A stretch of DNA of 39,855 nucleotides, from contig CANIJN010000016.1 of the NCBI GenBank assembly GCA_947467625.1, positions 1 to 39,855 on the forward strand. Direction: 5' to 3'. This document shows, in pieces, positions 1-39,855 of this stretch (position 1 is the stretch's first letter; each line of letters opens with the position of its first letter). The position numbers were made by a program, and so were the translations under genes. Below the pieces are notes generated by a model, which was not told the origin of the DNA, ran no database searches, and saw nothing but the letters and a program-made list of their open reading frames with translations. This DNA comes from Opitutia bacterium (GTDB taxonomy: Bacteria; Verrucomicrobiota; Verrucomicrobiia; Opitutales; Opitutaceae).

Positions 1-2531
1 CGCGCCAGATTTTCTGCCCACGGCCGGAGGGCGAAACCAAAGTTGGTGCCGTTGTTCACGCGGCCTTCCATGCGCAAGGTGCGTTGGCCGATCGTGCCCG
101 CCTCGTTGCCGCGGGAGTTGAGGTCGTTCGCTTGGTAGCGGTTGATTTTCACGCTGAGCTTTTCGTCGAGCGCAGTGAAACTCAGGCCGTAGTCCTTGCC
201 GGTGCCGCTGGGATTGGGCAGCGGATCACCGAAGAGCGTTTGCAGCGAGGGCGCCGGGGCGAAGCTGTCGGAACGGTTGTAGAAAACATTCAGCCAGCGC
301 GTAGGTTTGGCGACGATGCCGAAGGTCTTCGTGTCGCCGCTCTGGTCCGTCCAAGGATTCCAGATGGACAGCGCGTCGTTGGTGATGCGGCCGGCGACGG
401 GGTCAAATGCGATGCCGTTTGACTGCCGCGTGCGCTGGCGGTCGCGGCGAAAGCCGTAGGTGGTGACGATCCGGTCGTTGAGGAAATAGCTCTGCAGGGT
501 GGCGCTGAGCGTGCGGACTTCGACGCGCGTGCTGTTCGTGCCGGTGATGGGCAGATCCGCCACGGTGATCGGTTCTTCGACCCACTGGCGCGTGAGGTTG
601 TTGAACCACGTGAGCGAGTGCTGGCCGGTGATGTCGTTGATGGGTGAGGGACCGGTATCGACGTTTGTGCCCTGCGTGTCGCCGACGTAAAAGCGCTGGA
701 CTGCCGCCCGTGATGCCCCGACACCCTGGAGTGTGACAGCGCCCCAACCGGTCGGACTGGAGGCGTTCTCGGCATCGCGGAAATTGGTGTTGTCGCTGCG
801 GCGGGTCTCGCCGTGGAGGCCGAGGCGCTGCTGGCCGATCCACGAGAGCCACCGGGGCGCGTTTTTCGGAGTGAACTGATAGGCGAGATCGGCGTTCTGC
901 GTGTCGCCGATTTCCGGCGTGATGCCGCGCAGTGGGGTGACGGCCTGGATGTAGGGCCGCTGGAAGTACGGATTGGGCCGGCCATCGAGCAGCTTCTCGT
1001 TTACGTCCACGTAGAGGACCGAGTCCGTGTTATCGAGAAACTGAAACTGGGTGCGGGAAAACTCCTGGCGGAACCAACCTGCGCGGGCGGCGATGACGTG
1101 TTGCGGCGTCTTGAGGAAATAGTGTTCGGCCTCGAAACGAAAGGTGTTCGCGGTGTCGATCGTGTGGTTGGCAGCGGACGCATTAATCGACGACCAATCG
1201 TAGATCGCCTGGTCCTTGATTGCGGGCGCGATGTAGAGCGGGAAGAGACCGCCTTTATTGCGAATCAGAAACGTCCCGCTCTCGAGGTAGCGCACGGCGC
1301 TATTCTGGGTGAACGGCGTGGGAATTCCGGTGGTGATGGGATTGCCCGTGGCGTTTTGGGTGAAGAACTTCACCTGACTGTTTTCGATCCACGCGGAGAG
1401 CCTGCCAGTGAGATTGGTCGCGCCGCTCATGAGGCCGGCGGGCAAGTTGGCGTCTTGGTTCACGGGAAACGGGCCGGAGCGCACGCCATTGCGGGTGACG
1501 GTTTGCGTGGTCGGGTCCCACGACGGCTTGCCCGACGAAATCCACTCGGAGATCGCATCGCGCGGCGTGAGGGAGTTAGGGCGGCGCGCGAAGTTGGTGT
1601 AGCGCTCGGCGCTGCCGGTGAGCGTGGTAGTGGCGAACGGCCGGGCAAGAAACGAAATCTGCCCGCGGCGGATGCGCTCCGAAGAGGGCTTACGCGTGAA
1701 GCCCTTGCTGTCGTCCACGGCGGCGATGCGCAGGGCGAGTCTGTTCGCGATCAACGGGCGGTTCAGATCGAGGCTCTCCCGGCGACCGCCAAAGCTATCG
1801 AGGCGAAAGGTGAAACCGGATACCGCGCGAGTCGGGTTGGCTTGCGTGGGCACGAGGTTTACCGAGCCGGCGCTGTTGCCGATGCCGAAGAGGCTCGAAT
1901 TGGGGCCGCGGTTGATCTCGACGGAATCGATGTTGTAGAGGTCGAGCGGAACTTTGGCGTTGCTGGCGAAGTTGCCGATAGCGGTATTGGCGCCGAAGGT
2001 GGAATTGGTGTTGGTGCCCGTGCCGGATGCGCCGGAGCCGCCGATGCCGCGGATGCGATTGGCGGTCTGCGGATCGGCCGAGACGTTGTCCTGCACGCCG
2101 CCGGTGCGGTTGGTGTTGAACTGCGTGAAGTTCCCCGTGCCCTCGGTGTTCGCCTCGTAGAGAAACACGTCGTTGATATCGATCGCCGCCGTATCGATGA
2201 GCTGTTGCTTCGTGACGACGGTGATCGACGAGCCGAGGTCCTCGAGCTTCGAGTTGAGCCGCGTGCCGGAGAGCGTGTTGAAGGCCTGGTAACCGCGTTC
2301 GTCAGCGACGACCTGGAAGGGCGTGAGCTGAAGGGTCTCTTCGGAGGGTAACGGCGCGACCTTCGCGGGACTTGCCGCCGGGGCTGATGACACCGCTTGG
2401 CCGAATGCGGACGCCGGCACCTGACACGCCAGCGCCACGGCGAGAACCAAGGCGAGGGACGAGCGCGTAAAGCCTCCGGTAATGCGGAGGAGACGAGACG
2501 GGCGGTTTTTGATGAGCGTGAGGGTTTGCAT
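1..2531 (-). CDS. TonB-dependent receptor, C-terminus beyond left edge
   Basis: I read one uninterrupted minus-strand frame from ATG at 2531 to base 1 (843 codons, no stop), so the gene continues out of the window. The N-terminus is a basic, long signal peptide (MQTLTLIKNRPSRLLR, then a hydrophobic stretch ending about ACQVPASAFG). After a linker comes LTPFQVVADERGYQAFNT and a plug domain with SGTRLNSKLEDLGSSITVVT, the DLYNIDSVEINRGPNSSLFG motif and GIGNSAGSVNLVPTQA, all standard for outer-membrane TonB receptors. The rest is beta-barrel sequence. Known role: energised import of oligosaccharides across the outer membrane. It is the last visible gene of a minus-strand operon, 40 bases after a sulfatase stop, so I infer it imports the oligosaccharides made by that operon. 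Substrate is not readable from sequence. Confidence 0.93.
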   Translation of the reverse strand, partial: MQTLTLIKNRPSRLLRITGGFTRSSLALVLAVALACQVPASAFGQAVSSAPAASPAKVAPLPSEETLQLTPFQVVADERGYQAFNTLSGTRLNSKLEDLGSSITVVTKQQLIDTAAIDINDVFLYEANTEGTGNFTQFNTNRTGGVQDNVSADPQTANRIRGIGGSGASGTGTNTNSTFGANTAIGNFASNAKVPLDLYNIDSVEINRGPNSSLFGIGNSAGSVNLVPTQANPTRAVSGFTFRLDSFGGRRESLDLNRPLIANRLALRIAAVDDSKGFTRKPSSERIRRGQISFLARPFATTTLTGSAERYTNFARRPNSLTPRDAISEWISSGKPSWDPTTQTVTRNGVRSGPFPVNQDANLPAGLMSGATNLTGRLSAWIENSQVKFFTQNATGNPITTGIPTPFTQNSAVRYLESGTFLIRNKGGLFPLYIAPAIKDQAIYDWSSINASAANHTIDTANTFRFEAEHYFLKTPQHVIAARAGWFRQEFSRTQFQFLDNTDSVLYVDVNEKLLDGRPNPYFQRPYIQAVTPLRGITPEIGDTQNADLAYQFTPKNAPRWLSWIGQQRLGLHGETRRSDNTNFRDAENASSPTGWGAVTLQGVGASRAAVQRFYVGDTQGTNVDTGPSPINDITGQHSLTWFNNLTRQWVEEPITVADLPITGTNSTRVEVRTLSATLQSYFLNDRIVTTYGFRRDRQRTRQSNGIAFDPVAGRITNDALSIWNPWTDQSGDTKTFGIVAKPTRWLNVFYNRSDSFAPAPSLQTLFGDPLPNPSGTGKDYGLSFTALDEKLSVKINRYQANDLNSRGNEAGTIGQRTLRMEGRVNNGTNFGFALRPWAENLA

Positions 2532-2571
2532 GGAGGGGATCTGGGTTAAAATTTGCCAAGCGGCGTGAGCA

Positions 2572-4038
2572 TTATTTCCCCGCGTCCGGTCGCGTGAAGC
2601 CACGGTCGCGCGCAGCAGCGAGCAGGCGTTTCATGTTCGCAACGTGTTCCGCGTGGGTGGCAGAGAGGTCTTTGGTCTCGGCGGGATCGTCCTTGAGATT
2701 GAATAGTTCGTCGTGCTTCGGGCCCTCGTGGGTTTTCTTGCCCGTCTTGGTCGTGGGTCTCTGCTCGAATTTCGGCGCGCCCACCCGCTCGATGAGTCGC
2801 CAATCGCCGAGGCGCAGAGCGTAAGTGCCGTCCGCCGCCTGCATGATAACGTGCTCGCGCACGGGCGCGCCGGGCGTCGCTTCGGTGAAGGCGCGGAGCA
2901 CGTTGAAGCTGTCCTCGCCGGCGCCTTGGGGCAGCGGCACATGGAAAATGGCAGCGAGCGTCGCGAGCACGTCGGGCAAGGCGATGACCTGGTCACTCAC
3001 GGTGTTGGCGGGGACTTGGCCGGGCCAGCGCACGATAAAGGGCTCGCGGAAGCCGCCCTCGTATTCCGTGTGTTTGCCGCCGCGCAGGTGGCCGTTGATG
3101 GCGAGACCGGCTTCCATAGCCTTGCCGGTGTTGCCGTTGCCCACGTCGACGATGCCACCGTTGTCGCTCGTGAAAATGACGAGCGTGTTTTCGGTGAGCT
3201 TGAGGCGATCGAGCGAAACCAGGATTTGGCCGACACTCCAATCGAGCTCGTGGATGAAGTCGCCGTAACTGCCGTAGGGGCTGCCGGTGAACTGCGGATT
3301 CGGCGCGATGGGGCCGTGCACGGCGTTGGGCGCAAAATAGAGGAAGAACGGGGCCGCGTGGTTGGTTTCGATCCAACCGGTCGCCTTCGCGGTAATCGTT
3401 TCCATGATACGGTCCACCGCGCGCTGCTCGCGGATGCCGGTCGTCGTGCCTTTGGCACCCGCGGCGGCGACGATGACCTTTTCACCGGGGATGCGGCCGA
3501 CGATGTTTTCATCTTCAATAAAGGCGTGCGGGCCGTTGCCCGGATTGCCGCCGAGGCCGTAGAAATAATCGAAGCCGACGGCGCGCGGGCCGGGTTGCAG
3601 CGGTTGGTTCCAATCAGTCTCCGCGCGGTCGGTCTGAAACCCAAGGTGCCACTTGCCAAACGCGCCGGTACGGTAGCCCTGCGATTTGCAGAGTGAAGCG
3701 AGCGTGACGCGGCCGGGCTCAATGTGAAGCGGAGCAGTCGGCGTGAGCACTTCTCCATCCTTGATCGACGTGCGCCAGTAGTAGCGGCCGGTCATCAAGG
3801 CGTAGCGAGAAGGCGAGCAGACGGAGCCGGGAGCGTAGGCGTGCGTGAAGCGTCGGCCCTCTCGCGCGAGACGATCGAGGTTGGGCGTCTTCAGGCCTTT
3901 CGCACCGTAGGGCGTGGAACTGCCCCAGCCAAAATCGTCGGCGAGAATGACGACGATGTTGGGCTTCGCGCTCTGGGCAGCGGGGGCAGTCGAGAACGCG
4001 GTGAAGAAGACGGTGATCCAGACGGAGAGGGATTTCAC
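2572..4038 (-). CDS. secreted sulfatase (S1, type I)
   Basis: Formylglycine-dependent sulfatase of the alkaline-phosphatase superfamily. From GTG at 4038 the protein has 488 residues and a good signal peptide (KSLSVWITVFFTAFSTAPAA). A TTG at 4068, overlapping the upstream stop, would add ten residues in front of the signal; neither start has a clear Shine-Dalgarno site, and I prefer GTG for the signal peptide. Visible motifs: metal-binding DD at 34-35 (ILADDFGWG), C-S-P-S-R with Cys74 as the residue to be converted to formylglycine, the G-K-W-H-L-G signature and TSDNGG for the second metal-binding side. It is probably periplasmic or surface exposed and removes sulfate esters from an oligosaccharide. 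Substrate subfamily cannot be settled by eye. Fourth gene of the lyase-sulfatase-toroid-sulfatase-receptor operon. Confidence 0.93.
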   Translation of the reverse strand: MKSLSVWITVFFTAFSTAPAAQSAKPNIVVILADDFGWGSSTPYGAKGLKTPNLDRLAREGRRFTHAYAPGSVCSPSRYALMTGRYYWRTSIKDGEVLTPTAPLHIEPGRVTLASLCKSQGYRTGAFGKWHLGFQTDRAETDWNQPLQPGPRAVGFDYFYGLGGNPGNGPHAFIEDENIVGRIPGEKVIVAAAGAKGTTTGIREQRAVDRIMETITAKATGWIETNHAAPFFLYFAPNAVHGPIAPNPQFTGSPYGSYGDFIHELDWSVGQILVSLDRLKLTENTLVIFTSDNGGIVDVGNGNTGKAMEAGLAINGHLRGGKHTEYEGGFREPFIVRWPGQVPANTVSDQVIALPDVLATLAAIFHVPLPQGAGEDSFNVLRAFTEATPGAPVREHVIMQAADGTYALRLGDWRLIERVGAPKFEQRPTTKTGKKTHEGPKHDELFNLKDDPAETKDLSATHAEHVANMKRLLAAARDRGFTRPDAGK

Positions 4039-4064
4039 GGGCGAGAAAACGGTCGAAGAATCGT

Positions 4065-5240
4065 TCAACGGAGGAGCGGGCTGGAGAGGATGAGGGCGGA
4101 GGGTTCTGAGGCGTGAGAGCCATCCTGGCCGGCGTTGCCAACGGGGAATCGCGCGAGCGCGGCGCTCATAATTTTGAGGCCTTCCTTTTGTTGCCCGCTT
4201 TCAAGCAAAATGAAGCCGAGTTGGTAGCTACGCTTGGCCTCGTCCTGCACCGAATAACGTCTCGGCGTGCCGACGGTCGCGTGCGGTCGCGGGCCGGAAC
4301 CGGTGTTGGGCTCGGTCGTCGGAGCGATCTGCTGCAGCGCGAAGGCCTGCGCTTTCTGGAGCGCGGCGTTGAGGCGATCCTCGCGGTAAACGGGGTTGAA
4401 GCGTTGGAGACTCATCAGCTCCTTCGTCGTGAGCATGAAGTAACCGAAGACGTCCTTGTCCTTTGGGTCGTTCTCGTTGAGCCCATAGTGCCAAAAGCCA
4501 TCCGCGAGCTGCGCGGGGATAATCTGTTCGTAAATGCACGTGTCCGTTTTCCGTTTCAGGCTGGCCGAGAGCACCGGGTCGATATCCCGCACATAACCGC
4601 TCACGATTCCTGCCGCCATGGCCATGGCCGCCGTCTTGTTGATAATCGACGGCTTGCTCATCGGCAACTTCGACTCGCCCGTCTTTACGTCGATGGTCGC
4701 GGCCCACCAACCGCTTTCGTTCCATGCGTAGCGGTCGAGCACCGTCGCAATGTAGCGGAGATCGTCGGAGCGCCCGCCTTCTTTGTGCAGAATGTAGGCG
4801 ACGCTCGACGTATAGGCCCCGAGCGCAGGCGGGCCGCCGACGACGATCGTCGTGCCGCCAGGCTTGTCCTTTTCCTTGATGGGCAACACGCCGAATTTCG
4901 TCGCGCGCATGTCCTTCAACACCTGGTCCGCCAGACTCAGCGCGGCCTGGCGGTAGCGCGGTTCGCCGGTGAGCTCAAACATCAGGTAGAAGGTTAGCGC
5001 ACCGTTGCCCTCGGCCGTTTTGCCCTTCATGGCGCGGACCGATCCGTCGGCGCCGAGCAACGTGTCCACGTGGCGAGTCAGGGTGGCGCGCAGCGTTGCT
5101 TTGAAAGCTGGCAACGAGTCCGTAGCGACGGAATCCACGCCTGCTTTCTGGAGTGCATCCGCGCTGCGAAGGCTGAGCGTGGCGCCCAGCAACAGACCGA
5201 TGAGAAACTGAAGGCCGAGCTTCAAGGCGGCGCCAATCAC
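4065..5240 (-). CDS. secreted alpha/alpha-toroid-like protein, possible glycan hydrolase or lyase
   Basis: About 391 residues from GTG at 5240, whose bases overlap the stop of the upstream sulfatase (GTGA). A longer open frame runs back to 5384, but its extra residues are Arg-rich shadow of the sulfatase, while the GTG start gives a clean hydrophobic signal (LKLGLQFLIGLLLGATLSL). The body has helix-rich repeats with features common to six-hairpin/alpha-toroid carbohydrate enzymes: TAEGNGALTFYLMFELTGEP, paired aromatic residues near WNESGWWAATID and DGFWHYGLNENDPKDKD. I do not recognise a named family with certainty; GH88/GH105-like unsaturated uronidases or pectate-lyase-like toroids are possible, and a non-catalytic role is also possible. 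Translational coupling to sulfatases on both sides (its stop overlaps the TTG at 4068) indicates a shared pathway. Confidence 0.75.
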   Translation of the reverse strand: MIGAALKLGLQFLIGLLLGATLSLRSADALQKAGVDSVATDSLPAFKATLRATLTRHVDTLLGADGSVRAMKGKTAEGNGALTFYLMFELTGEPRYRQAALSLADQVLKDMRATKFGVLPIKEKDKPGGTTIVVGGPPALGAYTSSVAYILHKEGGRSDDLRYIATVLDRYAWNESGWWAATIDVKTGESKLPMSKPSIINKTAAMAMAAGIVSGYVRDIDPVLSASLKRKTDTCIYEQIIPAQLADGFWHYGLNENDPKDKDVFGYFMLTTKELMSLQRFNPVYREDRLNAALQKAQAFALQQIAPTTEPNTGSGPRPHATVGTPRRYSVQDEAKRSYQLGFILLESGQQKEGLKIMSAALARFPVGNAGQDGSHASEPSALILSSPLLR

Positions 5241-6715
5241 TCGTGATCTTTGGCTTTTTTCTGCTTCCCGAGACCTTCCGCGCGGGCGGCGTTCTTGGGC
5301 GTTTTGACGATGGCGAACTCGCGGGGCTTCACGTCGTCGGCCAGCATCGCGGCGACGAGGGGGTCGCGGGTTTCCACTCCCCATTTCCGCAGGCGTTCGC
5401 GCATGGCGAGCAGCGTCTCGCGGTGCGCGGGATCGCGGGCGAGATTGTTCATCTCGCCGGGATCTTTTTCAAGATCCACCAAGGACTCGCGATATTGGCC
5501 GTGGACGTAGACGCAATATTTGTACTGGTCCGCGCGAATCATGCGGCCTTCGGTCGTCGGCACGTTGCCGGCGACAGGAAAAGTCTGGGACATGTTGTTC
5601 TGCACCACGACGTCGTCGCGCCATGAGGCGACGGGCTGGCCTAACGTGAGTGGACGGAGGCTGACGCCGGGCAGTTTTGCGGGACGGGGGAGGCTGGCGA
5701 AGTCGAGCATCGTCGGTAAAATGTCGATACCGGTGTTGGTGAATTTTTCCGACACGCGGCCGGCGCGTTGGCCCGGGGCGCTGACGATAAAAGGCACGCG
5801 CGCCGACTCCTCATTGAAGACGGTTTTCTGGTTGAAGCCGTGGGCGCCGGCGCACTCGCCGTGGTCGGCAGTGAAGACGATCAGCGTGTTCTCCTCGAGG
5901 CCCGCGGCCTTCAGCGCAGCGAGGACCTTGCCGATCTCGGCGTCGACTTTTTCGATGAGGCGATAGTAGCCCCAGCGGAGCGCCTGCCACATTTGCGGAT
6001 TGAAATTACCGACGGGGAACTGCGGGTTGGCGTGATAGCCCGCACGGATTTGGGCCATGGTGTCGGGCTCATTGCGCGGTGGGGCCAGATTCGCCGGCGC
6101 GGGCGGGAGTTTTTCGGCAGACGGCGGTGCACCGATGGGGCCGTTGTTCAGCGGCTGATCACGGGCGAGTTCGCAGACGTTGTGGGGATTGAGAAAACTG
6201 ACGACGAGGAGGAAGGGCTGGTCGTGTTTGCGGGCGAGAAACTTCGTGGCCAGGGCGGCGTTTTCGGCGTCGATGTGGCCGGTCTCGAGCGTCTCGAAGC
6301 CGTGGGTCTTGGTGGCCGCTTCGTCGTAGGCGAGATGCCACTTGCCGAAGTAGGCGGTCTGGTAGCCGGCTTGGCGGAAATGCGTCCCCATCGTGACGAA
6401 CGCGGAGGCATCGAGCGTCGTCTTGGTGTTATCGGTGATGCCGGTCTCGTGCGGATAGCGACCGGTAAAGATCGAGTTGCGCGCCGGCATGCAGAGCGGG
6501 TTCGGCGTGTAGGCGCGGCTGAAAAATGTGCCGCGCGCCGCCAAGCTATCCAGCGCGGGCGTCTTCAAGTAGCGATCACCCATCCGGCAGCTCAGCGCAT
6601 CGGCCGAGTGCTGGTCAGTCATGATGAAAACGATGTTCGGCGGCGCGGCGGCGGATGCGGACAATAACGCGAGAAAGGCGAGGCACGCTTTGGAGAGTAG
6701 GGAGAGTAATTTCAT
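5237..6715 (-). CDS. secreted sulfatase (S1, type I)
   Basis: A 492-residue sulfatase starting MKLLSLLSKACLAFLALLSA, a textbook signal peptide. Motifs: PNIVFIMTDQH with Asp34 as metal ligand, C-M-P-A-R with Cys75 as formylglycine precursor, YFGKWHLAYDE, and TADHGE for the second metal site. The D-Q in place of the more common D-D at the first metal site is shared by choline-sulfatase-like and several glycan sulfatases. The C-terminus is rich in Lys (GKQKKAKDHE). It should act outside the cytoplasm on a sulfated oligosaccharide. Its stop overlaps the GTG start of the downstream toroid gene, and 23 bases separate it from the upstream lyase gene, so the three are almost certainly co-transcribed. 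Confidence 0.94.
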   Translation of the reverse strand: MKLLSLLSKACLAFLALLSASAAAPPNIVFIMTDQHSADALSCRMGDRYLKTPALDSLAARGTFFSRAYTPNPLCMPARNSIFTGRYPHETGITDNTKTTLDASAFVTMGTHFRQAGYQTAYFGKWHLAYDEAATKTHGFETLETGHIDAENAALATKFLARKHDQPFLLVVSFLNPHNVCELARDQPLNNGPIGAPPSAEKLPPAPANLAPPRNEPDTMAQIRAGYHANPQFPVGNFNPQMWQALRWGYYRLIEKVDAEIGKVLAALKAAGLEENTLIVFTADHGECAGAHGFNQKTVFNEESARVPFIVSAPGQRAGRVSEKFTNTGIDILPTMLDFASLPRPAKLPGVSLRPLTLGQPVASWRDDVVVQNNMSQTFPVAGNVPTTEGRMIRADQYKYCVYVHGQYRESLVDLEKDPGEMNNLARDPAHRETLLAMRERLRKWGVETRDPLVAAMLADDVKPREFAIVKTPKNAARAEGLGKQKKAKDHE

Positions 6716-6738
6716 GGGATAGAGGGAGCGTGGTTGCT

Positions 6739-8208
6739 TCAGAGGTCGTCGTCGCCGAGTCCGGCCTTCTTCTTTCTCTTGGCCTCGGCCTTGTCCTTAT
6801 TCGGCAGGGGGAGGGATTTGATGTGTTCCAACCGATTCCCGAGGTGGCTCGCCTCGGCGGCGGGACGAACGAGCGCACCGTGAGCGCCGACGAGGTGCAT
6901 CTGCCGGTAGAGGTGTGGTTCAGCCGCGCTGCGGGAAGCGAGCAACATCACGGCATCGGGGTGCGCGTTGCGGATCATCGCCGACAGGTTGAAGCTCCGC
7001 TCTTTCGACGCCATGAAAACAGCGCCCTTCAGCCACGTCAGTCCGCCGTCCGTCGTGTTCCACCAAGCAATTTCGTGACCGGCCTCAGTCGTTTGCGCCA
7101 AGAGCATTCGCACGCTGGTCGGCGAATCGACAAAGAAGTCACCGTCGTGCATGCGTTCGCCCGCTGCGCCGACCGCGACGGGTTTCTGCCAGGCTTTTCC
7201 GTCCCAGCGATAATACCGCACATCCTTGCCCGCAGGGAAAACCAAGTGCGGTCGGCCGGCGGCATCCACGTGGGCCGTGCCGTGCGTGGTGCGCACGGTG
7301 CCGGTGTCTTCGATGAGCGTAAGCTGGTCGGCGGACTCCTTGGTGACGGGCAGCGCAAGCCGCGCGCCTTGGACGTTGGACCACTGGCCGCTCTGCGTAT
7401 CGAGCTGCATGTAATAGGTGTTTTGCCGATGCGCATTGTGCTTCGGGTTGGCGCAGGGGTGATAGATGTACGAGGCGGTGATGGTGTCGCCCCAGCCATT
7501 GTCGAACCACGCGTACCACGAGTCATTCACCGTGGGAGACGCGGCGCTCACTTTGTGTTTCAACACGGATACCGGCGCTGCAAACGTGCGGCCATCGTCG
7601 ACGGATTTCTGGTAAACCCAATCGCTGCGGTGGCCGCCGTGGCGGTAAAATAGATACAGGTCGCCGTTGGGGACCTTAACCCACTGGTTGTAGGTGCCGT
7701 GGACGGGGATGTTGTCCACGACGCGCCACGCAGAGATGTCGCCGGGCTTCACGGAAACGACGTGGGTCATCTTGCCCTTGGTGCCCATGAAGAATTCGCC
7801 GAGCGGGTTCCGGCCATATTTCGGGTCGCCGCCGTGCGAGCCGAAGACGAGGTGGATGTAGCCTTGGCGATCAACCACGAGCGCGGGCTTGCCGTGATTG
7901 TCGAGTTCGCCCGGATCGATTTGGTCAGGCGATTTGCCCATGGCGCTCACGCCGGCCTGGACGGGTCCGATCCAATGGGCCGTGGCGTGGACGTAGGCGG
8001 CGATATACGGATCTTCGTGAGGCCCCTGATAGGCGACATACGTGACGCCCTGGTGGTGTTCGCCGGCGGGATGCTGGAGAGTGCTAATGGGATTGCCATA
8101 GCCGTTGTCGGCAAAGTAAGCGACATCGGCGGCAACGCAGACGCCACAGACGGCCAGGGAGCCGAGCAAAGCGAGGAACCGGCTGAGCGTGGTGACAGAG
8201 TGGATCAT
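6739..8208 (-). CDS. secreted BNR_4-type beta-propeller, candidate PL24/PL25-like polysaccharide lyase
   Basis: I start it at ATG 8208 because GGAG lies five bases upstream; a GTG six bases earlier overlaps that site. The 489-residue protein has a signal peptide (LALLGSLAVCGVCVAA) and BNR_4-type sequence: DNHGKPALVVDRQGYIHLVF, GSHGG, GTYNQWVKVPNGDLYLFYR and SVDDGRTF. His105 and His125 are 20 residues apart, and Tyr173 and Arg189 are 16 apart. As I recall, PL25 ulvan lyase uses His123/His143 and Tyr188/Arg204, the same two spacings, and PL24 also has a 16-residue Tyr-Arg step. That supports an eliminative lyase on a uronate-containing, probably sulfated polymer such as ulvan; this is inference. 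First gene of the operon, so it would make the oligosaccharides that the sulfatases then trim. Confidence 0.85.
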   Translation of the reverse strand: MIHSVTTLSRFLALLGSLAVCGVCVAADVAYFADNGYGNPISTLQHPAGEHHQGVTYVAYQGPHEDPYIAAYVHATAHWIGPVQAGVSAMGKSPDQIDPGELDNHGKPALVVDRQGYIHLVFGSHGGDPKYGRNPLGEFFMGTKGKMTHVVSVKPGDISAWRVVDNIPVHGTYNQWVKVPNGDLYLFYRHGGHRSDWVYQKSVDDGRTFAAPVSVLKHKVSAASPTVNDSWYAWFDNGWGDTITASYIYHPCANPKHNAHRQNTYYMQLDTQSGQWSNVQGARLALPVTKESADQLTLIEDTGTVRTTHGTAHVDAAGRPHLVFPAGKDVRYYRWDGKAWQKPVAVGAAGERMHDGDFFVDSPTSVRMLLAQTTEAGHEIAWWNTTDGGLTWLKGAVFMASKERSFNLSAMIRNAHPDAVMLLASRSAAEPHLYRQMHLVGAHGALVRPAAEASHLGNRLEHIKSLPLPNKDKAEAKRKKKAGLGDDDL

Positions 8209-8372
8209 GGACACTCCGTGCTAGAGAAGTTCACGTTCACCTGCAAGCAACTGAGACGCGCCCGGCTTGGTCGGTGCTGCGGAAATTCAGTTTCCTTCTC
8301 GCAGTCGCTCCCTACGGTGCGGGGAACGCGCACTCCGACCAATTCTGCGTCCGGAGTGTCGTCCCCTTTCCC
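8209..8372. promoter_or_regulatory. divergent promoter region with 9-bp inverted repeat
   Basis: The 164 bases between the divergently read lyase operon and the sulfatase pair must hold both promoters. GACACTCCG at 8210-8218 and CGGAGTGTC at 8352-8360 form a perfect inverted repeat, one arm beside each start codon. The left arm contains the GGAG that serves as ribosome site for the lyase gene. The right arm is too far from ATG 8373 (16 bases) for that job, so the symmetry may reflect a shared regulator. I see no convincing -35/-10 pair. Confidence 0.4.
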
Positions 8373-9950
8373 ATGCATCGCTCTCTCCGCCGCCCACTGA
8401 CCATCGCCACCGTCTTGGCGTGTCTCACCCTGCGAGTTTTCGCTTCCGACGTTCCGATCGGCACGCGGCCCAACGTCCTCTTCATCGCCGTCGACGACCT
8501 CAACGACTGGATCGGGCCGTTGCGCGGGCACCCGCAGGTCAAGACGCCGCACATCGACCGCCTCGCCAAGCGCGGTATCACCTTTACCAACGCCCACTGC
8601 GCCGCGCCCCTCTGCAATCCGTCGCGCGCCGCAGTCTTCAGCGGCCACCAGCCGTTTCAAACCGGCGTGCTCGCCAACGACGAGAAAGCCATCCGCACCG
8701 CGCGGCCCGACCTCGTTTTGATCCCTCAGCACTTTCAGCAAGCCGGCTATCGCACCTATGCGACCGGAAAACTCCTGCACCAAAAAGGCACCGGCCTGTG
8801 CGAAACAGAGTTCTACCCTGAACAGCGCTGGAGTCCCTTCGCACCCGCCGCGACCAACTACACCGCTGAGGAACTGCCCTCCAAGGGCTCCGCCAACCCG
8901 CAACACCGCACCGTCCTCAAGGGTCGTCCCGTCGTCCTCCCGCTCAACCGTATGCCGAGTGACCGCGCCGCCGCTTCGCCCGGCGGAGAATCCTTCGACT
9001 GGGGTCCGCTCGACGTGGACGACGCCGACATGGGCGACGGCCAAATCGCCGACTGGGCCGTACAACAAATCCGCAATCAACCGTCCGCCTCCGCGCAGCC
9101 CTGGTTTCTCGCCGTCGGATTTTATCGTCCGCATATCCCGCTCTTCGCGCCGAAAAAATACTTCGATCTCTACGCCGGCCTGGACATCCAGCTCCCCGTC
9201 GTAAAGGCCGACGATCTCGATGACCTCAGCGCCACCGGTCGCAAATGGGCGAGCGATCCCGTCACCGCCGGCTCCCACGCCTCCGTGATAAAACACGGTC
9301 AGTGGAAAGCCGCCGTGACGGCTTACCTCGCGTGCGTCTCGTTCATCGACGCGCAGGTCGGCAAACTGCTCGACGCGCTCGACGCCAGCCCCGCCGCCGC
9401 CAACACCGTGATCGTCTTCTGGGGCGACCACGGCTGGCACCTCGGCGAAAAAGAACACTGGGGCAAGTGGACCGGCTGGCAGCGCTCCACCCGCGTGCCC
9501 CTCATCGTGGCCCCCACGAAAAACGCCACGACGGGTAAATCTTCCCTCGGCGCGACCTGCGCTGCCCCCGTGGGCCTGATCGATCTCTATCCGACGCTGG
9601 TCGACGTGTGCGGCCTCGCGCCGCGTCCCGGCCTCGCCGGCGAATCCCTCGCGCCGCTGCTGCAAGACCCGACGACCACATCCGACCGCCACATCCTCAC
9701 GAGTTTCGATGCCGGCAACTTCGCGGTGACCGGACCGCGCTGGCGCTACCTCCGCTACGCCGACGGCAACGAAGAACTCTACGACTCGTTGAACGACCCG
9801 CACGAATGGACCAACCTCGCCGGCCGCCCTGAGGTGCGCGCCGCCCAACAGGCGATGGCCGCAAAAATTCCTGTCGTCGCCGCCCACCCCAACGACGCTT
9901 CCGAGCCCCCACCCCAGTCCGGCCGCAAGAAAAAGAAGCTCGCGCCTTAA
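8373..9950 (+). CDS. secreted sulfatase, iduronate-2-sulfatase-like (S1_7 type)
   Basis: Start chosen at ATG 8373, giving 525 residues and a signal peptide (MHRSLRRPLTIATVLACLTL); the frame is open upstream to 8274 but that stretch is not signal-like. Motifs: PNVLFIAVDDLNDWIGPL with Asp41-Asp42, C-N-P-S-R with Cys81 as formylglycine precursor, GYRTYATGKLLHQKG, and GDHGWHLGEKEHWGKWT. The DDLNDW and HGWHLGE...W-x-K patterns are typical of the iduronate-2-sulfatase-like group, which in environmental bacteria covers 2-O-sulfated uronate and other glycan substrates. The C-terminus is basic (GRKKKKLAP). It is 16 bases upstream of another sulfatase and diverges from the lyase operon, so it likely belongs to the same degradation pathway. 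Confidence 0.93.
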   Translation: MHRSLRRPLTIATVLACLTLRVFASDVPIGTRPNVLFIAVDDLNDWIGPLRGHPQVKTPHIDRLAKRGITFTNAHCAAPLCNPSRAAVFSGHQPFQTGVLANDEKAIRTARPDLVLIPQHFQQAGYRTYATGKLLHQKGTGLCETEFYPEQRWSPFAPAATNYTAEELPSKGSANPQHRTVLKGRPVVLPLNRMPSDRAAASPGGESFDWGPLDVDDADMGDGQIADWAVQQIRNQPSASAQPWFLAVGFYRPHIPLFAPKKYFDLYAGLDIQLPVVKADDLDDLSATGRKWASDPVTAGSHASVIKHGQWKAAVTAYLACVSFIDAQVGKLLDALDASPAAANTVIVFWGDHGWHLGEKEHWGKWTGWQRSTRVPLIVAPTKNATTGKSSLGATCAAPVGLIDLYPTLVDVCGLAPRPGLAGESLAPLLQDPTTTSDRHILTSFDAGNFAVTGPRWRYLRYADGNEELYDSLNDPHEWTNLAGRPEVRAAQQAMAAKIPVVAAHPNDASEPPPQSGRKKKKLAP

Positions 9951-9966
9951 ACGCCGCCTCCCAGCC

Positions 9967-11451
9967 ATGTTCCTCATCCCCCTCTTTTTCTCTGTCGCTC
10001 TTTCCCTCCTGTTCTCTGTCTGCGCAGCAGCCGCCAGCCCGCCGCCACCACCGAACATCGTCTGGATCATCGCCGACGACATGTCGCCTGACACCGCCGC
10101 CTACGGCCTGCGCGACGTCAAAACCCCGCACCTCGACCGCCTCGCTAGCGAGGGCCGCCGCTACACCCGCGCCTACGCCACGGCCCCCGTCTGCAGCTCG
10201 TCGCGCTCCGCCCTTATCCTCGGCACCTCGCAGATCACCACCGGCCTCCACGCCCACGACGTCGAAAATCCCCAGCCGCTCCCCGCGCCCTACCGCCACC
10301 TCCCCGCGCTCCTCCGCGAGGCCGGCTGGTTCGTCACCAACGCCGCCGCCCCGGGCACGATGCGCAGCGGTCGCGTCATCAAGAAAGGGAAAACCCACTA
10401 CAACTTCGCCCACGATCCCGCCCAGATGTTCGACGGCGACGACTGGCGGAAACGCCAACCCGGCCAGTCCTTCTTCGCGCAGTTTCAAATCACCGAGCCC
10501 CATCGCCCCTTCCCCATTCCGGAGACCTACGACGCCGCCGCACTCGCCGGCCTCACCCTCCCGCCCAACTACCCGGACCACCCGCTCATGCGCCGCGACT
10601 GGTATGCTTACCAACGCAGCGTCGAAACCGTCGATCAACGCGTCGGCGTCATCCTCGCCCAGCTCGCCGAAGCCGGCGTCCTTGATCACACGCTCGTTTT
10701 TTTCTTCGCCGACCACGGCCGCCCGATGCCGTGGGGCAAACAGTGGCTCACCGTCGAAGGCCTCCACGTGCCGCTCCTCGTCCGCGGCCCCGGCGTCACC
10801 GCCGGCAGCCTCGAATCGCGCCTCGTCAGACTCATCGATCTCGCACCCACCGCCCTCGCCCACGCCGCCCTCCCCGCGCCAGCGTGGATGGAGGGCCGCG
10901 CGCTCCTCGGCGCCACGTTCCCCGAGCGCTCGCAAATTTTCGCCGCCCGCGACCGTTGCGGCGACGCCTACGACCGTATCCGCGCTGTGATTACAGCCGA
11001 CCACGTGCTCGTCCAAAATTTCTTCCCCGAGCTTTCCCGCTTCAATTGGTCCGGCTACAAAGAAGCCAGCTACCCCGGCATGCCCCTCCTCCGCGTCCTC
11101 CACACCGCCGGAAAACTCGATGCCCTTCAAGACCTCTGGTGCCAACCCACACGCGCCGCCTACGAACTCTACGATCTCCGCCGCGACCCCGCCGGCCTGT
11201 CTAACGTCGCCACCGCGCCCGCCCAAGCCACCACCGTCGCCGCGCTCCGCCGCACCCTCGACGCGTGGATCCGCGCCACCGGCGACCGCGGCGCTCTCCC
11301 CGATCCCGCCACGGAACCGCCGCAAGCCGAAATCCTGAAGTCCAAACGCGCCGACTACCAGCGCACCTGGCAGGCCCGCCTCAAAACGCCCGAGCCCACC
11401 GACGCCGCCCGCCTCGCATGGTGGGAAAAAGCCTACGGTCTCACACCGTGA
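9967..11451 (+). CDS. secreted sulfatase with atypical C-S-S-S-R active site
   Basis: A 494-residue sulfatase with a hydrophobic signal (FLIPLFFSVALSLLFSVCA). Asp37-Asp38 (WIIADDMSPD) are the first metal ligands and FFADHGRP supplies the other side. The formylglycine motif reads C-S-S-S-R (Cys76), so the usual Pro/Ala at the third position is Ser78. The common G-K-W-H signature is also absent; KGKTHYNF probably takes its place, resembling the K-T-D-Y-N-F element of heparan-N-sulfatase-like (S1_8-type) proteins. The enzyme is otherwise full length, so I treat it as functional, though maturation by the usual formylglycine-generating enzyme is less certain. Second gene of a two-gene operon; a 177-base convergent gap separates it from the symporter gene. 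Confidence 0.9.
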   Translation: MFLIPLFFSVALSLLFSVCAAAASPPPPPNIVWIIADDMSPDTAAYGLRDVKTPHLDRLASEGRRYTRAYATAPVCSSSRSALILGTSQITTGLHAHDVENPQPLPAPYRHLPALLREAGWFVTNAAAPGTMRSGRVIKKGKTHYNFAHDPAQMFDGDDWRKRQPGQSFFAQFQITEPHRPFPIPETYDAAALAGLTLPPNYPDHPLMRRDWYAYQRSVETVDQRVGVILAQLAEAGVLDHTLVFFFADHGRPMPWGKQWLTVEGLHVPLLVRGPGVTAGSLESRLVRLIDLAPTALAHAALPAPAWMEGRALLGATFPERSQIFAARDRCGDAYDRIRAVITADHVLVQNFFPELSRFNWSGYKEASYPGMPLLRVLHTAGKLDALQDLWCQPTRAAYELYDLRRDPAGLSNVATAPAQATTVAALRRTLDAWIRATGDRGALPDPATEPPQAEILKSKRADYQRTWQARLKTPEPTDAARLAWWEKAYGLTP

Positions 11452-11628
11452 ATCGGCCGCGCCCCGCCGCGGTCCCTCGTGTTTTACCACCGCACCGCTC
11501 GGGGCTGGCCTATGACGATAGCGAAAACGAGTCCGTGATACCAATCGCCCAAGAGATTCAGACTTTGATTTAATCCCCTCATCCACTCCGCCCTCGGTCT
11601 AGGGCATCGCGGCAACACCCCTCTGACT
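11452..11628. other. convergent intergenic gap
   Basis: This gap lies between two converging transcripts (sulfatase and symporter). It contains the 30-bp dispersed repeat listed separately. I see no hairpin with a T-run strong enough to call a terminator. Confidence 0.5.
11542..11571 (+). repeat. dispersed 30-bp intergenic repeat, copy 1
   Basis: A 30-base stretch starting CAATCGCCCAAGAGATTCAG occurs again at 18618-18647 with a single G/A difference. Both copies lie in non-coding DNA on the plus strand downstream of genes. The flanks differ apart from a few bases, so this is a short mobile or regulatory repeat rather than a segmental duplication. Confidence 0.85.
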
Positions 11629-13257
11629 CTACCCCGCTCTCCCCACGCCCCACGGTGAAAACGTCACCACTACCGTGAGCCAGACGATCGCCAGCACCAC
11701 GAGCGTGAGCCGATATTTGCGGCGCTCACCCGGACTCATCGAGTTTGCCGCAGCCGCAGCCGTGAGATCCGCCACTTCGTTCGCGCCTGGATTCGCCCCG
11801 CCGCTGCGGCTGACCAACGCCATCGTCGCCGCGCACACGAGCGTGATCACAAAGCCGCAGTTCAACGCGCTGCGGAGGTAGCGCGGGAGCTGCGCGACGA
11901 CATCAGGCTGGCCGAGCGCCCAAAATGTAATTGCCCCGAGCACCGTGCCCACCGTGAGCGTCGCCACCGCACCACGCGGCGTCGCCCGGCGCGTGAAGAT
12001 GCCCGCTACCACACACACGAAAACGGGCGGCGCGAGTAGCGACCAGATTTGCACGAGATAACCGTAGACACCCTTGAACGGCTTGATGCCCGGAGCCAGC
12101 AGCGCACACAGCACCAACACCAGCACCATAATGCCGCGGCCCATCCGCACGCGCGCCGGCTCGGACAATTTCGGTGCGAAGCGCAGCACAAAATCATACG
12201 ACACCATCGACGCCGCCGCGGAAAGACCCGCCGCCACCGTGCCGAGAATCGCCGCGAGCAATCCCGCGAGCACGAGTCCCGCGAGGCCCGGTGGCACATA
12301 GGTCGACACCAGCCGCGCATAAACTTGGTCGGCCTGCGCCAGCCCAGGAATGAGTTTCGCCGCAATCACGCCCGGCGCCGCGATGATGAAGAGCGCAAGA
12401 ATCTTTAGAAACGCCGCGAACACCGCGCCCATCTTCGAATGATAGACACTCCGCGCCGCCAGCGCTCGCTGCACGTAGTCGTGATCCGTGCAGTGCCCAT
12501 GCACCGCGAGCACCAGTCCGCCCGTAATCATCGGCAGCCACCCAAAGGCGTGATCCCAGGGCAGCACCACGGTCCACAGGCTATTGCCCGCCGTGCCCGT
12601 GGTGGGTAACACCGCCGCCCATCCACCGGCCGCCGAGAGGGTCAGCAGAAACGTGATCGCTCCACCGAGAATCAGCAGCGAAGTCTGCAAGAGGTCAGTC
12701 CACAACACCGAGCGGAGTCCGCCGAAAATCGTATAGGTGCCCGCCGCCACCGCGATCGCCGCCACCGCTAGGTTGAAATGCAGCGTCGAACTCATACCCA
12801 TCAGGTCCGACAACACGGTCGCCCCCGCGTAGAGCGCACTCGCGATGCTCGCCGCCAAAATCATCACAATATTGATCGCCGAAACAAACATCCGCGTGCC
12901 CGGGCTGTAACGGCGCTCGAAAAACTCCGGAGCCGTGCGCAGTTTCAACGACAAATAAACGTCCACGAAAAACACCGCGAGGAGCGCAAAGCACGACGCC
13001 CCGACGAGCTGAAACGCTCCCGCCGCCAACCCGATCGTGTAGGCGAGTCCCGCCTGACCAACAAACTGCTGGCTGGAAATATTCGCCGAAAACATCGACG
13101 CCCCGACCATCGGCCACGTCGCCTCACGATCCGCGAGAAAGAGCGCCTCCGCGCTCCGGATTTTTTTCCGCCCAAACCAAAGCCCGAGCGCGATCGTCAG
13201 CAAAAAATAGGCTCCCACGATAACACCGTCGAGGGGCGTGATGCGAAGTGCGTTCAT
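11629..13257 (-). CDS. sodium:solute symporter (SSS/SGLT family)
   Basis: A 542-residue inner-membrane protein with about a dozen or more hydrophobic helices. Family signatures visible: GAYFLLTIALGLWFGRK at the first helix, FLADREATWPMVGASMFSAN (the S-A-N-I-S-S sodium-site region), GLAYTIGLAAGAFQLVG, RRYSPGTRMFVSAINIVMIL, and GGLRSVLWTDLLQ. These are typical of SSS transporters that import sugars, organic acids or similar solutes with Na+. Its start codon overlaps the stop of the upstream sulfatase (ATGA at 13254-13257), so the two are translationally coupled. I infer that it imports the substrate or product of that signal-less sulfatase; the actual solute is not readable. Confidence 0.93.
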   Translation of the reverse strand: MNALRITPLDGVIVGAYFLLTIALGLWFGRKKIRSAEALFLADREATWPMVGASMFSANISSQQFVGQAGLAYTIGLAAGAFQLVGASCFALLAVFFVDVYLSLKLRTAPEFFERRYSPGTRMFVSAINIVMILAASIASALYAGATVLSDLMGMSSTLHFNLAVAAIAVAAGTYTIFGGLRSVLWTDLLQTSLLILGGAITFLLTLSAAGGWAAVLPTTGTAGNSLWTVVLPWDHAFGWLPMITGGLVLAVHGHCTDHDYVQRALAARSVYHSKMGAVFAAFLKILALFIIAAPGVIAAKLIPGLAQADQVYARLVSTYVPPGLAGLVLAGLLAAILGTVAAGLSAAASMVSYDFVLRFAPKLSEPARVRMGRGIMVLVLVLCALLAPGIKPFKGVYGYLVQIWSLLAPPVFVCVVAGIFTRRATPRGAVATLTVGTVLGAITFWALGQPDVVAQLPRYLRSALNCGFVITLVCAATMALVSRSGGANPGANEVADLTAAAAANSMSPGERRKYRLTLVVLAIVWLTVVVTFSPWGVGRAG

Positions 13258-14618
13258 GCGCCGATGGATTGAACCGAACCGAACCAGCGATCACCCGCTG
13301 TCGCCTGCCACGTTTGTAGTATCGCGCGCAGTTCCGCGATGCGCGCCACCCTACTGGGCTCGTCTCCCAGATCGCAGCACTCGTCCGGATCCGTCGCCAA
13401 GTCGAACAGCTGCACGCGCTCCGCACCGTCGACCCGGTAGACCATCAGCTTCCATCTCCCGTCCGTCACCATGCGCTGGACGTCCCTGTAAACGGAGCAC
13501 ACCCACGGCCGCCCGCCGCCGTTGCCCGCCATCGCGGCCACGAGACTGCGGCTGTCGAGTCCGGCCGGCGCCGTCACGCCCGCGAGTTCGCACAGCGTCG
13601 CGTACAGATCGAGCGGTTGCATCAACGCGTCACAGCGCTGCGCCGTCGGCACCCCCGGTCCCGCCACGATCAGCGGCACGCGGACACTGTGCTCATAGAG
13701 ATTCTGTTTTCCCAACAAGCCGTGGCTGCCCAGCGCGAGCCCATGATCGGAAACATAAACGACCAGCGTGTTCTCCTCCTGCCCGGTTTCGCGCAGCGCC
13801 GCGAGCACGCGGCCGATGCACGCATCGTGATGGGAAATCATCCCGTAGTAATCGGCGAGGTGTTCACGTACGCCGTCGGGCGAAAGCGGCCTCGGCGCCA
13901 GAAGCTCGTCGCGCACCGCGAGCTCGCCGTTATCAAACTCATGGTCGGGTCGGAAGTTTTTCGGCAGCGGAATCTGCGCGGCGTCGTAAAGCGCCCGATA
14001 CTCGGCCGGCGGCGTCCGCGGATCGTGCGGGGAAGTCAGCGCCACCCACGCGAAAAACGGCCGGGCCCTTCCGCGCTCACGCACAAATTTCTCCGCCGCA
14101 TCACAAAAAATCTCCGACGAAAATCCCCCGCCGATCCGCGCCGGCTCGCCGCGCCGAATCTCCTCGAGATCGCGCACCGGCACCGCCGTATGATCGCACA
14201 TGCCGCCGTGAAAAATTTCCCGCCCGCACTCAAATGACCGCAGCAGCGCCGGCAGATCGTTGTGCCATTTGCCGGTGACAAACGTCTCGTAGCCCGCCGC
14301 ACGCAATCGCTCCGGTAGCGTGCACGCGTCCGCCGGCAGTTGGACTTCAAAAACCGGTCCTTTGTCGAGCTTCGGGTCGGCATCGGCGCGAAAGACTCCG
14401 TGGCCCGTCAGCAGACACGCCCGCGACGGCGCGCACACCGCCGGCATCAGGCTCCCCTGGATCGTCGCGCGCGTAAACGCCGTGCCGCGCCGCACGAGGC
14501 CGTCGAGCACCGGTGTGTGCACGGCTAGATGTCCGAGCGCGCCGATGGCGTCCGCCCGGTGGTCGTCGACGACCACGAAGAGAATATTGGGGTGAGAACT
14601 GCCTCCGCCACAGGACAT
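13254..14618 (-). CDS. sulfatase without signal peptide, coupled to symporter
   Basis: A 454-residue sulfatase starting MSCGGGSSHPNILFVVVDDH. Metal ligands Asp18-Asp19 come almost at the N-terminus, with no room for a signal peptide, unlike the other sulfatases here, so a cytoplasmic enzyme is likely. Cys62 in C-A-P-S-R is the formylglycine precursor, followed by TFVTGKWHNDLPALLRSFE, LTSPHDPRTPP, FDNGELAVRDE and VYVSDHGLALG. The T-G-K-W-H-N and D-N-G-E-L/M...RDE elements place it in the choline-sulfatase/N-acetylgalactosamine-sulfatase-like part of the family. The downstream symporter start overlaps its stop, and a lacI-type gene diverges upstream. I infer import of a small sulfated compound and intracellular desulfation. 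An upstream in-frame start with a signal was looked for and not seen. Confidence 0.9.
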   Translation of the reverse strand: MSCGGGSSHPNILFVVVDDHRADAIGALGHLAVHTPVLDGLVRRGTAFTRATIQGSLMPAVCAPSRACLLTGHGVFRADADPKLDKGPVFEVQLPADACTLPERLRAAGYETFVTGKWHNDLPALLRSFECGREIFHGGMCDHTAVPVRDLEEIRRGEPARIGGGFSSEIFCDAAEKFVRERGRARPFFAWVALTSPHDPRTPPAEYRALYDAAQIPLPKNFRPDHEFDNGELAVRDELLAPRPLSPDGVREHLADYYGMISHHDACIGRVLAALRETGQEENTLVVYVSDHGLALGSHGLLGKQNLYEHSVRVPLIVAGPGVPTAQRCDALMQPLDLYATLCELAGVTAPAGLDSRSLVAAMAGNGGGRPWVCSVYRDVQRMVTDGRWKLMVYRVDGAERVQLFDLATDPDECCDLGDEPSRVARIAELRAILQTWQATAGDRWFGSVQSIGA

Positions 14619-14640
14619 GCCGACAAGGTGTGTCGGTCCT
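14612..14640. promoter_or_regulatory. inverted repeat over the sulfatase start, possible operator
   Basis: CCGACA (14620-14625) and TGTCGG (14631-14636) are perfect arms around a 5-base centre, with outer arms AGGAC (14612-14616) and GTCCT (14636-14640). It overlaps the start codon of the minus-strand sulfatase in the 61-base gap to the divergent lacI gene. A LacI operator or a translation-affecting hairpin are both possible. Confidence 0.35.
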
Positions 14641-14672
14641 TGCCGTGCAAAACAAGTCCTCGTCTGCTGAAT

Positions 14673-14681
14673 CGCTTAAGT
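14673..14681 (-). promoter_or_regulatory. candidate LacI half-site at the lacI start
   Basis: CGCTTAAGT overlaps the GTG start of the lacI gene. Its reverse complement, ACTTAAGCG, is the left half of the 16-bp palindrome at 18905-18920. Around the central CG the two sides pair at only four of six positions, so it would be a weak or half operator. Autoregulation by the divergent LacI protein is inferred. Confidence 0.35.
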
Positions 14682-15732
14682 GAGCACTCCGCCCCCCACG
14701 ACCCTCAAGCATATCGCCGCGCACCTCGACCTGAGCGTCGCGGCCGTGTCGATGGCGTTGCGCGACCACGCCTCACTCCCTACCACCACGATCACCCGTG
14801 TGAAGCGGGCCGCCCTGAAACTAAACTACACTCCCAACTCCGCCGGCAGCGCCCTGGCCGCCCACCGGCAACAGCTGCGCGTGCGGCGCGATTTTTCCGT
14901 CATCGCTCTGATCTCCCATTGGCCGACGCGCGACGACTGGTTGCAGCGCCCGAGTGCCCAGCGCCTGCTCGCCGGCGCGACGGCCCGCGCCCGCGCCTAC
15001 GGCTACGAATTACAGCATTTTTGGGCCCGTGAAGACGGCATGACGCCGGCGCGCTTCAGTCGCGTGCTCACGTCCCGGGGAATTCGCGGGCTCATCCTCG
15101 CGCCACTCGAACACCCCAACAGCCGGCTCGATCTCGATTGGGAGAAATTTTCCACTGTCACCATCGAGCGCCCGGTGCGCTACGCGCACTTCCACCACGT
15201 TTTGCCCAACTACTCCGCCGATGTACGGCTCGCGGGGATACGCTTGCGTGAGCGCGGCTACACCCGCATCGGTCTCGTCATCGAAGCGAACCTCGCCGAG
15301 CGCGTCGCCCACCAGTGGGAAGCCACCCACGCCTTTGAACAAAGTCGCACCGGGCCCGCCTCCGCCGCCATCCCGACCCTCATTGTCTCCGGGCCGCAGC
15401 CCGCGGCCACGATCGGCGCGTGGCTCCGCACGCACCGACCCGACGCGGTGATCAGCCGTTGCAACGATGTCCTCGCCGCCGCTGCGGCGGTGAAGCTCCG
15501 CGTCCCGCGCGACCTCGGCTACGCGAGTCTCAATGTCCTCGACGACACCCCCGGCGTGAGCGGCATTCTCCAGCACCGCGACGTCATGGGCGCCGCGGCC
15601 GTGGATGCCTTGCACGGCCTGCTCCACCGCAACCACCGCGGTCCACACGCCGTCGCCCAAGGCACCCAAATCGACGGCTCCTGGCACGTGGGTCGCACCG
15701 TCAGGAAACGCGGTCGCAAAGCCAGCGTGTAG
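14680..15732 (+). CDS. LacI-family transcriptional regulator
   Basis: A 350-residue protein from GTG 14680. Residues about 7-60 form the LacI headpiece: TTLKHIAAHLDLSVAAVSMA (helix-turn-helix) followed by ALRDH and the hinge-type LNYTPNSAGSALAAH. Residues about 73-340 are a periplasmic-binding-protein-like effector domain (VIALISHWP, GIRGLILAPL, GYTRIGLVIEANL, DAVISRCNDVLAAA, LGYASLNVLD, GVSGILQHRD). Such regulators usually repress sugar genes until a sugar or derivative binds. It diverges from the sulfatase-symporter pair, which is its likeliest target, and a palindrome at 18905 suggests the large plus-strand operon as a second. A decayed second copy of its C-terminus lies at 32669-32861. 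Confidence 0.93.
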   Translation: MSTPPPTTLKHIAAHLDLSVAAVSMALRDHASLPTTTITRVKRAALKLNYTPNSAGSALAAHRQQLRVRRDFSVIALISHWPTRDDWLQRPSAQRLLAGATARARAYGYELQHFWAREDGMTPARFSRVLTSRGIRGLILAPLEHPNSRLDLDWEKFSTVTIERPVRYAHFHHVLPNYSADVRLAGIRLRERGYTRIGLVIEANLAERVAHQWEATHAFEQSRTGPASAAIPTLIVSGPQPAATIGAWLRTHRPDAVISRCNDVLAAAAAVKLRVPRDLGYASLNVLDDTPGVSGILQHRDVMGAAAVDALHGLLHRNHRGPHAVAQGTQIDGSWHVGRTVRKRGRKASV

Positions 15733-15885
15733 CCCCACGTAGCGAGTGATCTCATCCCCGCCAGGCAAGGCGGCGCCACCCAGTCACGCCACGTCAGCAG
15801 CGGGAACGGCATCGTCCCCCGCAACACCCAGTTTCTGGCGAATCACCTCCACGACGTGGTCTTGCATAGAAACAGAAATTGACGG

Positions 15886-15912
15886 AAAGCGGTCTCTCGT
15901 AAGGACCGCTTT
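15886..15912 (+). terminator. possible terminator of the lacI gene
   Basis: AAAGCGGTC and GACCGCTTT form a perfect 9-bp stem with a 9-base loop, followed by only a short T stretch (GCTTTTAC). It is 154 bases beyond the lacI stop. The weak T-run makes this a modest terminator at best. Confidence 0.4.
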
Positions 15913-15926
15913 TACTGCCGCGGGTC

Positions 15927-15977
15927 AGCTGGTCGCAGCTCCCGGCGATGAGCAGACACCGGGCGCCGCGACCAGCT
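15927..15977. repeat. REP-like hairpin
   Basis: AGCTGGTCGC at 15927-15936 and GCGACCAGCT at 15968-15977 are perfect arms around a 31-base GC-rich centre. This intergenic inverted repeat resembles a repetitive extragenic palindrome; I could not find a second copy in the window. Confidence 0.45.
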
Positions 15978-16159
15978 CACGTCCCTCCCTCACCCTGTTG
16001 CCATGGCCATGAGCCGCCATGTGACCACCGACTCAGCTCCGTTTCAGAAAAATAGCCGCCTGAGCAGTTAACAATAACGATGTTGGTATCCCTAAAAAAT
16101 TGGAAATAAACGACTCATAACTGAATAGTCGTGGCCTAGGTGCAAGCGACCGTGCCCGT

Positions 16160-16189
16160 TTGTTACAATTAACCGAGGTCGTTTATTAT
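16160..16189 (+). promoter_or_regulatory. candidate sigma-70 promoter of the FecR-domain gene
   Basis: TTGTTA (16160-16165) and TATTAT (16184-16189) are separated by 18 bases in an AT-rich stretch and would leave a leader of about 85 bases before ATG 16282. No Shine-Dalgarno site precedes that ATG. Confidence 0.35.
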
Positions 16190-16272
16190 CGGGGGTATGC
16201 GGTTGACTGATACTCATGCGTGCGGTCCAAAAGGCGTCAGTCTGCGGATGACTTCGGTGTTATTATAAATAA

Positions 16273-18480
<2,208 letters not shown>

Positions 18481-18499
18481 TTAGACTCGTTAATTTACG

Positions 18500-18528
18500 A
18501 GCCCCGGCTGCAAAGCCGGGGCTTTTTT
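18500..18528 (+). terminator. rho-independent terminator of the FecR-domain gene
   Basis: AGCCCCGGCT (18500-18509), loop GCAA, AGCCGGGGCT (18514-18523), then a T run to 18528. Perfect 10-bp GC-rich stem 19 bases after the stop; the clearest terminator in the window. Confidence 0.93.
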
Positions 18529-18617
18529 GTGGGTGCGCCCGGAAGGGCCACCTGCTGGCCAGTGAACATGAACGAACAAAATCGAACGGAAGTTTTGACG
18601 CGTGGCCGGTCTCATAT

Positions 18618-18647
18618 CAATCGCCCAAAAGATTCAGACTTTGATTT
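18618..18647 (+). repeat. dispersed 30-bp intergenic repeat, copy 2
   Basis: It matches 11542-11571 at 29 of 30 positions (A for G in CCCAAAAGATTCAGAC). Five bases after it the long hairpin at 18653 begins, which copy 1 lacks. Confidence 0.85.
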
Positions 18648-18652
18648 GCCAA

Positions 18653-18708
18653 GTAGCCGCGAGCGCCAGCGAGTGGTGATCCGTCCACTCGCTGGCGCTC
18701 GCAGCTAC
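18653..18708. repeat. REP-like hairpin with 24-bp arms
   Basis: The left arm 18653-18676 (GTAGCCGCGAGCGCC...) and right arm 18685-18708 (CCACTCGCTGGCGCT...) pair at 23 of 24 positions around an 8-base loop TGATCCGT. There is no T-run, and it is not directly downstream of a gene, so it looks like a repetitive extragenic palindrome rather than a terminator. A RAYT-type transposase gene is not present in the window. Confidence 0.8.
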
Positions 18709-18904
18709 CGAAAACTCCAGAGTTCACAGGACGTGGGTCTCTCGCTACTAAAGCTTCACGAGTGGAAGACTGAAGCTGGGCACGAGCGAACGGGCTCACG
18801 CTTCGGAGTTCGGGGTAATTTTAGCCTTTCGTCTAATGGGGGGTGATCCAGAACCCCTGCACCGGACCGCGCGATTCCGCTCGGCGACCGAACCGCCGGT
18901 CTAA

Positions 18905-18920
18905 ACTTAAGCGTTTAAGT
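18905..18920. promoter_or_regulatory. candidate LacI-type operator before the TonB receptor operon
   Basis: ACTTAAGCGTTTAAGT pairs at six of seven positions on either side of a central CG, the classic shape of LacI/GalR-family operators. It lies 80 bases upstream of the first gene of the five-gene operon. Its left half, ACTTAAGCG, recurs in reverse complement across the lacI start at 14673-14681. Control of this operon by that regulator is inferred. Confidence 0.55.
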
Positions 18921-19000
18921 AACCGCGCCCTTGCCAGTCCCCGCCGCGTTCGCATCGATGCAGCTCAGCATGCGCCGATAGGTTAGGCGCCCCCCGCCCC

Positions 19001-21847
19001 ATGAACACCCATCGCTTCGGACCGCATTTCTGCTCCTTCGTCGTGGCACTTCTCCTCCACGGCCAGACCGCGTCTGCCCAATCGACGCCGCTCGCAGCCG
19101 TTCCCAAACCCAGCGAACCGGCCACCGTCCAACTTTCGGTCTTCGAGGTCACCGCCGAGAAGGACCTGGGCTACGCCGCCTCGTCCGCCATGACCGGCAC
19201 GCGCACCGGCGAGAAACTCGCCGATCTGCCCAACTCCATCTCGGTGATGACTCAGGAGTTTTTGCAGGACATCGCGGTCAACAATTTTCTCGATGCCGTG
19301 GAGTTCGCGACCAACGCAGAGAATATCCACAACGACTCCGGCACGCGGGGCGCGGCCATCGGGTCACGCTCGGGTAACCAAATCAGCTTTCGCGGCATGG
19401 CGTCGAGCCGCCAACTGCGCGACGGCTTTCCGTGGTATATGCCACAGGACATCTACAACACCGAGCGCATCGAGTTCTCGCGCGGCCCGGGCGGTCTCGC
19501 GTTTGGCGACGTCGATGTCGGCGGTATCATCAACATCACCACCAAGCGCGCGAACGCGAAGCGCCAGGCTTCCGCCCAGGTGCGCTACGATAACTGGGGC
19601 AGCCAGCGCTACTCGCTTGATGTCAACCAGCCGCTCGCCGGTACAGGCGTCTCCCTCCGCCTCAACGCCATCCGCGGCGAAAACGAATCGTGGCGTCAAC
19701 GCTCCGGCACCGAGCTCCGCGGTCTCGCCGGCGCCGTGCGTTGGGAGCCGTTCCAGAATCGCAAGACCGTGATCGATTTCACGTATGAACACGGCGACCA
19801 AGACGAGGGCTTCAGCCACGTCGTCCTCGACGACCAGACGGCCGCCTACGTACGCGGCACCGGCACGACCGCCGTCGATGCCAATCCGACGCTCGCCGGC
19901 GTGCAGGTCAACGGCGTCGGCATGCAGCAAATCCGCGCCGCCACCGGCGTCGACCATCTCTTCGCCCTGATCGACGGCCGCATCGTGAGCCTGCAATCCA
20001 CCCCGACCGCGACCTTCCGCAGTTCGATGGTGCAGATCGGCAACACGGTCGCCACCGGCACCGACCCCGTGAACCCGCTGCGCTATCCGATCATCGGCGT
20101 ATCGGAAAGCATCGTACCGCGCGGCCAGGACTGGGGCGGCCCGATCAACAAACTGAACTCCAAATTTCACGCCTACACCCTCGAGTTTCGGCACGCATTC
20201 AACCAGCGCTTCAGCGTGTTAGTCGCCCACAACGGCCAGAAGGACGACACCCGTCGCATCAATGTCTTCAACGGCAACGTCGCCGGCGTCGGCATCCGCG
20301 ACGTCCTGATCGACGTTAATCCAAACCTCCCCGATCCCACCGACCCCACCCGCACCCGCCTGATTCCGAATACGCGCTTCGAGCAATTCTACACTGTGCA
20401 CAATCCTGTCACCTTGATCGACGGTCACGATATCCAAAACTTTCGCGGCGTGGCCGTCTACGACGCGCCGCTCCCGGGATCGATCAAGCAGCGTCTCGTG
20501 TTCAGCGGCGGCTACCGCCACGAGAGCTACTACAAAGACGCATTCACCCGGTCGCTCTCGCGCGAGGAAATTCTGCGCCGCGGCTATACGGGCAACGCCT
20601 CGTTCTATTCCAACAACCTTTTCTATTATTACCACTACCTGAAGGATGGAAACAGCGACGCCGCCCTCGCCAACGATCACCTCCCCAACGTCACCACCGA
20701 TTTTCGTTTCACGAACGGCGGCGGCAGCCAGCGCTTCGATCAGAGCCTCACTTCCGGCTCCCTCAACGCTCTCGGATCTTATTTCGGCGGCAAGGTCCGC
20801 TCCAGCATCGGTCTGAGCCGCGATCACTGGGTTCAGGATTCTTTCCGTCCGCTCGTCGCTGATCCCGTCACCAACGAGCAGAGTTTCATCGATCTTTCCG
20901 GCAACCGCATCGCCAACCAGGGCACCGCCTACGTCGCCGTTCCCCTCGTGCGGAATGCCGACCAGTGGGTGACCAACCAAACCTACGGCGCCGTGTGGCA
21001 CATCATGCCGTGGGTTTCGCTCACCGGCGGTTATTTCGAATCCTCCTTGTTCAGCGATAATGTCGGCCTCGATCTCAACGGCCGCGCCCTCGCACCCCGC
21101 ACCGGCGAGGGCACCGACTACAGCGTCCGCTTCAATCTCCTCGATCAGCGCGTGAGCTTCAACCTGACGTATTTTCAAAACACGGCAGAGAACATCAGTA
21201 GCGGAGTCGCCGCGACCGTCAGCACGGAGCTCAATCCCTTGCTCGCGGTTCCGTTCGTCAACACGACCGACTACCGCGATCGCGGCACCACCGGCTACGA
21301 GCTCGAGCTCGTCACCAACCTCACGCGTAACTGGACCGTGCGCGGTTCGTTTGCCACCAACGAGGTGTCCTTCACGCGCTTCTATCCTTTGCTGCGCGAG
21401 AAACTCGGCGAGGCGCGGGCGACCGCCGCGCGCCGCGGGCTCAACGCCGACAACGCCACCGCTGTGACGCAACAATACCTCGCCGATCAGGAAGCCGCCG
21501 ACACGACCGCCAACCGCAAGAACACCAACCTGACCAGCCGCTACACGTTCACGCAGGGCGCGCTGCGCGGCCTGTCGCTCGGCGGTTCGATGCGCTACAT
21601 TTTTGGCAAGCCGTGGACGCCCATCGCAGTCGGTGGCCAGATCGTGCTGCCGGCGAAAGATACCGACAGCTATGTCGTCGTTAGCCCGTTCGTCAGCTAC
21701 CGCGCTAAATGGCGCAGGACCTCGTGGACCGCCCAGGTCAATGTGAACAATCTCTTCGATAAAGTGACCGACCAGGGCTCGGCTTGGCGCTACTCGCGCT
21801 GGACCGATCCGCGCCAAATCATCACCACCGTCAGCGTGACCTACTAA
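19001..21847 (+). CDS. TonB-dependent receptor
   Basis: A complete 948-residue receptor. Signal peptide MNTHRFGPHFCSFVVALLLH to about ASAQS; then VQLSVFEVTAEKDLGYAAS and a plug with TGTRTGEKLADLPNSISVMT, NQISFRGMASSRQLRDGFP, YNTERIEFSRGPGGLAFGD and DVGGIINITTKRA. The remaining about 700 residues are beta-barrel strands, with the late VNVNNLFDKVTDQ motif and a terminal aromatic (SVTY) as expected for insertion by the BAM complex. No carboxypeptidase-like N-terminal extension and no SusD partner follow, as usual outside Bacteroidota. First gene of the plus-strand operon, 28 bases ahead of a beta-helix enzyme, so it likely imports an oligosaccharide of the same glycan. ATG 19001 has no obvious ribosome-binding site. 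Confidence 0.94.
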   Translation: MNTHRFGPHFCSFVVALLLHGQTASAQSTPLAAVPKPSEPATVQLSVFEVTAEKDLGYAASSAMTGTRTGEKLADLPNSISVMTQEFLQDIAVNNFLDAVEFATNAENIHNDSGTRGAAIGSRSGNQISFRGMASSRQLRDGFPWYMPQDIYNTERIEFSRGPGGLAFGDVDVGGIINITTKRANAKRQASAQVRYDNWGSQRYSLDVNQPLAGTGVSLRLNAIRGENESWRQRSGTELRGLAGAVRWEPFQNRKTVIDFTYEHGDQDEGFSHVVLDDQTAAYVRGTGTTAVDANPTLAGVQVNGVGMQQIRAATGVDHLFALIDGRIVSLQSTPTATFRSSMVQIGNTVATGTDPVNPLRYPIIGVSESIVPRGQDWGGPINKLNSKFHAYTLEFRHAFNQRFSVLVAHNGQKDDTRRINVFNGNVAGVGIRDVLIDVNPNLPDPTDPTRTRLIPNTRFEQFYTVHNPVTLIDGHDIQNFRGVAVYDAPLPGSIKQRLVFSGGYRHESYYKDAFTRSLSREEILRRGYTGNASFYSNNLFYYYHYLKDGNSDAALANDHLPNVTTDFRFTNGGGSQRFDQSLTSGSLNALGSYFGGKVRSSIGLSRDHWVQDSFRPLVADPVTNEQSFIDLSGNRIANQGTAYVAVPLVRNADQWVTNQTYGAVWHIMPWVSLTGGYFESSLFSDNVGLDLNGRALAPRTGEGTDYSVRFNLLDQRVSFNLTYFQNTAENISSGVAATVSTELNPLLAVPFVNTTDYRDRGTTGYELELVTNLTRNWTVRGSFATNEVSFTRFYPLLREKLGEARATAARRGLNADNATAVTQQYLADQEAADTTANRKNTNLTSRYTFTQGALRGLSLGGSMRYIFGKPWTPIAVGGQIVLPAKDTDSYVVVSPFVSYRAKWRRTSWTAQVNVNNLFDKVTDQGSAWRYSRWTDPRQIITTVSVTY

Positions 21848-21875
21848 ACCGCACTCTGAGCAGTTTCCGCCCGCC

Positions 21876-24668
21876 ATGCGTTTTCCGCGTTCATTGAGAC
21901 TGACGGCCTACCTCGCGCTGGCCACCACCGCACTCTCTGCCGCGCCCCATCTCTTTGTCTCTCCGAGAGGCCAAGACACCGGAGACGGCTCAGCGGCCCG
22001 ACCGTTTGCCACGCTCGGCCGAGCCCAAACCGAAGTGAGAAGATTGAAGAGTGGCGCCGCCGCCAGCCCGATCACCGTCGAGCTCGCCGCCGGCACGTAT
22101 CGTCTCGCCGCTCCGCTCGTGTTCTCCGCCGCGGACTCCGGTCGGCCCGAGGCCCCGATCACCTACGCCGCCGCCCCCGGCGCCGTCGTGAAGCTTACCG
22201 GCAGCGTGGCGCTACAACCGAAGTGGACGCCTTTTCACGACGGTATTTTGCAGACGCCCGTGCCGGCCGGGGTGGTGTTCGACCAACTCTTCGTCGACGG
22301 CACGCGCCAGGTGCGCGCACGATTCCCCAATTTCAACGCTGCCAATCCGCTCCGCGATGGCCCGGGCTACACTCAGATCACCGGCGGCACCAACAAACGC
22401 CCCGACCAATGGGTCAGTTACAACCCCGCGACGTTCTCACCGCGCGAGTGGAAAACCCCGACGAACGGCCTCGTCCACGGTTTCCAGAGTCACAATTGGG
22501 GCAACATGCAGTATCGCCTCGCCGGCGTGGATCGCACCCAAAACCGTCTGCTCTTGGGTGAAGGCGGCTGGCAGCTCCAGCGCTCCCAAGGTCTCGGTAT
22601 GGCCCGCGAGGCCGGCTCACCGATCTATGTGGAAAACATCCTCGAAGAGCTCGATGCCCCCGGCGAGTGGTTCCTCGATGCGCCGTCACACACGCTCTAT
22701 TGGTTGCCGCCGAGCGGAGCGAACGCCGCGTCCGCCCAGTTCGAGGGTGTCATCACAAAAGACCTGATCGTCGTGCGCGGTACGGCCGCTGCGCCGGTCC
22801 GGTATCTCACGTTTCGCGGGCTCACTTTTTCCCAGACTAGGCTCACTTTCATGGACAATTACGAGCCGATGAGCCGCGGCGACTGGGCGATCCATCGCGG
22901 CGGCGCGATCTTCATCGAGGGCGCAGAAGACACCACCATCGAGGACTGCGATTTCGATCACGTCGGCGGCAACGCCGTTTTCCTCAGCAACTACAACCGC
23001 CGGGTCGCCGTGCGCGGCTGCCGCTTTTTCCACACCGGTGAATCCGCCGTCGCCGTCGTCGGCTCACCCGCCGCCGTGCGCAATTACCAGACGTGGAACG
23101 ATCAGGATCTACTCGGGAAAAAATGGATCTCCGATCCGGCCAAAATCGATCCGAGGCCCGGCCCGCGCACGCCCGACTATCCCGCCGACTGTATCGTGGA
23201 AAACTGTACGATGTCCGAGATCGGCGACTTCGGCAAACAAGTCGCCGGGGTGTTCATCGCGATGAGCCACCGCATCACCGTGCGGTACTGCACGATTTAC
23301 GGGACCGCCCGCGCCGGCGTCTGCATCAACGACGGCACCTGGGGCGGACACGTGATCGCCGATTGCGACATCTGGGACACCATTCGTGAGACCGGCGAGC
23401 ACGGCCCCTTCAACTCCTGGGGCCGCGACCGCATGTGGCTTCGTGAAGGCGGTCTCCAAAAATCGCTTGTGCCGCTCGACGCCCTCGACCCCACGATCAT
23501 CCGCCACAACCGCATCGCCAACTACCGGCCCAGCATCTCCGCCGGCAACTGGACCATCGATCTCGACGACGGCTCCAGCCGCTACGAAATCTCCGACAAC
23601 CTCAATCTCGGCTCGACCCTCAAACTGCGCGACGGGTTTCTCCGCACCGTGTGGAACAATATTTTCGTCTCCGCCGTGCCCCTCGGTTTCCACGTCTGGC
23701 CCGCCGAATCCGGCGACCGTCTCTTCCACAACATCACGGTCGTCGCCGGCGCACGCCCCGGCCAGCTCGAGGCCGAAGCCACCATGATCCGACCGATCCG
23801 CATGCGCGACGCCACGTGGGCCGTCGGCATGGATCGCAACCTGTATTGGAACGCCAATACCGGTGCCTTCCGCGTCGAAGGCGACGACTGGGCCGCCTGG
23901 CAAGCTAAGGGCTTCGACCGGAATTCCCTGTTCGCCGACCCACAGTTCGTCGATCCCCTGTCCGGCAACTACCACGTGCGCGCTACCTCGCCCGCGCTCG
24001 CGCTCGGATTCAACAATTTCCCGATGGACGGATTCGGCCACCGCATGACCCGCCTCGCGCCCTTCGGCGGAGAGTTCCTCGACCGTATCGTCATCACGGT
24101 TACGCCCGATGCGCGCGGCGGCGAAGTCCGCTACACGCTCGACGGCAGCGAAGTCACGGCCGCCTCGCCGCGCTACACCCAGCCGCTCGACGTCACCGCG
24201 ACCACGTGGGTGCACGCACGCACGTTCCGCGACGGCCGCCCGCTGGGATTTGTCGAAAGCGCCCGCTTCACGAAGGTCGCGAAACTCACGCGGCCCAGCT
24301 GGCTACAGGTCCTCATAGCCGGCGCCGCTCCCGGCCCAAAAGCGCAAAAGCCCACGACTCACGCGTGGCTCGGCGCGACGCTCCAGCCGGTCGCCGGCGA
24401 CGGCGATCTCATCGACGCCACCGGCGGTCAGGATTTTGGGCTGTTCGTGCGCGAAGCCCCGAAAAAATCCGCCGCGCTGCGCGCCGGACTGCGGACTTCC
24501 GATGTCATCAGCACCGCCAACGACCAACCGCTTCGCCAATGGGCCGATCTTGATCGCGCCTTGCGCGAAGCAGCCGGCGAACCCGTGCGGCTCACCGTGC
24601 GGCGCAACCAGACCACGCTCACGCTCGCGGTGCCGCCAGACTCTTCGCCCGGGAAACCACGTAAATGA
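21876..24668 (+). CDS. secreted beta-helix glycan enzyme (GH141-like) with chitobiase-like and PDZ C-terminal domains
   Basis: A 930-residue protein with signal peptide (LRLTAYLALATTALSAAP). Residues about 25-110 show the entry motif of right-handed beta-helix enzymes (LFVSPRGQDTGDGSAARPFA, ELAAGTYRLAAPLVF, VKLTGSVAL). FDQLFVDGTRQVRARFPNFN follows, then helix coils with IEDCDFDHVGGNAVFLSNYN, AGVCINDGTWGGH, EHGPFNSWGRDR and IDLDDGSSRYEI. This resembles GH141, which includes alpha-fucosidases and xylanases; I infer that affinity. About residues 740-800 look like a chitobiase C-terminal domain (VRYTLDGSEVTAASPRY). The last about 100 residues form a PDZ-like domain (AWLGATLQPV...ALRAGLRTSDVISTANDQPL). 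A PDZ on a secreted beta-helix enzyme is unusual and recurs in the paralogue at 26667. Its stop overlaps the next start (ATGA). Confidence 0.88.
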   Translation: MRFPRSLRLTAYLALATTALSAAPHLFVSPRGQDTGDGSAARPFATLGRAQTEVRRLKSGAAASPITVELAAGTYRLAAPLVFSAADSGRPEAPITYAAAPGAVVKLTGSVALQPKWTPFHDGILQTPVPAGVVFDQLFVDGTRQVRARFPNFNAANPLRDGPGYTQITGGTNKRPDQWVSYNPATFSPREWKTPTNGLVHGFQSHNWGNMQYRLAGVDRTQNRLLLGEGGWQLQRSQGLGMAREAGSPIYVENILEELDAPGEWFLDAPSHTLYWLPPSGANAASAQFEGVITKDLIVVRGTAAAPVRYLTFRGLTFSQTRLTFMDNYEPMSRGDWAIHRGGAIFIEGAEDTTIEDCDFDHVGGNAVFLSNYNRRVAVRGCRFFHTGESAVAVVGSPAAVRNYQTWNDQDLLGKKWISDPAKIDPRPGPRTPDYPADCIVENCTMSEIGDFGKQVAGVFIAMSHRITVRYCTIYGTARAGVCINDGTWGGHVIADCDIWDTIRETGEHGPFNSWGRDRMWLREGGLQKSLVPLDALDPTIIRHNRIANYRPSISAGNWTIDLDDGSSRYEISDNLNLGSTLKLRDGFLRTVWNNIFVSAVPLGFHVWPAESGDRLFHNITVVAGARPGQLEAEATMIRPIRMRDATWAVGMDRNLYWNANTGAFRVEGDDWAAWQAKGFDRNSLFADPQFVDPLSGNYHVRATSPALALGFNNFPMDGFGHRMTRLAPFGGEFLDRIVITVTPDARGGEVRYTLDGSEVTAASPRYTQPLDVTATTWVHARTFRDGRPLGFVESARFTKVAKLTRPSWLQVLIAGAAPGPKAQKPTTHAWLGATLQPVAGDGDLIDATGGQDFGLFVREAPKKSAALRAGLRTSDVISTANDQPLRQWADLDRALREAAGEPVRLTVRRNQTTLTLAVPPDSSPGKPRK

Positions 24669-26656
24669 AAATCACGAAATTTCTCGCCGCGATAATCGCG
24701 GTGTTACCACCGCTCAGCGCTACGTTGTGCGCGGTCGAATCCCCCGCCGTCTCACGCCCGAACATCATTCTCCTAATGGCCGACGACCTGGGCTGGGGCG
24801 ATCCGGGCTTCAACGGCAACACGGTCATCCAGACCCCCCACCTCGACGCAATGGCGAAGGCCGGCCTGCGCTTCGATCGTTTCTATTCGGGCGCGCCGGT
24901 CTGCTCGCCCACCCGCGGCACCGTGCTCACCGGCCGCCATCCGTATCGCTACGGGATTTGGACGGCGAACGAAGGCCACCTGAGAAAACAGGAAGTCAGC
25001 CTGCCGGAAATCCTGAAAGCCCAGGGCTACACCACCGGCCATTACGGCAAGTGGCACCTCGGCACCCTCGATCCCCATTTTTCCGGCAAAGGCGCCGGGC
25101 GCGACGCCGCGAAGAATTTCATGACGCCTGCCATGAAGGGTTCCGACGATTGGTTCGCGACCGAGTATGGCGTCCGCCTGTGGGACCCGTTCACCGACGC
25201 CGCGGCCAATCCCTATTACTACAACGGTAAACTCGAAACCGAAAATCTGGCCGGCGACGATTCGCGCGTGCTCATGGATCGCGCCATTCCGTTCATTCGC
25301 AAGGCGGCAGCGGCCAAGACTCCGTTCCTCGCCGTGATCTGGTTTCACGCGCCGCACGAACCCGTCGTCGCCGGTCCCGAATACTTGAAAATGTATCCCG
25401 GCCTCAGCGAGGGCGAGCAGCACTACTACGGCTGCATCACCGCCCTCGACGAACAGGTGGGCCGGTTGCGCAAGGAGCTGCGCGACCTCGGCGTCGCCGA
25501 CAACACGCTGGTCTGGTTCACCAGTGACAACGGCCCCGAGGGCAACACCGGCGACGCCGGTCGGCAACGCGGCTCGGCCGGCAGTTTGCGCGGCCGCAAG
25601 CGCAGCCTCTGGGAAGGCGGGGTCCGCGTGCCCGGCCTCGTCGAATGGCCGGCGCGCATCCAGCCCGGTACGGTCACGAACGTTCCTTGTAGCACCCTCG
25701 ACTATTTTCCCACCACGCTGGAGCTCCTCGGCTTCAAGATGAAGGGCCAGCCCGAGCCCATCGACGGCGTCAGCCTCGTGCCGCTGTTTGCCGGCAAGAT
25801 GACTGAGCGCCCCACCCCGATTCCGTTCGAGACGATCGGCGGCACCGGCAGCAACAACTCGCGCGGCTCTCCCCGCATGGCCCTCGTGGACAACCGCTAC
25901 AAACTGCTCACCGATATGGACGGTACCACGGAAACCGACCTGCTCTTCGATCTGCTCGCCGACCGCAGCGAGACGAAAAACCTCGCGACCGAGCGTACCG
26001 ATCTCGTGCGGACGATGAAGGCGCAGCTCGTGGCGTTCCGCGAATCGTGCAAACGCAGCTTCGCCGGCAACGACTACTCGACGCCGTTCGCGCTGGAACC
26101 GGGCCAGCTCAGTCCCAGCGATCCGGGGTTTGCGCGGGGCGTGCGGGTGGCAGCCGAACCGCGAGAGAAAACCGCTCCCGCTCCTGCAACCGCAAAGACC
26201 AACCGAAAACCGAAATCTGCAGCCGCCGCCGATTTCCCACCCGCCAACCTCACCTTGCAAAATGACGACTCGGGCATCGTCACGCTCACCGCCGCCGCCG
26301 CGACGACCCACGGCGATCTCACCTACCGCGCAGATCAGAACAAGATCGGCCGGTGGTCCAGCGAGCAAGATTGGCTCAGTTGGGAGTTCGAGATCCGCCG
26401 GCCCGGCAAATTCACCGTAGAAACCAACATCGGCCACACTGAAGACGGCAGCGTCTATGAAATCATCGTGGGCGACCAAAAAATCCGGAGCACGGTCTCC
26501 GCCTCTGGCAGCCATCAAAAGCAAAAGCCGCAGATCGCTGGCTCACTCACCTTCAGCCAGCCGGGCCGCTACACGCTGTCACTTAAACCCGTCAGTAAAA
26601 AAGGGCCCGTGGTGATGTCGCTGTGGAGCGTGAGCTTGATCCCGGTTGCGAAGTAA
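24665..26656 (+). CDS. secreted sulfatase with extra C-terminal beta-sandwich domain
   Basis: A 663-residue sulfatase, about 150 residues longer than its neighbours. Signal peptide MKITKFLAAIIAVLPPLSAT. Motifs: NIILLMADDLGWGDPG with Asp40-Asp41, C-S-P-T-R with Cys80 as formylglycine precursor, GHYGKWHLGTLDPHF, and WFTSDNGPEGN. The catalytic part ends near residue 480. After a charged, Pro/Ala-rich linker (EKTAPAPATAKTNRKPKSAA), residues about 530-663 form a separate domain with GRWSSEQDWLSWEFEIRRPG, FTVETNIGHTEDGSVYEII and SLTFSQPGRYTLSLKPV. That pattern is seen in carbohydrate-binding-like appendages of secreted fucosidases and sulfatases; binding is inferred. The start codon overlaps the stop of the upstream beta-helix gene, so the two are translationally coupled. 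Confidence 0.92.
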   Translation: MKITKFLAAIIAVLPPLSATLCAVESPAVSRPNIILLMADDLGWGDPGFNGNTVIQTPHLDAMAKAGLRFDRFYSGAPVCSPTRGTVLTGRHPYRYGIWTANEGHLRKQEVSLPEILKAQGYTTGHYGKWHLGTLDPHFSGKGAGRDAAKNFMTPAMKGSDDWFATEYGVRLWDPFTDAAANPYYYNGKLETENLAGDDSRVLMDRAIPFIRKAAAAKTPFLAVIWFHAPHEPVVAGPEYLKMYPGLSEGEQHYYGCITALDEQVGRLRKELRDLGVADNTLVWFTSDNGPEGNTGDAGRQRGSAGSLRGRKRSLWEGGVRVPGLVEWPARIQPGTVTNVPCSTLDYFPTTLELLGFKMKGQPEPIDGVSLVPLFAGKMTERPTPIPFETIGGTGSNNSRGSPRMALVDNRYKLLTDMDGTTETDLLFDLLADRSETKNLATERTDLVRTMKAQLVAFRESCKRSFAGNDYSTPFALEPGQLSPSDPGFARGVRVAAEPREKTAPAPATAKTNRKPKSAAAADFPPANLTLQNDDSGIVTLTAAAATTHGDLTYRADQNKIGRWSSEQDWLSWEFEIRRPGKFTVETNIGHTEDGSVYEIIVGDQKIRSTVSASGSHQKQKPQIAGSLTFSQPGRYTLSLKPVSKKGPVVMSLWSVSLIPVAK

Positions 26657-26666
26657 CTTCTTCCCC

Positions 26667-29309
26667 ATGCCTTCCCCGCGCACAGGTTCATCCCGCTCCG
26701 CTTCGTTGGCTGCGGCGGCCATCCTCTCGCTGGTTAATCTGCTGCCGGGTCACGCCGCCGAGTTTCACGTCGCGACCACCGGCAACGACCGCAACACCGG
26801 CACCGCCGCCGCACCGTTCGCCACGGTCGAACGCGCGCAGCAAGCCGTCCGGCAGCGCACCGCCGGCGAGGCCGCGACCGTTTGGCTCCACGGCGGCGTC
26901 TATCGCTTGGAGCGTTCACTGCAATTCACCGCGGCCGACAGCGGCACACCGGGCGCGCCGGTGGTCTTCGCCGCCGTCGCGGGCGAGACCGTCGAGCTCA
27001 GCGGCGCCCGCGAGCTCGCCCTGACGTGGACGCAGGGCGCGGCGGGCCGCTGGCAGGCGAAGGTTCCCGCCGGCCTGGAGTTCGACCAGTTGTTCGCCGA
27101 CGGCGTGAAACAAATCCGCGCCCGCTTTCCGAACTTCGATCCCGGCGAAGGATTTTTCGGTGGCTACGCCCGCGATGCCACCGAGCCCGCGCGACTCGCG
27201 CGCTACGCCGATCCTGTCGGGATGTTTGTGCACGGCCACCACGGCTTGGGTTGGGGCAGTCTGCATTTTCAAATTCTGAAAAAATCAGGGGATGGCCGCT
27301 ACACCTTCGAAGCGGGAAAGGACCCGCGGGTCGCCGGCGGCTGGCAGAACAAGGGCCGCGCGGTCATCGCCGAGGCGCCGTTCGATCCCGAAAAACGATT
27401 CGTCGAAAACGTATTCGAAGAACTTGATACGCCGAAGGAGTGGTTCCTCGACCGCGTCACCGGCACGCTGCATTTTATTCCGCCCCTCGGCGCCGGCCCG
27501 CACCAGCTGCGCTTTGAGGCGGTCGTCCTGAAGCAGCTCATCGAACTGCGCGGCACGGCCGAGCAACCGGTGCGGCACCTAACCTTGCGCGGCCTCACGT
27601 TTCGCCGCGCGGGCTATACCTTCATGCAGACCGATTCCGTGCCGAGCGGTGGCGACTGGCGCATCTACCGCGGGGCCGCGATTCTGCTGACTGGCACGGA
27701 ATCATGCGCGCTTGAGCAGTGCCGCTTCGACGGCATCGGCGGCAACGGCGTCTTTGTGCAGGACTACAATCGCGGCGTTGAAATTTCCGGCTGCGAATTT
27801 GTGCGCATCGGTGCCAGCGCCGTGCTGTTCGAGGGCAGCGACTCCGCCGTGCGCTCGCGCTGGGCCCACGCGTGGGGCTGGCCCGCCGCGGAAGTCGGCC
27901 CGACTCCGCAGGTGAACGGCAAGCCTTTCGATCAACGCTTCGTCGCGCTTCTCCCGCCCGCGATGCTCGACGGTGCCATCGCCGATCCGCAGCTCGATCT
28001 CCAGCCCGGGCCGAAGAACCAGAATTTTCCCGATCGCTGCCTCGTGCGCGACTGCCTGATGACGGAGATTGGCACGGTGGAAAAACAGATCGCCGGCGTC
28101 TTCATCGCCAAGTCGCGCGGGATCGTGCTCCGCCACCTCACGATCCACGACGTGCCTCGCGCCGCCATCAACATCAACGATAACATGTGGGGCGGCCACG
28201 TCGTCGAGTGGTGCGACATCTTCAACACCTGCCTCGAAAGCCGTGAGCACGGCGCGTTCAACAGTTGGGGTCGCGACCGCCACTGGATGCGCATGAAGGG
28301 CGACGCCACACCCGCGCAGTTCGCCCGCATGCGCGACCTGGCACGGCTCGATGCCGTGGACGTCACGACCCTGCGCTACAATCGCCTCCAATGCGCCAAC
28401 GGCTACGACATCGACCTCGACGACGGCTCGACCCACTACCTCATCGAAAACAACCTGTGTCTTCAGGGCGGCATCAAGTTGCGCGAGGGATTCTTCCGCA
28501 CGGTGCGCAACAACATCTCGCCGCTCTTCAGCCCGCACGTCTGGTTTCCCGACAGCCGCGATGTCGTCACGAACAATCTCCTCGTCGGCAAAAACGCCTA
28601 CGATCCGCGCGGGATGACGATGGACCGCGCGAAGGAGGCCACGTTTGATTTTAATCTCTTCGCGACATTTACGGTGTCGGAGGATCTGCGGCGGCTTGGG
28701 TTCGATCGACATTCGGTCACCGCCGATCCCCAGTTTATCGCGCCGACCACCGGCGACTACCGCGTGCAGCCCGGTTCGCCCGCCGAGAAAATGGGTTTCG
28801 CAAATTTCCCGATGGACCGCTTCGGCGTCGTCTCGCCGTCACTCAAGGCGCGGGCAAAATCATGGTCGGGCCTCGGACGCGCCTTCGGCACCACGGACGA
28901 GCCCGCCACCGCCGCCGCGCTCCATCAGTGGCTCGGTGCCACCCTGCGCGATCTAGTGAACCGCGGCCGCGAGTCGGCCGTCGTCAGCAACATGGAGCTC
29001 TCCGACGACCGCGGTATTCTCATCAAGGCGGTCGCCCCCGAATCCCCCGCCGCCCTCGCCACAATTCCCGCCGACGCGGTCATCGTCGCGGCCAACGACG
29101 TCAACATCAGCAATCTCGCTGCGCTGTCTTCGGTCGTGCGCGAGGCCGGGGCAAATCCGATTCGACTGAAAATTCTCACCGCGACCGGCCACATCGAGGT
29201 TACCATCGCAGCCGCTGCCGCGATCCCTCAGCTCGACGCATCGTCCGCTGCCTCCACCGAAACACGCCGTTCCAAACCCGCTCGAAAAGTCCGGCCGACC
29301 CAGCCGTAG
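26667..29309 (+). CDS. secreted beta-helix glycan enzyme (GH141-like) with C-terminal PDZ domain
   Basis: Starting at ATG 26667, the protein has 880 residues and a signal peptide (SASLAAAAILSLVNLLPGHA); a TTG at 26646 inside the upstream gene is less likely. It is a paralogue of the product at 21876: FHVATTGNDRNTGTAAAPFA, LHGGVYRLERSLQF, FDQLFADGVKQIRARFPNFD, EQCRFDGIGGNGVFVQDYN, AININDNMWGGH, EHGAFNSWGRDR and IDLDDGSTHYLIEN match position by position. It lacks the chitobiase-like domain but ends in the same kind of PDZ domain (LHQWLGATLRDLV...PADAVIVAANDVNIS). Likely an exo-acting hydrolase or lyase on the same polymer with different linkage specificity; GH141 affinity is inferred. It is 10 bases after the sulfatase, inside the operon. 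Confidence 0.88.
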   Translation: MPSPRTGSSRSASLAAAAILSLVNLLPGHAAEFHVATTGNDRNTGTAAAPFATVERAQQAVRQRTAGEAATVWLHGGVYRLERSLQFTAADSGTPGAPVVFAAVAGETVELSGARELALTWTQGAAGRWQAKVPAGLEFDQLFADGVKQIRARFPNFDPGEGFFGGYARDATEPARLARYADPVGMFVHGHHGLGWGSLHFQILKKSGDGRYTFEAGKDPRVAGGWQNKGRAVIAEAPFDPEKRFVENVFEELDTPKEWFLDRVTGTLHFIPPLGAGPHQLRFEAVVLKQLIELRGTAEQPVRHLTLRGLTFRRAGYTFMQTDSVPSGGDWRIYRGAAILLTGTESCALEQCRFDGIGGNGVFVQDYNRGVEISGCEFVRIGASAVLFEGSDSAVRSRWAHAWGWPAAEVGPTPQVNGKPFDQRFVALLPPAMLDGAIADPQLDLQPGPKNQNFPDRCLVRDCLMTEIGTVEKQIAGVFIAKSRGIVLRHLTIHDVPRAAININDNMWGGHVVEWCDIFNTCLESREHGAFNSWGRDRHWMRMKGDATPAQFARMRDLARLDAVDVTTLRYNRLQCANGYDIDLDDGSTHYLIENNLCLQGGIKLREGFFRTVRNNISPLFSPHVWFPDSRDVVTNNLLVGKNAYDPRGMTMDRAKEATFDFNLFATFTVSEDLRRLGFDRHSVTADPQFIAPTTGDYRVQPGSPAEKMGFANFPMDRFGVVSPSLKARAKSWSGLGRAFGTTDEPATAAALHQWLGATLRDLVNRGRESAVVSNMELSDDRGILIKAVAPESPAALATIPADAVIVAANDVNISNLAALSSVVREAGANPIRLKILTATGHIEVTIAAAAAIPQLDASSAASTETRRSKPARKVRPTQP

Positions 29310-29391
29310 GCCTAGAACGCCACCCGTCGTCCGTTTCGTTTTTTCTTCTTTCTCACCCTCATCTCACCGCTGATTCGTCACTTTGTATCCG

Positions 29392-32133
29392 ATGAAAACT
29401 ACCCCACTCGTCCCCTCGTGGTTCGTTTCTTCCCGAGCCGCTGCCGCCTTCGTGCTGGGCGCGGTTCTCTCCTCCGCCAGTGCGCAAACCGCCCCGGCCA
29501 CACCGCCCTCAACGCAATCATCCGCAACCGTTGCGACCAAGTCCGCCACCGCCGCACCCGGCGACCCCGTGCAACTGTCCGTCTTCGAGGTCTCCTCCGA
29601 TCGCGATCTCGGTTACCGCGCAATGTCGTCCATCGCGGGCTCCCGCACCGGCGAGGATCTCCGCAACGTCCCGATGCCCATCACCGTGCTCACGGAAGAG
29701 TTTCTGCGCGACATCGACGCCACCGATCTCCTCGAGGCCGCGCGTTTCTCCACCGGCGGACGCGGCATGCCCACCGACGACAACGACCAGCAGGCCTTCC
29801 AGTTTCGCGGCTTCCGCTCGCAGTATCAGACCCGCAATCTCTTCGTCTGGCAGGCCCCCGCCGACGCCTACAACATCGAGCGCATCGACATCGCCAAGGG
29901 CCCCAACGCCCTGCTCTTCGGCTCCTCCGAGCCGGGCGGCGTCGCCAACTTCAACACCAAGCGCGCGAACTTCACCAACAGCGCCGGCCTCACCTTTCGC
30001 GTCGGCTCGTGGGACCAGTATCGCGGCACGCTCGACGTGAACCGCCAGCTGACGTCCGCCGTCGCCGCCCGGTTGAATCTCGTGCGCGACTCCCGCCGCA
30101 GTTGGGAAAACTGGGTCGGCGGCACCCGCGAGGCGGCCCACCTTGCGCTCACATTTCGCCTGGGAAAAAACACCACGCTCCGCGCCGACGGTGAGACCGG
30201 CCGGAATGAGCGCGTGCAGGCGATTTCGCTGCCGAGCGACGCGTTCACCGCGTGGAATGGCACGACGCCCTTCATCGCCACGGCCACCGCAGTCCCGAGC
30301 GGCACGGCCCGGCTGAGCACCGCCACCGGCACCGACTATCTCGTGTGGGACACGCTCACGTCGCGCTATCAAAACTGGCGCGGCTTCGGCCAGACCAACG
30401 GCTCCGCGCAGAGCCCGGCCCGCCCAGTCAAGAATCCCGCCATCATCCCGCGCGGGGCACAGTTCACCGGTCCCGACAAAAATCAGGCGACGGATTTCCA
30501 CACGTTCGGCGGCTCCCTCGAGCATCGCGTCGGCCAGGCCCTCTCGTTGCTCGCGTCGTTCAACGCGCAGAACATCACGGAAAATCTCCGCCGCCCCAAC
30601 AACCCCGCCGTGCGCCGTGATCCCAATCCCACGCGCCCCGACGGCACGCCCAATCCGTTTTTCGGCGGCCACTACATAGAGGTCACCTGGAGCGACACGC
30701 GCAGCCACGACCTCATCTACGATTTCCGGCTCGATGCCATCTACGATTGGAAGCCCGCCCGCTGGATGAGCCAGCGGCTCTTTTTCACCGCTGGTAGCAC
30801 CGTCGGCCGCAATAACTCCGCCGCTTTCAATCTTGTCCGTATCGACAACCCCGCTGCGCCCAACTTCAACGCCGCGGCCAACACCGTCCGGCGCCGCGTG
30901 TATTTCGCCGCCGGCGATACCGCACTCAACAGCGGACTCGGCGTGCCCGCGCGCGACGCCACCTCGGGCATCGCCACCGCGTTCATGCCCACCGGCGGGA
31001 AAACCCGGCTGTGGAGCGACTCCAGCTACGAGGGCATCGGCGCCGCCGGCACCTACTGGGGCGGCTTCCTCCGCACCAACCTCGGGCTCCGCCACGACGA
31101 CTACGCCAACACCATCCAGTCCGGCGTGCGCGACGCCGCCTCGGGGCTCCTCAACTTCACTGATCCGCGCCGCAGCGTGAACAGTCTGAAAAAATATTCT
31201 CCCACCCTCGGCGGCACGCTCACGCCGTGGCAGCCGCTCACCGTTTTCTACAATTACGCGAAAACGTTCCGCGCCCCCGGCACCACCGGCACCAATCCGC
31301 TCGGCGAATCCACCACGCTCCGCCTCGGCGAGGGTCGCGAGGGCGGCGTGCGCGTCGAGTTGCTCGAGGGCCGCTTCTATCTCACCGCCAGCGCCTACGA
31401 CATCACCCAGACCGGTCAGAACCACAGCGTCGCCGGCGTGCTCACCGCCATGAACGGCATCTGGACCGATCCTGCGCTCAACACGCTCAATCCCTCCTTC
31501 GCCAGCCGCGCCCTGACCGGCGGCACCAACGAGAGCCAGACGCTCAACGCCACCGGCTACGAGATCGAGGTGCAGGCCAATCTCACGCCCGCCTGGACGC
31601 TCACGGCCGGCTACGGCAACAACATCAATCGCGTCGGCGAGCAGGACGTCAGCACCCTGCGCTACGTGAACGCCAACCTGCCGGAGTGGGAACGCCTCGC
31701 CGCTGCCAATGCGGCCGTCGGTGCCTCCATCGCCGCGGAAATCGCCGCCATCTACGATTTCATTCGCGACGCCGCACCCGGTCTCGTGCGCGGACGCTCG
31801 AACCGGGACACGGTCAATCTCTTCACGCGTTACGCGTTTCGCTCCGGACGTCTCCGTGGCCTCACGGTGGGCGGTGGCATGAACTACCGCAGTCCCGCCG
31901 CGCTCAACAGCCAGATGCTCAACGGCAACGTGGTCACGATCTGGGGCTCCATCATCACCGAATACGAGGCGATGGCGTCGTATGCGTTCAAGCTCGGCGA
32001 TCGCTATCGCGGGCGCGTTCAGCTCAATGTCCGCAACCTCCTCGACCGCCAGCGCTACGAGGAACTCACCCTCGCCCAAACCCGCTATCAAGCCCCGCGC
32101 TCGCTCAGCCTCACGACCTCCCTCTCGTTCTGA
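29392..32133 (+). CDS. TonB-dependent receptor
   Basis: A complete 913-residue receptor from ATG 29392 (a TTG nine bases earlier is possible). Signal peptide includes SRAAAAFVLGAVLSSASAQ. Plug features: VQLSVFEVSSDRDLGYRAMS, GSRTGEDLRNVPMPITVLTE, AFQFRGFRSQYQTRNLFVWQ, YNIERIDIAKGPNALLFGSS and EPGGVANFNTKRA. The barrel ends RSLSLTTSLSF with a terminal Phe. It differs clearly from the receptor at 19001, so the operon has two importers, perhaps for different oligosaccharide sizes or sulfation states. It is the last gene of the operon, 82 bases after the second beta-helix gene, and no intact glycan gene lies beyond it. Confidence 0.94.
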   Translation: MKTTPLVPSWFVSSRAAAAFVLGAVLSSASAQTAPATPPSTQSSATVATKSATAAPGDPVQLSVFEVSSDRDLGYRAMSSIAGSRTGEDLRNVPMPITVLTEEFLRDIDATDLLEAARFSTGGRGMPTDDNDQQAFQFRGFRSQYQTRNLFVWQAPADAYNIERIDIAKGPNALLFGSSEPGGVANFNTKRANFTNSAGLTFRVGSWDQYRGTLDVNRQLTSAVAARLNLVRDSRRSWENWVGGTREAAHLALTFRLGKNTTLRADGETGRNERVQAISLPSDAFTAWNGTTPFIATATAVPSGTARLSTATGTDYLVWDTLTSRYQNWRGFGQTNGSAQSPARPVKNPAIIPRGAQFTGPDKNQATDFHTFGGSLEHRVGQALSLLASFNAQNITENLRRPNNPAVRRDPNPTRPDGTPNPFFGGHYIEVTWSDTRSHDLIYDFRLDAIYDWKPARWMSQRLFFTAGSTVGRNNSAAFNLVRIDNPAAPNFNAAANTVRRRVYFAAGDTALNSGLGVPARDATSGIATAFMPTGGKTRLWSDSSYEGIGAAGTYWGGFLRTNLGLRHDDYANTIQSGVRDAASGLLNFTDPRRSVNSLKKYSPTLGGTLTPWQPLTVFYNYAKTFRAPGTTGTNPLGESTTLRLGEGREGGVRVELLEGRFYLTASAYDITQTGQNHSVAGVLTAMNGIWTDPALNTLNPSFASRALTGGTNESQTLNATGYEIEVQANLTPAWTLTAGYGNNINRVGEQDVSTLRYVNANLPEWERLAAANAAVGASIAAEIAAIYDFIRDAAPGLVRGRSNRDTVNLFTRYAFRSGRLRGLTVGGGMNYRSPAALNSQMLNGNVVTIWGSIITEYEAMASYAFKLGDRYRGRVQLNVRNLLDRQRYEELTLAQTRYQAPRSLSLTTSLSF

Positions 32134-32298
32134 ACCAGGGCGCCCTATTTTTCACGGCGACCTCGCACGCCTTCCCGTGATCGCCGACTCTCCCGCCAAC
32201 AAACGCCTGCGCGAATTTCTGCCATGATCCACCCGCGTCTCCCCGCCCTGCTCGCCACTTATTTCCAGCGCGCCCGCCACCCTTCCGCGGCGGTAGGA
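32134..32298. other. gap after the receptor, no recognisable gene
   Basis: A short palindrome AGGGCGCCCT (32137-32146) followed by ATTTTT lies just after the stop, but it has no loop and is a poor terminator. A short frame from ATG 32224 (MIHPRLPALLATYFQRARH) soon stops and may be another degraded piece. I cannot assign it. Confidence 0.4.
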
Positions 32299-32666
32299 CG
32301 AATCCCCTCAAAGCCCCGTTCGGCAGACTCGTGAACGGGAAGTGGGGCCCACCACCGTTGGCCCCAAGCATGCCGGCGAAGCCTTTGCCAACGAAACTAT
32401 CACGGTTCTGAAGGGAAAACCCACCGCACCATTCCTCCCTACCTCGCCTTCGACGACCCGCACGATTCCCCCATCGTGCCCGACGACTACGCGATACTTT
32501 CGACCGCGAGAAACTCCCGCTCCCGGTCAATTTCCTTCCGCAGCGCCCGTGCGACAACGGCGAGATGACAATCCGCGACGAACAACGGCTGCCTTGCCAC
32601 CGCACCTCCGCCGACATCCGGGCGATGACCGCCGACGATTGCCGCTACATCTCCTCCCTCGACCTG
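32299..32666 (+). pseudogene. decayed sulfatase fragment
   Basis: Middle part of a sulfatase broken by at least two frameshifts. In successive frames one reads LVNGKWG (32326-32346), GEAFANETITVLKGKPTAPF, then PYLAFDDPHDSPIVPDDYA, then FDREKLPLPVNFLPQRPCDN followed by GEMTIRDEQRLPCHRTSADI and YISSLD. These align in order with the intact sulfatase at 13254-14618: TGKWHN, FFAWVALTSPHDPRTPPAEY, IPLPKNFRPDHEFDNGELAV, RDE and YYGMISHHD. The N-terminal third with the active-site cysteine and the whole C-terminus are missing. It directly precedes a lacI fragment, mirroring an old sulfatase-lacI module. Confidence 0.88.
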
Positions 32667-32668
32667 CT

Positions 32669-32861
32669 CTCAAAGTCCTCGACGGCGCGCCCGGGGTGAG
32701 CGGCGTTCTCCAGCGTGGGCGCCGCGGCCGTGGACGCGCTCCACGGCCTGCTCCACCGCAACCACCGCGGCCCGCAGGCCGTCGCCCAAGGCACCCAAAT
32801 CGACGGCACCTGGCACGAAGGTCGCACCGTCAGGAAACTCGGTCGCAAAGCCGGCGCGTAG
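32669..32861 (+). pseudogene. decayed C-terminus of a second lacI-type gene
   Basis: LKVLDGAPGVSGVLQ (from 32669) matches LNVLDDTPGVSGILQ of the intact regulator. Then an 11-nt deletion relative to 15573-15592 shifts the frame, after which VGAAAVDALHGLLHRNHRGP and AVAQGTQIDGTWHEGRTV run to a TAG at 32859-32861, as in the intact gene. DNA identity to the end of 14680-15732 is high and continues for about 20 bases beyond the stop, so this is a duplicated, dead copy. DNA-binding domain and most of the effector domain are gone. Confidence 0.92.
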
Positions 32862-33076
32862 CCCCAAGCGAGTGATCGCATGCCCCCGACGGGGCCCATC
32901 GCCAAGCGCGCCACTTCGGACGTAGCTCCGGGCTGCCGGAGCGCGCCGGTTGGACCGAACTCACCACCTGGCGCGCCACGGTGCGATTCTGAGCGACCGT
33001 CATCTCCCGGCACCTGTGAAGGCCCGCCCATCGATTCGTTTCAGAACGGTCCCGGCCAAACGTGAATAACGCTGCC
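32862..33076. other. gap between lacI remnant and signal-peptide stub
   Basis: The first bases repeat the 3' flank of the intact lacI gene (AGCCCCAAGCGAGTGATC against AGCCCCACGTAGCGAGTGAT). The rest has no recognisable gene and may be more degraded coding sequence. Confidence 0.4.
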
Positions 33077-33160
33077 ATGATCGCCAGACGCCTGTCCTCA
33101 CTCGCCCTGACGTTGCTTGGCTTTTCCGCCGAAGTGCTCCCGGCCGCGCCTCCGCGCCGG
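33077..33160 (+). pseudogene. 5' stub of an exported protein, cut at the restriction island
   Basis: ATG at 33077 opens MIARRLSSLALTLLGFSAEV followed by LPAAPPRR, a credible signal peptide with cleavage region. Within about 10 codons the sequence becomes the reverse complement of the hsdR 3' end (hsdR stop at 33161-33163), so the mature protein is missing. By analogy with genes here it was perhaps another sulfatase (an ...AAPP-x-x-PNI start), but no mature residue remains to prove it. The stub marks the left edge of the restriction-modification island. Confidence 0.6.
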
Positions 33161-36100
33161 TCAGCCCGCTTCGTCGGCGTAAACTCCTGCATCACGCTCA
33201 GGGTAGCTCTCGTAAAGGTGCTCGAAAACCGCCGAACATTTTTGCTGGTAGAGCGGTTTTTCGTAGGCCCGGGGCAGACCGGTATCGAGCACGTCCTCGA
33301 TGGTCATTTTCAACTGTGAGCGGGCCGAAGACTTCTGCCGCCAGTTTAGCACGAGCAATTGCTTGAGCCGTGCCAGCAAGTCCCGCGCGACTTTTTTCAC
33401 TTCGGTGCGTTCGTCGGACGTCAACTCGGGGGCGGGTCGCGTCAAGATGTCGAGGATGACCAACTCTTCCTCGGTCATACTTTCGCGGACGTGGCGTTGC
33501 TGTTCGTCGGATAGATTGCGGCTCAACTTCAGCAACTCCTCGAACAGATCCTCGATATTTCGGCTGCCGGAATTGTAGGACTCGATGAGTTCCTCGAACT
33601 TATCGGCATAGTTGGCCCTAGTTTTGTTCAAGCGAATCAGCTTCTCCAGTTGGGCACGTATCGCCGCCTTTAGCTCTTCGAGGTCGGTATTCTTGGTGGT
33701 CGATGCCTTGAAGCGTTTCGCCAACGCTACGAAATCTATCTTCGAGAGATCCAGTAGGCCGCCCGCCGTCCCGGGGATGCTTGCGCCCGTGATCGATTCG
33801 TCGAGCAGCTTGCCGATCCCCTCCATCACCATCGATACATCCACCGGATTGGGATTCAATTTGGCCCGAATGGCGTCCGCGATGGCAGCGATGCAGGACA
33901 CACGCCCCATGAATTCCAAAGCCACCGGGTCGGGCTTCACGGCGCGGAAAAGTGTGATCACGAGACGTTCGTGCCCCAAGAACTGGATGCGGAGTGGGTC
34001 GGGAGAAATCAGCGCATTGATGGCGATTTCCAGGCGCTCCAGCCGTTCGAGGCCTCCCACTGGCAACTTTTCTATGGCATCCAAATCTACCTGACGCGAA
34101 AGGCAGAAAACGGTCGCGGCTTCCACCGCTTTCCTGAGTTCGAGCACCAGCGCGTCTTTGCCCTTCACCGGATTGGCGCCGCCCTTTCCCGCACCATAGA
34201 TCGCCAATGCTTTTTCCAACGACGCAAAGACGTTGGCATAGTCGACGATCACACCGCTGTGCTTGCCGGGGAACACGCGATTGGCCCGCGCGATGGTCTG
34301 CATCAGCGTGTGATTCCGCATCGGCTTATCGAGATACACCGTTGAGCAGCTCGGCGCGTCGAATCCAGTGAGCCACATCGCACAGACGAAAACCAAACGT
34401 AGCGGATCGTCGGTATCCTTGAACCTCTCGTCTAGGGCCGGGCGGGATTCGTTCATCCGCCTTCGGTGTGGTTCGATATCGAGTCCGAGCCGCTGCATCT
34501 GCTGGATCTCGTTCTGGCCGGGCGAGACAATCAGGGCCATGTCCGTCGTCTTCAGAACGCCTAAGCGTTGGTTCAGATCCCGCAAACGGGCGGCTGTGTC
34601 GCCAGGGACGGCAGGTAGAGACTTTCGCCTTTCGGGATACACGGAAAGTTCCGCGACTTCCTTTTCCACCCGCACCCGCTCCGCCGCCCAGTGCTTCCGC
34701 ACTTTGTCGTGCAGCTTGAGCGCGGTGGCCTTGTCGATGGACACCACCATCGCCTTGCCCACGAAGCCGCGCCCAAGGAAATGCCGCACGATGTCCTGCG
34801 CCACCGTCTCCAGCCGGTCGTCGCGCGTGAGGATATGGTATTGCCTGGAAAGCTCCCGTTCGAGCTTCGCTTCCTGTTCCGGGTCGAGTTCCGCCGCTTC
34901 GATGAGATTGTAGATGTCCTCGTTTAGGTCCGGGTTCACGAGTTCCAACTCCGGCGTGCGGTTCTCGTAGAAGAGCGGCACGGTCGCGCCGTCCTCGACG
35001 GATTGCTGGAAGTCGTAGATGGAAACGTAATCCCCAAAAACGTCCTTCGTCCGCTCCTCGCCCGCGATAAGCGGCGTGCCGGTGAAGGCGAGGAACAGCG
35101 CCTTGGGCAGCGCCGCGCGCATGTTTAGCGCCAGCGTGTCGTATTGGCTGCGGTGCGCCTCGTCCGTGAGCACGATCACGTCGGGCCGGTCACATAAAAC
35201 GGGCATCGGCCCGTTTCCCTCACCCCCGGCCCCTCTCCCAGAGGTAGCGGGGAGGTTCAGAGCGGTGGCTATCTGGCGTAGGAACTCTTCGGGTTGCTCC
35301 AGTATGAGTGCGTTTGGGAAGCGGAGCACCGTGAAGCCGAGGGCGCGAAGCATGGCATCCCGGACTGCATCTTTGGCCATCACCTCGGGCGATTTATGAA
35401 TCTCTCCGTCGAGTTCGATGTCGATCCGGTGTTCCGAACAGAAGAAATCGGCGATGTAGTTATTAAGCTGATGTTCACGCCGGAATTTCAGGTCTTCGAA
35501 ACGCCGATCTCGTAATAATTCCCAAGCTATGGCTTCCGCTGGAGTTTGGCTCTGCCTCAATTCCCGTGCTCGCCGCACTAGTCCCGCATAAGGCAACCCT
35601 CCGCGATAATGCTGCGCATCCCTCACCACCAGCGATTCGCTCCCTTCTCCCCTTGGGAGAAGGGCCGGGGATGAGGGTGTTTCAGCCCGAAACTTTTCGG
35701 GCTGAAACTTATGAACGAGAGTGAAGACGTAGCGGTGATTGCCCCGCAGCAATTCCCGAAGGTGTGCGCCGCTCTCGGCATGGCACTGGTCGCCCTCAGC
35801 TTCGCTCACCGCGCCCGTGGCCTTGAACGTCTTGGCAATCTGGTCGTCCAGTTCCACGCGGTCGGTCACGACCACGAACGTCCAGTTGCCCGTCACCTTG
35901 CGCAGCACCTTCTGCGCGAAGAACACCATCGAGAAACTCTTGCCGCTACCCTGCGTCTGCCAAAACACGCCGCCGCGCCCGTGCCCGGCTTTGCGCGCTT
36001 CGAGCATCGAGGCGATGGCGTTGTTCACGCCGAGGAACTGGTGATTCTGCCCGATGATTTTCACCAGCCCGGCCTTATGCTCCGAGAACAGCGTGAAATT

Positions 36101-36856
36101 CTCCACCAGGTCGAGCAGCCGCGACTTGTCGCACGTCCCGCGCAGCATCACCTCCAGCGACACGCGGCGCGGCTCGTCCTCGCGCTCGATGCGCTTCCAC
36201 TCGACCCAGCGCTCCCAATCCGCCGTGAGTGAGCCCACGCGGCTGTCCGTCCCGTTCGAGGCGATGAGCAGCGCGTTGAACCAGAACAGCGCCGGGATCT
36301 GCTGCTTGTAGTGGGTCAGGTTCTCGTCGAACGCCGCGCGCGCGGACACGCCGGGTTTCTTCAGCTCGATCACCACCAGTGGCAGGCCGTTGACGAAGCC
36401 GACCAAATCCGGCCGGCAGGTGTAGAGCGCGCCGGTGACGCTGAACTGGCTGACCAGCAGGAAATCATTGTTCGCCGGGTGCTCCCAATCCATCACGCGC
36501 AACCGTTCTATCTTCTGCCCGCCTCGCTCGCGATCCGGCACCGACACCTTGATGCCCTCTTTGAGCAGCAGATAAACCTCCCGGTTGGCCTGCTCCAACA
36601 ACATGGTCGAACGGTCGCGGGTGAGTTCATCCACCGCCGCTGCGATGGCCTCGGGTGGGAGCGTCGGGTTTAGCCGAGCCAGAGCCGCGCGCAGTCGCGC
36701 GCCCAGCACGACCTCACCCTTGGTCTCGCGCCCGAGCGTGCCATGCGGGCCGAAGGTTTCCTCCGAAGCCGACACCGTAGCCCAACCCAGCTCAGCGAAC
36801 AACCCGATGGCGGGCTGCTCGACGAGTTGGTCTTCGGTGTAGGCGTGGGCGCTCAT
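33161..36856 (-). CDS. hsdR: type I restriction enzyme R subunit with in-frame DUF559 endonuclease insertion
   Basis: From ATG 36856 (MSAHAYTEDQLVEQPAIGLF; GTG/TTG-type longer starts not needed) the protein has 1231 residues; HsdR is usually about 1000-1050. The N-terminal nuclease shows RPDLVGFVNGLPLVVIELKK with Asp150, Glu164 and Lys166. Helicase motifs follow: FWQTQGSGKSFSM (Walker A, about 300), LTDEAHRSQY (Asp565-Glu-Ala-His568), LAFTGTPLI and TIARANRVFPGKHSG. The surplus is a 162-residue block at 389-550, between KFQPEK and MPVLCDRP, with its own Vsr-like DUF559 nuclease domain; see the mobile element entry. All motifs remain in one frame, so HsdR may still work, although the insert sits in the motor between Walker A and DEAH. 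HsdR cleaves DNA after ATP-driven translocation in complex with HsdM and HsdS. Confidence 0.95.
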   Translation of the reverse strand: MSAHAYTEDQLVEQPAIGLFAELGWATVSASEETFGPHGTLGRETKGEVVLGARLRAALARLNPTLPPEAIAAAVDELTRDRSTMLLEQANREVYLLLKEGIKVSVPDRERGGQKIERLRVMDWEHPANNDFLLVSQFSVTGALYTCRPDLVGFVNGLPLVVIELKKPGVSARAAFDENLTHYKQQIPALFWFNALLIASNGTDSRVGSLTADWERWVEWKRIEREDEPRRVSLEVMLRGTCDKSRLLDLVENFTLFSEHKAGLVKIIGQNHQFLGVNNAIASMLEARKAGHGRGGVFWQTQGSGKSFSMVFFAQKVLRKVTGNWTFVVVTDRVELDDQIAKTFKATGAVSEAEGDQCHAESGAHLRELLRGNHRYVFTLVHKFQPEKFRAETPSSPALLPRGEGSESLVVRDAQHYRGGLPYAGLVRRARELRQSQTPAEAIAWELLRDRRFEDLKFRREHQLNNYIADFFCSEHRIDIELDGEIHKSPEVMAKDAVRDAMLRALGFTVLRFPNALILEQPEEFLRQIATALNLPATSGRGAGGEGNGPMPVLCDRPDVIVLTDEAHRSQYDTLALNMRAALPKALFLAFTGTPLIAGEERTKDVFGDYVSIYDFQQSVEDGATVPLFYENRTPELELVNPDLNEDIYNLIEAAELDPEQEAKLERELSRQYHILTRDDRLETVAQDIVRHFLGRGFVGKAMVVSIDKATALKLHDKVRKHWAAERVRVEKEVAELSVYPERRKSLPAVPGDTAARLRDLNQRLGVLKTTDMALIVSPGQNEIQQMQRLGLDIEPHRRRMNESRPALDERFKDTDDPLRLVFVCAMWLTGFDAPSCSTVYLDKPMRNHTLMQTIARANRVFPGKHSGVIVDYANVFASLEKALAIYGAGKGGANPVKGKDALVLELRKAVEAATVFCLSRQVDLDAIEKLPVGGLERLERLEIAINALISPDPLRIQFLGHERLVITLFRAVKPDPVALEFMGRVSCIAAIADAIRAKLNPNPVDVSMVMEGIGKLLDESITGASIPGTAGGLLDLSKIDFVALAKRFKASTTKNTDLEELKAAIRAQLEKLIRLNKTRANYADKFEELIESYNSGSRNIEDLFEELLKLSRNLSDEQQRHVRESMTEEELVILDILTRPAPELTSDERTEVKKVARDLLARLKQLLVLNWRQKSSARSQLKMTIEDVLDTGLPRAYEKPLYQQKCSAVFEHLYESYPERDAGVYADEAG
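35197..35216. repeat. junction palindrome at the MPVL side of the element
   Basis: AAACGGGC (35197-35204) and GCCCGTTT (35209-35216) are perfect arms with loop ATCG. The first arm is hsdR coding sequence (Met-Pro-Val-Leu); the second belongs to the element and abuts its CCCTCACCCC terminal repeat. Confidence 0.85.
35207..35692 (-). mobile_element. 486-bp in-frame DUF559 endonuclease element inside hsdR
   Basis: The element is exactly 162 codons by my boundary choice and carries no stop. Its core encodes a DUF559/Vsr-like PD-(D/E)xK domain: QTPAEAIAWELLRDRRFEDL, KFRREHQLNNYIADFFC, RIDIELDGEIHKSPE and LRALGFTVLRFPN, with the expected Asp (ADFFC), Glu (IELDG), His and Arg. The ends are low-complexity linkers, SSPALLPRGEGSE and GRGAGGEGNGP, coded by 24-bp inverted repeats (35217-35240 and 35654-35677, 22 of 24 paired). 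Without it the host frame reads KFQPEK-MPVLCDRP. No intein splicing motifs are present. A homing-like or hairpin-mediated insertion that persists because it stays in frame is inferred. Confidence 0.88.
35217..35677. repeat. 24-bp terminal inverted repeats of the DUF559 element
   Basis: CCCTCACCCCCGGCCCCTCT... at 35217-35240 pairs with 35654-35677 at 22 of 24 positions. The repeats enclose the DUF559 core and are themselves translated in frame as Gly/Arg/Pro/Ser-rich linkers. Confidence 0.9.
35679..35708. repeat. junction palindrome at the KFQPEK side of the element
   Basis: GTTTCAGCCCGAAA (35679-35692) and TTTCGGGCTGAAAC (35695-35708) are perfect 14-bp arms with a 2-base loop CT. The outer arm encodes host residues Lys-Phe-Gln-Pro-Glu-Lys; the inner arm is the edge of the element and abuts its terminal repeat. 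Confidence 0.9.
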
Positions 36857-36869
36857 GATCGGGCAATGA

Positions 36870-37040
36870 ACCAATCCAATGAACAAATGACGGCTGATTC
36901 GACCCTGTTCGCGTCAAAATGAAACCCCTTGTAATGCAGGGGTTCGCACCGTATCGCCTGCTTTTTACGCGCGCTGCTTTTGACAAAACTGGGCTGATTC
37001 GGAGTCATTTTGTCCAAAGGCCGACGATGATTGGATTGGT
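36870..37040. repeat. 171-bp inverted-repeat-bounded segment between fic and hsdR
   Basis: ACCAATCCAAT (36870-36880) and ATTGGATTGGT (37030-37040) are perfect 11-bp terminal inverted repeats that enclose almost the entire non-coding gap. Inside are a 10-bp direct repeat GGCTGATTCG (36892-36901 and 36992-37001, exactly 100 bases apart) and a hairpin with arms AACCCCT and AGGGGTT. It has no coding capacity of note. It looks like a small non-autonomous (MITE-like) element or a regulatory segment. Confidence 0.5.
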
Positions 37041-37042
37041 CT

Positions 37043-38239
37043 TCACGGTTTCGCCGGCGCGTCTGGTTTCTTCCGGAGCGGCAAAAACGCCAGGATGACT
37101 TCGCGCCGCGCCCTGACCCTGCGGCCATCGCGGGCAATCAAGTCCATCTCGACCAACGCGTTCAAATCGCGCTGCACGGTTTTTGATGTCTTGCCCGCGT
37201 AAGCCTTTGCCAGTCGTGGCGTCAACTCCGTGACCTTCCCCACTTCCAGCCAATCGCCGCTGTCTCCCAGGTCCAGCGCGAGATGCCGCTGCCGCGTGTC
37301 GGTCGGGCTGTTCCGGTTCTGGAATCGCTCATGCACGAAGTTCCGCCAGACCACGTCCCATTGTTGCGTCCAGATTTTCTCAAGCTGCTCCCGCAAGCCG
37401 TCCACGAAGCCCCGCACCGCGTAGCCGATGAACGGCACAATGTCCCCGCCCGATTTGCTCGCGCGGTCGAGCTGCCGGTAATACTCCGCCCGCGTCTGGT
37501 TGTAGTGGTTGCTGAAAAGATGCGCCGCCGGTGAAGGCACACCCGCCGACAGGAGAATGTGAAATTCCAGCAAACGCGCCGTGCGCCCGTTGCCGTCGCC
37601 GAACGGGTGAACCCACGCCAGATACAAATGGGCCACCACCGACCGGAGAATCGCATACACGGTGTCCCTGCCAGTGGGGGAGTTTTCCGGCGCTTGGAAA
37701 TCCGGTCCATTGAGCCACTCGCACAGCCGGTCCACCAGATACGGGCAGTCCTCCGCTGGTGCGCCGCGATACACGTTGCCGACCACCACCGAATGCGTCC
37801 GCAACTCGCCGGGCTTTACATCGTCCTTCACGGGCAACTTCTCCAGGACCTGCCGGTTGTAAGCGCGGAAAAGTTCCGCGGACAGCGCGGGCAGTGTGCC
37901 CTCCGCCAACTGCTTGCTGATGCCGTTGCACGCCGCGATGATGTTCTCCACCTCCTGCTTCAGGTATTGCTTCGACGGCGGCACGACCAGCCTGCCCTCG
38001 ACAGCCTTCAATACTTCTTCCTCCGAAAGCGTGTTCCCCTCGATGGCCGTCGTCGCCGCCGCGCCCTTGGCGAGGTAAAGCTGATGCAACGCCTGCGCCG
38101 TCGCCGGGCGCAGCGGCACACGGGAAATGTGCTCGCATTTCGACGCCGCCTCGCCCAGCGCCAGCCAAAGCTCCGCCCCCGCCCTGCCGAGGTCGCAGCG
38201 AAAGGAAATCCAGGAATGTGTCCGTTCAAATGTCCGCAT
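37043..38239 (-). CDS. fic: Fic-domain protein with N-terminal inhibitory motif and C-terminal winged helix
   Basis: A 398-residue Fic protein from ATG 38239. Residues 63-68 (T-T-A-I-E-G) fit the (S/T)xxxE(G/N) inhibitory helix, here N-terminal (class II), with Glu67 as the blocking residue. The active-site loop H-P-F-G-D-G-N-G-R-T-A-R starts at His211 and is complete, so AMP transfer to Ser/Thr/Tyr hydroxyls of a target is expected. Residues about 320-390 look like a winged-helix DNA-binding region (TPRLAKAYAGKTSKTVQRDL, NALVEMDLIARDGRRVR). Fic genes of this type often sit between hsdS and hsdR, as here, and may control or guard the restriction system; the target is unknown. Its promoter and first codons contain the TGTCCG arrays, suggesting autoregulation by the winged helix. 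Confidence 0.94.
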   Translation of the reverse strand: MRTFERTHSWISFRCDLGRAGAELWLALGEAASKCEHISRVPLRPATAQALHQLYLAKGAAATTAIEGNTLSEEEVLKAVEGRLVVPPSKQYLKQEVENIIAACNGISKQLAEGTLPALSAELFRAYNRQVLEKLPVKDDVKPGELRTHSVVVGNVYRGAPAEDCPYLVDRLCEWLNGPDFQAPENSPTGRDTVYAILRSVVAHLYLAWVHPFGDGNGRTARLLEFHILLSAGVPSPAAHLFSNHYNQTRAEYYRQLDRASKSGGDIVPFIGYAVRGFVDGLREQLEKIWTQQWDVVWRNFVHERFQNRNSPTDTRQRHLALDLGDSGDWLEVGKVTELTPRLAKAYAGKTSKTVQRDLNALVEMDLIARDGRRVRARREVILAFLPLRKKPDAPAKP

Positions 38240-38260
38240 AAATGTCCGGTTCGTTGTCCG
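38219..38260. promoter_or_regulatory. four TGTCCG hexamers at exact 12-bp period across the fic start
   Basis: TGTCCG begins at 38219, 38231, 38243 and 38255. On the coding strand the motif is CGGACA, and two copies are codons 2-3 and 6-7 of fic (Arg-Thr). Identical helical-turn-spaced sites are typical of cooperative binding by a repressor. The Fic winged helix is the obvious candidate; this is inference. Confidence 0.6.
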
Positions 38261-38422
38261 TATTTACCCCTGCAAATAAGCTATTTGAGGAAAGAGCGCC
38301 AGATTCTTGTCGCCTTTCGTGTCCACTTCCGTGTCCGGCAATTTGGGCGTGTTTTTCACTGAAACACGCCATCTCAGCAGCGGGTGAAATCGGGCCAATT
38401 CCTGAAATGGCGGCGGCGGGGT
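38261..38422. other. upstream region of fic
   Basis: A 162-base non-coding stretch, AT-richer than its surroundings near 38262-38290 (TATTTACCCCTGCAAATAAG), where the fic promoter probably lies. It contains the second hexamer array. No gene is visible. Confidence 0.5.
38308..38337. promoter_or_regulatory. second TGTCC-type hexamer array, 12-bp period
   Basis: TGTCGC (38308), TGTCCA (38320) and TGTCCG (38332) keep the same 12-bp spacing as the array at 38219-38260, from which they are separated by 53 bases. Two arrays could bracket the promoter and allow looping. Confidence 0.5.
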
Positions 38423-38593
38423 TCATTCAGCAGAGGTTTGCAACTCCAACTGACCAGACAGCAGCCGCGGCAGCCGCAGGTCGCGAGTTTGGTGGAGGTT
38501 TTGGAACGCCGACACCGTGGCCCAGCCAAGCTCCGCGAACAACCCGATGGCGGGCTGCTCGACCAGCTGGTCTTCGGTGTAGTCGTGGGGCAT
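38423..38593 (-). pseudogene. chimera of hsdR 5' end and hsdS 3' end
   Basis: An open frame of 56 codons. Residues 1-29 (MPHDYTEDQLVEQPAIGLFA, ELGWATVSA) match the start of HsdR at 36856. Residues 30-56 (NLHQTRDLRLPRLLSGQLEL) match the end of HsdS at 39093 (NLRRTRDLLLPRLLSGQVNL). DNA 38508-38582 matches 36768-36842 at 69 of 75 positions. The frame passes through the fusion point. This is a deletion scar between two type I gene sets; a functional peptide is unlikely. Confidence 0.88.
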
Positions 38594-38597
38594 GGCG

Positions 38598-39089
38598 TCA
38601 GCCGTTCTGGTAAATGAGAGTCCTCTCCGCCTGTGACTTCTTCCCGGTTTGCGTCGCGATGTCCTTCGTGAGCTGGTCGATCTGCTGCTTCAGCTGCACG
38701 GTTTGATTGCCAAGCGCGAATTCAAGCAGGGACTGCCGCTGGTCGGCGCGGACCTCGAAGCCCGAATAGACGTTCTGCTCAACAAACTCCGAATCAAAGA
38801 CCACGATGTCCGGCAGCGTCGCGGTCCATGCGTTCGTAGTGAACTCAACGTGGGTTCCGGTCGGGAGCAGAAACTTCACTTCCGGGGCGTTCGTCGCGTC
38901 GATTGTCTTTCGAGCGTTCAGCCGCCCGGCATCACCGAGCTGACATGCGCGCAATACCGCAGCGAGCGTTGACTTGCCACGCCCATTGTCGGCGTAGATG
39001 GCCGTCACTTGGCCGAGGGCGACAGCCCCAGATTGAGTGGCGTCTTGCAGCAAGCCGACATTCTGGAGTTTCAGAATTTTGCTAATCAT
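38598..39089 (-). pseudogene. shortened RloC/AAA_13-type ATPase gene
   Basis: An open frame of 163 residues that begins like AAA_13/RloC-family proteins: MISKILKLQNVGLLQDATQ, Walker A IYADNGRGKSTLAAVLRACQ, ARKTIDATNAPEVKFLL, DIVVFDSEFVEQNVYSGFEV and a coiled-coil start (LKQQIDQLTKDIATQTGKKS). Family members usually have over 600 residues with signature, Walker B and an effector region at the C-terminus; none of that is here. Its stop is followed after four bases by the ATG of the hsdR-hsdS chimera, so the 3' end of the gene may be the original one with the middle lost. RloC-type proteins in type I loci are backup anticodon nucleases; that activity is not expected from this fragment. It starts three bases after the hsdS stop. 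Confidence 0.8.
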
Positions 39090-39092
39090 GGC

Positions 39093-39855
<763 letters not shown>

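What the first reader, a model, noticed from the sequence alone, without database searches (positions are those of the whole stretch)
35197..35708. In-frame DUF559 endonuclease element inside hsdR, with host-derived palindromes at both junctions
A 486-bp block (162 codons, no stop) interrupts HsdR between Walker A and DEAH and encodes a complete-looking Vsr-like DUF559 nuclease bounded by 24-bp inverted repeats. At each junction the sequence between host and terminal repeat is the exact reverse complement of the adjacent host sequence: 14-bp arms with a 2-base loop on one side, 8-bp arms with a 4-base loop on the other. This is not an intein (no splicing residues), and no target duplication in direct orientation is visible. 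It suggests a mobile nuclease that inserts by a hairpin or template-switch step and tolerates coding regions by remaining translatable. I have only general memory of stand-alone DUF559 genes next to CCCTCACCC-type repeats; I know no description of the junction palindromes.
Basis: partly seen in the sequence, partly recalled or inferred. Interest (0 to 1): 0.9.

Follow-up and report, generated by a model that had tools for sequence, protein, structure and literature searches.

The report
Nuclease element nested inside restriction genes
A small gene for a DNA-cutting enzyme, bounded by inverted repeats, sits in reading frame inside bacterial restriction-modification genes, and where it meets the host gene there is an upside-down copy of the neighbouring host DNA, a footprint of insertion for which I found no description.

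Summary
A 461-bp, TIR-bounded DUF559 (Vsr/EDxHD-fold) block lies in frame in hsdR; relatives lack it there. A genome scan listed 80 loci; 46 hold a DUF559 element, and 45 of these lie in type I restriction genes (hsdR, hsdM, hsdS) of many phyla, archaea included; in 41 the frame is open on both sides. Nuclease-less copies behave alike: in nine of twelve genomes searched, 47 of 48 copies examined fall in hsd frames; the other three also have dispersed copies. Junction palindromes recur at 48 of 158 hsd junctions, 0 of 51 dispersed copies and about 0.5% of random places. Each reads: TIR, inverted host copy, host spacer (2-36 nt), host. Just outside the copied host segment stands T in 41 of 45 (control 31 of 150). 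No direct target duplication was seen, and empty alleles at the window-type site lack such hairpins. Best reading: a mobile nuclease element of hsd genes, inserted through a cut 5' of TR and snap-back copying of each host end (inferred). Compensated arm changes in shared insertions leave later re-templating or selection open.

The parts
33161..36856 (-). hsdR, type I restriction subunit, read through the element (ATG at 36856)
   Evidence: NCBIfam TIGR00348 hsdR E 2.3e-140
35217..35677 (-). the element, TIR to TIR, 461 bp
35640..35677 (-). 5' TIR in the gene's sense, read CCCTCATCCCCGGCCCTTCTCCC..., with an internal hairpin 35642-35651/35655-35664; encodes a Pro-rich linker (PSSPALLPRGEG)
35217..35254 (-). 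3' TIR in the gene's sense, ending ...GGCCGGGGGTGAGGG; encodes a Gly-rich linker (LPATSGRGAGGEG)
35258..35626 (-). DUF559 nuclease domain, Vsr/EDxHD fold, presumed catalytic Asp and Glu conserved
35679..35692 (-). inverted copy of host sequence next to the 5' TIR (one base, 35678, between)
35695..35708 (-). host arm (codons of KFQPEK); spacer 35693-35694; outer boundary between 35708 and 35709, outward next bases TTATG
35209..35216 (-). inverted copy of host sequence directly abutting the 3' TIR
35197..35204 (-). host arm (codons of PVL); spacer 35205-35208; outer boundary between 35197 and 35196, outward next bases TATG
39093..39812 (-). hsdS-like gene of the same type I locus, near the contig end
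   Evidence: Methylase_S, 22.0 bits at a cut-off of 22: borderline

Best explanation
A mobile element of about 420-630 bp that encodes a Vsr/EDxHD-type nuclease and lives as an in-frame insert in the R, M and S genes of type I restriction-modification systems; its TIRs are REP-like hairpins that translate into Pro- and Gly-rich linkers, and TIR-only (MITE-like and solo) derivatives occupy the same genes. Steps. (1) Shown: insertion in frame at several unrelated sites of hsdR, hsdM and hsdS. (2) Shown: where a junction palindrome is detectable, it reads TIR end at GTGAGGG, an inverted copy of a host segment Z, a host spacer, then Z itself, with Z ending immediately 5' of T, mostly TR. (3) Inferred: the Vsr-like nuclease cuts host DNA 5' of T at that place; the strand between this cut and a second break is lost or displaced; the exposed 3' host end folds back on itself and is extended to the cut, making the inverted copy; that end is joined to the element end. 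Each side does this on its own, so there is no direct duplication. (4) Inferred: the in-frame, linker-coded design lets the carrier gene keep working. (5) Hypothesis for the bias to hsd genes: the nuclease acts as part of the subunit that carries it, and R, M and S are the parts of one DNA-bound complex.
For: Host genes: the 13 Pfam families found in 45 host ORFs are type I R-M domains, apart from the two DUF559-type models, two generic methyltransferase models and GIY-YIG in 2 ORFs. Mobility: the DUF559 tree needs at least 10 changes of gene and 15 of site; one supported clade (97/98) mixes hsdR sites A, B and C with hsdM, and the window's element (site B) groups with two site-A elements (95/93); empty/filled pairs. 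Confinement: 47 of 48 copies examined in nine of twelve genomes; 7 of 7 in a 4.9-Mb genome. Footprint: 48/158 v 0/51, Fisher p 2e-7; same-side palindromes of 8 or more exact bases at 8 left and 11 right ends of 44 distinct elements, direct repeats 0; T after Z 41/45 v 31/150, p 5e-18. At hsdR site A, insertions with spacers from 2 to 17 nt copy the same host codons (GVF|W, in L060 GVI|W; read by eye). hsd junctions with score under 7 still have T after GTGAGGG in 67 of 99, dispersed copies in 0 of 51. Nuclease: D60, E71 and H77 invariant in 44 aligned copies, Z 11.5 to I-Bth0305I and 9.1 to Vsr-DNA.
Against: Only about 30% of hsd junctions show the palindrome. Arms of insertions that look shared by descent show compensated changes (3 pairs in group C1; single pairs, by eye, in window/L187 and L088/L104), so at least some palindrome perfection is later than insertion. 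At the window site no allele close enough in DNA was found to read the pre-insertion sequence base by base; in group C1 the arm replaces host length rather than adding to it (by eye). Three of twelve genomes of the window's class (G114, G136, G316) and several genomes of other phyla have copies of the repeat away from the hsd elements. Three of the 46 elements (L118, L123, L129) have stops or frameshifts in the nuclease. Nuclease activity, cut site and joining are untested; that Vsr cuts 5' of T is recalled. The dispersed repeats may be a different family (G after GTGAGGG in 37 of 51), which weakens that contrast. The one-base shift that raises 41 to 44 of 45 was made after seeing the data. 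Loci are related, so counts are not independent events.
Confidence: 0.55

Rival explanations
1. The palindromes are made or kept after insertion: replication slips on an imperfect palindrome and re-templates one arm from the other (quasi-palindrome correction), or selection keeps a hairpin at the junction. Insertion itself is ordinary homing by break repair.
For: Compensated changes in insertions that look orthologous: group C1 3 pairs with double changes, 93% of cells paired; one each, by eye, in window/L187 and L088/L104; L114, L119 and L123 arms follow their own host codons.
Against: Does not predict T (then mostly A/G) just outside the host arm (41 of 45) nor arms beginning at the TIR end; group C1 also holds 3 uncompensated mismatches, and the L054/L089/L108 arms look as if decaying; dispersed repeats show none (0 of 51).
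Confidence: 0.25
2. The block is a useful nuclease module of the restriction system rather than a parasite: DUF559 rides with the R/M/S complex, and TIRs only help to shuffle it between subunits. Selection then explains why it is seen in hsd genes.
For: Presumed active-site residues conserved in 44 copies; frame mostly kept; R, M and S all used.
Against: TIR-only copies that code for no nuclease sit in the same genes; relatives do without the block. Not exclusive of the main reading.
Confidence: 0.3
3. The palindromes were in the host gene first and served as the target.
For: Some elements insert next to palindromes in general (recalled).
Against: Empty alleles: none of 27 at site B has a hairpin of score 8 or more; at site C 4 of 15 reach 8 and 1 reaches 9 somewhere in the stretch.
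Confidence: 0.04
4. Artefact: inverted chimeras from amplification or misassembly of metagenome bins.
For: Many sources are metagenome bins.
Against: A site-B palindrome lies in the record titled Haloferula luteola strain YC6886 (L114) and, with the same layout, in L119, L123, L134 and L176 from other records; frames mostly stay open; the T rule and anchoring at the TIR would not arise so.
Confidence: 0.02
5. An intein or an intron-borne homing endonuclease.
For: Nuclease related to I-Bth0305I, named 'Mobile intron protein' in the PDB.
Against: No splicing domain in the window HsdR or among the families found in 45 host ORFs; no intron in Rfam at E up to 1 in 33100-37000; the ORF is open throughout.
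Confidence: 0.01

Closest known systems
EDxHD (Vsr-like) homing endonucleases, I-Bth0305I (3r3p)
   Same: Fold and sequence of the nuclease (profile E 1.6e-4; Z 11.5); PMC9403480 (passages) places a DUF559 gene in this family
   Different: I-Bth0305I dimerises on a target of nearly 60 bp and belongs with group I intron enzymes (PMC3943268, passages); here no intron or intein was found; in frame in hsd genes, TIRs, inverted host copies
Rickettsia palindromic elements (RPE)
   Same: Palindromic elements often inserted in frame and translated (PMC10969869, passages)
   Different: RPEs (about 150 bp) lie in unrelated genes and encode a conserved peptide; these code for a nuclease and lie almost only in hsd genes
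REPtrons: RAYT genes flanked by REPs
   Same: A gene flanked by inverted REP-like hairpins, with gene-less copies; REPs inside genes are on record (PMC3733652, passages)
   Different: RAYT is an HUH tyrosine transposase and its REPs carry a GTAG tag; here a Vsr-like nuclease and a CCCTCAC end
Vsr and the DUF559 protein VsrA of Caulobacter
   Same: Fold (Z 9.1 to 1cw0); VsrA carries DUF559 and is proposed to cause breaks (PMC12907096, passages)
   Different: Repair enzymes of free-standing genes; no TIRs are reported in the passages seen
Snap-back or P-nucleotide junctions in end joining (recalled)
   Same: Inverted copy of the end's own sequence at a joint
   Different: There, as I recall, not fixed; here the outer end lies 5' of T and the joint is an element end

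Membership tests
Pfam PF04480 DUF559 | Profile match over the curated cut-off | tested here: met
   106.4 bits v 20.6
EDxHD/Vsr-like nuclease superfamily | Fold and active-site acidic residues | tested here: met
   Model pLDDT 85.8; Z 11.5 to 3r3p, 9.1 and 8.8 to Vsr, though mitoribosomal chains at 8.7 and 8.5 tie with Vsr; D60, E71, H77 invariant in 44 rows, D73 in at least 90%
Homing endonuclease gene | Cuts the empty allele and is copied into it | not testable with these tools
   Only sequence at hand; empty and filled alleles exist
Homing endonuclease gene in an intron | Self-splicing intron around the gene | tested here: not met
   No intron family in 33100-37000 at E up to 1; ORF open through the block
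Intein | Hint/splicing domain | tested here: not met
   None among families of the window HsdR or of 45 host ORFs
Insertion sequence / DNA transposon | Terminal inverted repeats | tested here: met
   38 nt, 82%
Insertion sequence / DNA transposon | Transposase gene | tested here: not met
   The only Pfam domain between the TIRs is DUF559 with its overlapping relative MTES_1575
Insertion sequence / DNA transposon | Direct target duplication (usual, not universal) | tested here: not met
   0 of 44 distinct elements (47 rows) with a direct repeat of 8 or more at the ends
REPtron (RAYT + REP) | HUH tyrosine transposase | tested here: not met
   Encoded protein is DUF559
REPtron (RAYT + REP) | Inverted REP-like hairpins flanking the gene, with gene-less copies | tested here: met
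RPE | In-frame palindromic element in unrelated genes | tested here: not met
   In frame, but 45 of 46 nuclease elements lie in hsd genes, as do 47 of 48 repeat copies examined in nine of twelve genomes

The most novel reading that the evidence does not exclude
A new class of mobile DNA, at home in type I restriction-modification genes, whose Vsr-like nuclease travels as an extra domain of the R, M or S subunit, cuts host DNA 5' of TR, and integrates by snap-back copying of each host end, leaving host-templated palindromes instead of target duplications and keeping the carrier gene in frame.
Probability: 0.4. Interest if true: 0.95.

Novelty: categorically new. Interest (0 to 1): 0.9.

Why it matters
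If true, this is a mobile element whose nuclease-bearing form was found almost only in a defence system, carried as a domain of each of the three subunits, in bacteria and archaea. Its footprint (fixed element end, host-templated inverted copy, outer cut 5' of T, no direct duplication) fits none of the transposon, intein, intron or REP families tested here, and points to a joining reaction that can be tested in vitro with a protein of about 120 residues. It would also explain Pro/Gly-rich linkers and DUF559 blocks in HsdR, HsdM and HsdS proteins. The parts (nuclease fold, REP-like hairpins, in-frame palindromic inserts) are known singly; the combination, the habitat and the footprint are what is new. 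If the palindromes prove to be secondary, the label would drop to a new variant of in-frame palindromic elements.

Tried and rejected
Old domain of HsdR: rejected, empty alleles in near families. Pre-existing palindrome as target: disfavoured. Direct target duplication: none; cross-side inverted repeats: none, in 47 rows. Of these rows three elements (L065, L109, L116) were entered twice, so 44 are distinct; right-end palindromes are 13 of 47 rows, 11 of 44 elements; L062/L136 and L114/L134 share a flank or nearly so. A staggered-cut model with later inversion would predict direct repeats in some members; none seen. RNA hairpin under selection: one-sided G-U changes absent in C1, but only four sequences, and L104 has one-sided changes against L088 (by eye). 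Phage spread: the element pattern has no match in the viral contigs; two weak DUF559 hits in phages. Plasmids: 42 records with DUF559 relatives, all under 60% identity; their flanks were not examined. My first repeat pattern was one base too short, so its result is not used. The first palindrome scans used other limits, and split by sense ORF only, mixing antisense copies; replaced. In one search the class 'hsd' came from BLAST against references that still held DUF559; with DUF559 masked 154 of 283 anchors match, against 158; the 5 of 74 'other' junctions with a palindrome include some in or beside hsd genes. Dropped before counts: repeat anchors whose first 40-45 flank bases hold another repeat copy (9 of 218; not counted); elements without a right TIR or near a locus end (47 of 53 rows used). 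The random-anchor rate is, whose code differs slightly at the edge. One search reported 82 stretches and listed 80 loci; 34 of the 80 had no DUF559 by my profile and were left out of element counts, among them L074 and L120, where the locus ends soon after the TIR. L118 (internal stop) is the one element of 46 not in an hsd gene. Left out of the 44-row alignment for stops or frameshifts: L118, L123, L129.

Papers: ten searches found no account of DUF559 elements in hsd genes or of such junctions; beyond five papers seen in passages I saw listings only, and the library holds open-licence papers only. I-Bth0305I's own paper is not held.
Full report
What was claimed and what is there. The window holds hsdR of a type I restriction system on the minus strand (36856-33161), open throughout. 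Between Walker A and DEAH it carries a block of 461 bp from TIR to TIR (35217-35677) with a DUF559 domain. The two TIRs are 38 nt and 82% complementary; at one side a 14-bp palindrome with a 2-base loop lies one base from the TIR, at the other an 8-bp one with a 4-base loop abuts it. The 14-bp palindrome is the only perfect one of its kind in the window.

Is it an insertion? HsdR relatives without the block run from HKF to PVL with about eight residues between. L187, from another family of the same class, has the same insertion at the same codon; its hsdR flanks are 86-87% and its element 77% identical to the window's, which fits one insertion shared by descent. In a second HsdR family, members with and without blocks at several sites can be compared directly.

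How widespread, and where? One scan of genome contigs (a collection of 84,980 species) for 'TIR + start of the nuclease' reported 82 stretches and listed 80 loci. A profile made from four copies found DUF559 in 46. Reading the frames, 45 of the 46 lie in hsdR, hsdM or hsdS; L118 is not in such a gene and has a stop. In 41 of 46 the frame is open at least 60 codons or to the contig end on both sides; the others are L089, L093, L118, L123 and L129. Pfam on the 45 host ORFs names type I R-M families (SWI2_SNF2 23, ResIII 22, T1R_D3-like 20, HSDR_N 19, T1RH-like_C 17, N6_Mtase 15, HsdM_N 10, Methylase_S 5), besides DUF559 models, generic methyltransferase models and GIY-YIG in two. Record titles of these loci cover Verrucomicrobia, Lentisphaerae, Planctomycetes, Nitrospirae, Acidobacteria (Holophagales), Elusimicrobia, Flavobacteriales, Lysobacterales, WOR-3, Omnitrophota, a cyanobacterium and Methanophagales/Syntrophoarchaeum archaea, among others. 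The same DNA pattern has no match in viral contigs.

Sites. By eye, in hsdR there are at least four: before Walker A, between Walker A and DEAH (the window's), and two in the N-terminal part; in hsdM at least four; in hsdS one, after FDPVRRN. They share no sequence that I can see. A tree of 44 DUF559 stretches needs at least 10 changes of host gene and 15 of site; supported branches alone force fewer. A well supported clade of 12 (97/98) mixes three hsdR sites and two hsdM sites; the window's element (between Walker A and DEAH) falls with L088 and L104 (before Walker A) (95/93). Labels are still clustered (10 changes against 16.2 shuffled), so both inheritance and movement occur.

Nuclease-less copies and confinement. 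TIR pairs without nuclease (about 60-76 bp) and single TIRs also sit in frame in the same genes. Twelve genomes, chosen because they hold the element or a TIR-only copy, were searched for the repeat. In nine of them 48 of the 50 listed copies were examined, and 47 fall in ORFs that match HsdR (25), HsdM (18) or HsdS (4) with DUF559 masked in the references; with an alignment of at least 80 residues required and references unmasked it is 46 of 48. The other three genomes (G114, G136, G316) have further copies elsewhere. Of 15 genomes of other loci, several have one to three copies only, while G454 has 77 and G455 27; gene context was not read there, and the list was cut.

The junctions. Read outward from the element, a junction with a palindrome is GTGAGGG, then an inverted copy of host segment Z, then a host spacer, then Z. 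In 158 distinct hsd junctions 48 have such a palindrome of score 8 or more (matches minus twice the mismatches, arm starting at most one base from the TIR); in 51 dispersed copies of the repeat from 40 regions of four genomes, none (p 2e-7); in 74 others, 5; at 32,071 random anchors, 150. In 44 distinct elements with both ends (47 rows), same-side palindromes of at least 8 exact bases lie at the left end in 8 and at the right end in 11, against under 1% of controls; direct repeats across the element and cross-side inverted repeats of 8 or more are absent. Empty alleles at site B have no hairpin of score 8 or more (0 of 18, 0 of 9); at site C 4 of 15 reach 8 and 1 reaches 9 somewhere in the stretch.

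The boundary rule. Of 45 distinct hsd palindromes from 31 loci, the base just beyond Z is T in 41; the other four are C, and three of those become T when one base (CTGG) is stepped over, giving 44 of 45 (a shift made after seeing the data); the next base is then A (24), G (17) or T (4), never C; the last base of Z is A in 31. Control palindromes have T in 31 of 150, p 5e-18 for 41 of 45. C is largely excluded by construction, as it would pair with the TIR's last G; one third T would then be expected. A wobble pair with that G would favour T, but not the purine next to it. Spacers run from 2 to 36 nt, 22 of 45 at most 5; arms from 8 to 22. Before Walker A, insertions with different spacers end their copy at the same host codons (GVF|W; GVI|W in L060), by eye: L048, L088, L104, L058, L132, L060. 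So the outer end looks set by a cut and the inner joint looks free.

The nuclease. In 44 aligned copies (three elements with stops or frameshifts left out) D60, E71 and H77 are invariant and D73 kept in at least 90%; I take these for the active site. The profile finds a DUF559 structure (3hrl, 9.9e-27) and the homing endonuclease I-Bth0305I (3r3p, 1.6e-4) in the PDB; the model (pLDDT 85.8) aligns with 3hrl at Z 14.4 (rmsd 1.2, 87 residues), 3r3p at 11.5 (2.7, 91) and Vsr with DNA, 1cw0, at 9.1 (2.3, 93), the last tied with chains of mitochondrial ribosomes at 8.7 and 8.5. Vsr nicks the T strand at T:G mismatches (PMC12907096, passages); that it cuts on the 5' side of that T is my recollection. 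A cut 5' of T would fit.

Mechanism. I favour: a cut 5' of TR on the strand that leads away from the element; loss of the strand back to a second break; fold-back of the exposed 3' end; copying up to the cut; joining to the element end. It explains the fixed TIR end, the fixed outer end, the free spacer, the independence of the two sides and the lack of direct duplication. Only the product is shown. The polymerase, the joining step and the second break are inferred.

What does not fit neatly. Arms of insertions that look shared change together: in group C1 three of eleven pairs changed on both sides and three show mismatches (four sequences); the window has A-T where L187 has C-G in one pair of the smaller palindrome, with three mismatches in L187 (by eye). 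In the copied arm some of these changes alter the protein (sequences). Either the copy is renewed from time to time (by the same cut-and-copy reaction or by quasi-palindrome correction), or the hairpin matters. In C1 the arm takes the place of host sequence rather than adding to it (by eye). The bias to hsd genes has no tested explanation; a nuclease that works as part of the R-M complex, or acts close to its own gene, is a guess.

Known relatives. See Closest known systems. Rickettsia palindromic elements are translated in frame but lie in unrelated genes; REPtrons have the layout but another enzyme; EDxHD homing enzymes share the nuclease but not the layout. Ten paper searches found no account of this combination (listed in Tried and rejected).

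Verdict. A real, recurrent and, as far as I could search, undescribed mobile element family. Interest 0.9; the insertion mechanism is the open and testable part.

Noticed in passing
window 38495-38590 (minus); L255 8790-9161; L256 6862-7227; L260 5957-6406: Fragments of the HsdR N-terminus lie apart from the full hsdR in the same loci; in the window one matches HsdR residues 13-44 at 81%, in L255 and L256 about 90 residues align, in L260 58. May be repeated duplication of the hsdR 5' end with gene insertion.
   Followed up: no
L136 / L201 (G114:C33): An hsdR that joins the left flank of the N-terminal site to the right flank of the Walker-DEAH site around one element: an in-frame deletion, apparently by recombination between two elements.
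   Followed up: partly
L086:648-2951 and one more host ORF: Two of the 45 host ORFs also hold a GIY-YIG nuclease domain; in the hsdM of L086 I place it by eye after the methylase part.
   Followed up: no
L206, L207, L210, L211, L213-L215, L217-L224: Of 15 short-frame DUF559 genes of the same class, 14 have CTCTCCC, GGGAGAGG or GGGTGAGGG-type motifs nearby, some in the opposite orientation to the hsd elements; no chance control was made.
   Followed up: partly
G454 (L109's genome, titled Nitrospira) and G455 (L110's genome, titled WOR-3): 77 and 27 copies of the CCCTCACCC repeat spread over many contigs; 20 regions of G454 were read, and none of their repeat copies counted as dispersed shows a junction palindrome of score 8 or more.
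   Followed up: partly
G000:C21:30783-30959: In the window's own genome a 1094-residue ORF matches the second half of DUF559.
   Followed up: no
hsd genes with inserts, e.g. L095, L100, L114, L123, L243: The host codon at the outer boundary is often ATA or GTA (TAG across the cut) where empty alleles of the hsdR sites have ATC, GTG or GTT; it may be the target, or a change made on insertion (by eye).
   Followed up: partly
window 37043-38239 and 38598-39089: A Fic-family gene and an AAA-domain ORF lie between hsdR and the hsdS-like gene.
   Followed up: no
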